A stretch of 64,000 nucleotides of DNA from Leadbetterella byssophila DSM 17132 (GTDB lineage: Bacteria > Bacteroidota > Bacteroidia > Cytophagales > Spirosomataceae): positions 310,001 through 374,000 of the forward strand of contig NC_014655.1 in NCBI RefSeq assembly GCF_000166395.1, given 5' to 3'. A program made the translations under genes and the position numbers. How positions within the stretch are numbered: the stretch's first letter is position 1; each line of letters begins with the position of its first letter. The notes under the pieces were generated by a model that was given only the letters and a program-made list of their open reading frames with translations, searched no databases and was not told the DNA's origin. Shown piece by piece: positions 1 to 64,000 of the stretch.

Positions 1-153
1 TTCCGATGCCACGTCAAGCATGGCAGCGTAGAACCCTTTTTGAGCCGAGGAAGCGGAAAAGGCAAGTTCTGCCTGGTATAACTCATTCTTTAATTTTTGA
101 GGTGTCTTACAAGCCATGCATAAAATGACTAAAAGGGAAAGGGGGGATTTCAT
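1..153 (-). CDS. Lipoprotein, 5' part only (runs off window start)
   Basis: The 51 codons visible begin MKSPLSLLVILCMACK, a signal peptide with a lipobox ending in Cys15, so the product should be a lipoprotein. The following stretch (ELYQAELAFSASSAQKGFYAAML) resembles the start of DUF4440/SnoaL-like (NTF2-fold) proteins, which often open with a similar 'E-A-FS-S-EKG--AA' pattern. This is a family resemblance from a short piece only. The ATG lies one base from the stop codon of the preceding gene in the same direction, so the two are probably co-transcribed. Confidence 0.7.
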   Translation of the reverse strand, partial: MKSPLSLLVILCMACKTPQKLKNELYQAELAFSASSAQKGFYAAMLDVASE

Positions 154-154
154 T

Positions 155-1390
155 TTAGTAGGTTCGTTTTATTCTAAAGGTTCCATAAATGTGTTTATTG
201 GATACATCGCAATCTCCTAGTTTATATAGGACTCCTTCAAAGGTTCCTTGCACAATACCTCCGCCGCTTTCTCCAAATATTTCAAATACAACGGAGCCTT
301 CTCCGTACACTTTTTTGAAAGTATTGCATTCTGTGTATTCACTTAGGTAAGAGACCAGGTTGAATGAGCCTGTAAATTGCGAGGACTGAGGATCTGTCAA
401 TTTTCCGAAACTGTATTTGCCCAGCTTGGTGCCGTTAGCTCGAAAACCTATTTCACTCTCCACTGCTGTGGCTGTTAAGATAGATTCTCCATTAAATACT
501 CCTAATGCGTGGAATTTTGATGTAAATTTTTTGCCTCCAATAGTCCATATAACGTATTCTTCCGGTAAAATGGTTAGTGTTTTTCTGATGATCACCATCC
601 CTCCACTTCCAGGCCTGTCTGGGTGAGATTTGCTGATTAGATTTTTTGCAGTTACTTCTATAATTACTTCGATTTTACTATCCGTTTCTGGTGCTGTGAA
701 TCTCACCTTTGAACTCTTGCCACCACTGATGGTGCCACCGCCAGATATCACTTTCCATTCCATTATTTTGTCTGATGATATGGCACTGGCAGTGAGTAGA
801 TAATCATCTGCATCAGCCGTTTCAGCGTACATATCCTGTGCAAAGAGTTCCAATTCTACTTCTTCTTTAGAGCCTATTTCATCCTTAGGAGAGTGTATTC
901 TTATTTCTCTAAAGATACCCCAGTCGCTAAAGTGTTTAGTTTTTACTTTTAACTCTTTCTTTCCTTTGTCCAAGGTACAGTTCATCATTTTATGCCAAAG
1001 TCCTTCTGCATCTTGGTAACCAGGGAAAAGGAAGTCTTCGTCACTTCCTGCATAGTCTTCTTCGGTATAAGATAAAGTAATCTCTACCTCTTTCTTCAGA
1101 ACGATGTCCTCAGGTAGTATTCTATACACTTTTACTATACTCAGATTGGGGTTAGGTGCCACCTCTTGGATCATGAATTGGGTTTCTTTCTCTACTGCGC
1201 TTTTAGGAATGGAGACAGTAATCCCAGGTGATTTCATAAGTCCTCCTTCAGGGCCTATCATGGCCTGGAGTAAGGTTCCTATGAATTCTCCATGGGAGGT
1301 TTTTAGCGGTTCTTTCGGACTGTCTTCAATGTCCGGATCTTTGCATGACACGAAGAGTAATGCTATTGTTATGCCTAAAAAATATTTCAT
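155..1390 (-). CDS. Lipoprotein with ZU5-like and Ig-like segments
   Basis: The protein starts MKYFLGITIALLFVSCKD, a lipoprotein signal with Cys16. I chose this ATG over one 12 codons upstream because it gives a clean signal peptide and makes a 4-bp ATGA overlap with the stop of the preceding gene, a common coupling here. Residues around 40-75 (GPEGG..SPGITVSIPKSAV) resemble the start of a ZU5 domain. A mid-protein stretch with 'WKVISGGGTISGG..VRFTAPETD' looks like a bacterial Ig-type beta sandwich. No catalytic motif is visible. It is probably an exported surface or periplasmic protein of unknown function, third in a run of lipoprotein genes. Confidence 0.75.
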   Translation of the reverse strand: MKYFLGITIALLFVSCKDPDIEDSPKEPLKTSHGEFIGTLLQAMIGPEGGLMKSPGITVSIPKSAVEKETQFMIQEVAPNPNLSIVKVYRILPEDIVLKKEVEITLSYTEEDYAGSDEDFLFPGYQDAEGLWHKMMNCTLDKGKKELKVKTKHFSDWGIFREIRIHSPKDEIGSKEEVELELFAQDMYAETADADDYLLTASAISSDKIMEWKVISGGGTISGGKSSKVRFTAPETDSKIEVIIEVTAKNLISKSHPDRPGSGGMVIIRKTLTILPEEYVIWTIGGKKFTSKFHALGVFNGESILTATAVESEIGFRANGTKLGKYSFGKLTDPQSSQFTGSFNLVSYLSEYTECNTFKKVYGEGSVVFEIFGESGGGIVQGTFEGVLYKLGDCDVSNKHIYGTFRIKRTY

Positions 1391-2370
1391 TGTGCTATTC
1401 TTAAGTCGATTTCTAATGCGTCCCAATTGCTCTTAAAGGAACTCACCATTACCGGTGTGTACTTGTAATTTGGAGTGAATGTTACGGTAGAAGTCCCTAT
1501 GGCTTCATCCGGACTTAATCCTAGTTTCTCGAAAACATTGGCCAATGGACCCACTGCCCTCATTTTTAATTTTCTTCCGTCACTCATCTGCGCTTTGATA
1601 CTGTATTTACCGATAGGGATGTTGTGAATGCTGAATAGGGTAGTATTACCTATTTTCTTCCTGATCTTAAAGGATCTTTTTTCCCCATACATTCCCGGTT
1701 CTATAGGTACAAGTTCTATTTCGATGGTGCCGTCACTAGGTAGGTATTCCGGATCTTGAAAGGGATCTCCCGGGTAGTTTAGTTGGAAACCAAAAGACAA
1801 AGCTCCACCATAGTAGTTACTTTCATTGCTTGGCTGTGCAGCTAACTCATCTGGATTTCCCGTTCCGTATGAAAGTAAAACGAAATTTTTTACCACACCA
1901 TTTCCGGATGGAAAGGAACTGGTGCCGCCCACCGGATAGAGCGCCATAACTGTGGGAGTATCATTATAATTCACTGTGATAGCTGTGCCAAAGAAGTAGG
2001 CTGCTCCTGCTGGAATAGAAAACTGATAATATCCGTTTTCATCTGTATACCCACTTCCACTGGAATAAAATCCACCTGTAAGGGAAGATGAAACTCCTAT
2101 GTGAGCTCCCTTTAGAGGGTTTCCTCTTAGATCTGCTACATAGCCTCTGGCTATTCCACCTTTCACAGATAAGGCAGGGAAGTTAGGCATCCTTGGGATG
2201 GTGTTTCCCATGACATTGACATAGTATTGGCTCCCTGACAAATTGAAGGTAGCTTGGCCGCTCACCTCCGGTAGCTCCGGTTGCTCCCCCCAGTTTACAG
2301 CAGAATTTACTTCTGAAGTGTCTTTGCAACTAGCCAACCATACCATCAGAAATATGATATATTTATACAT
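1387..2370 (-). CDS. Lipoprotein with carboxypeptidase-regulatory-like domain
   Basis: The 327-residue protein starts with a lipoprotein signal (MYKYIIFLMVWLASCKD). Residues about 70-130 (GYVADLRGNPLKGAHIGVSS..GYTDENGYYQFSIPAG) match the carboxypeptidase D regulatory-like beta-sandwich pattern common in Bacteroidota outer-membrane proteins, with the 'TDENGYYQFSIPAG' motif well preserved. Nothing enzymatic is seen. It overlaps the next gene by 4 bp. It is likely a cell-envelope protein, and the role is unknown. Confidence 0.75.
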   Translation of the reverse strand: MYKYIIFLMVWLASCKDTSEVNSAVNWGEQPELPEVSGQATFNLSGSQYYVNVMGNTIPRMPNFPALSVKGGIARGYVADLRGNPLKGAHIGVSSSLTGGFYSSGSGYTDENGYYQFSIPAGAAYFFGTAITVNYNDTPTVMALYPVGGTSSFPSGNGVVKNFVLLSYGTGNPDELAAQPSNESNYYGGALSFGFQLNYPGDPFQDPEYLPSDGTIEIELVPIEPGMYGEKRSFKIRKKIGNTTLFSIHNIPIGKYSIKAQMSDGRKLKMRAVGPLANVFEKLGLSPDEAIGTSTVTFTPNYKYTPVMVSSFKSNWDALEIDLRIAQ

Positions 2371-2451
2371 TCTAGTGATTTGATTAAAGATTTAAAAAAG
2401 TTAGTTTTCATGGCAGTGGTATTTAGGGGTTTTACCTTGAGTTTTACCTAT

Positions 2452-3258
2452 TTATGAAGTTGGTGCGATCTTGTTAAGAATGATGCTGGAACGAGTGATC
2501 TTCTGATTAAAGATGGTTGTGTTCTCCTGTTTTACAAGTCCAATTCCATGAGCCATCCATATGGTAACCGTTTCTGTTCCCGTGATAGTAACTACAGGTT
2601 CCCCATTTAAACTAAGGGTCTGATCTTGCGCTATTTCATATATATACTTCGTGCAAACAAATGTGCCGGCAGGAACCGTCACGGATTCAACGGCAGCAGC
2701 TTTTGTAGGTTGATGCAGTAAGGTCTGCTTCATTTGAAAGACTAGATGTTCTGCATCTTTTCTTCTATACTTAATGATTTGACCAGGATCTTCCGGTATT
2801 TCCCAAGTTAAATTGCTCCCTTCTACAAGTGCGTTATCCATCACCATAAAGTAGGGGAAACCTGTAACTCTTGCTTCATCAATTATAATATCCGGATTTT
2901 TTCGCAATTCTTCTATGATTAAGTACCAGGCATCCGGCATGTTTACCTGCGTGTAGGTTCTCGCATTCGCGTCATATATTTCATTGTATAGGGTCATGCC
3001 ACCTTCAGCAAATTGGAGGTCTGTACGTAAATTGTACAGTTTGATACCGGAAGAGTCTCTGCTTGATATGACCCTTTTTTCCGCTGTACCTATATTTACC
3101 CCGTCCTCTATGACGGAGTAATGGTATTTAGTATTGACTCTGGGTATGTAGTTATCCTTTTCTGCATCGGGGATAGGTTCGCTATTGGACTCCGGATCAC
3201 AGGCTGCAGCACCTATACTAAGTGCTACTATAATGAATTTCCATCTTAAGGCTTTCAT
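2452..3258 (-). CDS. Hypothetical lipoprotein
   Basis: The 268-residue protein has a signal peptide and lipobox (MKALRWKFIIVALSIGAAACDP). The rest is beta-rich, with alternating hydrophobic and polar residues, a short Pro/Glu-rich linker after the Cys, and a C-terminal part with 'VESVTVPAGTFVCTKYIYEI'. This last pattern is seen in DUF3108-like/LolA-like envelope proteins, and I offer it only as a weak resemblance. It sits between the YceI gene and the two other lipoprotein genes on the same strand, so it may belong to the same transcript. Confidence 0.7.
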   Translation of the reverse strand: MKALRWKFIIVALSIGAAACDPESNSEPIPDAEKDNYIPRVNTKYHYSVIEDGVNIGTAEKRVISSRDSSGIKLYNLRTDLQFAEGGMTLYNEIYDANARTYTQVNMPDAWYLIIEELRKNPDIIIDEARVTGFPYFMVMDNALVEGSNLTWEIPEDPGQIIKYRRKDAEHLVFQMKQTLLHQPTKAAAVESVTVPAGTFVCTKYIYEIAQDQTLSLNGEPVVTITGTETVTIWMAHGIGLVKQENTTIFNQKITRSSIILNKIAPTS

Positions 3259-3326
3259 ACTATTTTACTTCGTTAAAAAAGTGAAGATCCGTGCATGTGC
3301 CGGACCTTCCTTTTCGGCTTAACTGA

Positions 3327-3932
3327 TTAATTGGATTTCTTGAATTTGAGATTAAGTTTTATATCTACTTCCGGTAAAATATAAAGTGGGGCAGCAGGGT
3401 CATTGTAACTGTTCATTTCCCATTTGTGACGATCAAGTATAAAGGATCCTACTGCAGATATCTGGTTATTTTCCACCTTGATAAATGCAGGAATCTTGAT
3501 GGTATGCGTTTGCCCAAGTAAGCTGAAATCTCCAATAATCAAATAGTTTACATTCGTTTCTGCACTTTGATATTCTTCTACCCCTGTAATCTTAAAATGA
3601 GCGTTTGGATGAAGCGCTACATTGAAAAAATCAGGGCTAAGAAGGTGGTTAAGGAGTTGTTCTTTAACCGTTTCATCCGGAATGTCATAATTGGTAATGC
3701 TGGCAATAGGTATTTTAAATTCGCCTGCTGTGATTTTTCCATCTGAATTAGTCTGTATGGTTGCTGATACTTTGAAGGCACCTTCGTGAAAATGGTCCGG
3801 AGCACTGCCTTTCCATTCTATGGCGGAGGCCTCTTCATCAGCTTTATATTCAAAGGTTCCAATACTTTCTTTACTTGAGCATGAGCTTAATACAACAGCG
3901 GCAAGTAATGCCGTAAACAACTTTGTTTTCAT
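3327..3932 (-). CDS. YceI family lipoprotein
   Basis: The 201-residue protein has the lipoprotein signal MKTKLFTALLAAVVLSSCSS followed by a YceI-type lipocalin-like fold. Visible motifs are 'ASAIEWKGSAPDHFHEGAFKV' (usual W-G-K...H-G-F pattern), 'KITAGEFKIPIASITNYDI', 'LLSPDFFNVALHPNAHFKI' (the conserved SxDFFdv--yP-a-F) and 'LIIGDFSLLGQTHTIKIPA' (usual G-L-i-G-T). YceI proteins bind isoprenoid-type lipids in the periplasm or envelope. The cargo here cannot be read from sequence. The cupin gene lies 6 bp upstream in the same direction, so they are likely one operon. Confidence 0.9.
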   Translation of the reverse strand: MKTKLFTALLAAVVLSSCSSKESIGTFEYKADEEASAIEWKGSAPDHFHEGAFKVSATIQTNSDGKITAGEFKIPIASITNYDIPDETVKEQLLNHLLSPDFFNVALHPNAHFKITGVEEYQSAETNVNYLIIGDFSLLGQTHTIKIPAFIKVENNQISAVGSFILDRHKWEMNSYNDPAAPLYILPEVDIKLNLKFKKSN

Positions 3933-3938
3933 TTTATT

Positions 3939-4391
3939 TTATGGATTGGTTAACAGAAATTTGACTTGGTAAGTAGTAGATATTCTTTCTAACTGAGCAT
4001 TTATTGTTTCTACAGAAGGACGGATGGCCGCCACTTCTTTTAGTTGGTTAGGAATAGGTTTACTGACTTCTATGAAGTAGTTCCATAGATCTCCGGGTGC
4101 AATGATGTTGATAAACTTAGCTTGGTCCGTTAGAATTCTGAATGAGTGTGGTACCAAGCGAGGGGCAAATAAGGCCTCACCTGCTTTAAGTACCTGATAG
4201 GATTCTCCGATTTCTACGCCCAGTTCACCCTCTAATACGTAGAAAGCCTCATCTTCTAAAGTGTGTACATGTTTTGGTGGTTCAGAACCTTTGGGTAAGG
4301 TGAACTCAATCATGGCTAATTTGCTGCCAGCACCGCTGGGTTGAAGAAGGGTCTTGAAATACCCTCCTTGATATGCTCTGTATTCATTCAT
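3939..4391 (-). CDS. Cupin-domain protein
   Basis: The ORF codes a single small beta-barrel cupin. Motif 1 is G(S)EPPKHVHTLEDEAFYVLEGE, giving the His-x-His...Glu metal ligands, and motif 2 is 'LFAPRLVPHSFRI'. Cupins of this type are found as dioxygenases, isomerases or plain binding proteins, and no specific reaction can be assigned. The start at MNEYRAYQGG is preferred over one 18 codons upstream because homologous single-cupin proteins begin near here. The longer form would start at 4445. It ends 6 bp before the YceI gene. Confidence 0.8.
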   Translation of the reverse strand: MNEYRAYQGGYFKTLLQPSGAGSKLAMIEFTLPKGSEPPKHVHTLEDEAFYVLEGELGVEIGESYQVLKAGEALFAPRLVPHSFRILTDQAKFINIIAPGDLWNYFIEVSKPIPNQLKEVAAIRPSVETINAQLERISTTYQVKFLLTNP

Positions 4392-4485
4392 TTGGGATTG
4401 GATTAATAGTTTGATAAACCAAAGGATTGGCCTACTGGTATTCACAGAACGGGTTTCATAGATTATATAGCTGCTGGATTCATTT

Positions 4486-4650
4486 TTAGGCTAGGCCTCT
4501 ACAGGTAATTTTCACCGAAGGAGTCAGTATATAGGGTTGTGATGGATTAGAGCAGGGATCTGCTATCCTATAAGTGTTTAGAAGGTTTGGTACATGTTTT
4601 TTGAACCCCATATATAGAAGCAGGGGTAGATTAAATAATAGCTTTTTCAT
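4486..4650 (-). CDS. Possible small ORF (54 aa), doubtful
   Basis: In the 450-bp gap between the cupin and the LytTR regulator there is one open frame starting MKKLLFNLPLLLYMGFKK, with a basic-hydrophobic N-terminus like a signal or membrane segment and two later cysteines. No family is recognised. It could be a small exported peptide, the remnant of a gene, or chance. The rest of the gap (4651-4844) is AT-rich and I see no other gene there. Confidence 0.25.
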   Translation of the reverse strand: MKKLLFNLPLLLYMGFKKHVPNLLNTYRIADPCSNPSQPYILTPSVKITCRGLA

Positions 4651-4844
4651 TTGTCTTTAAATTGGTTAATAGCTTATTTTCAAAATTTTGACACAATTTT
4701 GGGGAGGTTTTATTAACCAAACAAACACTGGCGATGTATGCCTGTTTTTATCGGCAAATGATAATTTTCGCTGACAAATGAACTTGTAATAATAATGGAG
4801 CTCTATTCGAGTTTGGAATAAATGATGTGGACCAACTTGCTTTT

Positions 4845-5573
4845 TCAGTAAGTCCCCTTTGGATCAAATTTTTCAGCACAAGCCTGCTTATAGTTTCTGC
4901 CAATGGGTATTTTATTGCCATCAACTAACAGGTGATTCGGATGATACCCTTCTACTCGATTCAAGGGGACGATATAGGAACGGTGAATTCGCATGAATTC
5001 TCCCTGGGGAAGGAGCTTTTCCGTTACACTGATCTTCTGCTTAGTTTGGTAGGTTTTTTCTTTGGTCACCACCATTATATAATCTTTAATGCTTTCTATC
5101 CAAAGGATGTCCCGGGTATTGACCTTGATTAAACGTCTTTCAACCCTCAGGTATAGAAAATGATCCTGAGTGTGCTGGATTTCTTCTTGTGCTAACTCTG
5201 TAGCTTTTTCTCCATGCAAAAAATGCATGACTTTATCGATGGCCTGTAGAAACCGCTTTAAAGGTATAGGTTTCAAAAGATAATCTATAGCATTTAGATC
5301 AAAGCCCTCCACTGCGTACTCTTGGTAAGCAGTGGTAAAGATGATCATGGGTGGCGATTTTAAACTTCTTACTAGGTCCGTGCCTAATAACTTTGGCATC
5401 TTTATGTCTAGAAAAAGAAGGTCAATGGCTTGATATTGTATGGTTTGAAAGGCTTCTATGGCATTATTGCAGGTGCCTATGATCTCAATCTCCGGTATAT
5501 GAGTAGCATACCTTCGAATGATCTCCATGGCATGAGGTTCATCATCTACTATTAAAGTCCGGATCTTGGTCAT
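4845..5573 (-). CDS. LytTR-family response regulator
   Basis: Residues 1-120 form a receiver domain: acidic DD in 'LIVDDEPHA', phospho-acceptor Asp in 'LLFLDIKMP', Thr/Ser in 'IIFTTAYQEYA' and Lys in 'YLLKPI'. Residues about 140-240 form a LytTR DNA-binding domain ('YLRVERRLIKVNTRDILWIES..DYI', 'FMRIHRSYIVPLNRVEG', 'IPIGRNYK'). The ATG at 5573 overlaps the stop of the histidine kinase gene (ATGA). It is the standard partner of LytS-type kinases in this phylum. A longer reading frame upstream of this ATG is only the 3' end of the kinase gene in another frame. Target genes are not known, but the adjacent cupin-YceI genes are candidates by position. Confidence 0.92.
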   Translation of the reverse strand: MTKIRTLIVDDEPHAMEIIRRYATHIPEIEIIGTCNNAIEAFQTIQYQAIDLLFLDIKMPKLLGTDLVRSLKSPPMIIFTTAYQEYAVEGFDLNAIDYLLKPIPLKRFLQAIDKVMHFLHGEKATELAQEEIQHTQDHFLYLRVERRLIKVNTRDILWIESIKDYIMVVTKEKTYQTKQKISVTEKLLPQGEFMRIHRSYIVPLNRVEGYHPNHLLVDGNKIPIGRNYKQACAEKFDPKGTY

Positions 5574-6619
5574 GGCTTTTCCAGTTGAACCGTAAGTTCG
5601 GCTATAAAACAATCACTTTCGTCATAATATTCAAAGGTATGTTGACCTGGATACAATAAGACTAGCCTTTTTCTTAAGTTTAGTAAGCCTATTTCCCCCT
5701 TGTGATTAGTTGGATGAACTTGATCCGGCTTGCTATTGCTCACCTTGAAGGTTAGTTCCTTGTTATTCAAGTGTAGCTCTATATTGATCCAAGGAGTGTC
5801 TGTGGCTTCTGCAGCTCCATGTTTAAAGGCATTTTCTACCAAAGGTAACATAAGTAGGGGAGCTATCTCCTCTTCTCCTATTTTAGGGTTTATGTTTACA
5901 TTCAGTTCCAAACGGTCTTCATACCTTAACTTTTCAAGCTCAATATAATTTATCAATGCCTCTACATCCTTCTTTAGAGGAACCTTTTCAGCAGTACAGT
6001 CATACAATACATATCTAAGCATATGGGATAGACCAAGGATTATATCTGGAGTTTGAGGCGATTGTTCCAAAGACAAGGCATAAAGATTGTTTAAGGAATT
6101 GAATAAGAAATGAGGATGTAATTGGCCCTTTAGGAAGTTTAACTCGGCTTGTAATATGGACTGCTTCCTCTCTTGCCACAAGATGAATAGGCGGATGGTA
6201 ACACAGATCCAGACTACGGTATTGGTGCGTTCCAAAGCATTGGCAAAGTCAGTGGGTTGAGTTAATTGCTGATGCCAAGGCAACTGTAAAGACGACCATT
6301 CAATAGGATTTCCATGATCGTGATAATATTTATATACCAGCGGATTGGAAATAAATATTTCCGTTAATCTATACAGTATGGCTATAGTGGGGATCAATAA
6401 TAGTATGACCAAAAAGGTTTGGATATATTTTTCTTTGAAAAAGAATTGAGGCAGAACCCACTGAGTGATCAGATAGAAATACCCCATATGTATTGGAAGG
6501 TGTAAAAGTATGACCTCAGCACCAAGGACATAGCTACCGTATGCTGTCCCATAGATGATGGTCAGCAGGATAAAGGACAAAAGCCAATAAAACGTTTGTT
6601 GAAGTAAAGGGTATTTCAA
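5570..6619 (-). CDS. LytS-type sensor histidine kinase
   Basis: The 349-residue protein has about four N-terminal membrane helices (residues ~10-95 and ~125-150). A His_kinase domain (PF06580 type) follows: 'LNFLKGQLHPHFLFNSLNNLYAL' holds the phospho-acceptor His in the HPHFLFN motif. The ATPase part has the N-box 'PLLMLPLVENAFKHG' and the glycine box 'GEIGLLNLRKRL'. It signals to the LytTR regulator encoded directly downstream, with a 4-bp overlap. There is no extracytoplasmic sensor domain, so the stimulus is probably sensed in the membrane. Confidence 0.92.
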   Translation of the reverse strand: MKYPLLQQTFYWLLSFILLTIIYGTAYGSYVLGAEVILLHLPIHMGYFYLITQWVLPQFFFKEKYIQTFLVILLLIPTIAILYRLTEIFISNPLVYKYYHDHGNPIEWSSLQLPWHQQLTQPTDFANALERTNTVVWICVTIRLFILWQERKQSILQAELNFLKGQLHPHFLFNSLNNLYALSLEQSPQTPDIILGLSHMLRYVLYDCTAEKVPLKKDVEALINYIELEKLRYEDRLELNVNINPKIGEEEIAPLLMLPLVENAFKHGAAEATDTPWINIELHLNNKELTFKVSNSKPDQVHPTNHKGEIGLLNLRKRLVLLYPGQHTFEYYDESDCFIAELTVQLEKP

Positions 6620-6734
6620 TAGAAAAAAGAGTTTGTACTCCTAAAATTAGTTCTCCGACAACAATTTTTTTGTTTTTGAAGATAAAGGTAGGTTTTTGTC
6701 GATGAAAACAGACTTAACTTGTCAAAATCAGCAA

Positions 6735-7628
6735 TTAATTCAAAACTTTGAACCCTTTCGGTGTAACACCTGTCTTTTGTTTAAATAGCCTAGAAAAATG
6801 CTGAGGATATCTAAACCCGAGTTCGTACGCGATTTGGCTAATGGTTTTCTGAGGATCAAAGATTTTTTCTTTGGCCAGCTGTATTATTTTATTCTGGATA
6901 TATTCCTGAGCAGAAATTCCCGTTTCTTTTTTGATCAAGTCCCCAAAATAGTTTGGCGAAAGATGGAATTGATCAGCACACCAAGCTACGGTAGGCAGGC
7001 CTAAACTTTGGGTTTTAGCAGAGTTAAAGTAGGCGTTAAGCAGGACCTCGAAACGCTGTAGTACTCCTCTATTTACATGATCTCTGGTGATGAACTGCCG
7101 ATCATAGAAGCGCGTGCAGTAGTTCAGGAATAGCTCGAGATTAGATATAATTAGATTTTTACTATGTTTATCTATAGCATGCTGAAGTTCGTATTCAATT
7201 TTGTTTATGCAGTCCAGAATAATGGCTCTCTCTTGCGTAGATAAATGCAAGGCCTCGTTTACTGCATAGGAAAAGAAATGGTAATCTGATATTTTTCGTC
7301 CCAAATCTGTACCCAGCAGGAAGTCAGGATGAAAAATGAGGGCGAGTCCTTGCGGTTGGTAGAATTCTTCTTTGTTCTCTCCAATGATCTGATGGGGAGC
7401 TAAGAAGATGAGTGTTCCTTCTTCGTAGTCATAATGGCTTAGCCCATACCTTAAGTCTCCACAATGTACCTTTTTTAAAAAAATGGTATAAAACCCATAC
7501 CTCAGTTTCCGCAGTTTCCTGGGTGCTGCTTTATCCAGATGTACTACAGAGATCAAAGGATGTAAAGTTTCATTGTTATTGAAATCATTGTACTCCTTAA
7601 TGGACTTAAAATGTAATATGTCTTCCAT
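6735..7628 (-). CDS. AraC family transcriptional regulator
   Basis: The 297-residue protein has a typical AraC C-terminus of about 100 residues with two helix-turn-helix motifs: 'TVAWCADQFHLSPNYFGDLIKKETG' and 'TISQIAYELGFRYPQHFSRLFKQKTGVTPKGF'. The N-terminal ~180 residues are the cupin-like effector part used in Bacteroidota. It reads away from the GNAT-MarR gene, leaving 177 bp between them. Downstream is the LytS kinase gene, separated by more than 100 bp, so they need not share a transcript. Confidence 0.9.
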   Translation of the reverse strand: MEDILHFKSIKEYNDFNNNETLHPLISVVHLDKAAPRKLRKLRYGFYTIFLKKVHCGDLRYGLSHYDYEEGTLIFLAPHQIIGENKEEFYQPQGLALIFHPDFLLGTDLGRKISDYHFFSYAVNEALHLSTQERAIILDCINKIEYELQHAIDKHSKNLIISNLELFLNYCTRFYDRQFITRDHVNRGVLQRFEVLLNAYFNSAKTQSLGLPTVAWCADQFHLSPNYFGDLIKKETGISAQEYIQNKIIQLAKEKIFDPQKTISQIAYELGFRYPQHFSRLFKQKTGVTPKGFKVLN

Positions 7629-7775
7629 TTCTCTAACTATTGACTTCTAAAATAGATATATAAATTCTCAATCCGTACACCTAAAAGTGAAAAGGGTATG
7701 TATTTCTGTAAAAGATATACTGAAGGATGACCATTAACTAAATATTCATTGCTTAGTTTAGATATATAAAGTAAT

Positions 7776-7795
7776 TATGTAGTTAACTACATAAA
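7776..7795. promoter_or_regulatory. Perfect 20-bp palindrome, likely MarR operator
   Basis: TTATGTAGTTAACTACATAA is a perfect inverted repeat ending 10 bp before the start codon of the GNAT-MarR gene. MarR-family repressors commonly bind palindromes of 16-20 bp containing TAGTT/AACTA cores near their own promoters. I therefore infer autoregulation. The location between promoter and start codon is what a repressor site would need. Confidence 0.7.
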
Positions 7796-7805
7796 ATGAA
7801 TAATC

Positions 7806-8765
7806 ATGAAAAAGCTTGATTTTAAAACCTTAGATTCTACTCACTCGGCAAGTATTACGGATATGATCTTATCTATCCAACAAAAGGAATTTGGTATTCC
7901 TATCACCGTAGATGATCAACCGGATCTAAGTGATATTGAGACCTTTTATCTTAGGGGTGGAGGTTGTTTTTTGGGCGCATTTTTGAATGGAGACCTGGTG
8001 GGAACCATAGCATTGATTAAGTTCTCTTCTTCTTCAGGAGCCATTAGAAAGATGTTTGTAAAGAAAGAATTTAGAGGAAAAGAATGGGGCATAGCCCAGA
8101 AGCTTCTAGAAAGATTAATTCAGTTCTGTAGGGCGGAAGGTATAAGCAACTTATATCTGGGAACAGTGTCTGTCCTAAAGGCAGCCCAAAGGTTTTATGA
8201 GAGAAATCACTTCAGGAGACTTCAGAAGGAAGAACTTCCCAGTGATTTTCCCTTGATGAGTTCAGATGATGTTTTTTATGGATTAAAATTGGGTAGTGCT
8301 ATAGAGGAAGTTGGATTTCTAGCCCTCTCTACGCGTCTGCAAAGACTAAGTGAGCGTATAAGAAGGGATGGGGCTTTGATCTATAAAGCATTTGGCCGGA
8401 ATTTTGACCCCAAGTGGTTTCCCGTGGTATTGAGCCTGGATAGAAAAGGAGAGCTGTCCATATCAGAGTTAGCAGAAGAGATAGGATATTCGCATCCATC
8501 CACCATTGTATTGCTTAAGGAATTGCAAGAAAAGGGATATGTTAGTTCCAAAAAGGACATCTCAGACGAGAGAAAGCGACTGAACTTTCTCTCGGAAAAT
8601 GGGAAACAATTCATAAAAGAATTAAAGCCTATTTGGGAGATAATGAGTACGGTTTTGGAAGAAATTGGATCAAATTCTCATCATTTATTGAGGGCTATTG
8701 AACAGGCGGAGGATAAGTTGGAAGTGCAAACTTTCTATCAAAGAGTCTTGGCTATTAGACAATAA
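7806..8765 (+). CDS. GNAT acetyltransferase - MarR regulator fusion
   Basis: The 319-residue protein joins two domains. Residues about 1-155 are a GNAT acetyltransferase ('LVGTIALIKFSSSSGAIRKMFVKKEFRGKEWGIAQKLLERLI', the acetyl-CoA binding R/Q-x-x-G-x-G/A loop as 'FRGKEWGIAQ', and 'RFYERNHFRRL'). Residues about 165-319 are a MarR winged helix ('LSISELAEEIGYSHPSTIVLLKELQEKGYVSSKKDISDERKRLNFLSENG'), with the D-x-R-wing present. In many annotated fusions the MarR part comes first. Here the enzyme part leads. A palindromic site lies just upstream. The substrate is unknown. Confidence 0.88.
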   Translation: MKKLDFKTLDSTHSASITDMILSIQQKEFGIPITVDDQPDLSDIETFYLRGGGCFLGAFLNGDLVGTIALIKFSSSSGAIRKMFVKKEFRGKEWGIAQKLLERLIQFCRAEGISNLYLGTVSVLKAAQRFYERNHFRRLQKEELPSDFPLMSSDDVFYGLKLGSAIEEVGFLALSTRLQRLSERIRRDGALIYKAFGRNFDPKWFPVVLSLDRKGELSISELAEEIGYSHPSTIVLLKELQEKGYVSSKKDISDERKRLNFLSENGKQFIKELKPIWEIMSTVLEEIGSNSHHLLRAIEQAEDKLEVQTFYQRVLAIRQ

Positions 8766-8775
8766 GCCTTTAATG

Positions 8776-8815
8776 CAAAAGAGCTGCCTTCAAAGGAAAG
8801 CAGCTTTTCTTCTTA
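8776..8815 (+). terminator. Rho-independent terminator
   Basis: An AGCTGC/GCAGCT stem (8782-8787 with 8800-8805), extended by flanking A/T pairs, with a 12-base loop and followed by TTTCTTCTT. It lies 12 bp after the GNAT-MarR stop codon, in the convergent gap before the next minus-strand gene. Confidence 0.7.
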
Positions 8816-8906
8816 CATTTGACTTGACGTGAATACCTTTTATACAAGGGAAATAGAAATTTCCAAAGTGTGGATCAAAGAAGTATGGAACTGTTCGTTT
8901 TAGGGG

Positions 8907-9680
8907 TTATCTTTCTATGGCTATAAGTAATTCTGATAAGTCTCTCTTAGTTAATCCTTTTTCATCCGTAATCTTCCATAGCATCTCTTGTATGACGTCA
9001 TATTTGATCTGCCAGGACGGTCTTACGTATCCTTCATTGAATTGATCCCATGGATTGATATGTTGGGTAACCTTCAAATGTTCTTTGTCCTCGAATAAGG
9101 ATAAGAATTGAAGGATCTGCGGATTCTGAGTAATGACGGTAGGCTTGTACATGCCTTTACCTATGACGTATTCTTTCACATCATCCTCAAAATTATCTTC
9201 CCAGGGAAAGGCTTTTTTTGCATTGATGCAGGCTACGCCTAGGTAATATGTCAAGGTGTCATTAGAAGTTCCTTGCCGGTAATACGGCACTGGAATCAAT
9301 TCTCTACCTATGAGTAAACCATGTTGTCTCCTGCCTTCTCCCTGACTAGTTAAGATGAGACCTGGAGGGAAGACTACGCTTTCGCCCTTCCACGTGCTGT
9401 CCCTAACCAAATGTATATCTACGTAGAAAGTATTAATCTTTCCGTACAGTTTTTCAATATCAGGATCGAAACGGTGGTGAGGGCGGTCCACCAAGCGCAC
9501 ACCTGCAGGCAGAGTAAAAGGAGTTCCCTGATGTTCACCATCCGTCTCTCCGAAGCCCGGTTCATTTTTTACGGGAGAGATGCTGTCGAAGGGAAGGTCT
9601 TCTTCGTCTAAGATTCGAAGATCTTTAGAGCAGCCCCATAGCATGGCCATGAGGACTATTCCTAGTCTTAAGTGGTTCAT
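8907..9680 (-). CDS. Hypothetical lipoprotein
   Basis: The product has a lipoprotein signal (MNHLRLGIVLMAMLWGCSKD). A GTG five codons upstream would also be in frame, but the -7 promoter element lies only 5 bp upstream of it, so the ATG at 9680 is the better start. The mature part has about 240 residues, is polar, and has several Trp/Tyr-rich strands and a helical C-terminus ('TKRDLSELLIAIE'). No family is recognised. It faces the GNAT-MarR gene tail to tail. Confidence 0.7.
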   Translation of the reverse strand: MNHLRLGIVLMAMLWGCSKDLRILDEEDLPFDSISPVKNEPGFGETDGEHQGTPFTLPAGVRLVDRPHHRFDPDIEKLYGKINTFYVDIHLVRDSTWKGESVVFPPGLILTSQGEGRRQHGLLIGRELIPVPYYRQGTSNDTLTYYLGVACINAKKAFPWEDNFEDDVKEYVIGKGMYKPTVITQNPQILQFLSLFEDKEHLKVTQHINPWDQFNEGYVRPSWQIKYDVIQEMLWKITDEKGLTKRDLSELLIAIER

Positions 9681-9699
9681 TTTTAGCTTTTTCACTTTG

Positions 9700-9732
9700 C
9701 AAAGTTACCGGAGCTGCAAATGGGAAAACAAA
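9700..9732 (-). promoter_or_regulatory. Bacteroidota-type promoter
   Basis: Read on the minus strand: TTTG (9729-9732), 21 bp spacer, TAACTTTG (9700-9707). This fits the -33 TTTG / -7 TAnnTTTG consensus of the phylum's primary sigma factor. Transcription would begin a few bases further on, about 10-15 bases before the lipoprotein ATG at 9680. Confidence 0.6.
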
Positions 9733-9880
9733 CTCAATTCTATGAATGGTGGTATTTTTCGACAAACGTATCATTCTGCCGGTTAAACGGCAAAACAGCT
9801 TGATGATGCTAATTTTCAATTATTTAGTAGGTGGTAAGGTGTGTTATTGCATCGTGTGATTTTTATGATTATTCACGAGC

Positions 9881-10204
9881 CTAGTGGCTTAGCTTAAGTC
9901 CTATGATAGAAGCTATCAAGGTACTGATGAAGAACATGCGCATAAAGGTAGCCGGCTCCTTAAAAAATAGGATCCCCATTAAGACAGTTCCTACTGCTCC
10001 TATTCCCGTCCAAACAGCATAGGCCGTACCTATGGGAAGGGACTGAGTGGCTTTCATCAGTAAGCCCATACTGATGATTAAACAAATTCCAAATCCTCCA
10101 TACCAGAGATAGGATTCATTTCCTATTGCTTCTTTTGCCTTTGATAGACAAAAGGTAAATCCGACTTCAAAGAGTCCCGCTATGATTAAGATGATCCAAT
10201 TCAT
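9881..10204 (-). CDS. Small multidrug resistance (SMR) transporter, Gdx/SugE-like
   Basis: The 107-residue, four-helix membrane protein has the SMR hallmark Glu13 in helix 1 (GLFEVGF), the signature 'SLPIGTAYAVWTGIGAVGTVLMGILFFKE', and a closing 'GLKLSH' helix. The GTAYAVWTGIGAVG wording is closest to the SugE/Gdx branch, whose members export guanidinium, rather than the EmrE branch. A single gene could act as a homodimer. The assignment to Gdx is from motif similarity only. Confidence 0.88.
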   Translation of the reverse strand: MNWIILIIAGLFEVGFTFCLSKAKEAIGNESYLWYGGFGICLIISMGLLMKATQSLPIGTAYAVWTGIGAVGTVLMGILFFKEPATFMRMFFISTLIASIIGLKLSH

Positions 10205-10259
10205 GTGGCAAAGTTCTACAGATTCTCTTTAATTTCTTTTAACATAGGATAAATTCTAA

Positions 10260-10823
10260 CTAGCGGTATTCTGCTCGGATTCTACTGAGGCTAACTTGGG
10301 TGATGCCTAGATAGGAGGCAATCATTCCCAATGGTACTCTCTGTAGTAAGTTGGGGTGCTGCTCCATCAATTCCGCATATCTTTCCCCCGCACTTAAGAA
10401 CTGACGAGACAATAATCTTTTTTCTGCCTTGACCAGTTCCTTTTCTGCCATAACACGTCCCCAATTCGCCCAGTATAGGTTAGTCTGATACAATTCTTTC
10501 AAATCTTTGATACTGATTTTATAGACCAAAGTTTTCTCTAGCGCTTCCATACTTTCGTGCCCTGAGAGATCTTCTGTGTACGTTTTTAGGCTAAGTACCA
10601 CATCGCCGGTTTCGCCAAACCAAAAGGTGACATCATTAGCGTCATACCCTCGCACTAAGCCTTCAGCGATGAGATATACAAAGTTATTCCTGGATCCTGA
10701 CTTGATCAGCAAGTCGCCTTTTTTCACTTCTAACATTTGCACTTTATTTTCTACTAACTTTACGGCTGAAGAAGGTATCTCGTGTATTTTTTGCAACAGA
10801 TGTATGAAAGCATTTTTGACCAT
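10260..10823 (-). CDS. Crp/Fnr-family transcriptional regulator
   Basis: The product is about 187 residues long: a cyclic-nucleotide-binding-like beta barrel ('VKKGDLLIKSGSRNNFVYLIAEGLVRGY') and a C-terminal helix-turn-helix ('VPLGMIASYLGITQVSLSRIRAEYR'). This short form without the usual second wing is typical of many Bacteroidota Crp-like proteins. I place the start at MVKNAFIHLLQ by comparison with the usual length. Longer starts exist up to 10964. With this start the 5' end overlaps the divergent DUF486 gene by 20 bp. Confidence 0.82.
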   Translation of the reverse strand: MVKNAFIHLLQKIHEIPSSAVKLVENKVQMLEVKKGDLLIKSGSRNNFVYLIAEGLVRGYDANDVTFWFGETGDVVLSLKTYTEDLSGHESMEALEKTLVYKISIKDLKELYQTNLYWANWGRVMAEKELVKAEKRLLSRQFLSAGERYAELMEQHPNLLQRVPLGMIASYLGITQVSLSRIRAEYR

Positions 10824-11172
10824 AGGCTTATTGTTGGTATCCAATGTGTTTATGACCATTGCCTGGTACGGGCATTTACGACTTAAAGAGTATTCCTGGT
10901 TTTCTAATATGGGACTTTTTAAAGTGATCCTGTTCAGTTGGGGTATAGCACTTTTAGAGTACATGGCTCAGGTTCCTGCAAATAAGATAGGTTATACTGG
11001 AAATGGAGGTCCCTTTACCCTTTGGCAACTCAAAGTTATTCAAGAAGTGCTTACCTTGTTAGTGTTTACGGGTTTTGCCGTTTTTGCCTTTAAAACGGAG
11101 ACCCTGAGATGGAACCACTTGGTAGCCTTTGTTTTCCTGGTTTTGGCCGTTTATTTCATCTTCAAAAAGTGA
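10804..11172 (+). CDS. DUF486 family membrane protein (DMT-like)
   Basis: The 122-residue protein has four predicted membrane helices: 'FLTIGLLLVSNVFMTIAWYGHL' (a DUF486 signature), 'KVILFSWGIALLEYMAQVPAN', 'LKVIQEVLTLLVFTGFAVFAF', 'HLVAFVFLVLAVYFIF'. The family is related to drug/metabolite transporters and its substrate is not known. The ATG at 10804 matches the normal family start. The frame stays open far upstream, but that region is the antisense of the Crp-like gene. It converges with the next gene, whose stop lies one base away. Confidence 0.85.
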   Translation: MKAFLTIGLLLVSNVFMTIAWYGHLRLKEYSWFSNMGLFKVILFSWGIALLEYMAQVPANKIGYTGNGGPFTLWQLKVIQEVLTLLVFTGFAVFAFKTETLRWNHLVAFVFLVLAVYFIFKK

Positions 11173-11173
11173 T

Positions 11174-12190
11174 CTATATATACTTGATTCTGCCTTTTTT
11201 GTAGTACAATTGACACAAGGGGTACATGATCAATACCGTCAATATCCAAGCTAAATAAACCCCAGGTAATTCCACTCCCGACCATGAACCGGGCCTTCCC
11301 AGATTTTGGCCAAACTCAAATTGTGATGGTGTAAATCCTTCTATCAGCAGATAAGCAAAAAGTAAAATATGCATCACGTACCAATGTACTATAAAATAGA
11401 AGAGAGGTACCCTTCCAAATACATTTAGAAAGTGGCTAGGTCTCCTTTGGAAATAAGAAAACAAAAGGGCCATTACACTTAATGTCAATAAGGTAAAGCT
11501 CAGTGCCGGAGGGTATTTGTTGACATTGAATAGATTTAGGAGATCAAAATCTTTGATTTCCCAGAATCGTAATAGGAAGAAGAGGAATAAACCTATGATA
11601 CCCCAAATCCAGGTCTTTTTTTCTAAGAATTGAGGTGCTATGGCATAACCTATTAACATGATGCCGAACCAGGGTAGGGGAGGATATCCCACTATAAAAA
11701 GGATGGATTTGCTCAATAGAAAGGCCGTGGGAGCTGTTAGTCCGGGGATGGGTAGAAATGCATTGCCAACCACCAAAAGGATGCCGATAATCAGCAAAAC
11801 CTTCTTTGGAACTCTATATAAAAACGCTAGAAGTATGAATCCTGTGCCTATGGCCGCCAGCACATTGAACAATAAACTCTGGAAGCTCCAAAACAGTCCA
11901 AAGGCAATTAGCGTAAAATCAAATAGTATCAGTAAGGCTCCACGGGTGAGTAAATATTGCCTCTTGTTCTCTGTTTTATTGAGATAAACAGATACACCTG
12001 AAAGGAACAAAAAGGTGGGGGCACAAAGATGTGTAATGACCCGGGTCCAAAACAAGGCAGGAGTGGTGGTGTTAAGGTCAGTGGGATTCGCTGTGAGGGC
12101 TGTAGTATGAAAGAAATCCCTTACGTGATCTAAGGCCATGATGACCATCACTAAGCCTCTGAGGCTGTCAATAGATTGGAACCTTTTCAT
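11174..12190 (-). CDS. DUF1624 / acyltransferase-3-like membrane protein
   Basis: The protein begins 'MKRFQSIDSLRGLVMVIMALDHVRDFF', the hallmark of DUF1624 and heparan-alpha-glucosaminide N-acetyltransferase-like proteins (S-L-R-G-x-x-x-x-x-M-x-x-D-H-x-R). It is followed by about nine further hydrophobic helices and ends near 'LAWILTVLIMYPLCQLYYKKGR'. It should be an inner-membrane acyl transferase or a relative of unknown substrate. An earlier ATG (12220) adds ten residues not expected in the family. It sits just downstream of the S9 peptidase's terminator. Confidence 0.82.
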   Translation of the reverse strand: MKRFQSIDSLRGLVMVIMALDHVRDFFHTTALTANPTDLNTTTPALFWTRVITHLCAPTFLFLSGVSVYLNKTENKRQYLLTRGALLILFDFTLIAFGLFWSFQSLLFNVLAAIGTGFILLAFLYRVPKKVLLIIGILLVVGNAFLPIPGLTAPTAFLLSKSILFIVGYPPLPWFGIMLIGYAIAPQFLEKKTWIWGIIGLFLFFLLRFWEIKDFDLLNLFNVNKYPPALSFTLLTLSVMALLFSYFQRRPSHFLNVFGRVPLFYFIVHWYVMHILLFAYLLIEGFTPSQFEFGQNLGRPGSWSGVELPGVYLAWILTVLIMYPLCQLYYKKGRIKYI

Positions 12191-12231
12191 GAGCGAAGTT
12201 TTTTTGTGCTCAATATACATCTAACTCATTG

Positions 12232-12261
12232 AAAATAAAAGCCCCCGATGTTTTCGGGGGC
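12232..12261 (-). terminator. Rho-independent terminator of the S9 peptidase gene
   Basis: An 8-bp perfect stem GCCCCCGA/TCGGGGGC (12241-12248 with 12254-12261) with a 5-base loop. On the minus strand it is followed by TTTTATTTT. It lies 6 bp after the peptidase stop and before the next gene on the same strand, so the two genes are separate transcripts. Confidence 0.88.
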
Positions 12262-12267
12262 TTTGGC

Positions 12268-14619
12268 TTACATGCTTTCAAATAGTTTCAGGATCCTCTT
12301 GTATTCGTCCATCCAGGAGGTAGGTTGAACAAATCCGTGGTCCTCTACCGGGTAGGAAGCCACCTCCCAGTTCTCTTTTCTAAGTTCTATGAGCCTTTGG
12401 GCTAATCTATACGTGTCCTGTATGTGAACGTTCACGTCTACCTGTCCATGGCAGATTAGCAACTTGCCTTTTAGTCCTTCCGCAAAGAAGATAGGAGAAC
12501 TTCTTCTGTACGCTATAGGGTCTAGATGAGGTTCGTTTAAGATATTGGCCGTATAGCCTTGGTTGTAGGCTGCCCAATCCGTCACCGGACGAAGTGCAGC
12601 TCCTGCAGCAAATACATCCGGAGTAGTGAACATGGCCATCAAGGTGATGAACCCACCGTATGAACCTCCATAAATACCTATTTTCTTAGGGTTAATGCCG
12701 TATTTTTCAACCAAAAGTTTTGCTCCGTCTACATTGTCCGTAAGATCTTTACCGCCCATGTGTCTATAAATGCCTGTACGTACATCTCTTCCGTAGCCAG
12801 AGCTGGCTCTGAAGTCGATATCCATTACCGTATATCCCAGGTCTGTCAAGAGATTATGGAACATGTATTCTCTGAAGTATTGGCTCCACCATTTGTGGGC
12901 ATTTTGTAAGTAACCTGCACCGTGCACAAAGATGACTGCTTTTCCGTTTTTCTTCTTCTTAGTAGGTTCGTAAACTCTGGCATAGATTTCCTTACCGTCC
13001 CTAGCGGTAAAGGAGATCACTTGAGGCATTTTCCATGCGTAAGCATTAAATGCTGCGGTGGTAGATGAAGTGATCTTTTCAGCTACAGCTCCCGGAGTGG
13101 CGGGTTGCAAATACAGTTCCCAAGGCGTATTGGCGTTAGAATAGCGAATGGCTATCATCTTTTCATCAGGAGATAGAGTTACTTCATTTCCTCCCGTCAT
13201 GGATGTTAGTTTGATTCTTTCTCCACCATTTACAGACATTTTGTAGAAGTGTTTCTCGCCCGGATGAACTTCGTTTGTGGTCATGTAGAACCACTGCTTG
13301 TCTTTAGATAGTTCTAAAGTCTGAACTTCAAAGTTTCCACTAGTAAGGGCCTTCTTAGTACCCGTTCTCATGTCATACGTATATACATGAGAGTAACCGG
13401 TTTCTTCAGATTGGAAATACAAGGTATGTTCATCGATGAAGCCAATACCACTTCCTCCGAAACCACCACCGATCCCTGGTCCTGCTATCCAGGCCTCGTC
13501 ATGTTGGCGATCAATCGGGCTTAATTTACCGGTTTCACCGTCTAATTTCATGATCCAACGATCCTTATTGTCGTTAGAACGAATAGCTATAACTGCATAG
13601 GTGGCATCTGGAGACCATACCGGGTTTTGGAAGCTAACGCTTCTCACTTTGTTCTTGCTTTTCGGACGATCCGGGTAGTCTGCAAGGTACTGTGGCTCAT
13701 CTTCGATGCCCGGAATATCTTTCAAGTTAATCTTGAAAACGGTGTCCTTTGCGATATGATATACAAAAGCTTCAGTAGAGCCTGTAGGCTGGCCCACTTT
13801 CGTTCTGGCAGGAATATCCTCAGTATATCCGGATGCCGTAACGTAGTTAGGAACTATGGTTCTTTTTGCATCTCTTGCCGGCTCTGCAAGGCGGTAGAAT
13901 ACGTATTTTAAATCTGGACTAGCTAAAGCGCCTTGGAGCATTTTTCCTCCTAAACTGATCTTTTTAGGGCCAGTTTTCGGAGCGCCTTTCTCGTATTTTT
14001 CACGTGCTTCTTTGTCTTCTTTTGCTTCCCTAAGGAATTGGAAAAGATCTAATTGGTCCTTTTCTAATACCTTATCTGCTTCTCCTGCTTTGGCTTCCGG
14101 TCTTCTGTTCTCCATGGAGAAATTAGTCCACTGTTGAAGGGTGCCATCTGCTAATGCTATGGTATAAATATCATTTCCCATAGTGAAGATGACATGTTTT
14201 TCATCTTTACTGAAAGAAAGGCTACCTTTTCTGTCTAGGGTATTCGTTAGTTGTCTCTCTGCCAAGGTACCTGTGTCCTGTATAAAGATGTTTCCATTTT
14301 TCAGGTATAATTTTTTTCTGAAATCTTTAGAGTAGGCCGCAGATCTTCCGAATCCGGATAGGCCTAAACTTTCCTTCTCCGCCCTGCTTACCTTTTGCGG
14401 TGTGCGGTTAGTGAGGGTGATTTTGTACAAAGAATCCGCTCTGTTTTGTTCTGGATTCCAATTGAAATAGATGGTTTTAGAATCTTCTGACCAGAAGATG
14501 TTTGAAGGGGAAGTTCCGATCCACTTTGCTGGATCCTCCATGATCTTTTCTACGGTCAACTGTGCTTGAACAGTCAAGGAGAAAAGAAGAACTAAACATA
14601 CAGTAAATATTCTTCGCAT
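12268..14619 (-). CDS. S9 family peptidase (dipeptidyl-peptidase IV-like)
   Basis: The 783-residue exported serine peptidase has a signal peptide (MRRIFTVCLVLLFSLTVQAQ). Residues about 25-500 are a beta-propeller with TolB-like repeats ('SPDLKYVFYR', 'SPDEKMIAIRYS'), and residues ~520-783 form the alpha/beta-hydrolase domain. The nucleophile is Ser653 in GGSYGGF, Asp728 is in 'HGQVDVNV', and His761 is in 'EDHGF'. These three form the expected triad. Family members release dipeptides or short peptides from proteins in the periplasm. It has its own terminator and appears to be transcribed alone. Confidence 0.92.
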   Translation of the reverse strand: MRRIFTVCLVLLFSLTVQAQLTVEKIMEDPAKWIGTSPSNIFWSEDSKTIYFNWNPEQNRADSLYKITLTNRTPQKVSRAEKESLGLSGFGRSAAYSKDFRKKLYLKNGNIFIQDTGTLAERQLTNTLDRKGSLSFSKDEKHVIFTMGNDIYTIALADGTLQQWTNFSMENRRPEAKAGEADKVLEKDQLDLFQFLREAKEDKEAREKYEKGAPKTGPKKISLGGKMLQGALASPDLKYVFYRLAEPARDAKRTIVPNYVTASGYTEDIPARTKVGQPTGSTEAFVYHIAKDTVFKINLKDIPGIEDEPQYLADYPDRPKSKNKVRSVSFQNPVWSPDATYAVIAIRSNDNKDRWIMKLDGETGKLSPIDRQHDEAWIAGPGIGGGFGGSGIGFIDEHTLYFQSEETGYSHVYTYDMRTGTKKALTSGNFEVQTLELSKDKQWFYMTTNEVHPGEKHFYKMSVNGGERIKLTSMTGGNEVTLSPDEKMIAIRYSNANTPWELYLQPATPGAVAEKITSSTTAAFNAYAWKMPQVISFTARDGKEIYARVYEPTKKKKNGKAVIFVHGAGYLQNAHKWWSQYFREYMFHNLLTDLGYTVMDIDFRASSGYGRDVRTGIYRHMGGKDLTDNVDGAKLLVEKYGINPKKIGIYGGSYGGFITLMAMFTTPDVFAAGAALRPVTDWAAYNQGYTANILNEPHLDPIAYRRSSPIFFAEGLKGKLLICHGQVDVNVHIQDTYRLAQRLIELRKENWEVASYPVEDHGFVQPTSWMDEYKRILKLFESM

Positions 14620-14708
14620 AGAAAATAGGTTATTTAAGTAAATATATTTACCTGCAACTAATTTCCCTAAGTCTTACGATGAAATATTGAAATGAGTAGG
14701 CGAATGCC

Positions 14709-15218
14709 TCAAAGCTTTAATACACAACGGAATGCTCGGGCTGCGTAGTAAGAATCAGCCCCATTATGATAGATGAAAACTCTACCGTATCTCTTGTCGC
14801 CAAAGATAGCTCCACCCTTATCCCTAACCTCTTTTGGCGTCTGTAACCAAGAGGAGGTTTTTTGGTCTACGGCCACTCGGGATTGTAAATGGATATATTC
14901 CTCTTCTGTCAATAATCTAACTCCAAGATCAGTGGCCCATTTGACGGCGCTTCCATTAGGTTTGTGCTCTTTTCGCTTTTCTAAAGCCTCTTGGTCGTAG
15001 CACAGGCTACGTCTACCTTTGGGAGACTCTGGACTGCAATCTATGAATTGCAGTTCGGGTCCTACTATGTCCGGTTCTCCTTCTGACTCTTCTAAGACTT
15101 CTAGAATTTGAAGGACCTTCGGACTTAATTTCTCTTCCACTTGTTCCCAAGTAAATTCAGGGTGTCTTTCAGGATATTTGTGGAATCTGGTTTTTAGTAT
15201 TTCAATGAGATCGTTCAT
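14709..15218 (-). CDS. DUF4256 domain protein
   Basis: The 169-residue cytoplasmic protein matches DUF4256 over its whole length, with conserved pieces 'FIDCSPESPKGRRSLCYDQEALEKRKEHKP', 'LLTEEEYIHLQS', 'SSWLQTPKEVRDKGGAIFGDKRYGRVFIYHNGADSYYAARAFR'. The function of the family is not known. Its ATG overlaps the stop of the upstream lipoprotein gene as TAATG, which suggests translational coupling. Confidence 0.88.
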   Translation of the reverse strand: MNDLIEILKTRFHKYPERHPEFTWEQVEEKLSPKVLQILEVLEESEGEPDIVGPELQFIDCSPESPKGRRSLCYDQEALEKRKEHKPNGSAVKWATDLGVRLLTEEEYIHLQSRVAVDQKTSSWLQTPKEVRDKGGAIFGDKRYGRVFIYHNGADSYYAARAFRCVLKL

Positions 15219-15658
15219 TAATTTGATTTTAGAGTATACACATTGATGGTATGGCCAGTTTTGGGTTGTCCCTTGGTAGTGGTGAGAACCAGGGATTTTC
15301 CGTCTTCTGAAATGGAAGTGATAGAATAAGACATGGTTCCTCCCGTTCCTGTAGGCTCCGGGTTTAATTGAGTGAGCGTTAGTACTTGGTCAGTTACCGT
15401 ATAGTTTCCTGTAAAGGTTTCAGCAGTGATATCTTTTAAAACTGCTTTGCCTGGTACGCTTAAGTCCAGTTTAAAGGTGGAATATTGGGGGACCAAATTT
15501 GAAGGGCCTCCTTGAGTATACACCGTTAATCCGTCCTGGGTAACACTTACCGCAGTATACACTTTTTGGATCTTCTCCTCTATACTCGGAGCAGAATCTT
15601 TACAAGCTACATTAACAAGAAGGAGGATTAAGCAAAATTGTAATACTTTTGTACTCAT
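15218..15658 (-). CDS. Hypothetical lipoprotein
   Basis: The 146-residue protein has a lipoprotein signal (MSTKVLQFCLILLLVNVACKD). The mature part is a small beta-rich domain resembling lipocalin-like DUF proteins, with 'ITAETFTGNYTVTDQVLTLTQLNPEPTG' and 'YSITSISEDGKSLVLTTTKG', which fit the usual G-x-W/Y-x-x-x-x-x-L-x-L pattern loosely. The role is unknown. It is coupled by a one-base overlap to the DUF4256 gene. Confidence 0.7.
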   Translation of the reverse strand: MSTKVLQFCLILLLVNVACKDSAPSIEEKIQKVYTAVSVTQDGLTVYTQGGPSNLVPQYSTFKLDLSVPGKAVLKDITAETFTGNYTVTDQVLTLTQLNPEPTGTGGTMSYSITSISEDGKSLVLTTTKGQPKTGHTINVYTLKSN

Positions 15659-15731
15659 TATTTCTAAGGGGTATTTGTTTGCGAATATAAAATAGCCTTT
15701 TGATATTTAAGAGGATTGACCTTAAAAACTT

Positions 15732-15977
15732 ATGGAAAATACCATCACCAAGAGGCAGTTAAGTTTAAGAAACGGAGTAGATAAGCCCGAGATTTGGATA
15801 GCCTACAAGGGGCAGGTTTATGATGTAAGTTCCTCCAGATTATGGAGAGGTGGGAAGCACTATGAACATTGGGCAGGACAAGATTTGACCCATGAACTTG
15901 AAGATGCTCCACATACGGAAAAGGTTTTTGAAAAGTTTGAAAGAATCGGGATTTATGAAGAAAATAACTCTATTTGA
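15732..15977 (+). CDS. Cytochrome b5-like heme/steroid-binding domain protein
   Basis: The 81-residue single-domain protein has motifs of the small bacterial cytochrome b5 family: 'KRQLSLRNGVDKPEIWIAYKGQVYDVSSSRLWRGGKHYEHWAGQDLTHELEDAPHTEKVFEKFERIG'. His in 'GKHYEHWAGQDLT' and in 'DAPHTE' sit where the heme ligands would be. It is cytosolic or loosely membrane-associated, perhaps through the small membrane protein encoded by the overlapping next gene. Confidence 0.85.
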   Translation: MENTITKRQLSLRNGVDKPEIWIAYKGQVYDVSSSRLWRGGKHYEHWAGQDLTHELEDAPHTEKVFEKFERIGIYEENNSI

Positions 15978-16137
15978 CGCCGTCTTGCTGTTCTGTAGTT
16001 TTGGCCTATTAGCCATGTTCGTAGATCAATTTATTTACAAAAAGAATTCCTTTGCAGATAGCTATTTCTTTTTGATGTTCGGATTTGCAGGTATCTTGTA
16101 TTTCCTCTACCGCAAAGGGTCAAAAAAGCAGAATTAA
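15955..16137 (+). CDS. Small two-helix membrane protein
   Basis: The 60-residue product (MKKITLFDAVLLFCSFG...) has two hydrophobic helices, 'FDAVLLFCSFGLLAMFVDQFIY' and 'SYFFLMFGFAGILYFLY', and a basic tail. It overlaps the cytochrome b5-like gene by 23 bp in another frame, so it is probably translated together with it and may anchor or partner it. An ATG further upstream is in frame, but it lies deep inside the b5 gene. Its 3' end overlaps the convergent gene by 18 bp. Confidence 0.6.
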   Translation: MKKITLFDAVLLFCSFGLLAMFVDQFIYKKNSFADSYFFLMFGFAGILYFLYRKGSKKQN

Positions 16138-16872
16138 GGGTAGAAACAAAAGTCCGTCAAGTATCCAGCGATAACTTTTTTCAAAGTAATCTGCTTTGGC
16201 TATCACAAAGGAATTAGTGATGGAGATGATAGCCAGGATGAAGGCTAGCTTGTTTTGGTATTCAAATCCCCCTGCAAAAAGGAAAATGAATAAGAACAGG
16301 GAAACACTTCCTAAGAAAGTGACTCTTTTTCTTCTGCTTGCAGATCTTTCTTCAAAGTAGGCAAACGTAGCCAGATTTTGGTACACCAGCATAAAGAATA
16401 GAAAGCCTAAAACCCATGAGCTTAGTTGGATGGAAGGGGCTTCTACAAAGGGAACACCCACTACGGCACCTACATAGATCAAGGGCATGGCATAGTCTTT
16501 TAATTTGGGAAAATTTGGAACCAAATAAAAAAGGTAAAAAAGCGTAGTCAGCCCTAAGCAGGCTCCCAGGATCAGTACTTCTTTGGATTGAAAAAACAAT
16601 AAAAAACCATTGATTGCAGCTAGAGCCACAGCCAAGATTTGCAGGTTATATTGGAATTCCTGATGGAATTGATGACGGTCAGTATCCGGATGTTCTCTTT
16701 TCACATCTAGGATCCGATCAAGGATATACACCATCCAACAGCCTAACATGATTTGCAGGAGGGAGATAGGATCAATCACCCCGTGATTCAATTTAAAAAA
16801 AGCAGCCGCACACACACCAGTAGCCAAGGCTACGTGTAAACTGCTCAAATAAATGAGCTTTAAAGTCTTCAT
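16120..16872 (-). CDS. UbiA-like prenyltransferase family membrane protein
   Basis: The 250-residue protein has about eight membrane helices. The motif 'YILDRILDVKREHPDTDRH' after helix 2 resembles the Asp-rich prenyl-diphosphate/Mg site of UbiA enzymes (N/D-x-x-x-D), although the canonical NDxxDxxxD is not intact. The second Asp-rich motif is not obvious. It could be a divergent UbiA-type enzyme or a non-catalytic relative. It is 2 bp downstream of the D,D-carboxypeptidase gene, so they are co-transcribed. Confidence 0.6.
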   Translation of the reverse strand: MKTLKLIYLSSLHVALATGVCAAAFFKLNHGVIDPISLLQIMLGCWMVYILDRILDVKREHPDTDRHQFHQEFQYNLQILAVALAAINGFLLFFQSKEVLILGACLGLTTLFYLFYLVPNFPKLKDYAMPLIYVGAVVGVPFVEAPSIQLSSWVLGFLFFMLVYQNLATFAYFEERSASRRKRVTFLGSVSLFLFIFLFAGGFEYQNKLAFILAIISITNSFVIAKADYFEKSYRWILDGLLFLPLILLF

Positions 16873-16874
16873 TG

Positions 16875-18248
16875 CTATTCTTTAATGGCTATCATTTTTA
16901 CAAAGAACTCTTCCAGGAAAGTTCTTACGGCCTTGCTATGGTCTGAGTGAAAGCCATTTACAAATATAGAGAAAGCATATTTTTTTCCAAGGTTTGAGGT
17001 GAAATATCCAGCATAATTTCTACATCCTGAGATACTTCCACTTTTCATGCTGATCTTACCACCTGTATTTACGGCTACTGAACTAACTGTACCTTCTTTA
17101 CCTGCTATGGGAATAGTTTGTAAAAAGCGGTTTTGATCTTTCATCTTGAATAAGATGAGCGAGAGATTCTGAGTAGAAAGGGTATTCATGGGAGATAAAC
17201 CACTACCGTCAATAAATCTATGCGTACTTAGGTCTACTCCTTTTTCTTTCCAAAAGTCTTTCAGGAAGGTATCATAATCTGGAGCTTCTGCATCCCACAT
17301 GAAATTAGCTAAGCCGTCTGCAAATATGTTCACACTTCTGAAGTTTGTTTCCTTGCTGATTTCAAAAACATCTGGGGAAAGAATAGACCCTAGCTCCTCG
17401 TTTTGTAGATTTTCCGGGTAGATCTTGTTGTTGACACTGATTCCATTTTGACGTAGATAGCTACTCAGGCTATCGGTAAAGATTTTATTGACGTTCGGGA
17501 TGGCTCCTTTGATGGCGAAGTTCTTCGCATTCAAGGGTACTGATCCTATCATCAAGATCTCATTAGAGAAGGGAAGATTTAAAATATTCACTTGGTCTCC
17601 GCTACCGGCAGGTCCAGTAGTGACATGATTCTTGATTTTCCAAGCAGGGTCAAAGGGCTTGATGGAAGCTATTCCAGCAGGTTCTCCTATCTTAGTTCCA
17701 CCATTAAAGTATACCGTGTAAAGGTTTTCATGGAAGTTAAAAGGGGAAGCGAAAGCTCCGTAGTAGTTGCCTATATCTCCCACTAACCAGCCTAAGGGGA
17801 ATCTGGCTGTGTCGTTGTTCAACACTCGGATTTGTCCTTCAATGGTCTGGATCTCATTGTCTTTCAAGCTTTGTAAGACCTGTTCGAAAGGATTATTCTT
17901 GAATCTGTTTGAACCTAGGGAGGGGTCACCAATGCCCTCAATGAGCAAATCCCCTAAGATCTTTCCGCTGCTTACCCGACCGTTAGAATAGATCATGGTT
18001 TCAAATTTATAGGTAGGACCCAGATATTCCAAGGCCGTGGCGGTGGTGACCAACTTCAGCGTAGAGGCTGGAGGTAAATTGATTTCTGAGGCATGCGCGT
18101 ACACCTGCTCGCCGGAGTTCAAGGAGCGGATGCTAACTGACACTTGGATGCCTTCCTGGCCTTTAGCGCTTCTGAAGCTTTGGATATGCTTATTGATACC
18201 GGAGCTAAAAACGTTAAGTTGTAGGAGAATAAAACAGATCAACTTCAT
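16875..18248 (-). CDS. dacB: D-alanyl-D-alanine carboxypeptidase/endopeptidase, PBP4 type (S13)
   Basis: The S13 peptidase trims or cleaves peptidoglycan cross-links in the periplasm. The active-site motifs are visible: S-x-x-K in 'PPASTLKLVTTATALE', S-x-N in 'RSVNIFADGLA', and K-S/T-G in 'KMKSGSISGCRNYAGY'. The 'FIDGSGLSPMN' loop is also typical. The signal peptide is MKLICFILLQLNVFSSG, from the ATG at 18248. An in-frame ATG at 18296 would overlap the likely promoter of the divergent gene, so I reject it. It is followed at once by the UbiA-like gene. Confidence 0.88.
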   Translation of the reverse strand: MKLICFILLQLNVFSSGINKHIQSFRSAKGQEGIQVSVSIRSLNSGEQVYAHASEINLPPASTLKLVTTATALEYLGPTYKFETMIYSNGRVSSGKILGDLLIEGIGDPSLGSNRFKNNPFEQVLQSLKDNEIQTIEGQIRVLNNDTARFPLGWLVGDIGNYYGAFASPFNFHENLYTVYFNGGTKIGEPAGIASIKPFDPAWKIKNHVTTGPAGSGDQVNILNLPFSNEILMIGSVPLNAKNFAIKGAIPNVNKIFTDSLSSYLRQNGISVNNKIYPENLQNEELGSILSPDVFEISKETNFRSVNIFADGLANFMWDAEAPDYDTFLKDFWKEKGVDLSTHRFIDGSGLSPMNTLSTQNLSLILFKMKDQNRFLQTIPIAGKEGTVSSVAVNTGGKISMKSGSISGCRNYAGYFTSNLGKKYAFSIFVNGFHSDHSKAVRTFLEEFFVKMIAIKE

Positions 18249-18280
18249 AAGTATATTCACGAAAATGCCCGCCAATATAG

Positions 18281-18288
18281 TATCTTTG
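18281..18288 (+). promoter_or_regulatory. Putative -7 promoter element
   Basis: TATCTTTG fits the TAnnTTTG -7 consensus, 34 bp before the ATG of the beta-CASP gene. I find no good TTTG at the -33 position, so this is a weak call. It lies in the divergent gap with dacB. Confidence 0.4.
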
Positions 18289-18322
18289 TATTTCATTAAG
18301 AATAAAAGAGCTCTTTAAACTT

Positions 18323-19744
18323 ATGAAGCTAACATTTTATGGTGCGGCCCAGAAAGTGGCGGGGAGCATGTTTCTTCTGGAGTTTGAAGATGGATATCAG
18401 GCTCTAATCGACTGTGGGTCAGAGGTAGAAGGGAACCCTAGGCTTACAGAGGAAGAGTTTAGATACGGAAATTTTCCTTTTGATGCCTCTAGAGTTAATG
18501 TAGTCATTCTGACGCATGCTCATATTGATCATTCAGGGCAGATACCTAATTTATATCAGGACGGATTTGAAGGACAGGTACTTTGTACCAGTCCTACCAT
18601 GGATCTTACAGAAGTGCTGCTTTATGATGCGGCGAGCTTGAATGCCCGTGTGGTAAAAAGCGTGGAGAAGAGTCATAGGAAATCCAAGAAGTGGAAGAGC
18701 AAAGAAACCCAAGGCCTGTATTTGAATAGACAAGTGGAGGAGGCCATGGAGAATTTTGTGCCTATAGCCTTTGAACAAAGATTCAAATTTAAAGATGATG
18801 GTTTCGTGACCTTTTACCCTGCTGGACACCTGCTTGGCGCGGCTCACGTAGTCCTAGAAGTGAAGGAAGGAGGAGAATGGAAGAAGATAGGATTCTCAGG
18901 GGATATAGGTAGGAAGAATTTTACCCTGCTAGTGGATCCTAAACCAATTCCTCAAGTGGACTACCTAGTAATGGAGTCTACATATGGTCAAAGGAATCAC
19001 GAGGATAGTGGAGATCCTGCGGAGATATTAGGAGAAATCATTCAAGCCGCCTGTGTGGATGTGAAGGGGCGTCTTATAGTACCTGCCTTCAGTGTGGGGA
19101 GAACGCAGTGTTTACTGTACACTTTGAATAGATTGTATTATGACAAAGGTATTAGTCCTATCAAAGTATTTACAGATAGTCCGCTAGCAAAAGCCAGTAC
19201 AAAGATCTATGAGAAATACAGGAACCGCTTAAACAAAGAGGCCCAGGAGTTTTTTGAAGAGACAGATTCTTTGTTTGACTTTGAGAACCTACACTATTTG
19301 GAGTCCAATAAGGAAAGCCAATTGGTTTCAACGCATGCAGAGCCCTGTATTATCATCAGTTCTTCCGGAATGATCAAGGGAGGAAGGGTGGAATACCACA
19401 TAGAAAAGAACATTGAAAACCCTTACGCAACGATATTGATGGTGGGATATGCGAACGAAGATTCTGTAGGAGGGAAGTTACTTTCCGGGGAACAGCGTCA
19501 ATTGCATATCCGAAACAAGAAGCTTGAGGTAAACGCAAAAATTAAGAAAACGGATATTTTTAGTGGTCACGGAGACCGTGATGACCTCCTTGCATTCGCC
19601 AAAATTCAAAAGCCTGAACTCTTAAAAAAACTCTTTTTAGTTCATGGAGATTTGAATGCTATGCTTAATTTTAAGCAAATTTTGAATGAGAGTGGATACG
19701 AGGATGTGGAGTTACCGGCTCGGTATCAGACCTTTGAATTGTAA
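18323..19744 (+). CDS. MBL-fold/beta-CASP RNase-type metallohydrolase
   Basis: The 473-residue protein has the metallo-beta-lactamase HxHxDH motif as 'LTHAHIDHSGQIP', a further His in 'PAGHLLGAAHVV', and Asp in 'IGFSGDIGRKN'. A beta-CASP insert follows, with 'ESTYGQRNHED', 'VPAFSVGRTQCLLYTLNRL' and 'VFTDSPLA'. The C-terminal RMMBL part has 'DIFSGHGDRDDLL' and 'LVHGD'. Bacterial members of this family are RNA nucleases resembling CPSF73. It is cytosolic and 9 bp upstream of accA. Confidence 0.9.
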   Translation: MKLTFYGAAQKVAGSMFLLEFEDGYQALIDCGSEVEGNPRLTEEEFRYGNFPFDASRVNVVILTHAHIDHSGQIPNLYQDGFEGQVLCTSPTMDLTEVLLYDAASLNARVVKSVEKSHRKSKKWKSKETQGLYLNRQVEEAMENFVPIAFEQRFKFKDDGFVTFYPAGHLLGAAHVVLEVKEGGEWKKIGFSGDIGRKNFTLLVDPKPIPQVDYLVMESTYGQRNHEDSGDPAEILGEIIQAACVDVKGRLIVPAFSVGRTQCLLYTLNRLYYDKGISPIKVFTDSPLAKASTKIYEKYRNRLNKEAQEFFEETDSLFDFENLHYLESNKESQLVSTHAEPCIIISSSGMIKGGRVEYHIEKNIENPYATILMVGYANEDSVGGKLLSGEQRQLHIRNKKLEVNAKIKKTDIFSGHGDRDDLLAFAKIQKPELLKKLFLVHGDLNAMLNFKQILNESGYEDVELPARYQTFEL

Positions 19745-19753
19745 AAATTACAC

Positions 19754-20707
19754 ATGAGAACATTACTAGAGTTCGAAAAACCCATAGCAGAATTGGAAGC
19801 CAAATTGGAAGACATGAAGAAATTGGCCAATGATAATAATGTGGACGTGAGTGATGCCGTAAGGAACCTCAATGCTGCTATTGAAACATTGAGAACCGAG
19901 ACCTTTCAGAATCTTACCCGTTGGCAAAGAGTGCAGCTATCTAGACACCCGGACAGACCTTATACCTTAGATTACATAGAGCGTATATGTGAAGAATTTC
20001 ACGAATTACACGGAGACAGAACCGTAAGGGATGATCCGGCTATCGTAGGAGGTATGGCAAAGATTAACGGCAAGAGTGTCATGATCATAGGCCAGCAGAA
20101 AGGTAGAAAGACCAAAGAGCGTCAGCATCGCAACTTTGGTATGGCCAATCCGGAAGGATACCGCAAGGCCCTTCGTCTGATGAAGATGGCTGAGAAATTC
20201 AATATGCCTATCGTAACCTTGATAGATACTCCGGGTGCTTTCCCAGGGCTTGAGGCAGAGGAGAGAGGACAGGGAGAAGCCATTGCTAGAAACTTAAAAG
20301 AAATGATGACCCTTAAAGTGCCTGTGATCTGTATAGTGATAGGCGAAGGTGCATCAGGTGGAGCATTAGGTATAGGCATAGGTGATAGAGTACTGATGTT
20401 AGAAAACTCCTGGTATTCTGTGATTTCTCCAGAGAACTGTTCTACTATCCTATGGAGAACCTGGGAGTTCAAAGAGCAGGCTGCTGAAGCATTGAAACTA
20501 ACGGCTACAGATATGAAAGCGAATGGCTTAGTGGACGGTATAATTCCTGAACCACTAGGTGGAGCTCATTTGAAATGGGACGAGATGGCTACTATTCTGA
20601 AGAATACCATTTTGAAAGAAATCAAAGACTTAGAAAAGAAATCTCCAGCTAAAAGGATCTCAGAGCGTATAGATAAATTCTGCGCTATGGGAGTAGTGAT
20701 TGAGTAA
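19754..20707 (+). CDS. accA: Acetyl-CoA carboxylase carboxyltransferase subunit alpha
   Basis: The 317-residue protein matches AccA throughout: '[18 protein letters not shown]' at the start, '[33 protein letters not shown]', '[41 protein letters not shown]', '[26 protein letters not shown]' and '[31 protein letters not shown]'. It carries out the carboxyl-transfer half-reaction that makes malonyl-CoA for fatty-acid synthesis, together with AccD and biotin-carboxylase parts encoded elsewhere. The next gene follows after one base. Confidence 0.97.
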
Positions 20708-20708
20708 T

Positions 20709-21335
20709 ATGCCGGCAAAAACCAAAGCCGTAGTGTTTGACTTCGGCAATGTGATCATACCCATTGATCTTGAAAGAACTTTTCAAGCCTTTGCTGACTT
20801 AACCTTTAAGTCTAAGGAAAGGATCAAGGAGCTTTTTGCCCAAGCCGAACTTTTCAAAAAATACGAAACCGGATTTTATTCCGACGACGAATTCAGAGAC
20901 GTGGTACGCCAGACCTTGAGCTATCCTTTGAACGATCAAGAGATAGACGAGGCCTGGAATGCCCTGCTCTTAGAAATACCAAAGGAGAGAATTGACTACT
21001 TAGAAAGGTTAAAGTTTGATATCCCCATTTATCTGCTATCTAATACCAATTCCCTACATATAGAGTATTGCCAGCAATATTTCCGACAAGCATTTGGTAT
21101 TGCAAACTTTACCAAACTCTTTGAAAAGGCCTTTCTTTCTTATGAAATGGGCCTTTGGAAACCGGATTATGCCATCTATCATCAAGTAATTAATGAAATA
21201 GGTGTTAAACCGGAAGAGATTCTGTTTCTGGATGATAATCCGGATAATGTGGAGGCCGCTAATGAAGTGGGCATTCGTGCTGTTCAGATTTCTCCCCATG
21301 AATCCTTCACAACGCTTCTGCCTAATTTATTGTGA
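20709..21335 (+). CDS. HAD-family hydrolase (YihX-like phosphatase)
   Basis: The HAD fold is clear: motif I is 'VVFDFGNVIIPID' (the first Asp is the nucleophile), motif II Ser/Thr is in 'YLLSNTN', motif III Lys is in 'GLWKPD', and motif IV is 'ILFLDDNPDNVEAA'. The helical cap between residues ~20 and 90 places it with subfamily I, like YihX or 2-haloacid-dehalogenase-type phosphatases. The ATG at 20709 comes one base after the accA stop. An in-frame TTG at 20700 is possible but less likely. The substrate is unknown. Confidence 0.87.
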   Translation: MPAKTKAVVFDFGNVIIPIDLERTFQAFADLTFKSKERIKELFAQAELFKKYETGFYSDDEFRDVVRQTLSYPLNDQEIDEAWNALLLEIPKERIDYLERLKFDIPIYLLSNTNSLHIEYCQQYFRQAFGIANFTKLFEKAFLSYEMGLWKPDYAIYHQVINEIGVKPEEILFLDDNPDNVEAANEVGIRAVQISPHESFTTLLPNLL

Positions 21336-22444
21336 AGAAATACCGTACCCATATTCTCCTCTTTTTGGCTAGCGTATTAACCACTACTTTAGCCGGGGCG
21401 GAATGGATATATGGGAAGGCGTTTCTAAACGGGGAAATGGGCATGGATCATTTTAAAGAAGGATTCAAGTTCTCCATTCCCTTTTTGCTTTTCTTGACTA
21501 CCCATGAGTTTGGACACTATTTTGCGGCTCAATGGAAGAAGATAAAGGTCACCTTGCCGTACTATATTCCTGGGTGGATAGGGATCATTATGTCCATAGG
21601 AACCTTTGGGGCATTTATAAGAATCAAAGATCCGGTTTATTCCCGAAAGGATTTCTTTGATATCGGCATAGCGGGGCCCTTAGCCGGAGCCGTAGTAGCT
21701 TTGGTTTGTTTGTACTTTGGGTTTCAGTACATGCCTGGAGACGAATACATCTATGGCATTCATCCTGAATATCAATCTTATCCCGGAGATTATAGAGAGC
21801 TTTTGGATAAGAATGCCAGTGCCTTTGAAGCCATAACCTTAGGGAAAAGCATGCTGTATTCATTTATGGAAAACACCTTTGGTAATCCCGACTTGCTTCC
21901 TCACCCTTATGAACTTTCTCATTATCCCCTGATTCTGGCAGGATTTCTGGGATTGCTTTTTACCGCCATTAATTTACTGCCCATAGGTCAACTTGACGGG
22001 GGGCACATCTTGTATGGGTTAGTGGGACCTAAAGCCTTTCGAGTGATTTCTCCTTCGGCGTTGGTGTTGCTGGTAGGGTATTCCGGCCTGGGGATGTTTC
22101 AGGTACAGGAATGGGCTGCTGGCGCTGACTATCTTCTTTATTTGCAGTTTTTCCTGTATGTATACTTTGTATACTTATGTTTTTCCAAGATATTTACCAA
22201 TAGAACAAGCAACTGGATTTTGACTTTGGCCGTAGTGCTGTGTCAGCTTCTTCTTACTCAATGGCAACCTGGCATTATGGGCTATCCCGGGTTTTTAGCC
22301 TTTGGCTTCCTGATAGGTAGAGTGCTGGGAGTGTATCATCCACCTACATTTGATGTTGGGCCTTTGGGGTGGGGAAGACAGATCCTGGGCTGGTTAGCTA
22401 TGTTACTGTTCGTACTTTGTTTTATACCCTATCCCATTTCCTAA
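21332..22444 (+). CDS. Site-2 protease family membrane metalloprotease (M50)
   Basis: The 370-residue polytopic protein has the zinc-binding motif HEFGH in 'LFLTTHEFGHYFAA' (about residue 60) and the second M50 motif 'NLLPIGQLDGGHILYGL' holding the third ligand Asp. About eight membrane helices are visible, with no PDZ domain. It belongs to the PDZ-less S2P branch often seen near lipid genes. It starts with GTG in a GTGA overlap with the HAD gene stop and is followed directly by the PlsC-like gene. Its substrate is unknown. Confidence 0.88.
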   Translation: MKKYRTHILLFLASVLTTTLAGAEWIYGKAFLNGEMGMDHFKEGFKFSIPFLLFLTTHEFGHYFAAQWKKIKVTLPYYIPGWIGIIMSIGTFGAFIRIKDPVYSRKDFFDIGIAGPLAGAVVALVCLYFGFQYMPGDEYIYGIHPEYQSYPGDYRELLDKNASAFEAITLGKSMLYSFMENTFGNPDLLPHPYELSHYPLILAGFLGLLFTAINLLPIGQLDGGHILYGLVGPKAFRVISPSALVLLVGYSGLGMFQVQEWAAGADYLLYLQFFLYVYFVYLCFSKIFTNRTSNWILTLAVVLCQLLLTQWQPGIMGYPGFLAFGFLIGRVLGVYHPPTFDVGPLGWGRQILGWLAMLLFVLCFIPYPIS

Positions 22445-23014
22445 ATGGAAGCATTATACATTTGGTGGTTCAAGTCCAAAGGATGGAAGATCATCGGAGA
22501 TATAGATCCGGGCTTGAAGAAGGCCATGATCGCTGTGGCTCCGCATTGGAAAAGTGAAGATTTCTTTGTGGGACTGGCTTCCAGGGCGCTCCTGAAAAGA
22601 AGGATTTCTTTTTTTGGGAAAGCGGAGCTCTTTAAGCCTCCCTTTGGTTTTATATTCAGAGCTTTGGGTGGAATACCTGTGGATAGAACGAGAAAGGGGA
22701 ATTTGGTTGAGCAGCAGATCTATACCATCAAGGGCTTAGACGAGGCTTTGATATCTTTGGCTCCTGAAGGAACAAGAAAAGATGTGGGGCGCCTACGTTC
22801 CGGATTCTATTATATAGCCGTAGGGGCAGAGATGCCCATTATTAGAGTGGGTTTTGATTATGAGAGGAAGGAAGTGCTTATAGCTGAACCCTTCTATCCC
22901 AGCGGGGATTTTAAGAAAGATATGATGACGTACTTTGTGCCTTTCTATGAGAGAATTGGCGGACCACAGAAGTCCTGGATAGCACGTTATAGAGAAGGAA
23001 TTTTTGATCATTAA
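22445..23014 (+). CDS. 1-acyl-sn-glycerol-3-phosphate acyltransferase-like protein
   Basis: The 189-residue PlsC-superfamily protein has the catalytic HX4D box as 'APHWKSEDFF' and the substrate-binding 'PEGTRKD' motif, with 'FFGKAELFKPPFGFIFRALGGIPVDR' in between. The His-Trp variant of the box is common in a soluble PlsC-like branch. It should transfer acyl groups to a lysophospholipid or ornithine-lipid-type acceptor. The start codon comes directly after the protease stop (zero spacing), so the genes are one transcript. Confidence 0.87.
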   Translation: MEALYIWWFKSKGWKIIGDIDPGLKKAMIAVAPHWKSEDFFVGLASRALLKRRISFFGKAELFKPPFGFIFRALGGIPVDRTRKGNLVEQQIYTIKGLDEALISLAPEGTRKDVGRLRSGFYYIAVGAEMPIIRVGFDYERKEVLIAEPFYPSGDFKKDMMTYFVPFYERIGGPQKSWIARYREGIFDH

Positions 23015-23021
23015 ACGATAA

Positions 23022-24197
23022 ATGGAAATGAAGAAACAGACAAAGGTTATCAAGATTCAGTCTGAACGGACACACAACAGAGAGAATTCTACCCCGCTAT
23101 ACCTGACCAGCAGTTTTTGCTACGAAGATGCAGCACAAGGAAAAGATCTCTTTGATGGAACACTAGAGGGAAACATTTATTCCCGCTTTTCTAATCCTAC
23201 TGTACAGGAGTTCGTAGATAAGATCTGTGTACTGGAAGAATTAGAAGACGGAGTAGCCACAGGGACGGGTATGGCAGCGGTGTTTGCATGTTTTGGGGCG
23301 CATCTTTCTGCAGGTGACCATTTGGTTTCTTCAAAAGCATTGTTTGGTTCTTCTCACCAGATTATCACTCAGATCCTGGTGAAATGGGGGATTAGCTACA
23401 CATATGTTGATGCTTCCGCACCGGAATCAGAATGGGAAGCGGCCATTCAGGAGAATACTAAGATGATCTACTTAGAGACTCCTTCTAACCCCGGACTTGA
23501 AATCGTGGATTTGGAGATGATAGGCAGACTTGCGAAGAAGCATGATTTAATCTATTGTATAGACAATTGCTTTGCAACACCAGTATTGCAGGTTCCAAGC
23601 CAATTTGGCGCCAACCTGGTTTTACACTCGGCGACCAAGTTTATGGATGGTCAAGGGCGTGTTCTAGGTGGAGTAGTGGTAGGTACCAAAGAATTGATAG
23701 AAAAAGTGAGATTCTTCACCCGTCAAACCGGACCGGCTTTATCTCCTTTCAATGCTTGGGTATTATCCAAAAGTTTGGAAACCTTGCATTTGAGAATGGA
23801 AAGACATTGTAGTAATGCCCTTGCTTTGGCTACTGCTCTTGAAAAAGTGGAAGGAGTAAAGCAAGTGAATTACCCTTTCCTTGATTCTTTTAAGCAAAAG
23901 GATTTGGCTAAAAAGCAGATGAGTGCCGGTGGAGCCTTAGTTACATTTGAATTAGAAGGTGGATTTGAGAGAGTAGTTAGATTTACCAAATTACTTACTA
24001 TTCCTTCTTTGACTTCAAATCTAGGGGATAGCAGAACCACCATTACCAATCCATTTACGACTACGCATTCCAAGGTGCCAACCGAAGATAAATACGGTTT
24101 AGGCATCTATGAAGGTAGCATGCGCGTATCCGTAGGTTTGGAAGATATAGATGACCTTATTCAAGACTTTACTCAAGCCATCCTTGGTTCAAAATAA
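23022..24197 (+). CDS. metZ: O-succinylhomoserine sulfhydrylase / trans-sulfuration PLP enzyme
   Basis: The 391-residue Cys/Met-metabolism PLP enzyme shows 'NIYSRFSNPTVQEFVDKICVLEELEDGVATGTGMAAV', 'TPSNPGLEIVDLEMI', 'CIDNCFATPVLQVPSQFGANLVLHSATKFMDGQGRVLGG' (the PLP Lys in HSATKF), and 'SLTSNLGDSRTTITNPFTTTHSKV'. The wording is closest to the O-succinylhomoserine sulfhydrylase group (MetZ), which makes homocysteine from an activated homoserine and sulfide. Cystathionine gamma-synthase or lyase are alternatives. It ends convergently with the DUF2461 gene. Confidence 0.85.
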   Translation: MEMKKQTKVIKIQSERTHNRENSTPLYLTSSFCYEDAAQGKDLFDGTLEGNIYSRFSNPTVQEFVDKICVLEELEDGVATGTGMAAVFACFGAHLSAGDHLVSSKALFGSSHQIITQILVKWGISYTYVDASAPESEWEAAIQENTKMIYLETPSNPGLEIVDLEMIGRLAKKHDLIYCIDNCFATPVLQVPSQFGANLVLHSATKFMDGQGRVLGGVVVGTKELIEKVRFFTRQTGPALSPFNAWVLSKSLETLHLRMERHCSNALALATALEKVEGVKQVNYPFLDSFKQKDLAKKQMSAGGALVTFELEGGFERVVRFTKLLTIPSLTSNLGDSRTTITNPFTTTHSKVPTEDKYGLGIYEGSMRVSVGLEDIDDLIQDFTQAILGSK

Positions 24198-24201
24198 TAG
24201 T

Positions 24202-24864
24202 TTACCCTTCGTAGAGGATTTCATTCAGATAATCTACGAAGGGCTTTAATCTCTCTATGTGTTTCAGCAAGTTTTCTTTGAAATCAGGAGAAAGTACTTC
24301 TTCGTTAGTGAACTTTTTCATAAAGAACAGGGATTTGTATTTGAGCAGATGGATCTCCGGATGATCTTCTGCATAGCCTTTAGGTGCACGTTTGAGTTGT
24401 TCACCGTGTACCAGTGGAAAGTGTTTTTTGAATTCTGAATCCTCAATAATGTTTTTAAGTTCTTCCGGATTGTAGTCGATCTCTTGTCGGAACGTAGCCA
24501 ATTCCTCTGCAGTAGGGTTCCAGATTCCGGCACCCAAGAAGGTTTCCTGATCTTGGAGATGGAAATAGTAGTCTATTTTTCCTGAATTCTTACCGTTTTC
24601 TCCGAATGCAGCGGCCAGATGTATCTTATACGGTTTCTTGTCTTTGGAGAATCTCACATCTCTGTAGATGCGGAATATGCAGTCTTTGATCTGGGTATCA
24701 TAGTATTTTGGCTCCACCTCTTTTAGCTCCTTAAGGATGCTGTCAGAGAATTGGGTGAAGTTGTCTTTTGCAGCTTCAAATTCCGATTTATGTTCCTGGA
24801 ACCATTCCCTGGTGTTATTATCCGTTAGCGCTCTTAAAAAAGCGAAAGTTGAAGCCTTGATCAT
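24202..24864 (-). CDS. DUF2461 family protein
   Basis: The 220-residue protein matches DUF2461 along its length: 'TFAFLRALTDNNTREWFQEHKSEFEAAK', 'IFRIYRDVRFSKDKKPYKIHLAAAFG', 'YYFHLQDQETFLGAGIWNPTAEELATFRQEIDYNPEEL', 'LKRAPKGYAEDHPEIHLLKYKSLFF'. The family is widespread and its function is not established. It lies between metZ and trpS, divergent to trpS. Confidence 0.9.
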   Translation of the reverse strand: MIKASTFAFLRALTDNNTREWFQEHKSEFEAAKDNFTQFSDSILKELKEVEPKYYDTQIKDCIFRIYRDVRFSKDKKPYKIHLAAAFGENGKNSGKIDYYFHLQDQETFLGAGIWNPTAEELATFRQEIDYNPEELKNIIEDSEFKKHFPLVHGEQLKRAPKGYAEDHPEIHLLKYKSLFFMKKFTNEEVLSPDFKENLLKHIERLKPFVDYLNEILYEG

Positions 24865-24920
24865 GTATTTTCTATATTTTTGTGAAATATATTGTAGAAT
24901 CGAATTTTATCCAAAGGAGT

Positions 24921-25895
24921 ATGGCGAGAATATTGACGGGGATCCAAGCTACGGGTCGCCCCCACTTAGGAAACATCCTTGGGGCTATTGAACCGGCTGT
25001 GGCTCTATCAAAGAAACCGGAAAACGAATCCTATTTATTTATTGCTGATTTACATTCTCTTACTACCATAAAAGATCCGCAGGTGCTTGTAGAAAATACC
25101 CGGGCGGTGGCATGTGCATGGCTAGCTTGCGGATTAGATCCGGAGAAATCCTTTTTCTATAGACAATCCAGATTGGCGCCATACCATACGGAATTGATGT
25201 GGTATTTGAACTGTCTTACTCCTTATCCTATGCTTGCGAATGCTCATTCGTTTAAGGATAAGTCGGAAAAGCTTTCTGACGTGAATGCAGGTTTATTTAC
25301 CTATCCGGTTTTGATGACAGCGGATATCATCCTGTATCAGGCGGATTTTGTGCCGGTAGGAAAGGATCAAAAGCAACATTTAGAGATAGCTAAGGATATA
25401 GCGGAAGTCTTTAACCGAGTATACGGTGAGGTCTTTAAGATCCCAGCGCCTTTTATTAATGAAGAGGTGATGACCATTCCGGGCATTGACGGAGCGAAGA
25501 TGAGTAAGTCGTACAACAACTACATTGACATCTTCCTTCCTGAGAACGAGTTGAACAAGGTAGTGAAGAAGATCGTTTCTGATGCAACTCCTCTGGAAGA
25601 GCCTAAGAATCCGGATACGGACAATACCTTCAAGATATTTAGTTTGGTGGGGACACCTGAGCAGGTGGAGACCATGCGTCAAAATTACCTTGCCGGTGGA
25701 TACGGTTACGGTCATGCGAAGAAAGAGTTGTTTGAAACCTTATTGACCCGTTTTGCCAAGCACAGAGAAATCTATAATTATTACTTTAACGACACTGAAG
25801 CACTGGAAAAGCAGTTGAGAATAGGAGAGGAGAAGGTAGAAGAGGTAGCGCGTAAGACCATGGAAGAAGTGCGTAAGGTTATGAAATTCTTGTAA
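24921..25895 (+). CDS. trpS: Tryptophan--tRNA ligase
   Basis: The 324-residue class I aminoacyl-tRNA synthetase has its HIGH-type signature as 'TGRPHLGNILGAI' and its KMSKS loop as 'GAKMSKSYNNYIDIF'. I take the ATG at 24921 because it begins the conserved MARILTGIQATG and has AAAGGAG just upstream, one of the few good Shine-Dalgarno sequences here. A start 13 codons earlier is less likely. Its TAA stop overlaps the next ATG (TAATG). Confidence 0.96.
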   Translation: MARILTGIQATGRPHLGNILGAIEPAVALSKKPENESYLFIADLHSLTTIKDPQVLVENTRAVACAWLACGLDPEKSFFYRQSRLAPYHTELMWYLNCLTPYPMLANAHSFKDKSEKLSDVNAGLFTYPVLMTADIILYQADFVPVGKDQKQHLEIAKDIAEVFNRVYGEVFKIPAPFINEEVMTIPGIDGAKMSKSYNNYIDIFLPENELNKVVKKIVSDATPLEEPKNPDTDNTFKIFSLVGTPEQVETMRQNYLAGGYGYGHAKKELFETLLTRFAKHREIYNYYFNDTEALEKQLRIGEEKVEEVARKTMEEVRKVMKFL

Positions 25896-26446
25896 TGGAA
25901 AGCCTACTGGATTGGGATAAGCAGTTGTTCATCTTTTTGAACGGCTACCATACTCCTTTTTGGGATAAATTCTTTTTGATTTATACCAATGCCAAGTCAT
26001 GGATACCCGTGGTATTGATTCTGTTGGTGATGCTTTTTCGAAGTTTTCACTGGAAGCAGGCTTTGGTGTTTGTGGCTCTAATAGCAATAGGAGTAGGGGT
26101 TAGTGATTATGTCGCTTCTGGCATTATGAAGCCTAATTTCGCCCGACTGCGCCCTTGTCACGACTATCTGAACGAGATGATCTTAGTAGGAAATTGTGGA
26201 GGCAAATACGGTTTTGCTTCTTCCCATGCGGCTAATGCCTTTGGAATATTTATGGGCTTTAGTTTGGTCTTTTCTGAAAACAAGCGATTGTTCTGGGTGC
26301 TGTTAGCCTGGGCTACCTTGATGGGATATTCCCGCATCTATGTGGGGGTTCACCATCCTGGTGATGTGATCGTAGGGGCGCTGATAGGCATTTTAGTCCC
26401 TCAGATTATTTTCTATCTTTATAAGAAAATAAAACTCAAATCATGA
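25895..26446 (+). CDS. PAP2 superfamily membrane phosphatase
   Basis: The 183-residue protein has about five membrane helices and the three PAP2 motifs: 'KPNFARLRP', 'GFASSHAAN' (PSGH variant, with the catalytic His) and 'SRIYVGVHHPGDV'. Members dephosphorylate lipid phosphates such as undecaprenyl pyrophosphate or phosphatidic acid on the outer face of the inner membrane. A role in undecaprenyl-phosphate recycling is plausible but not shown. It is coupled to trpS by TAATG and to the next gene by ATGA. Confidence 0.9.
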   Translation: MESLLDWDKQLFIFLNGYHTPFWDKFFLIYTNAKSWIPVVLILLVMLFRSFHWKQALVFVALIAIGVGVSDYVASGIMKPNFARLRPCHDYLNEMILVGNCGGKYGFASSHAANAFGIFMGFSLVFSENKRLFWVLLAWATLMGYSRIYVGVHHPGDVIVGALIGILVPQIIFYLYKKIKLKS

Positions 26447-26847
26447 AAAAATATCTGTTCTTCTTCTGTGTTCTAATGGCCATTCAGGTTCGTGCTCAGG
26501 AAATCACACAAGGGCAATGGTGGAATGAGGAGAAAGAGGGTAAGATCCAGTTTTACGAACAAGGGGGGAAGCTATACGGGAAGGTAGTATGGCTGAAGGA
26601 CGGAGATGTGAAAGATAAGAACAATCCGGACCCTAAGTTGAGAGATAAGTCCTTGGTAGGTTTGACCTTTTTGAAGGGCTTCACGGCCGATGGGCAGGAT
26701 TGGAAGGGAGGTCAGATCTATGATCCTAAATCCGGCAAGACCTATTCCGCCACTATTAAATGGGCGGGTAAGAACACCTTGAATGTGCGGGGGTACATAG
26801 GGGTTTCCTTAGTGGGCAGGACCACGAGGTTTACTAGAGTTGAGTAA
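26443..26847 (+). CDS. DUF2147 exported protein
   Basis: The 134-residue protein has a signal peptide (MKKYLFFFCVLMAIQVRAQ) followed by a DUF2147 domain: 'GQWWNEEKEGKIQFYEQGGKLYGKVVWLKDG', 'SLVGLTFLKGFTADGQDWKGGQIYDPKSGKTYSATIKW', 'LNVRGYIGVSLVGRTTRFTRV'. These are small periplasmic beta-barrels of unknown function. It overlaps the PAP2 gene by 4 bp. Confidence 0.9.
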   Translation: MKKYLFFFCVLMAIQVRAQEITQGQWWNEEKEGKIQFYEQGGKLYGKVVWLKDGDVKDKNNPDPKLRDKSLVGLTFLKGFTADGQDWKGGQIYDPKSGKTYSATIKWAGKNTLNVRGYIGVSLVGRTTRFTRVE

Positions 26848-26927
26848 AATGGGTATAAGATTCCGTAATTTATAGAAGACTGATACCGTCTACTTTTCGG
26901 AGATTCGCTAAAAAATAAACGATCATT

Positions 26928-28004
<1,077 letters not shown>

Positions 28005-28071
28005 CAAGTGTCTGATCTTAGGAGCTTTGCAGGGTTTGGAGGATATTTTTTCGAAAAAATAGTTTTTCACA

Positions 28072-28103
28072 TTTGCAGAAAAGGCCCTTTTCCTCTATCT
28101 TTG
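28072..28103 (+). promoter_or_regulatory. tRNA promoter
   Basis: TTTG (28072-28075), 20 bp spacer and TATCTTTG (28096-28103) match the Bacteroidota -33/-7 consensus very well. The tRNA begins 17 bp further on. Confidence 0.75.
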
Positions 28104-28120
28104 CAACACTTTTAACCGCC

Positions 28121-28194
28121 GGTCCTATAGCTCAGTTGGTTAGAGCACCTGACTCATAATCAGGTGGTCCCTGGTTCGAGCCCAGGTGGGACCA
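28121..28194 (+). tRNA. tRNA with CAT anticodon (Met elongator or Ile2)
   Basis: A full cloverleaf can be drawn: acceptor GGTCCTA/TGGGACC, D-arm TAGCTCAGTTGGTTAGAGC, anticodon arm CCTGA-CTCATAA-TCAGG, T-arm CCTGG-TTCGAGC-CCAGG, discriminator A. CCA is not encoded. A CAT anticodon can belong to elongator Met or to Ile2 (lysidine-modified). The CTCATAA loop occurs in both, so I leave the identity open, with Met slightly favoured by the D-arm. An accessory region begins just beyond it. Confidence 0.95.
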
Positions 28195-28204
28195 CTTAAC
28201 TATC

Positions 28205-28240
28205 AAGGAGTTAGACAATCGTCCGACTCCTTTTTCTTTT
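28205..28240 (+). terminator. Terminator after the tRNA
   Basis: The stem AAGGAGTTAGAC pairs with GTCCGACTCCTT (two G-T wobbles) around a 4-base loop AATC and is followed by TTTCTTTTT. It starts 10 bp after the tRNA. Confidence 0.8.
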
Positions 28241-28243
28241 TAC

Positions 28244-28267
28244 TTGCCCAACATTTTGCCCAACATT
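28244..28267. repeat. Perfect 12-bp tandem duplication next to the tRNA
   Basis: TTGCCCAACATT occurs twice in tandem, 50 bp beyond the tRNA 3' end. Read on the minus strand it could code ...KMLGKMLGK-stop, reminiscent of the basic ends of some Bacteroidota tyrosine recombinases. This is speculative. It marks the start of the accessory region. Confidence 0.5.
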
Positions 28268-28296
28268 TTTGATTATTAATTTAAGAAATTAGAACG

Positions 28297-28335
28297 TTTC
28301 CTGCCCTCTAATTTTAAAAATTAAAGGACAGGAAA
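28297..28335 (-). terminator. Hairpin downstream of the mobile-element module
   Basis: TTTCCTG pairs with CAGGAAA, with a further imperfect A/T-rich inner stem (CTAATTTT / AAAATTAA). It lies about 50 bp beyond the last gene of the DUF3871 module, where a terminator is expected, but the T-run is poor. Confidence 0.4.
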
Positions 28336-28388
28336 AATAATCTTAAAAATTATTTCCGTTACTAAGTCAGTGGAGTCCATTATAGCAT

Positions 28389-28625
28389 TCAGCTCATAAT
28401 CTCAAAAAAATGGTGCTGGTAACTTCTACCGGATATAAGAAACTCAATGGAGCTTTCCTTTCCATTACTCTTTACCATTTCAACAGCTACCATCTGATTG
28501 AGAACGTATCTATCTACAGGGCTCCTACAGCGCACAAAAAAAGGGCAATATGCCCTCCTTAGTTTCCCTGACCTGTCCACAAATAATATCGAGAACGGGT
28601 CTATTACTTTAAACGGTCTGTTCAT
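28389..28625 (-). CDS. Small hypothetical protein of mobile-element module
   Basis: The 78-residue protein starts MNRPFKVIDPFSILFVDRSGKLRRAYCPF. It is compact and mixed alpha/beta, with no recognisable motif. Its ATG overlaps the stop of the DUF3871 gene (ATGA), so it is the last gene of that operon. I know of no function. The context is an integrated element. Confidence 0.6.
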   Translation of the reverse strand: MNRPFKVIDPFSILFVDRSGKLRRAYCPFFVRCRSPVDRYVLNQMVAVEMVKSNGKESSIEFLISGRSYQHHFFEIMS

Positions 28626-29590
28626 CTGAGAAACCAGCTCGGCTCATTTTTGTTAAAAGATTCTGTCAGGTGATGAATAACCTGTGAGGCATTAAGTCCC
28701 CGATTCAGGAAACTATCAATGTAAGACATCTTATTGGCTCCTGTAAAGAGGTTATACAGATTCCAAAGGCTTATATCTCCTGTATCTGTCCTGCTAAAAT
28801 CTTCATCAGCCAGGTAATCTCTGGCTACCATGCTTAACTGATTCTCTCCGAACATAAACTCCGGTAAAGTTTTCTTCTCCTGTGCAGGCAGGTACTGATA
28901 CAGCTTCGTTCTTCCCAAAAAGGTTACAAACTGGCTTTCTGTAAGATAGTATTCCGGGAACTGCCTCAAGAGTGTAAGCTGATTCTCGATATTGTACTCC
29001 ACAAACAAAGCAAATATCTGCTTCATCAGCTCCGTGATACTTCTTGCCTTGATCGTTCCTGTATAGCCATCTGACCAAATACACATATTGCAGCAGACTT
29101 TATTCTGAAAGCCAATGAATACTTTGAAATGTTCATCAGCTCCTTTCCGGTTATACAAGTTATCCAAATTATAGGCCTTAATTCCTCCTATGGTCAGATT
29201 GAGCTTATTGCCGTTAATAGTAGAACTGATAGAGGGTATTTCCAGCACAAAGGCCATTCTCTCATAGTAGATGGTTTTTTCATGCTCTAACAACTCCTTG
29301 GCTGGCTTATCTTTCGCTTCGGGTATTCTGCCTTTGATGGGGTGAGAAACACGAATAGAGGGCTTTAAAATGGTCTCATGAGGGAATACCTGTCCTGATA
29401 CTTCCTGAACACAGTTAATGAAATCCTGATGCGATATCACAGGTTCATTATCCTTTACAAAAACCGGAATGATATGCTCATGTTCCAGTTCAAACATATT
29501 CATAGGACTGGTATTGGCCACTATGAACGGCAGTTCTGTAGATGACTGCTCCCCGGTGACGAGGTGACGATCTACTTTAACTAATTCCAT
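28622..29590 (-). CDS. DUF3871 family protein
   Basis: The ~322-residue protein resembles DUF3871 proteins of Bacteroidota integrated elements: 'MELVKVDRHLVTG', 'FIVANTSPMNMFELEHEHIIPVFVKDNEPVISHQDFI', 'HPIKGRIPEAKDKPAKELLEHEKTIYYERMAFVLEIPSI', 'NLTIGGIKAYNLDNLYNRKGADEHFKVFIGFQNKVCCNMCIWSDGY'. This family usually sits beside an AAA ATPase, as here. The function is unknown, but a role in element DNA metabolism is often assumed. An ATG three codons earlier is also possible. It overlaps the ATPase gene's 3' end. Confidence 0.75.
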   Translation of the reverse strand: MELVKVDRHLVTGEQSSTELPFIVANTSPMNMFELEHEHIIPVFVKDNEPVISHQDFINCVQEVSGQVFPHETILKPSIRVSHPIKGRIPEAKDKPAKELLEHEKTIYYERMAFVLEIPSISSTINGNKLNLTIGGIKAYNLDNLYNRKGADEHFKVFIGFQNKVCCNMCIWSDGYTGTIKARSITELMKQIFALFVEYNIENQLTLLRQFPEYYLTESQFVTFLGRTKLYQYLPAQEKKTLPEFMFGENQLSMVARDYLADEDFSRTDTGDISLWNLYNLFTGANKMSYIDSFLNRGLNASQVIHHLTESFNKNEPSWFLR

Positions 29591-30416
29591 TTTGAACATA
29601 ATTTGGGGTTAATTGGAGTTTTCTTTGATTGAAATCAGGTTTAAACTGCTGCTGCACCTCTTTGGAGACACTTTCAAACAGGGAAAGAAGCTCCTGTAGG
29701 CTATTACAGCTCTTAATCAGGGTCTCATAGTCTCTTACGGCTATTTCTCCTGTCTGACACCAGTTCAGAATCTCTCTGCCTGTTTCTTCTGTGATCTGAA
29801 AGGGTAATCTCCCTGAAAACAGACCTGTGCGATCTTTGGTGGTGATAGCATTATGCTTGATATCCAGCTCAAACATCAGTGTAAGCTCATAATCTGTTCC
29901 ATCCCTCTGAATGGCCTTCATACCCACCTTTTCAGGAGCCAGTTTACCTTTCTCATTTTCCGTTAGAACATAATCCTGTTTAGACCGGAGTGTACAGATA
30001 ATGTGGATATCAGAATGCAGGATAGCCTGAATGAATTTCTGATGTCGAGGTGTAAACCTTGCCCAGTTTGTATAAGAGTTACCGGTAAGCTGGGAATGAG
30101 CATCAAGGATATATTCCCATTCCATTGTTATACTATCAATAATAATGGCCTGCATACCATGCCTTACACACAGATTAATAGCCTCGATGTACCTTTCTGG
30201 GCTATAAGGAGGTTTCAGATCAAGGATGTTAAAGTCTCCCAGGTGTGAATAGAGACTGGAGGACTTATTTTCCGTGTCAATAACTACGATCTTTGACCAA
30301 TCATTGGTCAGGCCATGAGCCAATAAAAGAGCCGAATAGCTCTTTCCGGAGCCACTAGGCCCCTGCAAGCCAATCTTAATCTTGGCCTGTTCTCGTTTTG
30401 CGAGTTCAATTATCAT
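29577..30416 (-). CDS. RecA-like AAA ATPase of mobile element
   Basis: The ~279-residue protein has Walker A 'GLQGPSGSGKSYSALLLAHGL' (GPSGSGKS), Walker B 'QAIIIDSITMEW', and 'HIICTLRSKQDYVL' resembling the RecA-type sensor strand. It matches the AAA_24-type ATPases found in phages and integrated elements, usually partners of recombination or replication proteins. I chose MIIELAKREQ as start. A TTG further upstream is weak. It is followed by the DUF3871 gene in overlap. Confidence 0.8.
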   Translation of the reverse strand: MIIELAKREQAKIKIGLQGPSGSGKSYSALLLAHGLTNDWSKIVVIDTENKSSSLYSHLGDFNILDLKPPYSPERYIEAINLCVRHGMQAIIIDSITMEWEYILDAHSQLTGNSYTNWARFTPRHQKFIQAILHSDIHIICTLRSKQDYVLTENEKGKLAPEKVGMKAIQRDGTDYELTLMFELDIKHNAITTKDRTGLFSGRLPFQITEETGREILNWCQTGEIAVRDYETLIKSCNSLQELLSLFESVSKEVQQQFKPDFNQRKLQLTPNYVQNGIS

Positions 30417-30557
30417 AAACGTTTGATTTGAAGTGGAAAAAAAGAGCAAACCCGGATGAGTTCGCTCTGCAAGATTCTTATTAAGAATAGGGGTATAACT
30501 TACATTTTTCTATATTAAGAATTATGAAAGCAATCTAAAAGTGTAGAAGTCTTTTTA

Positions 30558-31370
30558 TCATTTAGTCATAGCATTTAGCATTTTTTCAATATCTCTTATA
30601 TGTTCAATAGTACTTTCACTTGTCTCACCCATACTTAAATTATTTTTGATGTCTTGTAGGATTTTGTACTCGAGCAGCTCTGTTAATACGGTAAATGCAC
30701 CTACCTTTAAACTTTTTATATGCTCAATTTCTTTTTCTGTTAATGTGACCGCCAAGATGCCTATTAAATGATCATCTTTTTTCCAATTATAAATTTTTGA
30801 ATTTGAGTAATTCTGAATGAATTGAAATGTCATGCGTCCTATTAAACTATAGTATGTGGAGTATAATTTATACGAATTGTCACTTAGAAAAGGCCTATAC
30901 GGGACTAACGTCCTTTCATTTTCAACAATTGGCATCACATCTTTTTCAATTTTATAAGTTTTAAGTTGAGGTCCTAACTTAGGATTATCATTAAAATAAT
31001 TAAATGCTGTACTCTTATTAAGTTCATCGTCAGATGATATTTGATAGAGCAGAGAGATTCCGGAGGGAAGTTCATCTCTAATTTTTAAGATCGAAGACCA
31101 TAATAAGTCATAGACTTCGATTTTCTTATCTAGTAGTTTTTGCGAAGAGGAAAAATAGTTTTGGATTATGGAACTTAATATTCCATTATTTCTATTAATT
31201 TGACCTCTAAGATCTTCAAGTCGTTTGTCATAATTATGCTGTCCTGCTTGAGTTAATTTTGTCAAAAGCCATTTAGAAAAAATGGTTCCTAAAATTGTCA
31301 AAACACCCACAAATCCTCCTATGATCTTAGTTATCGTCCAATTGTCAATTTTATATATGATTTCTTGCAT
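30558..31370 (-). CDS. Hypothetical protein with one N-terminal membrane helix
   Basis: The 270-residue protein has one hydrophobic segment (about residues 15-37, 'IIGGFVGVLTILGTIFSKWLL'), then a coiled-coil-like part ('YDKRLEDLRGQINRNNGIL') and a helical C-terminal domain. No family motif is seen. This layout (single helix plus helical cytoplasmic domain) is common among accessory proteins of unknown role. Codon use is AT-rich like the rest of the accessory region. Confidence 0.6.
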   Translation of the reverse strand: MQEIIYKIDNWTITKIIGGFVGVLTILGTIFSKWLLTKLTQAGQHNYDKRLEDLRGQINRNNGILSSIIQNYFSSSQKLLDKKIEVYDLLWSSILKIRDELPSGISLLYQISSDDELNKSTAFNYFNDNPKLGPQLKTYKIEKDVMPIVENERTLVPYRPFLSDNSYKLYSTYYSLIGRMTFQFIQNYSNSKIYNWKKDDHLIGILAVTLTEKEIEHIKSLKVGAFTVLTELLEYKILQDIKNNLSMGETSESTIEHIRDIEKMLNAMTK

Positions 31371-31642
31371 TGACCTATACAGTTAATTTAATACTTTGCT
31401 AAAGTACATAAAATAATTGTACTGACATCCTCACTATCATCACCTTAAGAAATTTGCAATGGTTACTCACTATCTTGCGGAAAAAGTTTTTCATAAGGTG
31501 CTATTTTTTATGTAATTAAGTCTTCTTGTAGTTCATACCTCATTTTACCATTTTTATATATAGAATACGTATGTTTGTCCAGTATTTTTAGACATAAGTA
31601 TTATCAGTGATAATATCACAGGTATAATCTACTCATACCTCA

Positions 31643-31836
31643 ATGAAAGTATACCAGGGCAGAGATATCAAGTGATTAAGGGAATTCCTAGGGATAAAAC
31701 AGAATGCTTTTACCAACGAAATGGGCGATGACTGGAATCAAAAAAAAGGTTTCCATGTTAGAGCAAAAAGAATGGGTTGAACCAGAGAGTAGAATAGACT
31801 TATTATTATTGGTTTTAAGTATCTTACAGCATTAAC
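31643..31836 (+). pseudogene. Remnant of an XRE-type helix-turn-helix regulator
   Basis: Reading in one frame gives MKVYQGRDIK-stop-LREFLGIKQNAFTNEMGDDWNQKKVSMLEQKEWVEPE. This is the pattern of a small Bacteroidota HTH protein family (GRNIK-x-R-x-x-LG-x-KQ-x-x-x-A...W-Q-x-x-I-S-x-L-E-x-K). The TGA after 'DIK' looks like a TGG-to-TGA mutation, and the C-terminal part no longer matches. The surrounding 31371-31642 stretch is AT-rich and I see no other gene there. Confidence 0.6.
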
Positions 31837-31860
31837 TATTTAAAAGTTATTAAAAAGCAT

Positions 31861-32850
31861 AGGACTACCCATTTATATCTCAAATAGTTGTTTATGAGTA
31901 TATTATTTTGTAAATTGTATCCAGATAGAGGTACAATGAAGATACTAAAAGAGCTAAGCAGAGAAGAGTTTAACACTCGTTTTTCGACCGAAAAGGGCTG
32001 TTATAAATTTCTTTCGGACTTAAAGTGGGAGTCAGGATATAAATGTTCTCGCTGTGAGAGTGAAATCTATATCAAAGGTAAGCAACATCACAACCGTAGA
32101 TGCAGTAAATGTGGATATGATGAGTCGCCTACCAGTGGTACTTTGTTTCATAATCTGAAGTTTGGTATCCTTAAGGCCTTTGAGATGGTTTATGAAATTT
32201 CTACTTCGAAGAAAGGGTTAAGTAGTATTTGGCTGGCAGAACGTTTTGGGGTTAATCAAAAGACGGCATGGTTGTTTCGTCAAAAACTTCAATCTGCTAT
32301 GGAAAGTAGTCAGAGCTACTCATTGGAGGGAGAAGTACATGTCGATGAGTTTGAAATAGGCACTCCGAAAGAAGGAGAACAAGGTCGAAGTAAAAGTGAA
32401 AGTAAAGTACGTTTAGTGGTAGCCGTTGAGATTAGAGAAGGCAAGGCAGGCAGGGCCTATGCAAAAGTTATAGATGATTTTTCGACAAAATCACTAAAGC
32501 CAATTTTTGAAGAGCATATTTCTAAAGAGGCAAAGGTAGTCACCGATAAATGGGCTTCATATAAGCCATTGAAAGAGGATTATCCCGAGCTGAAACATAT
32601 TCTATCTAACAAACGAACGAACTTTCCTGTATTGCACACCTAAATCCTAAACTTCAAAAGATGGCTTAGAGGAACGCATGCTTATTGTGAGCCAAAATAT
32701 TTGCAAAAGTATATAGACGAGTACTTTTTTAGATTCAATAGGCGTAATCACAGAAAGATCATTCTGGATAGATTATTAGACAGAGTGGTCAAACACAAAC
32801 CGCTTACCGCTAAAATGGTATTGGCCTACGATAACTAAATGGGCAACCCT
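31861..32850 (+). mobile_element. IS1595-family insertion sequence (ISXO2-like), inactive
   Basis: The terminal inverted repeats are 15 bp with three mismatches: AGGACTACCCATTTA at 31861-31875 and the complement of TAAATGGGCAACCCT at 32836-32850. They enclose one transposase gene that carries a stop codon. No matching 8-bp target duplication is seen in the flanks, so the ends may have been altered since insertion. Confidence 0.75.
31936..32838 (+). pseudogene. IS1595 (ISXO2-like) transposase, in-frame stop
   Basis: The 300-codon frame shows an N-terminal zinc ribbon ('CSRCESEIYIKG..RRCSKCGYDESPTSGTLFHNLKF') and an ISXO2-like DDE domain ('LEGEVHVDEFEIG', 'KVVTDKWASYKPL'). One TAA at 32641-32643 interrupts it after 'FPVLHT'. 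The frame then continues perfectly with 'ILNFKRWLRGTHAYCEPKYLQKYIDEYFFRFNRR', the usual C-terminus. Q (CAA) to TAA is the likely change. The C-terminal part is needed, so the copy is dead. Confidence 0.85.
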
Positions 32851-32869
32851 AAAAAAAGAAATTATAATT

Positions 32870-33490
32870 ATGCCGTGTTTCCATAGATTTTATGACGAAT
32901 TAATTCCTAATCAGAACCTTGTCGAGTATCTCTTCATTGGCACATTTAATCCAAGTTGGAATGCTGAAAATGAAAACAATGCAGAGTATTTTTATGGCAG
33001 AGAAACAAACTTTTTTTGGTGTATTTGTCCTCACGCTTTCAATCGAAATTGTCTAATTGACAAGGGAAAACCAGAATGGCTTTCATTCTGCGAACAAAAT
33101 CTTATTGGGTTAACAGATTTAATTAAAAATATTGAAAATGCAGACCAAGAAAACGATCAACATGTTCAACTATTGACAAATGGGTTTCAAGATAAAAATC
33201 TGGATTTAAGGGAAAATGGTCAATATATATTCAATATTGACTTTAATACAGATGATATAATTAAGTATATAACTTCGAGAAGGAATAGTTTAAAGGGAGT
33301 ATTTTTTACACGAAGAACTGATAATGGGATACGGAGAATATGGGAACAATGGTGTCAAATTAGTAATCATTGTAATGAGCTTAGTATTTACAATGCTGTC
33401 TTGCCAACACCTTCACTTAGAGGTGGTGGTACACTGAAAAGTACAATCAGTACATGGCGAACAGAAATTGAAAAATGTTCACAGGATTGA
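32870..33490 (+). CDS. Uracil-DNA-glycosylase-superfamily-like protein
   Basis: The 206-residue protein has 'EYLFIGTFNPSWNAENENNAEYFYGRETNFFWCICPHAFN' near its start and 'VLPTPSLRGGG' near its end. These resemble the G-x-x-P-x...Y-x-x-x-x-N-x-F-W motif 1 and the L-P-S-x-S-P motif of Mug/DNA-deoxyinosine-glycosylase-like members of the UDG superfamily. 'GVFFTRRTDNGIRRIWEQW' lies between. The activity is not proved. It could be a base-excision repair or defence-associated nuclease-like protein. It starts 20 bp after the IS1595 end. Confidence 0.55.
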   Translation: MPCFHRFYDELIPNQNLVEYLFIGTFNPSWNAENENNAEYFYGRETNFFWCICPHAFNRNCLIDKGKPEWLSFCEQNLIGLTDLIKNIENADQENDQHVQLLTNGFQDKNLDLRENGQYIFNIDFNTDDIIKYITSRRNSLKGVFFTRRTDNGIRRIWEQWCQISNHCNELSIYNAVLPTPSLRGGGTLKSTISTWRTEIEKCSQD

Positions 33491-33652
33491 ACAAAGTAGG
33501 TTACTCTACAGGTTAGTTACAACTTCAAAATAGTAATACTATTATTTCTCTCTTTACTATTTCAGTAAATTTGACGAGGTGACGAAGAAAATATTAAATT
33601 TTTGAATGAGCAAAGGTTTGAGCTGAGAAGAGAAAAAAGAAAAGTGAGACAA

Positions 33653-33688
33653 CCAAAACAACTACCCCTTATATACATATTGTTTTGG
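33653..33688. repeat. 9-bp inverted repeat in intergenic DNA
   Basis: CCAAAACAA (33653-33661) and TTGTTTTGG (33680-33688) form a perfect 9-bp inverted repeat separated by 18 bases, within the 280-bp gap between the UDG-like gene and the next gene. It may be a protein-binding site or terminator. The rest of the gap is AT-rich with no gene seen. Confidence 0.45.
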
Positions 33689-33770
33689 TTATCTCTATAG
33701 ATATAGATTTATAACTAAACCTACCCAAACAAATACATATATAGGAGAGATTTTGGTTGGCTGAGTCAAA

Positions 33771-34102
33771 TCATGCTTCCTGAAGCTCACCAATTACTTT
33801 TCCTTCTTCGGATTCCACAGGTGAATATGTATTCCGATGGTTCAGGGTTATTTCTTCGCCTGTATCTTCGATTACGAACGAATACGGATCACATTGTTCC
33901 TTCAAGATTGTTCCGGGCATTTTCTTACCCAACATCAGCTTACAGGTTTGTTCATCGAACGTAGTAGACATCCAGCATTTTCTGAGGGTGGCATAATGCC
34001 TTCCGGTGTTCTTTGACACCAGCAGTTCAATTTCATCTGATTGTAACTGAATGACATAGTAGTCTCTTCCTTCCAAAGACGTTCTTTTCTGAAACGCAAT
34101 AA
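33771..34102 (-). pseudogene. Mobile-element hypothetical gene, 5' end cut by IS3
   Basis: The frame reads ...YIIAFQKRTSLEGRDYYVIQLQSDEIELLVSKNTGRHYATLRKCWMSTTFDE... and ends 'GEITLNHRNTYSPVE' in style. It stays open into the end of the IS3 element with no ATG, so the start was removed. The protein type is common in Bacteroidota plasmids and integrated elements, and its function is not known. A TTG at 34076 could give a short product. Confidence 0.55.
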
Positions 34103-34118
34103 TGTAACCCTCCCCTTT

Positions 34119-34985
34119 TTAGGACATAGTATAATTAAACAAAGATATTGATTTATTGTTCTTCCAGCAGGGGGAGCTAGCTCCCCCTGCTGGAAATGAA
34201 GTGCTCAAATTTTTAAACTTTTCCGGGGTGAATCCTCCTAGCGATTCATGCGGTCTTTGGGTATGATAATCCTTCATAAATTCTTCTGCCAGGATTCTGA
34301 CCTGATGGATATTTTCAAACACATAAGCGTCCAGTATAGATGCTCTAAAAGTTCGGTTAAAACGTTATCCATTCTGAAAGGGCTTTCCGGGCTGGATATA
34401 AAGGAGTCTGATGTCATTCTCTCTACACCAGTCAGCCAACACATTTGCAATAAATTCAGGGCCGTTATCAACTCTGATTTGGGTAGGCTTACCTCTATAT
34501 GCGATTAGATCCTCCAGACTTTGAACTACCATGTTCGACTGTATACTGAAATGAGCCTCTACGGTCAGAGCTTCCCGGTTATAATCAGCGATGATATTCA
34601 AAATTCTGATCTTCCGGCCATTGCCAAGAACATCATGCATGAAGTCCATGCTCCAAGTATGATTGATGCCTTCCGGCTGAATCAACGGTACTTTAACACG
34701 TGCAGGAAGCCTCTTGCGAGTCTTTTGACGAAGGTTTAGACCCAATAGAAGGTAAATCCTGCGGACACGCTTGTAATTCCATTTAAGGCCCTGATTCCGT
34801 ATCCTTTGATACATCTTATCCTGACCCTCCTTCGGATGATTTTCGGCTAGACCTAGTAGCTTTCCTCTTACTTCTGTATCGTCTTTTACAGAAGAATAGT
34901 AATAAACGGAACGACTTAAATCCATGATCTTACAGGCCTTTTGAATGCTCATGCCATACTCGTTTACGATATAATTCACCACCAC
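34119..34985 (-). pseudogene. IS3 orfB (DDE transposase), in-frame stop
   Basis: OrfB shows the IS3 integrase core: 'HTWSMDFMHDVLGNGRKIRILNIIADYNREALTVEAHFSIQ' (first Asp), 'PTQIRVDNGPEFIANVLADWC' (second Asp), and 'YHTQRPHESLGGFTPEKFK' beyond the Glu. After 'IQPGKPFQNG' a TAA (34365-34367) stops translation, and the same frame continues 'RFNRTFRASILDAYVFENIHQ'. Compared with the usual 'QNGyvERFNRTF', two residues are missing and a stop is left, consistent with a 6-base deletion. The catalytic Glu region lies past or at the break, so the enzyme should be inactive. Confidence 0.85.
34162..34195. repeat. Perfect 34-bp palindrome inside the IS3 orfB end
   Basis: A perfect inverted repeat with no spacer, half-site TTCCAGCAGGGGGAGCT (17 bp). 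It sits in the last codons of orfB, about 60 bp from the IS end. It can form a long GC-rich hairpin on either strand and may block transcription through the element. It has no T-run, so a classic terminator is not certain. Confidence 0.75.
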
Positions 34986-35002
34986 TCGCTTTTCAAAAGG
35001 CC

Positions 35003-35269
35003 CTAAAACTTTTTTGATAGTACGTCCTTGAGAACGGCGTGATCCAGGGCTAGATCAGCATACATCTTCTTTAATCTGGCATTCTCCTGTTGAAGAGATT
35101 TTAGTTCTGCCAGATCCGTCCCACTCATCCCTGAATACTTCTTCTTCCAGTTATGGAAAGTGGCTTTGTGAATATTTAATTCCCGGCAGATGTCTTCTAC
35201 CTTACGACCGTTCTCGTACTCTCCGAGTACTTTCACAATCTGATGTTCTGAGTGCTTACTCTTTTTCAT
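35003..35269 (-). CDS. IS3-family orfA (helix-turn-helix protein)
   Basis: The 88-residue OrfA has the HTH 'HSEHQIVKVLGEYENGRKVEDICRELNIHKATFHNWKKKYSG' followed by a leucine-zipper-like coiled coil ('LAELKSLQQENARLKKMYADLALDHAVLKDVLSKK'). Near its end the run C AAA AAA G (35009-35015) is the A6G slippery heptamer used by IS3 elements for -1 frameshifting into orfB. In that frame translation would continue KKVLGPFEKRVVVNYIVNEYG. OrfA itself is intact. Confidence 0.88.
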   Translation of the reverse strand: MKKSKHSEHQIVKVLGEYENGRKVEDICRELNIHKATFHNWKKKYSGMSGTDLAELKSLQQENARLKKMYADLALDHAVLKDVLSKKF

Positions 35270-35336
35270 TGTTACAAGTTAAAGTTAAACCTTTAGTGTT
35301 GCGTTTTAACTTGTCCTATTTTTGGGGAGGGTTACA

Positions 35337-35619
35337 TGGTGACACAATCGGATAAGCTGCGATATCAGAGAAAAATCGCGCGGTACTTTCAGCCTCACCC
35401 CCGTAGGATAGATAATCTCTATTTGTTCCCCTTTCACAGCTGATCCGGAGGGCATAAAACCTCTGCTACCGGCTTCCTGTTCCTTGGACTTGAAGACCCA
35501 GAACGCAAGGTCGAAACGTTGATCCCTTACAATAGGCCAAATGCTTTTTGGGTCAATCCACTCACTTTCCAATCCTCAACCAGCGAAAGCATCCTCTCTC
35601 TTTTTTCTTCTGTGCTCAT
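35337..35619 (-). pseudogene. IS66-type accessory gene (TnpA) fragment
   Basis: Beginning at ATG 35619 the frame gives MSTEEKRERMLSLVEDWKVSGLTQKAFGLL and then a stop. In a shifted frame it continues 'FWVFKSKEQEAGSRGFMPSGSAVKGEQIEIIYPTGVRLKVPRDFSLISQLIRL'. This is the layout of the IS66 TnpA accessory protein (HTH-like start; 'I-x-Y-P-x-G-V-x-L-x-V-P' end). It has a stop, a frameshift, and is truncated by the IS3 end. No TnpB or TnpC follows. From 35620 to 35740 I see no gene. Confidence 0.7.
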
Positions 35620-35743
35620 GACACATAGATCCGCCTCCTATTCAGAATAAGCAATATGCACTTGGTCGGGCGGATACCAAGGTTTTGCAAAAGAGCCAAT
35701 TTTCCATACCTCTGTCTATAATTATTCTCTATTGTTGAAAAAA

Positions 35744-35768
35744 TATTGGACTAAAATGTCCACTATTT
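35744..35768 (-). promoter_or_regulatory. Putative Rrf2 operator, site 1
   Basis: Read on the minus strand the 25 bp are AAATAGTGGACA, then six bases, then TCCAATA. The core TGGAC...GTCCA is an inverted repeat. A second copy with 21 of 25 identical bases lies upstream of the oxidase gene (36255-36279). This copy covers the -33 region of the Rrf2 gene promoter, as expected for autorepression. Confidence 0.75.
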
Positions 35769-35780
35769 AAGAAAGGTAGT

Positions 35781-35788
35781 TATCTTTG
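35781..35788 (+). promoter_or_regulatory. -7 promoter element of the Rrf2 gene
   Basis: TATCTTTG matches the TAnnTTTG consensus, 20 bp before the Rrf2 ATG. The region where a -33 element is expected is occupied by the putative operator. Confidence 0.6.
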
Positions 35789-35807
35789 CATCGATAAAAA
35801 GAAAAAT

Positions 35808-36242
35808 ATGTTTTCAAAGGCTTGTGAGTACGGCATTAGAGCTGCAATATATATAGCTCAACAATCGCTTGTTGATCGTAAGGTCAGCCTAAAAGATGTT
35901 GCCAAGGCAATTGAATCTCCAACAGCTTATACTTCAAAAATTCTTCAAAAACTTTCTAAGAATAGTATTATCAAGTCAGACAAAGGGCCTACGGGTGGTT
36001 TTTCAATGGATAAAACAGAATTGGAAAAAGTAAAATTGTGTTCTATTGTTTATGCTATTGATGGTGATGCGGTTTATACTGGATGTGGTTTAGGTTTAAA
36101 AAAATGCAATGAAAACAAACCTTGTCCTGTGCATAATCAATTTAAATTAATCAGAGAAGAACTTAAAAAAATGCTTGAAACTACAACTGTAAAAACCTTA
36201 GCAACTGATTTTGAGAAGGGCTTAACATTTTTAAAGCGGTAA
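35808..36242 (+). CDS. Rrf2-family regulator (likely Fe-S, NO/redox sensor)
   Basis: The 144-residue Rrf2 protein has an N-terminal winged helix ('ACEYGIRAAIYIAQQ..VSLKDVAKAIESPTAYTSKILQKLSKNSIIKSDKGPTGGFSM'). Three cysteines sit in 'GCGLGLKKCNENKPCPVH' (C-x6-C-x5-C), the place where IscR and NsrR bind an Fe-S cluster. It heads the oxidase/NO-defence gene set. Two near-identical sites lie before it and before the next gene, so it probably represses itself and the operon until NO, O2 or iron status changes the cluster. The ligand is an inference from family and context. Confidence 0.88.
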   Translation: MFSKACEYGIRAAIYIAQQSLVDRKVSLKDVAKAIESPTAYTSKILQKLSKNSIIKSDKGPTGGFSMDKTELEKVKLCSIVYAIDGDAVYTGCGLGLKKCNENKPCPVHNQFKLIREELKKMLETTTVKTLATDFEKGLTFLKR

Positions 36243-36254
36243 AAAAATTTGAAC

Positions 36255-36279
36255 AAATAGTGGACAAATTTATCCAATA
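36255..36279 (+). promoter_or_regulatory. Putative Rrf2 operator, site 2
   Basis: AAATAGTGGACA, six bases, TCCAATA on the plus strand, 21 of 25 positions identical to site 1. It lies between the Rrf2 stop and the ATG of the oxidase subunit at 36290, only 10 bp before it, so the operon can be controlled separately from the regulator. Confidence 0.75.
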
Positions 36280-36289
36280 CATATAAAAA

Positions 36290-38041
36290 ATGGAACCAAA
36301 AAATTTATTCAGCGAATCGGGCATCATCATCACACTATTACTGATAGCAATACCTATAATTGTTGCGTCAATATTGGTAATCATTAAAGCAAAGAAAGTT
36401 CTCAAGAATTTCTTAAAGAAAAAAGAACTCGAAAAATTCAATGAATATATCAAGAACTTAAGTCCCGAAGAAGTTCAAAAATTAGAGCTTCGAAAAAAGC
36501 AACTTGAATTTTCTCTTTCTAATAATGAATTAGCAGGCGATACAACACCTATTGATGCAAAAGGTTTGATTGATAATGTGAGGGAAGCGAGTTCATTGCG
36601 ATTTATTGAGCAAAAGAAAAAAAGTCAAGCAAGACCTTACATTGAACCCGATTTAACCAAACTTATTCTATGGTATTTGGGTTGTGCCACTTTTTGGTTA
36701 TTGTTCGGCACTACGGTTGGCGAATATGTTGGAATCAAATTTGTTGCTCCTGATGTTGACCATTACAGTTGGTTAAGCTTTGGCAGATTACGACCTGTAC
36801 ATACCAATGCCGTATTTTGGGGTTGGGCTTCATTGGCAATGTTGGGCTTAGCTTATTATGTCATACCAAGAGTGAGCAATGTGCCAATTGCAAGTATTAA
36901 AACAGGCTATAGAACCCTCATTCTCGTAAATGCTTCGGTTATTCTTGGAAGTTTGTTTTTAATGGCAGGCATCAACAATGGTGGCGGTGAATACCGAGAA
37001 TACATTTGGCCAGTAATGGCGTTGTTTGGTATTGCAGTTATCATTTCACTACGAAATTTTTATAAAACCATAGCCAAAAGAACAACCAAAGAAATTTATG
37101 TTTCCAATTGGTACATTATTTCCGCAATGATGTTTCTACTGGTGATTGCCGTAATTGCGTATTGGCCAAGTTGGCAAAATGGCTTAGGCGAAACAATTAT
37201 ACAAGGTTACTATATGCACCAAGGTGTGGGTATGTGGTTTATGCTTTTCAATCTTGGATTGATGTATTACTTCCTTCCTCAACAATTAAACAAGCCCATT
37301 TATTCATATAGTTTAGGAATATTGGCGTTTTGGATTCAAATCCTGTTTTATACTTTAATAGGAACGCATCATTTTATTTTTAGTGCAATACCTTGGTGGT
37401 TGCAGACTGTTGCCATTGTTGGTAGTGCAGGAATGGTAATACCTGTTGTTGCAGGTACTACAAACTTTTTAATGACTTTTAAAGGTTCTTGGCATAAACT
37501 TTCAGGTAGCTATACCTTACCGTTTTATTTGATTGGTATTATCTTCTACTTTACAGGCTCATTACAAGGAACTGCCGAAGCCTTCAAGTTTACCAATTTA
37601 ATATGGCACTTTACCGATTTTACCGTAGCCCATTCGCACCTTACAATGTATGGTATCATCTGTTTTATGCTTTGGGGCTTCATATATACCGTTGTGCCAA
37701 GATTGACCGGAAATGAACCGCCTCAAATTACGGTAGGTGCTCATTTTTGGTTGGCATTAATTGGATTGCTGTTCTATACATTCCCTTTAATGTATGGTTC
37801 AACACTAAGGGGGCTGATGTGGATGGAAGGTACTAAATCATTTATTGAAAGTGTAGAATTGATGGCTCCCTATTGGTTATGGCGTGCCATTGGTGGCTCT
37901 TTGATGTGGCTTTCTCACATTTTGTTTGCCTACAATTTTTATGTTATGGTAAAAAAGAAAGAAGAAATAGAAATACCAAGCTCCCCCAAAGACATTCTAA
38001 ATGCAAAGGTTGCACTGGACAATCAAGAAGTAACAAATTAA
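36290..38041 (+). CDS. ccoN: cbb3-type cytochrome c oxidase catalytic subunit (CcoN-like), N-terminally extended
   Basis: The 583-residue heme-copper oxidase subunit has about 12 core helices plus an extra N-terminal helix and a ~90-residue charged linker (residues 1-115). Ligands can be placed: His171 (RPVHTNAV) and His450 for the low-spin heme, His448 (AHSH) for the active-site heme, and His310, His360 and His361 for CuB. Tyr354, six residues before the HH pair and 44 after His310, fits the cross-linked Tyr of cbb3 oxidases. That suggests O2 reduction rather than a dedicated NO reductase, though cbb3 enzymes can also reduce NO. Neither gene neighbour is a separate CcoP, CcoQ or assembly gene. 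It precedes the cytochrome c gene by 10 bp. Confidence 0.88.
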   Translation: MEPKNLFSESGIIITLLLIAIPIIVASILVIIKAKKVLKNFLKKKELEKFNEYIKNLSPEEVQKLELRKKQLEFSLSNNELAGDTTPIDAKGLIDNVREASSLRFIEQKKKSQARPYIEPDLTKLILWYLGCATFWLLFGTTVGEYVGIKFVAPDVDHYSWLSFGRLRPVHTNAVFWGWASLAMLGLAYYVIPRVSNVPIASIKTGYRTLILVNASVILGSLFLMAGINNGGGEYREYIWPVMALFGIAVIISLRNFYKTIAKRTTKEIYVSNWYIISAMMFLLVIAVIAYWPSWQNGLGETIIQGYYMHQGVGMWFMLFNLGLMYYFLPQQLNKPIYSYSLGILAFWIQILFYTLIGTHHFIFSAIPWWLQTVAIVGSAGMVIPVVAGTTNFLMTFKGSWHKLSGSYTLPFYLIGIIFYFTGSLQGTAEAFKFTNLIWHFTDFTVAHSHLTMYGIICFMLWGFIYTVVPRLTGNEPPQITVGAHFWLALIGLLFYTFPLMYGSTLRGLMWMEGTKSFIESVELMAPYWLWRAIGGSLMWLSHILFAYNFYVMVKKKEEIEIPSSPKDILNAKVALDNQEVTN

Positions 38042-38051
38042 TATATACGAA

Positions 38052-39059
38052 ATGGATTTTTTCGACAATCATAAAAAACTGTTCAGAACGGCACTGGGGC
38101 TATTTGTTGGGCTAACAATTATTGTTGCCATAATGCCTGCCATAAATAATCAGGAAAATAATTCTCCTTTGCCCGGATATGAGCCATTGAGTCAAGAAGC
38201 CTATCTCGGTAAAAAAGTTTTTATTGCCAACGGATGTGTGGCTTGCCATACACAGCAGGTGAGAAATGTGGAGATGGATAATATTTGGGGCAACAGACCC
38301 GGAATACCAGCCGATTATGCTGGCATTTCGAGAACAGATTTTTGGACAAATACCGCTACATTAATGGGAACAGAAAGAACCGGTCCGGATTTGACCAATA
38401 TCGGTTCAAGACAACCAAGTTTAGCTTGGAACTTATTACATCTCTTTCAGCCCAGAGCCGTAGTAGAAAAATCAATAATGCCAGCCTACCCTTGGCTATT
38501 TGAAGTGAAAAATGAGTTAGGCGAAAAAGATGTTGAAGTAGTAGTTCCTGATGCGTATAGAAAAGGTATTAATGGAAAAATTATTGCCACGCAAGAAGCA
38601 CTCCATTTAGTAGCATATCTGCAAAGCCTTAAACAAACACCTTTGCCTGACGGAAAAACACCAATGGAATTTTTGTACAAGAAAAAAGAAATGCCAGTGG
38701 TGATAAACGAAAATAGCACCAAACTTCCTGACGGAAAATTATTGTACACAAACAATTGTATGAGTTGCCATCAAGCCAATGGCGAAGGACTAAAAGGTGC
38801 ATTCCCTCCTTTAAAAGGAAGCCCGATAGTTTTGGGTGATGACCTTGAATTATTTGTCAATATTATAATGCTTGGTTATGATGCCAGACCAGAATATGCT
38901 GTGATGAATGCAGTTGGCTTGGATAATAACTTAACTCCAGAAGAAGTTACAGCCATTATTAATCACGAAAAAACCAGTTGGGGCAATAATGCCAAAACGG
39001 TAACTCCTGAAGAAGTGAAAAAAATAATGGATTTTATAAAATTAACATCGAACAAATAA
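38052..39059 (+). CDS. FixO-type cytochrome c subunit fused to a second cytochrome c domain
   Basis: The 335-residue protein has one N-terminal membrane helix (about residues 10-30). A CcoO/FixO-like domain follows, with heme motif 'NGCVACHTQQVR' (C62-x-x-C65-H66), 'GTERTGPDLTNIGSR' and 'MPAYPWLF' (Met ligand). A class I cytochrome c domain near residue 235 has 'NNCMSCHQANGEGLKGAFPPLKGSP'. The second domain probably replaces the missing separate CcoP subunit. It should pass electrons from periplasmic donors to the catalytic subunit encoded just upstream. Confidence 0.88.
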   Translation: MDFFDNHKKLFRTALGLFVGLTIIVAIMPAINNQENNSPLPGYEPLSQEAYLGKKVFIANGCVACHTQQVRNVEMDNIWGNRPGIPADYAGISRTDFWTNTATLMGTERTGPDLTNIGSRQPSLAWNLLHLFQPRAVVEKSIMPAYPWLFEVKNELGEKDVEVVVPDAYRKGINGKIIATQEALHLVAYLQSLKQTPLPDGKTPMEFLYKKKEMPVVINENSTKLPDGKLLYTNNCMSCHQANGEGLKGAFPPLKGSPIVLGDDLELFVNIIMLGYDARPEYAVMNAVGLDNNLTPEEVTAIINHEKTSWGNNAKTVTPEEVKKIMDFIKLTSNK

Positions 39060-39063
39060 CAAG

Positions 39064-39324
39064 ATGAAAGTAAAATATCTCATATCTGTACTTGTCATTT
39101 TTATAGCTCAAATTGCTATCGCTTGCCCTGTGTGCGAAAAGCAACAACCTAAAATAACACAAGGGTTAACCCACGGAGTAGGACCGCAAAGTAATTGGGA
39201 TTGGGTAATCATTGCCATTATTTCGCTTATCACGGTTTTGACCTTGATTTACTCAATAAAATATCTGATAAAACCCGGTGAGAAAAACAATGACCATATC
39301 AAACAATCAATCTTAAGAAATTAA
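39064..39324 (+). CDS. Small membrane protein with CPVC motif
   Basis: The 86-residue product has a signal-like N-terminus (MKVKYLISVLVIFIAQIAIA), a 'CPVCEKQQPKITQG' motif right after it, and a C-terminal membrane helix ('WVIIAIISLITVLTLIYSIKYLI'). The two cysteines could bind metal or act in thiol chemistry, perhaps helping copper or heme insertion. This is inferred from position. It lies 4 bp after the cytochrome gene and 5 bp before the next. Confidence 0.65.
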   Translation: MKVKYLISVLVIFIAQIAIACPVCEKQQPKITQGLTHGVGPQSNWDWVIIAIISLITVLTLIYSIKYLIKPGEKNNDHIKQSILRN

Positions 39325-39329
39325 ATAAG

Positions 39330-39734
39330 ATGGAAGAATATAAAAGCAAAATCAAACTTTTTTTGGATGATGAACAACAACCCATTGCGGAGTTGGTTCC
39401 ACCTGTACAATTTGATTTGGACACAAGCAAATTAACGGATGGAGAGCATACCTTAAAACTCATTAGCAAATCTCCCACAGGCAGAGAAGGTATTCGAAAA
39501 ATAAAATTTATTGTCAAAAATGGTCCAGCTATTTCGGTAGAAGGATTGAGTGATAATGGCGTTGTTGATGGAGTTATTCCGCTCATGATTAATGCTTATG
39601 ACAAAGGAAATCAAAAGAAATTTTTCATTGAAGGAAGTGAAACCCCGCAGAGTATCCCGAGTTGGCTTTGGATCTTGCTTGTTGCTTTTTTGGGTTGGGC
39701 AGCTTTTTATACCATCACAAATTTTAGTTTATAA
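39330..39734 (+). CDS. Tail-anchored Ig-like protein of the oxidase operon
   Basis: The 134-residue protein has an Ig/FixH-like beta domain ('VPPVQFDLDTSKLTDGEHTLKLISKSPTGREGIRKIKFIVKNGPAISVEGL') and one C-terminal membrane helix ('SWLWILLVAFLGWAAFYTITNF'). It has no signal peptide that I can see, so topology is uncertain. Being inside the oxidase operon it is probably an accessory or assembly protein, but no function is known to me. Confidence 0.6.
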   Translation: MEEYKSKIKLFLDDEQQPIAELVPPVQFDLDTSKLTDGEHTLKLISKSPTGREGIRKIKFIVKNGPAISVEGLSDNGVVDGVIPLMINAYDKGNQKKFFIEGSETPQSIPSWLWILLVAFLGWAAFYTITNFSL

Positions 39735-39755
39735 TTCAACAAAGAACAATTAAAA

Positions 39756-40006
39756 ATGGAAAATAAGGAAATTTGGTTAGAAACCTTAATCACAAACTCG
39801 CCCCAAGAAGGTCGAGAACTAGCTATAAAAATGGCAAGAAAATCTATTGCGGCCATACAAACAGATACCGAAATAAGCTACGAAACGATTATGCCAATGA
39901 TACTGCACAACTCATTGCCTCTGCCAATGTAGTTGCCATAGAGTTTCAAACCATTGCAGCAGCTAATAATTATTGGAAAACAGAAAATGAATTTAGAAAT
40001 GATTGA
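39756..40006 (+). pseudogene. Small helical protein gene with one frameshift
   Basis: From ATG 39756 the frame gives MENKEIWLETLITNSPQEGRELAIKMARKSIAAIQTDTEISYE. It then needs a shift of one base (a missing A near 39890, in GAAACG) to continue NDYANDTAQLIASANVVAIEFQTIAAANNYWKTENEFRND. The joined product of about 83 residues looks like one helical protein. Unshifted, it stops 15 codons later. Either true decay or a homopolymer sequencing error would explain it. The family is unknown. Confidence 0.6.
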
Positions 40007-40385
40007 CATAATAAATCTTGATGATGTAAAATTGGTAGTGGATTGTTTCTACGATAAAGTTCGTAATGATAAACAATTGAAAGATGTTTTCAATGATGTT
40101 ATTCAAGACCGTTGGCCAGCACATTTAGAAAAAATGTACCGTTTTTGGCAAACGGTTTTGTTGGATGAACACACCTACTACGGTAGTCCGTTTTTACCAC
40201 ACGCCAAACTTCCTGTTGGCATTGAACATTTCAATCAATGGTTAAAATTGTTTTACGAAACTGTTGATGAAAACTTTGCAGGAGAAAAAGCAGAACGTAT
40301 GAAATGGCAAGGGCAACGTATGGCAGAAATGTTTCATTCAAAAATAGAGTATTACAAAAATAATCCTTCAATCCCATTGCTATGA
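39987..40385 (+). CDS. Group III truncated hemoglobin
   Basis: The 132-residue globin fits group III trHb: 'DVKLVVDCFYDKVRNDKQLKDVFNDVI..DRWPAHLEKMYRFWQTVLL', 'YYGSPFLPHAKLPVGIEHFNQWLKLFYETVDENFAGEKAERMKWQGQRMAEMFHSKI'. The His in 'FLPHAKL' or 'EHFNQW' is the heme ligand region, and Trp in 'QWLKLF' is conserved. Such globins are linked to NO and nitrosative-stress handling. The start could also be the Met four residues later. It overlaps the previous and next genes slightly. Confidence 0.9.
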   Translation: MNLEMIDIINLDDVKLVVDCFYDKVRNDKQLKDVFNDVIQDRWPAHLEKMYRFWQTVLLDEHTYYGSPFLPHAKLPVGIEHFNQWLKLFYETVDENFAGEKAERMKWQGQRMAEMFHSKIEYYKNNPSIPLL

Positions 40386-40825
40386 CAGTAGTAAAAATGC
40401 CCATAGCTCTTATTTCCACTTTCGTTTGGATAGGGTTTATCTGTGCTATCAGTTTTATGGAAGCCTGGTTGAAGTTTCGTGCTCCTGGCATTACTGTGCC
40501 TTTAGGCTTGGGCATTGGCAGATTGGTTTTTAATGCCCTCAATAAAGTTGAATTGGTGTTTGCTCTGGCTGTCATCATCAATATTTTTTGGAATTATTCA
40601 GATATTCTGAAATGGAAAAACCTAGCTTTTGCAATACCTCTAACGCTTTTATTTATACAAACATTTTGGCTCCTACCTGCACTGGATGCACGAGCAGAAT
40701 TATATATACAAGGTCAAATTGTACCTCCTTCCAATCTGCATTTTTATTATGTAGGCATAGAACTAGTTAAAGTAGCGAGTCTAACATTTTTTGGTTTAAC
40801 ACTTTTTAAAAACACACCAACATGA
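40382..40825 (+). CDS. Four-helix membrane protein of NO/oxidase operon
   Basis: The 147-residue protein has four hydrophobic helices ('ALISTFVWIGFICAISFMEAWL', 'KVELVFALAVIINIFWNY', 'NLAFAIPLTLLFIQTFWLLPAL', 'YVGIELVKVASLTFFGLTLF'). It is reminiscent of DUF4149-like or heme-binding membrane proteins often next to NO-related genes. A His or Trp lies in several helices ('SNLHFYY'). Function unknown. It overlaps the globin gene by 4 bp (ATGA) and the next gene's start likewise. Confidence 0.65.
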   Translation: MTVVKMPIALISTFVWIGFICAISFMEAWLKFRAPGITVPLGLGIGRLVFNALNKVELVFALAVIINIFWNYSDILKWKNLAFAIPLTLLFIQTFWLLPALDARAELYIQGQIVPPSNLHFYYVGIELVKVASLTFFGLTLFKNTPT

Positions 40826-41619
40826 GCGATGAAAAAATAATCAATTTGATGAAAATCCCGAAACGTATCTAAAAGGTTTGCTTCGCGCCAAACCCATTAA
40901 TTACTGGGATTATGTAGAAGTAGATACACTTCTTTCACTTCAAAAAACCAAGAACTAATAATAAAGACGTAGAAATCTTTATGATGTACCATCAGGTAAA
41001 GAAACTGTTCCTCAAAATGATAGTGCGCGAAATCAAACAATTGGTCTATGACCCTTATGAAGAAAGTGTTTGGTTGGAGAAATTGGAACAATTGAATCGA
41101 TACACAAATATGCCCATTGGCTCGTTTGATGAAATGAAATACGGAATGAACTATGACTACTACAATACCTTCCGTAGTACATTGACTCCTGCTAGCGGTT
41201 TTCAATCCGTTACTTTTCGATGGATTGAAATCTATTGTACTAGACTTGAAAATCTAGTCAACGAAGAAGGCAAAAAGTCACTCACACTTCTACAGTTTGA
41301 AGAAAAATATTTAGACCGATTAATTGCTATGGCTAATAAGACCCAAGGTTCTACCTTAGAAGATAAAGTATTGAATATGCCAAATTGTTCAGATACGCTT
41401 AGAGCTAAACTAAAAGAGTTTGATCACTTGTACAACGTAGTTTGGCCACTGGTACACCTTGAAACTGCTCAACACTACCTTGACCTAAAAAATAAAAACA
41501 AAGCCGCAACTGGTGGCAACGATTGGAAAAAATATTTGCATACAAAGTTTCAACAACGAAAATTCTTCCCCACGTTGTGGAACAATGATGTAATAACGAA
41601 TTGGGAAAATAAACAATAA
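40822..41619 (+). pseudogene. Tryptophan 2,3-dioxygenase-like gene with two compensating indels
   Basis: After MSDEK a missing A in the A-run at 40832-40837 shifts the frame. The real continuation is NNQFDENPETYLKGLLRAKPINYWDYVEVDTLLSLQK. An extra A near 40940 (CAAAAAACC) then restores the first frame, giving 'TNNKDVEIFMMYHQVKKLFLKMIVREIKQLVYDPYEESVWLEKLEQLNRYT' and 'SFDEMKYGMNYDYYNTFRSTLTPASGFQSVTFRWIEIY'. The latter is the tryptophan 2,3-dioxygenase core (heme pocket 'FRSTLTPASGFQS'). An internal ATG at 40981 might give a 212-residue partial product. It is either decayed or misread. Confidence 0.78.
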
Positions 41620-41637
41620 CATATAAAACAATATAAA

Positions 41638-42366
41638 ATGAACATTCAAGAAAATAACATTATTGGTGAATTGGTGGCACAAGATTATCGTGCAGCCTCG
41701 GTTTTTAAAAAATATGGCATTGACTTTTGTTGTCAAGGCAATAGAACCATACAAGATGCGTGCGAGTCGAAAGAAATTGACGCTTCTTCAGTCGTATCAG
41801 ATTTAAACGAAGTAAGTAAAGCAACATCAGAAAACACCATTGACTATCAGTCCTGGCCTATTGACCTTATGGCAGACTACATTGAGAAAAAACATCACCG
41901 CTATGTAGAAGAAAAAACACGGGAAATAACACCTTATTTGGACAAAATTTGCCGTGTGCACGGAGACCGCCATCCTGAGTTGTTTGAAATTAATGAACAC
42001 TTTAATGCAACTGCTGGCGAATTAGCAGCACATATGAAAAAAGAAGAATTGATTTTGTTTCCATTTGTTCGCAAAATGGCAAAGGCGAAACAGGAAAACA
42101 CTAAACTAGAAGCTCCCCATTTTGGCACGGTAGAAAATCCCATTCAAATGATGATGCACGAGCACACTACCGAAGGTGAACGCTTCAGGAAAATAGAAAC
42201 CCTGAGCAATAACTATACTCCACCCGAAGATGCTTGTAATACATATAGAGTAACTTTTGCCTTGCTTAAAGAATTTGAAGCCGATTTGCATTTACACATC
42301 CACTTAGAGAACAACATTTTGTTTCCAAAAGCTATTGAGCTTGAAAAGCAATTAAAGAATGCCTAA
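41638..42366 (+). CDS. ric: Iron-sulfur cluster repair di-iron protein (Ric/YtfE/ScdA)
   Basis: The 242-residue protein has the DUF542 N-terminus with paired cysteines ('YRAASVFKKYGIDFCCQGNRTIQDAC') and a hemerythrin-like di-iron domain: 'YIEKKHHRYVEEK', 'HGDRHPELFEINEHFNATAGELAAHMKKEELILFPFVRK', 'MMMHEHTTEGERF', 'FEADLHLHIHLENNILFPKA'. All His/Glu ligands are present. Ric repairs Fe-S clusters damaged by NO or peroxide, which supports a nitrosative-stress role for this operon. The next gene starts within its last codons. Confidence 0.93.
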   Translation: MNIQENNIIGELVAQDYRAASVFKKYGIDFCCQGNRTIQDACESKEIDASSVVSDLNEVSKATSENTIDYQSWPIDLMADYIEKKHHRYVEEKTREITPYLDKICRVHGDRHPELFEINEHFNATAGELAAHMKKEELILFPFVRKMAKAKQENTKLEAPHFGTVENPIQMMMHEHTTEGERFRKIETLSNNYTPPEDACNTYRVTFALLKEFEADLHLHIHLENNILFPKAIELEKQLKNA

Positions 42367-42590
42367 TCCTATTAAAAGAAACGAAGCCCTTAAACCATTG
42401 AGCCGTGACCACCATCACGGCTTATTGCTCTGCTGGAAAATTAGGCAAGGTTTCAAACTGAATATCGAACCTGAAAGAATAAAAAAATATTAGGATTGGT
42501 TTTGGATTAGTTATTTAAAGCCTCATTTTGAAGTTGAAGAACAATATGTATTCCCTGTTTTGGGAAGTAAAAATGAATTGGTTACACAAG
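42359..42590 (+). pseudogene. Hemerythrin-domain gene, stop codon and truncation
   Basis: It begins MPNPIKRNEALKPLSRDHHHGLLLCWKIRQGFKLNIEPERIKKY, reaches a TAG at about 42491, and continues in the same frame 'DWFWISYLKPHFEVEEQYVFPVLGSKNELVTQA'. The His/Glu pattern (SRDHHHGLL, HFEVEEQYVFP) is that of a hemerythrin-like protein. After 'VTQA' the sequence changes to an IS3 transposase piece, so the C-terminal third is gone. ATG overlaps the ric gene end. Confidence 0.75.
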
Positions 42591-42908
42591 CCCGAGAAAA
42601 TTAGGTCTGACAACGGACCGGAATTTGTCGCCGAAGCTATCCGCGAATGGTGTAAGAAAAACGGCAAACAATGGGAATTTATCCAGCCTGGAAAGCCGAC
42701 ACACAACAGTTTGATCGAGCGGTTTAACAGGATATTCAGGCAGGAGGTACTGGACGGCTATAGGTTTGACAACCTCCCACAGATAATAAAATACGCAGAG
42801 GCGTGGGCATGGATGTACAACAATGAAAGGCCGCATTCCTCTTTGGGACGATTGACGCCCACTGAAAAATCAAATTGGAATTATTTAGTTTTGGGTGTAG
42901 CTAGTTAG
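42590..42908 (+). pseudogene. IS3-family orfB, C-terminal fragment
   Basis: The fragment encodes the last ~100 residues of an IS3 transposase: 'KIRSDNGPEFVAEAIREWCKKNGKQWEFIQPGKPTHNSLIERFNRIFRQEVLDGYRFDNLPQIIKYAEAWAWMYNNERPHSSLGRLTPTE', with the second Asp (SDNGPEF) and the Glu (SLIERFNR). It differs from the IS3 at 34.1-35.3 kb, so it comes from another element. Its 5' part is missing, joined to the hemerythrin gene at about 42590. No inverted repeat is evident. Confidence 0.85.
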
Positions 42909-42958
42909 GAGAAGATTACACCAAGTTTGATATAACAATTGCATCTTTTCAGATTTTG

Positions 42959-43171
42959 TCATCTCTTCACTTTCCTTTTTACCTTATATAACCTCAGTTT
43001 TTGTACCAAAAAATAAACAATAGAAGTTAAAAAAATCAAGGGGTAGAGGACGCAAAAGAATAGAAAATTTAACTCATAATAAGAGCCTCCAGTGATGTTG
43101 GCTAAGTTGATAATAAAATCCGTGAGGTAGATATATATACTACCGAATATCTTGATGATTATTTCCGACAT
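42959..43171 (-). CDS. Small two-helix membrane protein (unknown cluster)
   Basis: The 70-residue protein has two hydrophobic helices ('IIIKIFGSIYIYLTDFIINLANITG' and 'LNFLFFCVLYPLIFLTSIVYFLVQKLRL') and a very basic tail (KVKRKVKR). It overlaps the 155-residue gene upstream by 13 bp. I have the impression that such pairs recur in Bacteroidota, but cannot name the family. Function unknown. Confidence 0.6.
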   Translation of the reverse strand: MSEIIIKIFGSIYIYLTDFIINLANITGGSYYELNFLFFCVLYPLIFLTSIVYFLVQKLRLYKVKRKVKR

Positions 43172-43626
43172 AAGTTCTTGATTTCCTTTTGAATAGTGAG
43201 ACCTTTGACTAAGCAGTATAAAATGAGAAACGGGATCAAGATTACCAGGAATACGATGTTTGCTAGACCGTAATTGGCGTATTCCGTTGAGACACCTAAT
43301 TGATTCAGCCCCGTAGAGAATAATTTGCTGTCATTTTTGATGATCTTGAATTTGCCCAGTAAGTGGATTTCTTCCATGTAGAGCTTGTCTGTTACGGAGA
43401 AATGATTTTTTAAAAACTTCACATGGTTTTCTCTGCAATGGTTGGTTTTAAAATGACACACCCATGAGCACTTGTCGGCAATGGCTCGATTAGGGTTTAT
43501 CCCTTTCAATCCATACATGGTAAAACGTTCGTCATTTATACTCATTCTACTGAATTCATTTACTGCAATTACTATTAAAAATAGAATTGCAAAAATGCAG
43601 AAGACCTTACCTGTTTCTTTTTTCAT
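43159..43626 (-). CDS. Membrane protein with conserved-looking Cys/His motif (unknown)
   Basis: The 155-residue protein has an N-terminal helix ('VFCIFAILFLIVIAVNEF'), an external segment with 'NRAIADKCSWVCHFKTNHCRENHVKF' (three Cys, two or three His in a zinc- or disulfide-like arrangement), and a C-terminal helix ('YGLANIVFLVILIPFLILYCLV'). It is the middle gene of a three-gene minus-strand set. No family name is known to me. Confidence 0.6.
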   Translation of the reverse strand: MKKETGKVFCIFAILFLIVIAVNEFSRMSINDERFTMYGLKGINPNRAIADKCSWVCHFKTNHCRENHVKFLKNHFSVTDKLYMEEIHLLGKFKIIKNDSKLFSTGLNQLGVSTEYANYGLANIVFLVILIPFLILYCLVKGLTIQKEIKNLCRK

Positions 43627-43643
43627 TTCAAGCTATGGAGAGT

Positions 43644-44225
43644 TTAATAATCAATTTGTAAGCTATCTAAGATTCGGACCCTCGTATCTTTTGACAGGGA
43701 TAATTGTTTGCGATAGTACCTTTCTGAGATGATACCTCTTTCTCCATGAGAAGCACCATTAGGAAGAATGTTTATTTTTTCTTTAAGAGGAGAATTAACT
43801 TTGGCCAATTTTTTATTATCTATATCTAATGCTACTGAACCAAAATTATCTTCAAACCATAGATATCTTTTTTTGCCCACGTTGATACTATAACATGTCA
43901 ATTGTGTATATCCTTCAAGTGAATTTGGAAGAGGGAATATTGTAGTGTCTTTTTTTGTGAATAATCGAAATACCCGCATATTATCTCCTTCTATACCAAA
44001 AGGATGGTAATAGATTTTTCCGGAAATCGTGTCTTTTCCAAAAGCTAATGATACTGTTTTTTCTTCACAGTATAATACGCCCTCATATTCAACGGAGTAT
44101 TTGGGATTTTTACATGGATCTAAGATATTATTGAAAACTAGTGTTCCAATTACTAGCATAAATATAGTCCCAATGAGATATAATCCACCTATTATACAGA
44201 TGATGATCAAAATAACTTTTTTCAT
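43644..44225 (-). CDS. Hypothetical membrane-anchored protein
   Basis: The 193-residue protein starts with one long hydrophobic helix (MKKVILIIICIIGGLYLIGTIFMLVIGTLVF) and has a ~150-residue beta-rich extracytoplasmic domain with four cysteines ('DPCKNPKYSVEYEGVLYCEEK', 'LTCYSINVG'). No motif is recognised. It is the first gene of the three-gene set, 17 bp before the Cys/His-motif gene, and its AT-rich codon use matches the accessory region. Confidence 0.6.
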   Translation of the reverse strand: MKKVILIIICIIGGLYLIGTIFMLVIGTLVFNNILDPCKNPKYSVEYEGVLYCEEKTVSLAFGKDTISGKIYYHPFGIEGDNMRVFRLFTKKDTTIFPLPNSLEGYTQLTCYSINVGKKRYLWFEDNFGSVALDIDNKKLAKVNSPLKEKINILPNGASHGERGIISERYYRKQLSLSKDTRVRILDSLQIDY

Positions 44226-45103
44226 GGTTTAGGTGTACATTAAAAGTTAAAAAGTAAATTGATTGTACTTCGTATTTAAGTTTATTTACTGATTAACTCT
44301 TTTATTCGATTTGCACTTTGATAACTCGACATTCTACATGTTACTTTTTTGAAATTTTACAAAATCATTTCATGCTCTTATAATTCCATTATGGATCAAT
44401 ATCATTTGGAAATTTAATGTCATTTTTAACTCCTTCTATGGATAATGTTGATGTGTAAATTCTTCATGATTTAGGGCTGTAGTAAGTTTAATTCTTTCAC
44501 TTTTTATGTGATATATGTTGTAATGGTGGAATTACATCTTATGATACTCTGACTTTATATTGTTGTACTTTTTTAGCATTCTTTTATTTCAAAATTTCAC
44601 ATAACGCTAGTTTATACCCGGGAGAAAAATGATACACATTTTAGATGTTAAGCCAAGTTTCATTTTGAATATTTCCTTGCAAGAAATTAAAAACAAAATG
44701 AAGCTTCTAAACGACGCATTTTCCGGACAAAATCATCAATCAATAGGATACAGGAGCTCATAACTTCATAGACACGGTCCCACCGGGTACACCTTTTGTT
44801 ATTTCAACAGACATTAGGGATAATTTTAAAACCAACTTACACTTTTTTATCTCCTTCTGCTAACTCGCATCTCTTGGAGTCCTAATGGCTCGTAAAGCGG
44901 TGATTTTCAGAAAGAAATCTGATGATTGCAAATCTAAAATGTTTAGCGAATTTTTATAATAATTCTTAGATAATTTTATGATTATTCTAAGAAAATTTAG
45001 TATCTGGTAAAAGTAGGAGGGTGATCGAAGTTGATGGAGGAGGGGCTTGATATGGTATCTGAAATGAGAGAGTTTGGTTAGACACTTTATAAATGATAAC
45101 CAT
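44226..45103. other. AT-rich stretch without a clear gene
   Basis: No convincing gene is seen. There are short open frames only. One (44629-44763, 44 codons, beginning MIHILDVKPSFILNISL) and a following frame with 'HNFIDTVPPGTPFVISTDIRDNFKTN' (44747-44863) could be pieces of a decayed gene but match nothing I know. The high A+T and many stops in all frames argue for decayed or spacer DNA. Confidence 0.5.
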
Positions 45104-45345
45104 CCGAAATTATTAGTTATTACCTAAAAAGCCGTAGGCTTTTTCCTCTACGGACCCTAAAATTCGTTCAAATGAACATTACTACTTTATGTGCCCAAAA
45201 TATTAGATATTAAATTTTAATTAGTAGTTAAAAAGCCGTAGTTTTTTTCCTCCGCGGATCATATAATTCGTTCAAAGGTTCATTAGTACTTAATGTTCCG
45301 AAACTATTATTTATTAATTATTCCTTTAAAAGCCCTAGGCTTTTT
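45104..45345 (+). repeat. Three degenerate ~100-bp direct repeats with hairpins
   Basis: Units start near 45104, 45194 and 45298 and share CCGAAA/CCCAAA-type starts, an AAAAGCC...GGCTTTTT-type hairpin (45126, 45230, 45328), and AATTCGTTCAAA (45161 and 45265). The hairpin spacing is 104 and 98 bp. In unit 1, AAAAAGCC-GTA-GGCTTTTT (8-bp stem) competes with CCGTAG-N10-CTACGG. The array ends about 50 bp before the aldehyde-oxidoreductase gene start, so it may be its leader or a series of terminators. Confidence 0.65.
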
Positions 45346-45400
45346 TTTTGCCTTTTTTTCTTTTATTTCTTACTTTGAGAACTTATTCCTAGGTTACGCT

Positions 45401-45979
45401 ATGAAAGATAAACCGCATTCACGGCGCTTCTTCCTGAAGACGTCCATGGCCTTTGCCGCCTGGGCAGCCGTACCGTCAACAGCAAAAGGCTTTTACGTAG
45501 ATAAAGAGGAGCTCAAAATGATGTACCCTCTCAAAATCTCAATTAATAAGAAGATCTACAACCTCCCTGCAGATACACGAACCACCCTCCTGGACCTCCT
45601 TAGAGAAAAATTAGACCTCACGGGTACCAAGAAAGGGTGCGATCATGGTCAATGTGGAGCTTGCACCGTACATATCAACGGAGAACGAGTGCTCAGTTGC
45701 CTTACCCTAGCCGCCACCGTCCATGAAGCAGAGGTCACTACTATAGAAGGACTAGCTAACGGAGATCAGCTCCACCCCATGCAAGAGGCCTTCATGGAAT
45801 GCGACGGTTTCCAATGCGGCTATTGCACCCCCGGACAGATCATGTCTGCCGTGGCCTGCGTGAATGAAGGTAGAACCGGCTCCGTAGAAGAAATCAAAGA
45901 GTTCATGAGCGGCAATCTTTGTCGCTGTGGCGCTTATAACGGTATCGTTCAATCCATCCTAAAAGTAGCCCAAGCATGA
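45401..45979 (+). CDS. paoA: Periplasmic aldehyde oxidoreductase, 2Fe-2S subunit (PaoA/YagT-like)
   Basis: The 192-residue protein carries a Tat signal (SRRFFLKTSMAFAAWAAVPSTAKG). A plant-type ferredoxin 2Fe-2S motif follows ('KKGCDHGQCGACTVHINGERVLSC'), then the second 2Fe-2S motif ('FQCGYCTPGQIMSA..NLCRCGAYNGI'). Both match xanthine-dehydrogenase-family small subunits. The start is set at MKDKPHSRRFF. An earlier in-frame ATG lies in the repeat region. It overlaps paoB by 4 bp (ATGA). The order A-B-C is as in E. coli paoABC. Confidence 0.92.
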   Translation: MKDKPHSRRFFLKTSMAFAAWAAVPSTAKGFYVDKEELKMMYPLKISINKKIYNLPADTRTTLLDLLREKLDLTGTKKGCDHGQCGACTVHINGERVLSCLTLAATVHEAEVTTIEGLANGDQLHPMQEAFMECDGFQCGYCTPGQIMSAVACVNEGRTGSVEEIKEFMSGNLCRCGAYNGIVQSILKVAQA

Positions 45980-46947
45980 GACCATTTACCTATAAGAAAC
46001 CCGCAGATATCAAAGGAGCCTTATCGTCCTTTGGACATCAAACCCAATATATTGCTGGTGGTACCAATCTCGTGGATCTCATGAAGAAATTCGTGAGCAC
46101 GCCGGAACACCTTATCGATGTGCAAGGAGCTCTGTCTTCTGATATCAGCTTAAGTGCAGAAGGTCTGAAGATGGGAGCTTTGGCAAAGAATAGTGCCATC
46201 TCCGTGCATCCCCAGGTGCTATCTGATTTCCCCTTGATTTCCAAAGCCATACTGGCCGGCGCCTCGCCACAGATCAGAAACATGGCCACTTTAGGAGGTA
46301 ACCTCCTGCAAAGGACGCGCTGCCCTTATTTCTATGATCTCAGTACCCCGTGCAATAAACGCGAAAAAGGTACTGGATGTAGCGCTAAAGAGGGCGTGCA
46401 AAGAATGAGTGCGGTGATAGGCTATAGCGATGATTGTATAGCAGTGCATCCTTCTGACCTCTGCGTAGCTCTAGTGGCTTTAGATGCTCAGGTAGGCATC
46501 ACATCTAAAGCCGGAAAAGAAGGTAAGGTCCTTTTTAGAGATTTTCATAAACTGCCCGGAGATACGCCTCATGTGGATAATCATCTTCCAGAAGGAGCCC
46601 TTATCACTTATGTGGAAGTGCCAAAGAATAATTTTGCAGAGCACTGCGCTTACGTAAAGCTGAGAGATAGAACTTCCTATGCCTTCGCACTGGTTTCTGT
46701 AGCCGCAGCTTTGGAACTGAAGGATGGGAAGATTGTCAATGCCCGTCTAGCCTCCGGAGGAGTGGCGCATAAGCCTTGGCGCTGGTTTTCAGCAGAGAAG
46801 GCTTTAGTAGGCAAGGTAGCCAACGAAGAAACCTTCGAGAAGGCTGCAGCCATGATACAGAAGGAAATCAAACCTCTGGAAGGAAATGCATTTAAAAGTG
46901 AATTGTTGTACGGCGCCGTGCAGTCGGCCTTAAAGCAATGTTTATGA
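45976..46947 (+). CDS. paoB: Periplasmic aldehyde oxidoreductase, FAD subunit (PaoB/YagS-like)
   Basis: The 323-residue FAD-binding protein has 'YIAGGTNLVDLMKKFV' and 'IRNMATLGGNLLQRTRCPYFYDLSTPCNKREKGTGCSA'. The Cys cluster in the latter matches the extra 4Fe-4S site known in E. coli PaoB. 'AVHPSDLCVALVALDAQVGI' and a CO-dehydrogenase-flavoprotein C-terminal domain follow. It passes electrons from the molybdenum centre to FAD. Start and stop overlap both neighbours by ATGA, so translation is coupled. Confidence 0.92.
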   Translation: MRPFTYKKPADIKGALSSFGHQTQYIAGGTNLVDLMKKFVSTPEHLIDVQGALSSDISLSAEGLKMGALAKNSAISVHPQVLSDFPLISKAILAGASPQIRNMATLGGNLLQRTRCPYFYDLSTPCNKREKGTGCSAKEGVQRMSAVIGYSDDCIAVHPSDLCVALVALDAQVGITSKAGKEGKVLFRDFHKLPGDTPHVDNHLPEGALITYVEVPKNNFAEHCAYVKLRDRTSYAFALVSVAAALELKDGKIVNARLASGGVAHKPWRWFSAEKALVGKVANEETFEKAAAMIQKEIKPLEGNAFKSELLYGAVQSALKQCL

Positions 46948-49100
46948 GCAGAGTAGAAGCCTTGGAAAAAGTTACCGGTAGAGGTAAATATGCAGCAGAA
47001 TATACAGTGCCAGGTGTGGTGCATTCCGTGATGGTTGGGAGTACAATTCCCCATGGTAAAATTAAACGTATAAATACCGAGAAAGCTAAAAGGGCTGAAG
47101 GCGTACTGGAGATCATTACGCACGAGCATAAGCCTTTGGTCCACGGACTTTCCACGGAAGCTTTGATCCAGGAAACCCGATTTGGACTTCCGGTTTTCCA
47201 TACAGATACCATACAGTTCAAAGGTCAGCCCATAGCTCTCGTGGTGGCAGAAACCTTAGAAGAAGCCAGATATGCTGCGTCTTTGATTCAGGCAGAGTAT
47301 GAAGTTTTACCCTATGAGGTGGATTTTGATGCAGCTCGAAAAAAGGTGGCTTTGAATCCAGCGGGAAAGGATAGGGGAGAGGGGTGGAAAGAGGCTGCGC
47401 ATAGTGTGGAGGCTGAGTATCATATAGCTACTGAAGTGCATCACCCCATGGAAATGCATGCTACCATAGCGCATTGGGTGGATGATACCCATTTGAAGTT
47501 GTACGACAAGAACCAAGGGGTTAATAATGTCCAAAGAACCATAGGTAGATTGTTCAATATCCCGCCTCAGAACATAGAGGTCTTCTCAGAGTTTGTGGGA
47601 GGGGGATTTGGTTCTGGATTAAGAGTTTGGTCCAATGCCCTCGCCGCTGTCATGGCTGCCAAGGCGGTGAAGCGACCGGTAAAACTGATGCTGACGCGCC
47701 AGCAGATGTTCTCTCTAGCCGGATATAGACCAGCGGCCTGGCAAAAGGTGAAGATGAGTGCTGATGCTCAGGGTAAACTGGTATCAGTTCACCACCAAGC
47801 CCAAAATGCCACTTCACAGTATGAGAGATTTAGTGATGGAATAACTCGCGTCACTCGCCTAATCTATCATATCCCGAATGTGAGAACAGAGGAATCTATA
47901 GTTCCTCTGCACATGAGCACACCTACATGGATGCGAGGGCCGGGCGACTGTACAGGGGACTTTGCCATAGAGTCTGCTTTGGATGAATTGTCGTATAAGT
48001 TGAAAATTGATCCCGTTGAATTCAGATATAGAAACTTGGCTTTGGATAAACATCCGGAGAACGGATTGCCATGGTCAACCAACTATGTAAAGGAATGCAT
48101 TGAGATAGGCGCAAGGAAGATAGATTGGGATAAGAGATCTCCTGAGGTGGGCAAAATAAAAGAGGGGGATTGGCAAATAGGTTACGGAATGGCCGTAGGA
48201 GCCTGGAATGCCGGTAGAGGGAATGCCAGTGCTGGCATGAGTCTGGACGCCAAAGGAAACCTGATAGTTAAGACTGCGATGACGGATATAGGTACCGGAA
48301 CGGGTACGGGTATGATGAACATGGCGCAGGAGTTTCTTGGGATTCCTACTCATAAGATCAAAGTTGAACTAGGACATTCCAGCTTGCCATCAGCTGGGAG
48401 CCAAGGAGGAAGTACCGGTCTTTCTTCTATCAGTGGTGCTGTGAATGCCGCAGCGAATGAGTTGAAAGGGGTCTTATTAACCCTTGCACAAAAGATAGAT
48501 GCTTCATTTGGTACAGCTCAGGCAAAAGATCTTAGATTAAGTGAAGCTGGTTTAGTCTTTGGGGACAAGCAGATTTCCTACGAGAAACTCTTTGCCCAAA
48601 ATAATGATCAAGCCATTGAGGTGGAAGCTAGTTCTGGTCCCGGTGAGGAGAGACGAAAGTATGCCTTCTTGTCCTCTGCGTCCCATTTTGTAAAATTGGG
48701 AGTTCATGCCCAAACAGGTAAGGTGAAGATCCTTCAATACGTGTGTGTGGCAGATGGTGGGAAGATCGTCAATACCCAGGCTGCAGCCAATCAGATGTCA
48801 GGGGCAGTCGTAGGTGGAATAGGTATGGCGCTCATGGAGGAGGCTGTAGTTGACCCTAAAGCTGGAGGATGGATAGGTGACGATTTTGCCGGATATCACT
48901 TTGCGGTAAATGCAGATGCTCCGCTCATTGAGATAGAATTTGTGAACAAGCCGGATGTGAACATTAACCCTTCAGGGGCAAAAGGATTGGGAGAAGTAGG
49001 AATCATAGGTGCTGCTGCAGCCATCAGTAATGCCATTTATCATGCCACAGGAAAAAGACTGAGGAGTCTACCTATAACTCCGGATAAGATCTTAGCGTAA
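46944..49100 (+). CDS. paoC: Periplasmic aldehyde oxidoreductase, molybdopterin subunit (PaoC/YagR-like)
   Basis: The ~718-residue molybdenum-cofactor subunit has 'TGRGKYAAEYTVPGVVHSVMVGSTIPHGKI', 'FVGGGFGSGLRVWSNALAAVMA', 'GTGTGTGMMNMAQEFLGI', and 'GAKGLGEVGIIGAAAA' with the catalytic Glu. It oxidises aldehydes, or possibly purines or other heterocycles, since the precise substrate cannot be read. It is exported with PaoA. I choose the ATG at 46944, in ATGA overlap with paoB, over one at 46938. Like many homologues it is shorter at the N-terminus than E. coli PaoC. It ends immediately before an IS. Confidence 0.9.
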   Translation: MSRVEALEKVTGRGKYAAEYTVPGVVHSVMVGSTIPHGKIKRINTEKAKRAEGVLEIITHEHKPLVHGLSTEALIQETRFGLPVFHTDTIQFKGQPIALVVAETLEEARYAASLIQAEYEVLPYEVDFDAARKKVALNPAGKDRGEGWKEAAHSVEAEYHIATEVHHPMEMHATIAHWVDDTHLKLYDKNQGVNNVQRTIGRLFNIPPQNIEVFSEFVGGGFGSGLRVWSNALAAVMAAKAVKRPVKLMLTRQQMFSLAGYRPAAWQKVKMSADAQGKLVSVHHQAQNATSQYERFSDGITRVTRLIYHIPNVRTEESIVPLHMSTPTWMRGPGDCTGDFAIESALDELSYKLKIDPVEFRYRNLALDKHPENGLPWSTNYVKECIEIGARKIDWDKRSPEVGKIKEGDWQIGYGMAVGAWNAGRGNASAGMSLDAKGNLIVKTAMTDIGTGTGTGMMNMAQEFLGIPTHKIKVELGHSSLPSAGSQGGSTGLSSISGAVNAAANELKGVLLTLAQKIDASFGTAQAKDLRLSEAGLVFGDKQISYEKLFAQNNDQAIEVEASSGPGEERRKYAFLSSASHFVKLGVHAQTGKVKILQYVCVADGGKIVNTQAAANQMSGAVVGGIGMALMEEAVVDPKAGGWIGDDFAGYHFAVNADAPLIEIEFVNKPDVNINPSGAKGLGEVGIIGAAAAISNAIYHATGKRLRSLPITPDKILA

Positions 49101-49141
49101 GAGGGCGTCTCAAAACCTAAATGAGGCGTTCTCTTTGTTTT
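49101..49141 (+). terminator. Hairpin terminator at left IS1182 end, after paoC
   Basis: A 12-bp stem (49101-49112 with 49122-49133, four G-T wobbles), 9-base loop, then TTTGTTTTC. It begins at the base after the paoC stop. The outer arm is also the IS inverted repeat (GAGGGCGTCTCA). Confidence 0.7.
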
Positions 49142-49229
49142 CAATTTATTTAGGCTGGGATTTCTTATTTGATTTTTTATATTCCAACCTCAGGAGGTTG
49201 AATTTGCAAATAGTATTGAAAAAGGTCTC

Positions 49230-50759
49230 TCAGGAGGCCTTTTTTCGTATATTTTGTGCTATGGCCAATAGGCCGAACTCAATTTCGACCTTATGCTTAC
49301 CCCGAAGCATAAATCGTTTAAAGCCGTGATTGCTTTTTATGTTTGCAAAGACGGGTTCCACATCGTAACACCTTTTCTTTCGCCTTTTTATTCCTTCTTC
49401 ACTGTTAAGAAGTTCATAGGCCTGCTTCCGCTGTCGCTCCAGTCGTTCATTGACTTGGACTATCCGATTCCCTTCCATCTTATTACAAGTTCCGTTTAGT
49501 GGACAATGCCCGCAATTTTGGGCTTGATATTTTCTTGAGGTTTGTTCAAAACCTGTGCTGGTCTTCCTTTTACTCTCTCCAATGAAATTCATTTGCTGAC
49601 CCATCGGACAGATGAAACAGTCTTCTTGGGCATTGTAGAATAGCTTATCGGTACTAAATGGGTCCTGGTTATTGGTGTTCTGCTGTCGGTCAAAGAGATT
49701 GTATTTGATGTAGGCCTTTACTTTTTTGCCTTCCAGTAAGGTATAATTTTCCTCAGAACCGTAGCCTGCATCTGCCGTGATAACTTTGGGAGCTTGCTGA
49801 TAGCTTGCTTCATGCTGAGCTATATGCGCTGCCAGAGTGGTGGTGTCGTTGGGGTTGGGGTGAATCGTGTAATTTACAACGAATTGGTTGGAGCTGGAAA
49901 TTTGAACATTGTAAGCCGGCTTCAATTGCCCATTCCTCATGTGATCCTCCTTTAACCTCATAAATGTGGCTCCCTCATCCGTCTTGCTGTAACTGTTACG
50001 CTCTCCAAGAATCTGCTCCTGTTCTTCGTATTTGCCCATGTTCTGTGGAAAGTGTTTGGTGGCATAACTCAGTTTGCCTTTCACCTTCTTGTCAATATCT
50101 TTTTTCTTGCCCAAAACCTCATTGAGCTTATCGACGGTAGACTGTACTTTTTCTCTAGTAATGGTGGTGAAGTCAGGGGGATCGGGAAGGTTATCCTCTT
50201 TGCTGGCAACACTTTGAGCATATTCCCAAATGCCTTTCAATTGCTGCTTCATTTTCTCTTTATTGGTCGCAATAGCCTTTTTCCAAACAAAGGTGTAACG
50301 ATTGGCATTGGCCTCTATTTTGGTCCCATCAACACAAACCTCTTCAATACTCAAAAGTCCTTCCTGGGCTAAAAGCTTAACTACTTCTTCGAACACACTT
50401 CGAAGACTTTCTCGAAGGCGGTCACTTCTGAAACGGTTAATGGTGTTATGGTCAGGATAGCTCATGCCGCTTATCCACATAAAATAGATACTCTCTTTAC
50501 AGGCTGCCTCTATCTTCCTGCTCGAATATACATTGCTCACATACCCATAAACCAACACTTTAAGCAGCATCTGAGGATGATAACTGGAGGCACCGGTCAA
50601 TTTATACGAAGCATGCAGAGGAGCGAGATTAATTTTATTAATGACCTCATTGACCACCCGTACCGGATGATTCTTGGGAACCAGTTCCTCCAAACTTGGA
50701 GGCAATAGCATCATTTGCTGCTGGTCGTAAGGCTTAAAAGTGGGTTTTCTTGATGCCAT
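49230..50759 (-). CDS. IS1182-family transposase
   Basis: The 509-residue DDE transposase looks intact: 'LVPKNHPVRVVNEVINKI', 'SSYHPQMLLKVLVYGYVSNVYSSRKIEAACKESIYFMWISGMSYPDHNTINRFRS', 'EEVCVDGTKIEANANRYTFVWKK' (first Asp region), 'PKVITADAGYGSEENY' (second Asp), a Cys-rich stretch 'CFICPMGQQM..CGHCPLNGTC', and 'RCYDVEPVFANIKSNHGFKRFMLRGKHKVEIEFGLLAIAQNIRK' (Glu region). It should be able to move the element. Confidence 0.93.
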   Translation of the reverse strand: MASRKPTFKPYDQQQMMLLPPSLEELVPKNHPVRVVNEVINKINLAPLHASYKLTGASSYHPQMLLKVLVYGYVSNVYSSRKIEAACKESIYFMWISGMSYPDHNTINRFRSDRLRESLRSVFEEVVKLLAQEGLLSIEEVCVDGTKIEANANRYTFVWKKAIATNKEKMKQQLKGIWEYAQSVASKEDNLPDPPDFTTITREKVQSTVDKLNEVLGKKKDIDKKVKGKLSYATKHFPQNMGKYEEQEQILGERNSYSKTDEGATFMRLKEDHMRNGQLKPAYNVQISSSNQFVVNYTIHPNPNDTTTLAAHIAQHEASYQQAPKVITADAGYGSEENYTLLEGKKVKAYIKYNLFDRQQNTNNQDPFSTDKLFYNAQEDCFICPMGQQMNFIGESKRKTSTGFEQTSRKYQAQNCGHCPLNGTCNKMEGNRIVQVNERLERQRKQAYELLNSEEGIKRRKKRCYDVEPVFANIKSNHGFKRFMLRGKHKVEIEFGLLAIAQNIRKKAS

Positions 50760-50867
50760 ACCCTTGATTTTTTATACCTAAATATATGAAAATCAGGATA
50801 ATAACGCAAGTTTTAAAGAGAAAATGTGAAGCCAAATCTAAAAAAACCTCGGCTTCAAAATAAAAAC

Positions 50868-50900
50868 GAGGGTGCCTTTATGAGACACCCTCTTTTTTTT
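50868..50900 (+). terminator. Hairpin terminator at right IS1182 end
   Basis: GAGGGTG (50868-50874) pairs perfectly with CACCCTC (50886-50892), followed by eight T's. It would stop transcription leaving the IS toward the GNAT gene. Confidence 0.75.
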
Positions 50901-50927
50901 TAATTTTAAGACCAAAAATAGAGACAA

Positions 50928-51440
50928 ATGCAGCTTAGAAAGGCTTTGGAGAGTGAACTGCCACAGATCTGGAACATTATACAATATGCCATTGAGCAAA
51001 GGAGGAAAGACGGTAGTAAACAGTGGCAAGACGGATATCCTAATCCCACTTCCATACAGAATGATTACGATAAAGGGTATGCCTATGTGATGGAGGAGGA
51101 AGGCGTTCTATTTGCATATGGTGCAGTAATCTTTGATATAGAGCCGGCCTACGAGGAGATTGAAGGGAAGTGGTTAACAAATGGCCCATATTTAGTGGTA
51201 CATCGGGTAGCTGCCGCTCCAGAAGCCAAAGGCAAAGGTATAGGTACTCAATTTTTTAAGGCATTAGAAGATTTAAGTTTAAATAAGGGTGTGTATAGCA
51301 TCAAGGTGGATACTAATTTTGACAATGCGCCTATGTTGAGAATCCTGAAAAAGTTGGGTTACACCTATTGTGGAGAGGTGTATTTCCGCGGAAGTGCCAG
51401 AAAAGCCTTTGAAAAGGTGTTATTGCCTAAATCGGAGTAG
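50928..51440 (+). CDS. GNAT family N-acetyltransferase
   Basis: The 170-residue protein has 'QLRKALESELPQIWNIIQYAIEQRRKDGSKQWQDGYPN' and the acetyl-CoA loop 'LVVHRVAAAPEAKGKGIGTQFFKALEDL', then 'SIKVDTNFDNAPMLRILKKLGYTYCGEVYFRGSARKAFEKVL'. Small-molecule or protein acetyltransferase, substrate unknown. Its last 21 bp overlap the 3' end of the convergent esterase gene. Confidence 0.9.
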   Translation: MQLRKALESELPQIWNIIQYAIEQRRKDGSKQWQDGYPNPTSIQNDYDKGYAYVMEEEGVLFAYGAVIFDIEPAYEEIEGKWLTNGPYLVVHRVAAAPEAKGKGIGTQFFKALEDLSLNKGVYSIKVDTNFDNAPMLRILKKLGYTYCGEVYFRGSARKAFEKVLLPKSE

Positions 51441-52163
51441 AACCTCAGCATACCTTTTACCTAATTCTCGTAGGGCAGGGGTGTCAAAATGGGTAAGATC
51501 ACCATTATGCGTCAATCCTTCTGAGGTGACTACCTTTACGAAGGGAAGTCGATTAGGAATCTCACGGATAACGGCATTGATCCTTTGTCTACTATTTGAT
51601 CTATCGCCAAACTCGCCTGTCTCACCTATTATAACAGGAATAGATCCTAGAGGCAGGTCCAGATCGCGATGCAGGTTGTCCATCAGGCTGATAAATTCTT
51701 GTACATAGGATGCTGTACTCTCCGTATCTGATTCTCCTTGATGCCAAAGTATGGCTTTAATTTTTCCATGTTTTAGGGCTACTTTAGCACGGCGGATAGC
51801 ATCATCATAGGGGTATAATCCTGTGGCGGGATCTTGTGCCCCTGAGCGCCAGTAGCGGATAGAAGTTCCACCTACAGCAGCGGGGATTAAGCCTATGGGG
51901 TGCTTGTCTTTGCTCAAAATGATCCTGGCGAAACTGGCCGCCAATCCTGCACCAGCTGCACTTTTGTCGTAATGGAAGGGTTCTTTTGCCCTGACCCAAC
52001 TTAGATCTTTAGCAAGCATCCATAAGCTATCAGAGGGAAGGAGATAGTTATCTAAAGTTCCCCTTCCGGCCATGTTAGATTGGCCTACAAGTAGATAGAG
52101 GTCGAGATTATTTTGTGCCTGAACAGTAATGCTCAGGCACAGGAATAGTATGAGTTTTTTCAT
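51420..52163 (-). CDS. SGNH-type acetylesterase (sialate O-acetylesterase / CE6-like)
   Basis: The 247-residue protein has a signal peptide (MKKLILFLCLSITVQAQ) and a SASA domain: the nucleophile block 'LYLLVGQSNMAGRG' (Ser), 'LIPAAVGGTSIRYW' (oxyanion Gly), 'ILWHQGESDT' (Asn-like position), and 'NGDLTHFDTPALRELGKRYAEVL' with Asp/His. It should remove acetyl groups from polysaccharide in the periplasm. It is the last gene of the polysaccharide locus, with a 4-bp overlap with the preceding GH gene. Confidence 0.88.
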   Translation of the reverse strand: MKKLILFLCLSITVQAQNNLDLYLLVGQSNMAGRGTLDNYLLPSDSLWMLAKDLSWVRAKEPFHYDKSAAGAGLAASFARIILSKDKHPIGLIPAAVGGTSIRYWRSGAQDPATGLYPYDDAIRRAKVALKHGKIKAILWHQGESDTESTASYVQEFISLMDNLHRDLDLPLGSIPVIIGETGEFGDRSNSRQRINAVIREIPNRLPFVKVVTSEGLTHNGDLTHFDTPALRELGKRYAEVLLRFRQ

Positions 52164-54268
52164 TTCTTTTGGTACACTCTAACGTAATCTATTTCAAAGG
52201 TATGAGGGAATAAGGAATCATCCACGGGACCTCCTAAACCTCCACCTATGGCCAGATTTAGGATCAAGTGGAAAGGACGGTCATAGGGCCAGGTCTTAGA
52301 ACCAGTTCCTTCGTTTTCAAAAGTGAACAGTAGTTTTCCGTCAAAATACACCTGATATTTTGATTGTTCCCACTCTAAGGTGTAGGTATGGAAATCATCA
52401 GTTAGTCCACTAAGTCCTGTTATACCTTTTTTCTGGGTTTTTAAAATGTGGTTGTAGGATTCTGTATGAGTGGTGCTAAAAACGGTATCTGGGTTAGCGC
52501 CCACGTGCTCCATAATGTCTATTTCCCCGCTTTTAGGCCAAGTTCCATAATGATTCTCCGTAGAAAGCATCCAAATGGCCGGCCAAGTTCCTTTGCCCTT
52601 AGGCACCTTAGCTCTTATTTCTATCTTTCCGTACAGCCAGTCGCCTTTGTATTTTGTCATCAACCTACCGGAGGAATAGTTCTTTCCTTTGGTTTCCTCT
52701 TTCCTGGCTATGATTTTCAAGGTGCCATCAGATACGAGGGTGTTCTCCGTTTTGGCAATGGTATACCATTGAAGCTCTCTGTTTCCCCATCCATAGCTAT
52801 TACCGCGGGTGTCATGGGACCATTTCTTAGGATCAGGGAGACCTTTATAGTCAAATTCATCTGACCACACCAGTTTCCATTCTTTAGCTTCTTGGTTTTG
52901 GTCAAAATATTCTATTAAAGCGTAGCGATTCAGGTGCATTTCTTTCATGCCTTTCATTAGGTCGCTGTAATAAACGTACTCGTTATTTACTATGCCCTTA
53001 TTAGAATCTATGTTAGACGGATCTACGCCCTTGGCGGTAGGATCATTATCTTGGTATTTAAAGTAATGCCAACCCACGCAGGCTTTGGATTCCAGCAGAG
53101 CCAGCGTAAAATGCTGATATGCTAGTGCCTTATCTTTCTGGGTGCGGACCGTAAAACCTGCTCCTGTAGTATTTGCCAGCCCGGCGTCCATAGCTTTGGT
53201 ATAGAATTCCGTAATCATAAAAGGCTTACCGGTGTAGTATTGCCATTGTTCCATACGGATTTCTTCCGGTGTCCAAACGCCATAATAGTTGAAAGAAACT
53301 ATGTCGCAGTATTTGCCAGCAGCTTTTAGAACGGGTATGATGAATTTCGCGCCGCCATGCAGGCGTGAGCCCAGATACATGTGATGAGGTAGCACCTCTT
53401 TCAGTGCTTGAGCTACCTTTCTGTAGTAGGTTTCTGCTACGTGACCGGCGAAGTCGGCCCGGTCATCGTCTGCGATTTCATCTATGGTTTTTCTTCTCGC
53501 AGCTAACCAACGTAGTGCCTCTTGCTTACCAGGATCCTGGTCGTTTGCTAATTTTAGATATCCTTCCAGATTCCCAAGTCCTATAGGCAATTCATTATCA
53601 GAGAAAACACCAAAAAGGTTAGGGTCATTGATTCTGTCTTTTAAGCTTTTTGCATGTTCTTTACAAAATTCTTCAAAGTCAGGGTCAAAGGCGAAGATGG
53701 TTTGATTGGGATATCCTACGTTACCGGGCAGTTGGTAAGTTCCTCCTCTTTTCTTCCCATAGGTGCTCATGAAATTAAGATTCGGGGTGTAACTCAATGG
53801 CTTTTCTCTTTGTTTATTAATCTCACGTACATCCTCGCTCCACGAACCTGTTCCTGTAAATCCAAATTTACTTAGGGAGTCTGCTGTGGCCCTTAACCAG
53901 TTTTCCTTATTGCCGTACAGAGACTTCAAGTAGGTCTCGTTTCTTTCTGAGGTTCCGGGTCTTACGGAATTGAGGACGGTTTGGATATTGAGGTGGCCTT
54001 CCGGATCCACTACCCACCAGCGCCCGTCTATCTTTTCTGTTCTATAGTAGCCGGAACCCTGCACTTTTTTATGAGGAAGGGAGCCGTACTTGTTGAGTTT
54101 TTCCTCCGATTTCGGCGAAAATGAAGCTAAGGTTTTTATACTACGGGTGTCATAAAATTTCCAAGGAGTATTGGGATTCCCAGAAACCCATGCCTTGCTT
54201 TCCACGCGAAGCGATTCCTGGGCTAATAAGGCATGTCCTATAAGGATCAATCCAAGTAATTTTTTCAT
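52160..54268 (-). CDS. Two-domain glycoside hydrolase: GH50-like N-terminus, GH16 C-terminus
   Basis: The 702-residue exported enzyme (MKKLLGLILIGHALLAQ) has two catalytic domains. Residues about 60-455 form a TIM-barrel with 'GRWWVVDPEGHLNIQTVLNSV', acid/base candidate in 'GVFSDNELPI' and nucleophile candidate in 'KPFMITEFYTKAMD', resembling GH50 agarase-like enzymes. Residues ~460-702 are GH16 laminarinase-like, with 'WSDEFDYKG..P..W', catalytic 'SGEIDIMEHVG', and 'GTWPAIWMLS'. Targets could be beta-1,3-glucan or an agar-like galactan. The GH50 label is less certain than GH16. It is co-transcribed with GH2 and the esterase gene. Confidence 0.82.
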   Translation of the reverse strand: MKKLLGLILIGHALLAQESLRVESKAWVSGNPNTPWKFYDTRSIKTLASFSPKSEEKLNKYGSLPHKKVQGSGYYRTEKIDGRWWVVDPEGHLNIQTVLNSVRPGTSERNETYLKSLYGNKENWLRATADSLSKFGFTGTGSWSEDVREINKQREKPLSYTPNLNFMSTYGKKRGGTYQLPGNVGYPNQTIFAFDPDFEEFCKEHAKSLKDRINDPNLFGVFSDNELPIGLGNLEGYLKLANDQDPGKQEALRWLAARRKTIDEIADDDRADFAGHVAETYYRKVAQALKEVLPHHMYLGSRLHGGAKFIIPVLKAAGKYCDIVSFNYYGVWTPEEIRMEQWQYYTGKPFMITEFYTKAMDAGLANTTGAGFTVRTQKDKALAYQHFTLALLESKACVGWHYFKYQDNDPTAKGVDPSNIDSNKGIVNNEYVYYSDLMKGMKEMHLNRYALIEYFDQNQEAKEWKLVWSDEFDYKGLPDPKKWSHDTRGNSYGWGNRELQWYTIAKTENTLVSDGTLKIIARKEETKGKNYSSGRLMTKYKGDWLYGKIEIRAKVPKGKGTWPAIWMLSTENHYGTWPKSGEIDIMEHVGANPDTVFSTTHTESYNHILKTQKKGITGLSGLTDDFHTYTLEWEQSKYQVYFDGKLLFTFENEGTGSKTWPYDRPFHLILNLAIGGGLGGPVDDSLFPHTFEIDYVRVYQKK

Positions 54269-54269
54269 A

Positions 54270-56849
54270 TCAGTCCCTTTTGATTATTTTGATTGCGTTT
54301 AACAAGGTAGTGCCTTCAATAGGGATAAACTCTATGGTGAGGCCATTCTCTTTCACGTCTATATTGAATTTCTTAACGGCTGCTTGTTGGATACCCGCTT
54401 CTTTGTCGATCTCGTAGTTTTCCAAGAAGGACACTCCATTTGCTTTTACATTAAAGCTTCTTTTGCCTGCTAGTTCCTGGATAGCGTCATTGCCTAGATT
54501 GTAGGCAATTGCATCTGCCGGTTCGGTGCCGTTTAATTCTGCCCAATATAGGTAAACGGCGTATTTTCCGGCAGGAAGATCGGCTTTGAATTTTTCAATT
54601 CCTATTCTTTGCGTGAGAAACAAGGGGCTCAAATCTGTGCCTTTGATTCTTACTTCTGCTGTAGGAAGTTCGCCGTAGCGGGTTTTAGGGCGAAGTGCTT
54701 GACCACCTATGAAACCGTAGCTTCCAGGTTCATAGGCTTTCTCCGGTTGCCAAAGGGTTTTGGTGTTCTCGTCCCAAAAAAACCTCTTGCTTCCTAGTGC
54801 CACATTTAGCTCATTAAAGTTTTGAGAAGGTAAGGTATGGATTTCAAAGCTGTCCTCAGCCCCTGAAATATGCGCTCTTAAGGTGTGAGTTCCTGCAGGA
54901 AGGTTCAAATGGGTTTTGGCAATCCCTGCATTGACTTTTAATTTGCCCCATTTTTTATTGTTTAGGTACAAAGTGACCTGGCTTGCATTAGAATAGATTT
55001 TTATCTCATGATTACCCTCTGGTCTTTGTTGCCACTCTTTGGATGCAAAACGTACAAAAGCTTGCTTTAACAAGTGCGCTTGATAGAGGAAATAGGTATT
55101 TTTAGGTTTTCTGTCCAGTCCTGAGATTCCTTTGCTATTTACATGAGGTATCGTGTTCTTTCTTACTTCTGAATAGAAGTCATTGAGGTTCCAGATGGCT
55201 GCTCCTGCCAGGAAAGGTGAGTTAAGAATGGTCTTCAAGTAATGTTCATGATATAGATCTCCATATTCTACACTGTAATCAAAGCGTTCTGGTGAATAGG
55301 TGTGAATTCTAACGTCCACGTCCGCCCCATACTCAGAGAGTATAGTGGGCTTGGAAGGGTATTTTTCTCTGTATTTCTTCAGGAAAGTGTCGAGTTGCTC
55401 AGGTCTATCGCTGTACCAACCTTGATACAGGTTCCATCCAATGATATCCGGAACAGTGAATAGGTTGGCATCTTCGTAAGCCTTTACGTTGCCGTGGAAG
55501 GCTATCATGGTAGGACGGGAAGGATCCAGCTGTTTGATCTTATCCTGTATGGCTTTGGCCTGCTTATATACTTCCTGGCAATAGGGACCGTAAGCTGCTT
55601 CTGTATTTTTATAGGGAGGGCGGAGCATGACCTCGTTCATATAGGACCATACTATCAAGGAAGGATGATTGGTGTTTTGCTTAACCATTTCTTCTGCCAT
55701 AAATATGGACTGGTTGGAAAAGGCAGCACTTTCCGTGACAGCATTTACAATGGGTATCTCTACTGAAGCCAATATACCCAGTTTGTCACACATTTCCAAG
55801 ATCAGCGGATCTTGAGGATAGTGGGCAATCCGTAAGAAATTACCTCCCATATTCTTTAAAAGTTCTATGTCTCTGATATGGTGAGCGTCTTCTAAGGCGT
55901 ATCCCTTGTCTTTGAAGTCTTGGTGCCGGGAGGTTCCTATCAGCTTTAGTGGCTTCCCGTTTAGATGAAAGCCTGTGTCTGCATGAAATTCAAACCATCT
56001 AAACCCGGTTTTTGTCGTGCATTCATCTCTAAGTTGCCCTTTTTCAAGGATTTTTGTCTCTACTGTATAGAGAAAGGGGGTACCAGGAGTCCAAAGACGA
56101 GGTTTAGGAACTTGGATTTTGCCCTCTACTCGCTGGTTAGAAGTATTGGCTTCGGGATCAACTTTCAAAGTGAGCGATGTTATCACTTTCCCATCAGGAT
56201 CCTTTAAGGTATGTAATACCTGTATCTCTTTTTTTTCTGAACTATGGTTATTTATAAGTGTACTTATTTCCAAAATAGCTTCAGAAGTGGATACTTTTGG
56301 CGTTTTGACATAAACTCCAGAACTGGCAAAATCCAAAGGTGAGATATGCAGGTCTTCTCTCACGTCTAAGTAGACATCACGGTAGATTCCTCCAAAGAAA
56401 GTGAAGTCAGCGCTTAAGGGGGCAATATCCACGTGGTGGCGGTTATCCACCACTATTCTCAATTCCTGCGTTCGCCCGGGACGGAGATAAGGGGTTAAAT
56501 CAAAGTTGAAACGTGTGTAACCGCCCTGATGCTTTCCCACACGTTTTTCGTCTAGGAATACTTCTGTAATCTGATTTGCTCCTTCAAACTGGAGGTATAC
56601 CACTTTCCCGGCATAGGAGGCAGGGGTAGAGAGTTTCCTAGTATAGGTGCCAATGGTCCTGGAATAGCCGGGGGTTTCATCCTGAGCGTCCATAGCATTC
56701 CAGGTGTGTGGGAAGGAGACTTTTTGTTCTTTAGTATCCTCGGTTTTAAAGGTCCACCCTTCATTAATACTGTAGTTTTGGGCGTATAGCAGTAGGGGAG
56801 ATAAGGCAAAAAAAAGGATAGCCAGTCCTGATTTGGATTGGAATTTCAT
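54270..56849 (-). CDS. GH2 beta-glycosidase with C-terminal malectin domain
   Basis: The 859-residue exported enzyme (MKFQSKSGLAILFFALSPLLLYA) has a jelly-roll N-terminal domain ('WTFKTEDTKEQKVSFPHTWN', 'GGIYRDVYL'), an Ig-like domain, and a GH2 TIM-barrel with the acid/base Glu in 'LIVWSYMNEVML' and the nucleophile Glu in 'TILSEYGADVD'. A DUF4982-like and then a malectin domain ('NVALGSKRFFW...FIPIEGTTLLNAIKII') follow. It could be a beta-galactosidase or beta-glucuronidase. The sugar is not decided by sequence. The next gene starts one base after its stop. Confidence 0.88.
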   Translation of the reverse strand: MKFQSKSGLAILFFALSPLLLYAQNYSINEGWTFKTEDTKEQKVSFPHTWNAMDAQDETPGYSRTIGTYTRKLSTPASYAGKVVYLQFEGANQITEVFLDEKRVGKHQGGYTRFNFDLTPYLRPGRTQELRIVVDNRHHVDIAPLSADFTFFGGIYRDVYLDVREDLHISPLDFASSGVYVKTPKVSTSEAILEISTLINNHSSEKKEIQVLHTLKDPDGKVITSLTLKVDPEANTSNQRVEGKIQVPKPRLWTPGTPFLYTVETKILEKGQLRDECTTKTGFRWFEFHADTGFHLNGKPLKLIGTSRHQDFKDKGYALEDAHHIRDIELLKNMGGNFLRIAHYPQDPLILEMCDKLGILASVEIPIVNAVTESAAFSNQSIFMAEEMVKQNTNHPSLIVWSYMNEVMLRPPYKNTEAAYGPYCQEVYKQAKAIQDKIKQLDPSRPTMIAFHGNVKAYEDANLFTVPDIIGWNLYQGWYSDRPEQLDTFLKKYREKYPSKPTILSEYGADVDVRIHTYSPERFDYSVEYGDLYHEHYLKTILNSPFLAGAAIWNLNDFYSEVRKNTIPHVNSKGISGLDRKPKNTYFLYQAHLLKQAFVRFASKEWQQRPEGNHEIKIYSNASQVTLYLNNKKWGKLKVNAGIAKTHLNLPAGTHTLRAHISGAEDSFEIHTLPSQNFNELNVALGSKRFFWDENTKTLWQPEKAYEPGSYGFIGGQALRPKTRYGELPTAEVRIKGTDLSPLFLTQRIGIEKFKADLPAGKYAVYLYWAELNGTEPADAIAYNLGNDAIQELAGKRSFNVKANGVSFLENYEIDKEAGIQQAAVKKFNIDVKENGLTIEFIPIEGTTLLNAIKIIKRD

Positions 56850-56894
56850 GTGTAAAGCATTTGTTAACCTGCCCCGAAGGGCAGGTTCTGTTAA

Positions 56895-58682
56895 TTAATA
56901 TCCGGTATTTTGAGGGAAATTTCCCATGGCGTCAATTTGATCTTGTGGTATCGGCCAATTCACGTGGAAAGGCTGAACGTTAAATCTGACAAGAACATCA
57001 TTATCTGAGCCATTGAAGTCGATGTAGTAATTAGGGTTAGGCCCGAACTTGGGGTCTCTACCGTCTGAAATACCGTAAGTAGCCTTGTTATAAGGCACTG
57101 AGGAGGCAGGATACTTAGTGAAATCTCCTGCATAGCTTTTCATCTGCTTATACCAGATGCCGTTTCTTTTTAAGAATTCGTATCTTCTGCCTTCGAAGGC
57201 TAATTCTCTGGCGTGCTCGTCTTTAAGCATATCGAAGGTCAAGGTGCCGTTAAATGGAGCATTTCCCGCTCTTACCCAAGTCATATTGAAATACTTTATG
57301 GCTTTGGCTTGATCTCCTAACTGTAAAGCAGCTTCTGCACCTAAAAGGAAGGTTTCGGCGAGTCTATAGATCATCACATCTTTGTAGCTGGCAGGACCGT
57401 CAGCGTCTATCTGTTTGTCCCATCTGTCATACATCTTGATGGAGGAAGGTAAGATGTTTCTTCTGTCTATTTTTGCATTAGTAGCTGCATAGATATCTCT
57501 ACCGTAAATTCTTGAACCTACGGATACTTTAACAGGATCAGGTCCTTTGTTTGTAGTAGTGGTATAAGTCAGGCCGGTTTGGCTATCTACTACTTCTTTT
57601 GCTACAGGGATGGTTATAAGCTTGTTAGGGTTTTGGTAAGTGTAGTCTGTTTTGTAGTAGGCTGAAATACGTTTGTCGTTCTCTGGATACAAAGACATCA
57701 AATAGCTGTTAGGAAAGGCAAGTCCCCAGCTTCTACCCAGGTTATCTTCATGGTATTTAACTAGGGTTCCGTTCACTAACTTATGGGTATAATCTGTTTC
57801 TGCTATGATATTGATGTATTGAGTACCTAGACGGTGACCCTCGCCACCTCCTCTTTCCAAGGAATAATTGAGGGAAAATAAGGCTTCCGGTAGGTTATAA
57901 AAGTCCTTTCTATCAAAGATCTCAGCCACTGTGGGTGAAAGGGAATGCGCTTTATTTTGCTCTATGGCTTCTACTTGTTTAAGCACTTCGGTCCAGTTTT
58001 TCGACCAGGCAGCAACTAATGCTTTTAAGTGTCTTGCCGCATCTTGGGTGATTTTGCCGTCTTGTCTGTCTTCTATAGGAAGTCCCTCAATAGCCTCGTC
58101 TAGGTCTGTATAGAGAAGTTGGAACACAGCTGCGCTGTCAGCAGGCGTGTATTTCAGGGCATCCATATTTTCTTTGGTAACGGGTTCAGTACTAAGGTAT
58201 AGCTTACCGAATCTGGACCATAGACCATAGTAGCTATAAGCACGCCAGAATTTTGCTTCTGCAACAGATTTTTTAGTTTCATCTCCGAATTTTGCGCCAT
58301 AGTAAATGATTTCATTCGTACGACCAATGATGTAATATCTGTGCGTCCAATAAGGCGAATAAATTAACGAGCGGATATTTGAAGTAGGACCAGGGGAAGT
58401 AAAGCGAGAAAGGTTCGCGTCATCACCTGTAGTGAATATGCTTAGATCCGTAGTTCTTTCACCCCACAAATGAGAGGCTAGAAATCCATTGGAGTTCCCT
58501 TTACGTCCAAGTTGTCTTTCGTAGGAATAAAGGGATTCGACCATCTTGTTGATGCCTTCTGCCGTCTCGAATAGGGTGGCTGTGGTAAAGCTGTTTTCGG
58601 ATTTCTCTACAAGATAATCTTTGCAGGAGATTAGAGATCCGATAGTCAGGAATATTGCTATTAATTTGCTAAGGTTCTTCAT
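56895..58682 (-). CDS. susD: SusD/RagB outer-membrane glycan-binding lipoprotein
   Basis: The 595-residue protein is a lipoprotein (MKNLSKLIAIFLTIGSLISCKDYL). It has the SusD N-terminal TPR-like part ('YLVEKSENSFTTATLFETAEGINKMVESLYSY', 'TNEIIYYGAKFGD..SVAEAKFWRAYSYYGLWSRFGKLYL') and the C-terminal 'RLAETFLLGAEAALQLGDQAKAIKYFNMTWVRAG..ARELAFEGRRYEFLKR'. It lies on the cell surface as the lid of the TonB-dependent importer encoded just upstream (4 bp apart). Confidence 0.94.
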   Translation of the reverse strand: MKNLSKLIAIFLTIGSLISCKDYLVEKSENSFTTATLFETAEGINKMVESLYSYERQLGRKGNSNGFLASHLWGERTTDLSIFTTGDDANLSRFTSPGPTSNIRSLIYSPYWTHRYYIIGRTNEIIYYGAKFGDETKKSVAEAKFWRAYSYYGLWSRFGKLYLSTEPVTKENMDALKYTPADSAAVFQLLYTDLDEAIEGLPIEDRQDGKITQDAARHLKALVAAWSKNWTEVLKQVEAIEQNKAHSLSPTVAEIFDRKDFYNLPEALFSLNYSLERGGGEGHRLGTQYINIIAETDYTHKLVNGTLVKYHEDNLGRSWGLAFPNSYLMSLYPENDKRISAYYKTDYTYQNPNKLITIPVAKEVVDSQTGLTYTTTTNKGPDPVKVSVGSRIYGRDIYAATNAKIDRRNILPSSIKMYDRWDKQIDADGPASYKDVMIYRLAETFLLGAEAALQLGDQAKAIKYFNMTWVRAGNAPFNGTLTFDMLKDEHARELAFEGRRYEFLKRNGIWYKQMKSYAGDFTKYPASSVPYNKATYGISDGRDPKFGPNPNYYIDFNGSDNDVLVRFNVQPFHVNWPIPQDQIDAMGNFPQNTGY

Positions 58683-58686
58683 AAAA

Positions 58687-61680
58687 TTAAAAACTTAAGT
58701 TTAAGCCCAAAATGAATGTACGTGCCTCCGGATATGCGCCGGGTTCTTTTTCAGGACTATAAGATTTGTAGTCCGTCAGAGTAAAGAGATTTGTGGCCGT
58801 GGTATAGATTCTAGCTTTTGAGGCGCTAATTTTATTTAAGACGCTCTTTGGAAGGCTATATCCCAATGTTACGGTTCTCAATCTCAGGTATGAGGCATCT
58901 TGAAGTCCCATGAGTCCCATGTAAGGTACAGAAGCGGTAAATTGCGGACGAGGTGCCGTGTTAGATGGATTCTCAGCTGTCCAGTAGTCTACTTTTATCC
59001 CGTTCTTCTTTCCGTTCAAACTTCCGCCCTGATTAAAGGCATACAGGTACGGGTTATTTTTAGTTACGCCCTGCACAGTGTAAAACTCTGCCTGGAAATC
59101 GAATTTTTTGTAACGTAGGGAGGTATTCCATGTAGCATACCATTTTGGCATCAGGTTGTAAACTTTTCTGTCCTCCACCGTGATTTTGCCATCACCGTTA
59201 TAGTCCAGAATTTTGACATCTCCCGGCCTAGGCTGGGCATCACCCGGTAAATACTGATGAGGCTCAGCAACCTCTCCTTCTTGCCAGATTCCAGCAAAAA
59301 CATAATTATACGTCACATTGATAGGTTGGCCTATGAACCAGTTGTTCGTTAGATCATTTATAAGTTGTCCGTTCTCATCAGTTCTACCGTCTATCTTTAG
59401 GATTTTGCTATCCTGGGTGGAGAAAGTCAATCCTGAAGCCCAGTCAATGTTTTTCTTATTAACTATATCAGCCTGGAGACTGAATTCGAAACCTGAACTT
59501 TGGGTTTCTCCTAAGTTATCCCACATGGTATTGTAACCGGTGATGGAGGGAACTGTGCGCTGAATAAGCAAATCTTTGGTGTTAGTTTTGTAGTATTCCA
59601 CTGTACCTCGCAGGCGATTTTTCAGGAAACCAAAATCCACTCCGTAATTAAAGGAGTGGGTGGTCTCCCATTTTAAGTTAGGGTTAATGAGTTGGTTTGA
59701 CGGCAAGTATCCTATGCTGAATTGAGTCCCGAACAGGTATTCATAGGAATTAGAAAGACCAAGTGTTCTGTAGGCCGGTATAGCCCAGTTTCCAACTACC
59801 CCGTAAGAGATTCTAGCCTTTAATTCGCTTAGCCAAGGGGTTTCTTTTAGCCATTCTTCTTCATTGATTCTCCAGGCTAGGGCCATGGAAGGGAAATTTG
59901 CCCACTTGTTATCTGCTCCAAAAACAGAGGCTCCGTCTCTTCGAACTGAGGCCGTCAATAAGTAACGATCCATTAAGGTATATTGGAGGCGAGCTGCATA
60001 GGATTGGGAGCGTGTACGCGTGATGGAACGAATGGCGTTAGAGATTTCTGAATCTCCTACCACGTTCCAGTCGAAAATATCTGTAGTAGAATTGATGAAG
60101 TTCATGCCTAAAGTTTTCTGCAAGTCTTCATCAAAAGCCTGAATCAAAGTTGCCTGCAAGCGATGGGCATCCTTTGTATAGGAGTAATTTAAGACGTTCT
60201 CTACTAAGAAGGTAGAACGAGTGAAATTAGTAAGTTCTCCGGTACCTGTAGAGTTAGGGTATAATTTCGTTTTGTAGTTTCCGGATTCCCTGTTATTGGT
60301 TCTAAGGTTAGCGTTAATCCTATAACTGAAATTTTTAAATGGCTTGAAGGTGATATGTCCTGCCAGGTTGAGGTAGTCATTTTCCTGATTAGCCTTGTAT
60401 TCTTTAACTCTCCATAGGGGGTTGATATCGCCACTGGTGTTGGCCTCTCTCATCAAGTTTCCATTCGCATCGTAAGCTTGGGATAACTGGGGCATGGTCA
60501 ATATGTCACTGAAGTTGCCATCAACGCTGTTAGTGAGGGATCTGCTGAAGGAGAAGTTTACTCCTACGTCTACCCTTTTATTTGGAGTGAAGTCGAGGTT
60601 TGATCTAATGTTTGCTCTGGAGAAGTCTGAGCCTTGTACAAGCCCCTGCTGATCCAGGTATCCTGCAGATGCGGAGTACTTTATTTTCCCTGAACCACCT
60701 CGAACGCTGACGTCATATTTGGTTTGAGGTGCATTCGTCATTAAAAGATCTTCCCAGTCTGTATACTGCTGATTGGTCAGGTTTTGGAACATGATAGCAT
60801 CATCCATAACGGTTGCATAATTAGGGTTATCAGGTGTTCCTACTCCACTCATGCCTTCATTGTATTTTGCCCAGAAACGTAGTTTAGCAAATTCTTCAGG
60901 AGTATACAGGTCAAAGTTTCTTTTGTAGTCTTGTACGCCGGTATATACAGAGAAATCAACAGATGTTTTTCCCTCTTTACCCCTTTTAGTAGTGATAAGA
61001 ATCACTCCATTTGAGGCTCTTGATCCGTATATAGCCTGAGAGGAGGCGTCTTTCAATACTTCTATTGATGCTACATCATTTGAATTCAGGTCATTAATGT
61101 GGGGGACGATCATTCCGTCTACAATGAAGAGGGGAGTTTGGCCTCCACTTAAAGAACGGACACCACGAATCAAAACACGTGATGCTCCACCAGGCTGTGA
61201 GTTATCCAGTGTTACATTAAGTCCTGCGGCTTGACCGCGTAGCATTTCTGTAACGTTTGTGGCTGGGAATTTTTCTAAACTTTCTGATTTTATAGAGGCT
61301 ACAGAGCCAGTCAAATCTGATTTTTTAGTGGTACCGTAGCCTATAACAACTATTTCGTCTAAGGAGGCTTGGTCTTCTTCCAAAACAACTTCTAGCCTTG
61401 TTCTTCCGCCTACAGAAATGGTTTGTTCTTTGTATCCTATGTACGAAAATCGTAAGCGGGTGTCAGGTTTGCTGAGCGCAATAGTAAAATTACCGTCAGC
61501 ATCAGTCATGGCTCCGCTTCCACCATTAAGGTCTAAGATGGAAACACCAATTAGTGCTTCACCGGTGGAAGATTTTACGTGGCCGATTAAAGGAGCTACT
61601 TGTCCCTTGACTTGAAAGAGTAGCAAAAAAGTTAAACTCCATATCAAGTGTATACGGAGCATTCTAATGTTAAGGTTCAT
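58687..61680 (-). CDS. susC: SusC/RagA TonB-dependent outer-membrane transporter
   Basis: The 997-residue protein has a signal peptide, a carboxypeptidase-regulatory-like domain ('LIGHVKSSTGEALIGVSILDLNGGSGAMTDADGNFTIAL'), a plug domain beginning 'DEIVVIGYGTTKKSDLTGSVASI', 'GASRVLIRGVRSLSGGQTPLFIVDGM', and a 22-strand-type beta barrel ending 'EARTFILGLNLSF' with terminal Phe. It imports oligosaccharides with SusD. It is the first gene of the polysaccharide locus, and the divergent sensor gene likely controls it. Confidence 0.95.
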   Translation of the reverse strand: MNLNIRMLRIHLIWSLTFLLLFQVKGQVAPLIGHVKSSTGEALIGVSILDLNGGSGAMTDADGNFTIALSKPDTRLRFSYIGYKEQTISVGGRTRLEVVLEEDQASLDEIVVIGYGTTKKSDLTGSVASIKSESLEKFPATNVTEMLRGQAAGLNVTLDNSQPGGASRVLIRGVRSLSGGQTPLFIVDGMIVPHINDLNSNDVASIEVLKDASSQAIYGSRASNGVILITTKRGKEGKTSVDFSVYTGVQDYKRNFDLYTPEEFAKLRFWAKYNEGMSGVGTPDNPNYATVMDDAIMFQNLTNQQYTDWEDLLMTNAPQTKYDVSVRGGSGKIKYSASAGYLDQQGLVQGSDFSRANIRSNLDFTPNKRVDVGVNFSFSRSLTNSVDGNFSDILTMPQLSQAYDANGNLMREANTSGDINPLWRVKEYKANQENDYLNLAGHITFKPFKNFSYRINANLRTNNRESGNYKTKLYPNSTGTGELTNFTRSTFLVENVLNYSYTKDAHRLQATLIQAFDEDLQKTLGMNFINSTTDIFDWNVVGDSEISNAIRSITRTRSQSYAARLQYTLMDRYLLTASVRRDGASVFGADNKWANFPSMALAWRINEEEWLKETPWLSELKARISYGVVGNWAIPAYRTLGLSNSYEYLFGTQFSIGYLPSNQLINPNLKWETTHSFNYGVDFGFLKNRLRGTVEYYKTNTKDLLIQRTVPSITGYNTMWDNLGETQSSGFEFSLQADIVNKKNIDWASGLTFSTQDSKILKIDGRTDENGQLINDLTNNWFIGQPINVTYNYVFAGIWQEGEVAEPHQYLPGDAQPRPGDVKILDYNGDGKITVEDRKVYNLMPKWYATWNTSLRYKKFDFQAEFYTVQGVTKNNPYLYAFNQGGSLNGKKNGIKVDYWTAENPSNTAPRPQFTASVPYMGLMGLQDASYLRLRTVTLGYSLPKSVLNKISASKARIYTTATNLFTLTDYKSYSPEKEPGAYPEARTFILGLNLSF

Positions 61681-61904
61681 TTGGTATACTTTTTAATTTT
61701 TTAAGGATGAGATAAACCTGATACAAAATTGTAGTGCAGGAATCTAATGGAATAGGTCAAAAGCGCATATTTACGGGAAAATGGTTTATGAGCGAAGATA
61801 TTTCTTGATTGGACAATTTTCGGATCATTTCGGATTATTTTCCCATTTTTAAATTTTACTCTTAGTAATTTTGAATTTTTTAAAGTTTTGATATAATTCT
61901 ATAT
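61681..61904. other. Divergent regulatory gap of polysaccharide locus
   Basis: The 224-bp gap separates the divergent SusC and hybrid-sensor genes and should contain both promoters. It is AT-rich with poly-T/A runs. I find no perfect TAnnTTTG element, only near matches, and no clear inverted repeat. Confidence 0.6.
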
Positions 61905-64000
61905 ATGCTGAAGCGGAGTGTCGGATGGACCCTTTTATTTATTTTTCTTTCATTAGGGATCCGTGCTCAAAGTTTGATATTTGAGCACCTAGGAGTGAAA
62001 GAGGGTTTATCTCAGTTTACCGTCCATGATTTTTACCAGGACGAATATGGACAAATGTGGATAGCCACTAGCGATGGCCTAAACAGGTACGACGGGAAAA
62101 AGATGCAGTCTTTCCGACCGGCAGTTGGCGATACTACGGGATTGTTAGGGAGTAATATCCTGGCGGTGACCGGAAATGCTCAGGGTAAGATTTACTTGAT
62201 ATGTCTTTCGGGACTTTTAGCCTACGATCTTAAAACACAAAAATTTGAAATCTTGGCTAAAAAGGGAGTTAATACTTTGGCGTATGCTCCAGGAAAAGTG
62301 TGGATAGGAAGTGAGAATGTGTTGAAATATTATGACGAAACCAGCAGGACATTTATAGATTATAAAACCTTTCCTAAAGGTGTTCTAATAAAAACCATTT
62401 TAAAGGGTGAGGACGGAGCCTTATTTATAGGTACTAATGAAGGTCTGTATGAAATGGATCAAAATGGAAAGGTGAGGGAAATGCTGAGGGAGGTGTTTAC
62501 CATGTGTCTTTTTGAAGGTCGGGACAAATCCCTTTGGGTGGGTACTTTAGAAAATGGATTATACCGCATTAATAATCGCAATGAAATAACCCATTTTAAG
62601 CATTCTGAACAAGATCCTCAGAGTGTTTCTGATGATTTTATTCGCGCCATTTGTCAAGATGACCTAGGGGGGTATTGGATAGGGACTTTTAAAGGTTTGG
62701 ACTATTTCGATCCGGAAACCCGAACCTTTCGAAACTTCAAGCATTCTCCGGTAGAAAGTCATTCCTTAAGTGACATGTCTGTATGGTGCATTAAGAAAGA
62801 TAGTCAGGGTTCCTTATGGATAGGTACTTATTTTGGAGGAGTAAATATCTTCAATCCTGAATATTCTTTCTCTCGATTTTACCGTCCAACTGGCCAGCAG
62901 ACCGGTCCAAATAGTGCCATATTAGGTAGAGTTACGGAAGACTCGAAGGGTAATTTATGGATCTGTTCGGACTACGGAGGCTTAAATTATTTTGATATAG
63001 GAAAAAATACATTCAAGTATTTCAAGAGTGCGCCGGGTTCATTGTCTTCAAATATTTTAAAGGATTTGTATCTGGATAAGGAGGTGCTTTGGATAGGCTC
63101 ACACTTAGGCGGGCTAGATAAAATGGATCTTAAGAGTGGTAAGATTACCCGGATAGGTCTTAATACCGGGAATAGGTCCATTGATAAGTATGTACGCAGG
63201 ATCACTCCTTATGGGAAATTATTGTTGCTAGGTACGCATGATGGTATTCAAGTATTTGATCCAAATGATAATTCCATTCGGCCGCTCTTGCCTGCCCAGT
63301 CTACTTATGGTAAGGGGCAGGTTTGGGATATGATGATAGATAGAAGAGGGGTGCTTTGGTTTTCGATTCGTGGCCTAGTAGGGAAGTACGATTTAAAAAA
63401 GGGGGAGTTATTGCCGGTAAAGGACAATCTGCAATTTCATAATGCTGTATTTTTTGAGGATTCTCGTGGGCAAGTGTGGATGGGTGGTGCAGGGAAGGGA
63501 CTTTTTTGTATCAAAGGTGAAGAGGTGATCAGTTATCATACGGGAAATTCCGGTTTAGCTGATAATTATATTTTGGACATAGAGGAATCTAATGCGGGTT
63601 ATATTTTAATCAGTACGAACAAGGGTTTAAGTAGATTTAATATTACAAACCAGGTTTTCTATAATTACAATAATCATCAGTTTTTCCCATTTGAAGCCTT
63701 AAATGAAAAGAGTATATATGTAAAGAAATCAGGAGAGATTATTCTCAGTAGTCTTTCAGGATTGATGATGATTTCTGAAAAGGATTTGCTGTACCATCCA
63801 AAGCCGCACGAGATTTTATTCACCAATCTTAGTTTAAACAATCAAGATGTGCGTCCTGGAGAGGGGATATTATCCTCTGCTTTGACCTCCTTGAATAGAA
63901 TAGATGTCAGTGAAAAATATTCTAGTTTAAAGATAGATTTTGCGGTGACAAACTATATCAAGATGTTGCAACCTAAGGTGGAATATATGCTGGAAGGTTT
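61905..64000 (+). CDS. Hybrid two-component system sensor (HTCS), 5' part only
   Basis: About 698 codons are visible, in one open frame to the window end. A signal peptide (MLKRSVGWTLLFIFLSLGIRAQ) is followed by repeated beta-propeller blades of the two-component-regulator-propeller type: 'GLSQFTVHDFYQDEYGQMWIATSDGLNRYDG', 'DDFIRAICQDDLGGYWIGTFKGLDYFDPET', 'VWCIKKDSQGSLWIGTYFGGVNIFNPE' and others. The Y_Y_Y domain starts near the edge. Kinase, receiver and AraC output parts are expected beyond. It should sense an oligosaccharide and activate the SusC operon. Confidence 0.92.
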   Translation, partial: MLKRSVGWTLLFIFLSLGIRAQSLIFEHLGVKEGLSQFTVHDFYQDEYGQMWIATSDGLNRYDGKKMQSFRPAVGDTTGLLGSNILAVTGNAQGKIYLICLSGLLAYDLKTQKFEILAKKGVNTLAYAPGKVWIGSENVLKYYDETSRTFIDYKTFPKGVLIKTILKGEDGALFIGTNEGLYEMDQNGKVREMLREVFTMCLFEGRDKSLWVGTLENGLYRINNRNEITHFKHSEQDPQSVSDDFIRAICQDDLGGYWIGTFKGLDYFDPETRTFRNFKHSPVESHSLSDMSVWCIKKDSQGSLWIGTYFGGVNIFNPEYSFSRFYRPTGQQTGPNSAILGRVTEDSKGNLWICSDYGGLNYFDIGKNTFKYFKSAPGSLSSNILKDLYLDKEVLWIGSHLGGLDKMDLKSGKITRIGLNTGNRSIDKYVRRITPYGKLLLLGTHDGIQVFDPNDNSIRPLLPAQSTYGKGQVWDMMIDRRGVLWFSIRGLVGKYDLKKGELLPVKDNLQFHNAVFFEDSRGQVWMGGAGKGLFCIKGEEVISYHTGNSGLADNYILDIEESNAGYILISTNKGLSRFNITNQVFYNYNNHQFFPFEALNEKSIYVKKSGEIILSSLSGLMMISEKDLLYHPKPHEILFTNLSLNNQDVRPGEGILSSALTSLNRIDVSEKYSSLKIDFAVTNYIKMLQPKVEYMLEG

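Follow-up and report, generated by a model that had tools for sequence, protein, structure and literature searches.

The operon described here is a gene cluster common to many Bacteroidota, and the copy in Leadbetterella byssophila DSM 17132 is partly decayed. It is fairly probable that the operon serves NO defence and is controlled by its own Fe-S repressor, which also regulates itself; attack by NO on this iron-sulfur protein probably switches the operon on. Positions are those of the window, meaning the whole 64,000 nucleotide stretch of DNA that was analysed.

34365..35269, minus strand: IS3-type transposase genes (orfB part, orfA), 5′ of the operon (PF00665, PF01527)
35744..35768, no strand: operator 1, dyad TGGAC-N6-GTCCA, covering the expected -33 region just 5′ of the promoter box of Rrf2
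35781..35788, plus strand: probable Bacteroidota -7 box TAnnTTTG of the Rrf2 promoter (from the sequence)
35808..36242, plus strand: Rrf2-family regulator, 144 aa, C-x6-C-x5-C-x2-H plus Cys6 (PF02082, 86.3 bits; residue conservation)
36255..36279, no strand: operator 2, before the CcoN-like gene (dyad, site scan)
36290..38041, plus strand: CcoN-like C-family heme-copper subunit I, 583 aa, separate clade (PF00115; TIGR00780 below cut-off; residues; fold)
38052..39059, plus strand: FixO-cytochrome c fusion, 335 aa, two CxxCH motifs (PF02433, PF00034)
39064..39324, plus strand: small membrane protein, 86 aa, no family match, present in 77/80 loci
39330..39734, plus strand: 134-aa protein, beta-rich with a C-terminal helix (low-confidence model), no family match, in 76/80 loci
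39756..40006, plus strand: HTHP (hexameric tyrosine-coordinated heme protein) gene remnant, frameshifted (reading frames; intact relative at L004:12446-12697, PF11534)
39999..40385, plus strand: truncated-type globin (PF01152, 26 bits)
40382..40825, plus strand: 147-aa membrane protein, no family match (family search)
40822..41619, plus strand: broken gene for a TDO-like heme protein (no 5′ frame; 29 codons fewer than in L004)
41638..42366, plus strand: Ric/ScdA di-iron Fe-S repair protein (passes TIGR03652 with 254.6 bits, cut-off 204.7)
42359..42600 (end approximate), plus strand: remnant of a hemerythrin gene (interrupted by an in-frame TAG at 42491-42493 and truncated after it)
42591..42908 (start approximate), plus strand: IS3-type transposase 3′ remnant, ending the operon (PF13683/PF00665)

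The twin 25-bp sites of the original prediction, inverted and alike at 21 of 25 bases, are present. The arms at 35744-35768 and 36255-36279, 25 nt each, are inverted and 84 % (21/25) complementary, the first just 5′ of the TAnnTTTG box before the Rrf2 gene and the second just before the CcoN-like gene. Their spacing is TGGAC-N6-GTCCA, i.e. TGGAC-N7-TCCA. The formula first given, TGGAC-N6-TCCA, is one base off and was rejected; it fits neither window site and has 28 hits in the rest of the genome, compared with 35 for the control. In a scan of the 4.06 Mb genome allowing up to three mismatches, the two window sites were the only matches and the reversed control pattern gave 0; the pattern was a consensus built from relatives, and each window site is itself at three mismatches, the limit. 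The twin operators are more than chance. The prediction hinged on the sites being conserved in relatives with the same operon, and they are kept, the best dyad being at the expected place before Rrf2 in 55/57 regions (p≤0.02 against dinucleotide shuffles in 49) and before the CcoN-like gene in 48/56 (p≤0.02 in 31, short of it in 25/56). Site 2 is less well conserved than site 1 among these relatives, and the weaker operator 2 is a point against the NO-defence reading. The TAnnTTTG box, which at 35781-35788 we take by consensus to be a Bacteroidota -7 box, lies 24-29 nt 5′ of the Rrf2 start codon in 47/57 regions, the window included. Scanning 21 near relatives with a TGGA-type pattern yielded 54 matches compared with eight for the control, the recognised ones being mainly operon sites.

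Like sites elsewhere stand largely before NO genes, supporting the predicted coupling to NO handling and Fe-S repair. Across 22 genomes of titled relatives there are 44 sites, the operons' own included, compared with seven control sites. Of the 20 site regions fetched from these 44, 12 precede or flank genes for Ric, hemerythrin, NosZ, NO reductase or flavohemoglobin, some of which are perhaps targets of paralogues; the remaining eight comprise the operon itself (two), an unknown membrane protein (one) and nothing evident (five). From these neighbours, the regulator is most likely a repressor responsive to NO, corresponding to NsrR but passing neither the NsrR nor the IscR model. For example, Rrf2, globin and qNOR genes lie behind such a site in L134, and a like operator precedes a NorC/NorB-type pair in L151. 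In G218, G219 and G215, with one family member each (E≤1e-12), distant sites lie ahead of genes for cytochrome c-NosZ, Ric and a Ric-like protein. Two to three paralogous regulators were found in 10/16 genomes searched, which also counts against the NO-defence reading. In L132, L140 and L142 a divergent paralogue is merely 2-5 kb from the Ric site, therefore these Ric sites may answer to another copy.

In the proposed mechanism, an Rrf2 dimer with an intact cluster would hold the operon down by occupying operator 1, at the -33 region of the promoter for its own gene, as well as operator 2, which directly precedes the CcoN-like gene. NO would destroy or nitrosylate the cluster, and the repressor would release the DNA. 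The membrane C-family heme-copper enzyme, supplied by its own FixO-cytochrome c subunit, would then be made, and with it the globin, Ric, and further proteins of the heme or di-iron type, for NO removal and Fe-S cluster mending. Computation establishes where the sites lie and that they are kept, which ligands are conserved, which genes make up the operon, and which NO/N2O genes follow like sites in other genomes; that the regulator represses, that it senses NO, and that the enzyme acts on NO we infer.

Judged by model scores and residues, the CcoN-like protein belongs to a separate clade of the C-family, related to the enzymes of high-affinity oxygen respiration. It may reduce NO, or it may be an NO-tolerant oxygen reductase that respires while NO blocks the ordinary cbb3 enzyme, the globin and Ric removing NO and repairing damage under the same regulation. 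NO as its substrate, taken on its own, is given somewhat less than an even chance, and the NO-tolerant oxygen reductase is a serious, though less than probable, alternative. To the latter's credit, the three CuB histidines, the heme histidine, and the cross-link tyrosine position (Tyr354) are kept in 81/81 CcoN-like sequences, the nearest folds are cbb3 subunits, followed by NOR, and the same genome also encodes a canonical CcoNO and a third COX1 protein. It is disfavoured by the like operators before NO reductases in L134 and L151 and by the equivalents of E323, S240, H243, and T215, supposed proton-path positions, which are Q, G, A, and M, an invariant difference from canonical CcoN across the 81 sequences. 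These differences, and a score of 241.8 bits against the TIGR00780 CcoN cut-off of 583.15, leave the label 'oxidase' unsupported as originally stated. Glu430 is new in the clade in the same comparison. In a tree of 22 heme-copper proteins, the clade joins the genome's own CcoN and not NorB/qNOR (96/97), but the tree is weak because of its long branches, with the A-type L083 plainly misplaced, and the clade assignment therefore leans on scores and residues.

The FeB glutamate of cNOR and qNOR is absent, what we take to be its position in NorB being occupied by Gly314 in 81/81 sequences. A gNOR-type NO reductase, the first expectation, was rejected, since gNOR has Asp in place of the active-site Tyr (residue table, PMC8756737) and here Tyr354 is kept in 81/81 with no such Asp. 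By the usual residue rule, this oxygen-reductase tyrosine argues against a dedicated NO reductase. A cbb3 oxidase of Pseudomonas stutzeri is reported to reduce NO (PMC8780969), and this was counted for the NO-defence reading. At the E323 position Glu is absent (Gln in 81/81), and this position would be that of the 'mandatory Glu' of PMC5492636. The clade may correspond to the 'unknown group' that PMC5492636 names from Muntyan et al. (2015). Only tentatively can it be proposed that the clade is a further, unrecognised NO-reductase family derived from a C-family oxygen reductase, with the cross-link tyrosine position kept and the proton-path positions rebuilt. In that case the Bacteroidota would have an NO-detoxifying respiratory enzyme of their own, under the control of a distinct family of NsrR-like repressors in which operator specificity would follow recognition-helix residue 43.

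The Rrf2 regulator has the predicted C-x6-C-x5-C, and its ligand residues are conserved among the 78 aligned rows (Cys93 77/78; Cys100, Cys106, and His109 78/78 each), as is Cys6 in 74/78. Residue 43 in the recognition helix is Ala in 47, Ser in 21, Gly in eight, and a gap in two. The window protein passes the general Rrf2 model TIGR00738 (85.8 bits, cut-off 73.3) and fails both the NsrR model NF008240 (27.9 bits, cut-off 182) and the IscR model TIGR02010 (57.4 bits, cut-off 207.55). Its score is nearer IscR than NsrR, both far under the cut-off, and its operator half-sites presumably resemble the IscR type 1 consensus, in which we take the GAC-GTC spacing to be seven rather than the six found here. 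The nearer score and the half-sites suit a regulator that is IscR-like and reports the general Fe-S, redox or iron state, with NO one insult among several, as does the C-x2-H after the third Cys in 78/78 rows, matching His107 of IscR (PMC5411485). This is nonetheless unlikely, as the recognised proteins behind the sites are NO/N2O-centred and no Fe-S assembly protein was found among the proteins scanned there, which represent part of the genes.

Related operons were found at 80 loci, nearly all from titled Bacteroidota. The nearest kin of the window operon, 94-97 % identical, are in MAGs of mixed labels, whereas those of the two other genus members that carry it are only 57 and 63 % identical; horizontal gain is likely. 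In a set of 200 host-family genomes, 20 of them operon carriers, nosZ is present in 4/20 carriers and 37/180 others, qNOR in 0/20 and 5/180 (the model misses cNOR), and nirK in a single genome, the carrier G023, which also has nosZ. These counts do not support the operon as the missing NO-reductase step of denitrifiers in the host's family, and the lack of nosZ and qNOR enrichment in carriers speaks against the NO-defence reading.

Of the predicted families, Rrf2, COX1/CcoN-like, FixO plus cytochrome c, globin, Trp-dioxygenase-like, and Ric were found. The genes are not the intact run described. In the TDO-like gene the reading frame is gone at the 5′ end, and compared with L004 there are 29 fewer codons in its interior; the hemerythrin gene, intact in L004:15499-15957 (PF01814), has an in-frame TAG and runs into the transposase remnant, of which an 85 % copy exists elsewhere in the genome. 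An HTHP gene between those for the 134-aa protein and the globin, missed originally, is frameshifted here and intact (84 aa) in L004. The three broken accessory genes lie between IS3 remnants, and their broken state in this genome is another point against NO defence. The model of the 134-aa protein is poor (pLDDT 62), and its fold search gave no match below E 0.001. The core genes are under purifying selection: dN/dS relative to L003-L006, where computable, is 0.02-0.06 for Rrf2, CcoN, FixO-c, the 134-aa protein, globin, and Ric, and, for the 86- and 147-aa proteins, 0.14-0.18. In CcoN, 21 of the codon changes specific to the window are silent and four are replacements, a count from which FixO-c was left out, one of its two references having an indel and being out of register. 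That the operon is a decaying, horizontally acquired relic without current use, as the broken genes, flanking IS3 remnants, and distribution of kin might suggest, is improbable given the low dN/dS, the silent excess in CcoN, and the retention of both operators. The original prediction was confirmed in its sites, Rrf2 cysteines, and families, and supported in its Fe-S-type Rrf2 regulator with twin operators and a link to NO handling and Fe-S repair; the site formula, intact run, and gene list required correction, and the 'oxidase' label was unsupported as it stood.

If true, the NO-defence reading would identify, for much of the Bacteroidota, a sensor of NO and the regulon that it governs, and would assign a testable role to heme-copper proteins of a C-family clade that, going by sequence only, would be labelled 'cbb3 oxidase'. 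It bears on the reading of NO reduction from metagenomes; in one survey, 9 % of Bacteroidota had nir and nosZ with no recognised nor (PMC12569097). Operon carriers in the sampled host family almost never have nirK (1/20).

Among known systems, and as far as the excerpts of the cited papers extend, Bacteroides has an FNR-like HcpR, not an Rrf2 protein (Rodionov et al. 2005, PMC1274295), and the literature search, including the available parts of PMC1274295, PMC6264515, and PMC6950321, yielded no Bacteroidota regulon of the NsrR type. In a sediment metagenome, scaffolds with clade II nos are reported to be enriched in Rrf2 regulators; for Rrf2 beside clade II nosZ, the portion of that report used here gives no operator, regulon or tie to this operon (PMC6264515). 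The enzyme shares a superfamily with cNOR, qNOR, and gNOR, and like operators precede NorC/NorB-type and globin-qNOR pairs, but it has neither the FeB glutamate nor Asp/Glu replacing the tyrosine (residue table, PMC8756737). With cbb3 (CcoNOP) it shares the heme and CuB ligands, tyrosine position, FixO-type subunit, and best fold matches; unlike cbb3, there is no separate CcoP gene in the operon and FixO is fused to cytochrome c. IscR is likewise of the Rrf2 family with Cys3-His ligands (EcIscR pattern, PMC5411485), but has Glu43 in the recognition helix (PMC10783083) where Ala, Ser or Gly stands here. The gene targets of IscR also differ from those here. Among the targets of NsrR is ytfE. The NsrR regulons of Proteobacteria, Firmicutes, and Streptomyces resemble the present one in the Rrf2 family, three Fe-S cluster Cys, self-control, and NO-stress targets, hmp and nor (PMC1274295, PMC9338935, PMC6950321). 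They differ in the operator, gATGyAT-N5-ATrCATc (PMC1274295) compared with the GAC-N6-GTC dyad, and in the first loop, C93-C99 in ScNsrR (PMC5411485) and one residue longer here. Unlike NsrR, the window regulator has C-x6-C-x5-C-x2-H plus Cys6 and is predicted to control a C-family heme-copper operon.

The original prediction of twin 25 bp sites, at 35744-35768 before the Rrf2 gene and 36255-36279 before the gene for the CcoN-like heme-copper subunit, is supported: as inverted arms they agree at 21 of 25 positions. However, the TGGAC-N6-TCCA formula proposed with them fits neither site and has 28 matches in the genome against 35 for the control; the correct dyad form, in both sites, is TGGAC-N6-GTCCA. 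The genome is one contig of 4,059,653 bases, with the window at G000:C1:310001-374000. It was scanned with a consensus built from relatives, allowing up to three mismatches, the limit at which each window site itself lies; exactly two places were returned, both of them the window operators, and none in the reversed control. A TAnnTTTG box (35781-35788), which we take to be the Bacteroidota -7 element, begins 12 bases past the end of the site before Rrf2, therefore this site lies over the expected -33 region.

A search of genome contigs with the CcoN-like protein found 212 relatives, the best 80 of which were kept. Rrf2 is present in 69 of these best 80 loci, on the same strand and directly upstream in 57. 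Dyads were scored in the window and in those 56 loci where Rrf2 is immediately upstream and the DNA is long enough (24 dropped; L059 also dropped from the CcoN count). The best dyad is at the expected place before Rrf2 in 55 of 57 (49 of them reaching p<=0.02 against 200 dinucleotide shuffles) and before CcoN in 48 of 56 (31 with p<=0.02), p-values that describe sites rather than independent trials, the score having been designed with the GAC/GTC core known and the loci being akin. In 47 of the 57 regions, window counted, a TAnnTTTG box precedes the Rrf2 start codon by 24-29 nt; no box of equal conservation was seen upstream of the CcoN-like gene.

Near the window the operator has the form AATAgTGGACAAATTTgTCCActATT, and in distant loci AATAAAAGAcN6gTCTTTTATT. 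These TGGA- and AAGA-type flavours differ at two bases outside GAC, about positions 7-8 from the centre. In an alignment of 78 Rrf2 proteins (the window protein and some second copies among them; two unrelated family members had been removed first), 47 rows were sorted by site, 11 mixed-site rows were kept apart, and 20 were unused. Residue 43 is Ser in all 19 TGGA-type proteins; of the 28 AAGA-type proteins, 26 have Ala there and 2 have Gly. In the mixed rows it is Ser in two and Ala or Gly in nine. Residues 41 and 42 shift likewise. According to excerpts of PMC10783083 and PMC9338935, IscR recognises operator bases 7-8 through Glu43, and the NO response of Salmonella NsrR depends crucially on Val43; we infer that positions 7-8 of the two kinds of site may be equated. 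The match between residue 43 and flavour could be explained by descent alone, both groups being two parts of the tree. Intermediate sites, AAnGGAy-N6-rTCCTTT, are present off-operon in near relatives (G228:C66:154348, G231:C41:6741, G237:C29:33369).

In 22 hand-chosen genomes of titled relatives, 44 AAGA-type sites were found at up to two mismatches, each palindrome counted once and the operons' own included, versus 7 for the control. Twenty of the 44 site regions, picked for lying away from the operon, were examined, and 12 of these precede or adjoin NO or N2O genes.

Genes at examined AAGA-type sites (L, sequence regions of relatives)
L132, L140, L142, L149: DUF2249-Ric proteins (L132 by library scan, the others by match to the window Ric)
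L136: Ric-like
L138: hemerythrin, after a NorB-like gene
L139: cytochrome c followed by NosZ (TIGR04246, 943 bits)
L141: by visual inspection, cytochrome c with a NosZ-like frame
L143: site between a cupin gene and qNOR, qNOR 273 bases away
L134: Rrf2-globin-qNOR
L144: Rrf2-flavohemoglobin
L151 (Flavobacterium antarcticum): NorC-like cytochrome followed by a NorB-type COX1 protein
L145, L148: the operon's own Rrf2
L133: site before a 428-aa membrane protein of no family

Nothing relevant was seen around the site in the other five of the 20 (L135, L137, L146, L147, L150). Membrane proteins of about 430 aa adjoin or lie behind NO-type operators at L133:1457-2740 (-) and L138:3966-5267 (+), both of no Pfam family, and at L132:270-1547 (-), with a short weak CcoN-like NCBIfam match; these are possibly further NO-related membrane proteins.

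A distant site may answer to a paralogous regulator rather than to the operon's copy. At E<=1e-12, six of 16 genomes searched have one Rrf2 family member and ten have two or three. A copy with 35-41 % identity is 2-5 kb away in L132, L140, and L142, and alongside in L134, L138, and L144. By contrast, the distant sites of G218 (L139, NosZ), G219 (L149, Ric), and G215 (L136, Ric-like) are in genomes with a single member. A second, divergent paralogue lies several kb off the operon at L009:16001, L038:11587, L039:17701, L041:18909, L032:15778 (-), and L071:15776 (-).

Because of the regulon's gene content, NO is the likely signal. The CcoN-like enzyme would then either reduce NO or sustain O2 respiration under NO. 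Reduction of NO is suggested by the like sites before NO reductases in other genomes and by the one genome with Rrf2-globin-qNOR in place of Rrf2-CcoN-like-globin; in the excerpts consulted, NO reduction is documented for one cbb3 oxidase (PMC8780969) and bifunctional cbb3 enzymes are proposed for SAR11 (PMC12816887). Respiration of O2 is favoured by retention of the cross-link tyrosine position, Tyr354, which is kept in all 81 CcoN-like sequences, as are the heme and CuB histidines (His171, His310, His360, His361, His448, His450) and Tyr326, Asn392, Thr396, and Tyr420. Across the 81, canonical Thr215, Ser240, His243, and Glu323 (P. stutzeri numbering, by counting), four supposed proton-path positions, are replaced by Met, Gly, Ala, and Gln, and a new glutamate is present, Glu430. 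At these four positions the canonical CcoN of the host (L084) keeps the usual residues. An excerpt of PMC5492636 gives authentic cbb3 a 'mandatory Glu' and mentions, after Muntyan et al. (2015), an 'unknown group' to which this clade may belong. An AlphaFold model (pLDDT 69, pTM 0.72) is nearest to cbb3 subunit N (TM by target 0.83-0.86), then cNOR (0.82 and 0.75). For the host's family, the presence of nirK in only one of 200 genomes, itself a carrier, speaks against a role in denitrification, as does the lack of nosZ or qNOR enrichment among carriers.

By title, the best 80 of the 212 loci are all Bacteroidota except L019 ('bacterium' only) and L025 (Verrucomicrobia); the latter has the operon, with a CcoN-like protein 75 % identical, and is either a MAG with the wrong label or the result of transfer beyond the phylum. 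Many of the 80 end at contig edges; they contain the FixO-cytochrome c fusion (80), the 86-aa (77) and 134-aa (76) proteins, globin (55), and Ric (33). The 147-aa protein (16), the piece of hexameric tyrosine-coordinated heme protein, HTHP (14), and the Trp-dioxygenase-like protein, TDO (11), are probably undercounted, because fused or divergent frames received one label. In many loci hemerythrin and ferredoxin-like frames come next, the ferredoxin match slightly below the Pfam cut-off. In many distant relatives among L032-L082 the CcoN-like open frame begins some 150 codons ahead of the region that matches the window protein, which suggests an N-terminal extension. In the host's family 20 of 200 genomes, host counted, have the CcoN-like enzyme; of the nine other genus members, two have it (57 and 63 % identity). 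Identity is 94-97 % in MAGs titled Bacteroidetes, Flavobacteriaceae, Chitinophagaceae, and Sphingobacteriia, and 88 % in Fluviicola chungangensis. The simple reading is that the host would have gained the operon horizontally.

Pfam and NCBIfam recognised Rrf2, COX1, FixO with cytochrome c (two CxxCH), globin, a Trp-dioxygenase-like protein, and Ric, which is over its curated NCBIfam cut-off; the two small proteins and the 147-aa membrane protein matched no family in either. Against L003-L006 (L004 only for FixO-cytochrome c, globin, and the 147-aa protein), dN/dS is 0.02-0.06 for Rrf2 (one value saturated), CcoN, FixO-cytochrome c, the 134-aa protein, globin, and Ric, and 0.14-0.18 for the 86-aa and 147-aa proteins. 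Window-only codon changes in CcoN, with L003-L006 as the reference, are 21 silent and 4 replacement; against L004 and L006 they are 25 and 6 in Rrf2 and 28 and 3 in Ric. The low dN/dS and mostly silent changes indicate that selection acted until recently.

Compared with L004 and L006, the window operon is damaged. The HTHP gene, an 84-aa protein (PF11534) in L004, is frameshifted; from the TDO-like gene, the 5′ frame and 29 codons are missing.

Features bordering the operon
34365-35269: IS3-type transposase genes, upstream
42491-42493: in-frame TAG in the hemerythrin gene, which then passes into transposase sequence
about 42591-42908: transposase remnant, downstream, part of which has an 85 % copy elsewhere in the genome

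As the remnant cuts the hemerythrin gene, the window lacks the ferredoxin-like gene found next in relatives. Single frameshifts could be explained by sequencing error, the deletion and truncation hardly so. A 106-aa membrane protein of no Pfam family, between the HTHP and globin genes (L004:12709-13026), is absent from the window. At its gathering threshold, Rfam yields a single match in the window, a tRNA gene at 28121-28194 (+).

An NsrR-like regulon is of a known kind. Rrf2 genes beside clade II nosZ have been noted (PMC6264515, excerpt), and an excerpt of PMC6950321 describes flavohemoglobins as uncommon in Bacteroidetes, with no Bacteroidota NsrR named alongside. This regulator family, its operators, and their tie to the heme-copper clade were not found in the open-access literature searched, which leaves out most subscription papers. 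In the excerpt of PMC5411485, cluster ligands are three Cys and Asp8 of the other subunit in ScNsrR, and three Cys and His107 in EcIscR. The window Rrf2 passes the general Rrf2 model and fails all curated NsrR and IscR models. Among the 78 aligned proteins, Cys100, Cys106, and His109 are kept in all, Cys93 in 77, and Cys6 in 74. The family shares the IscR-like His with EcIscR, and its near-invariant Cys6 is at what we take to be the position neighbouring Asp8 of ScNsrR.
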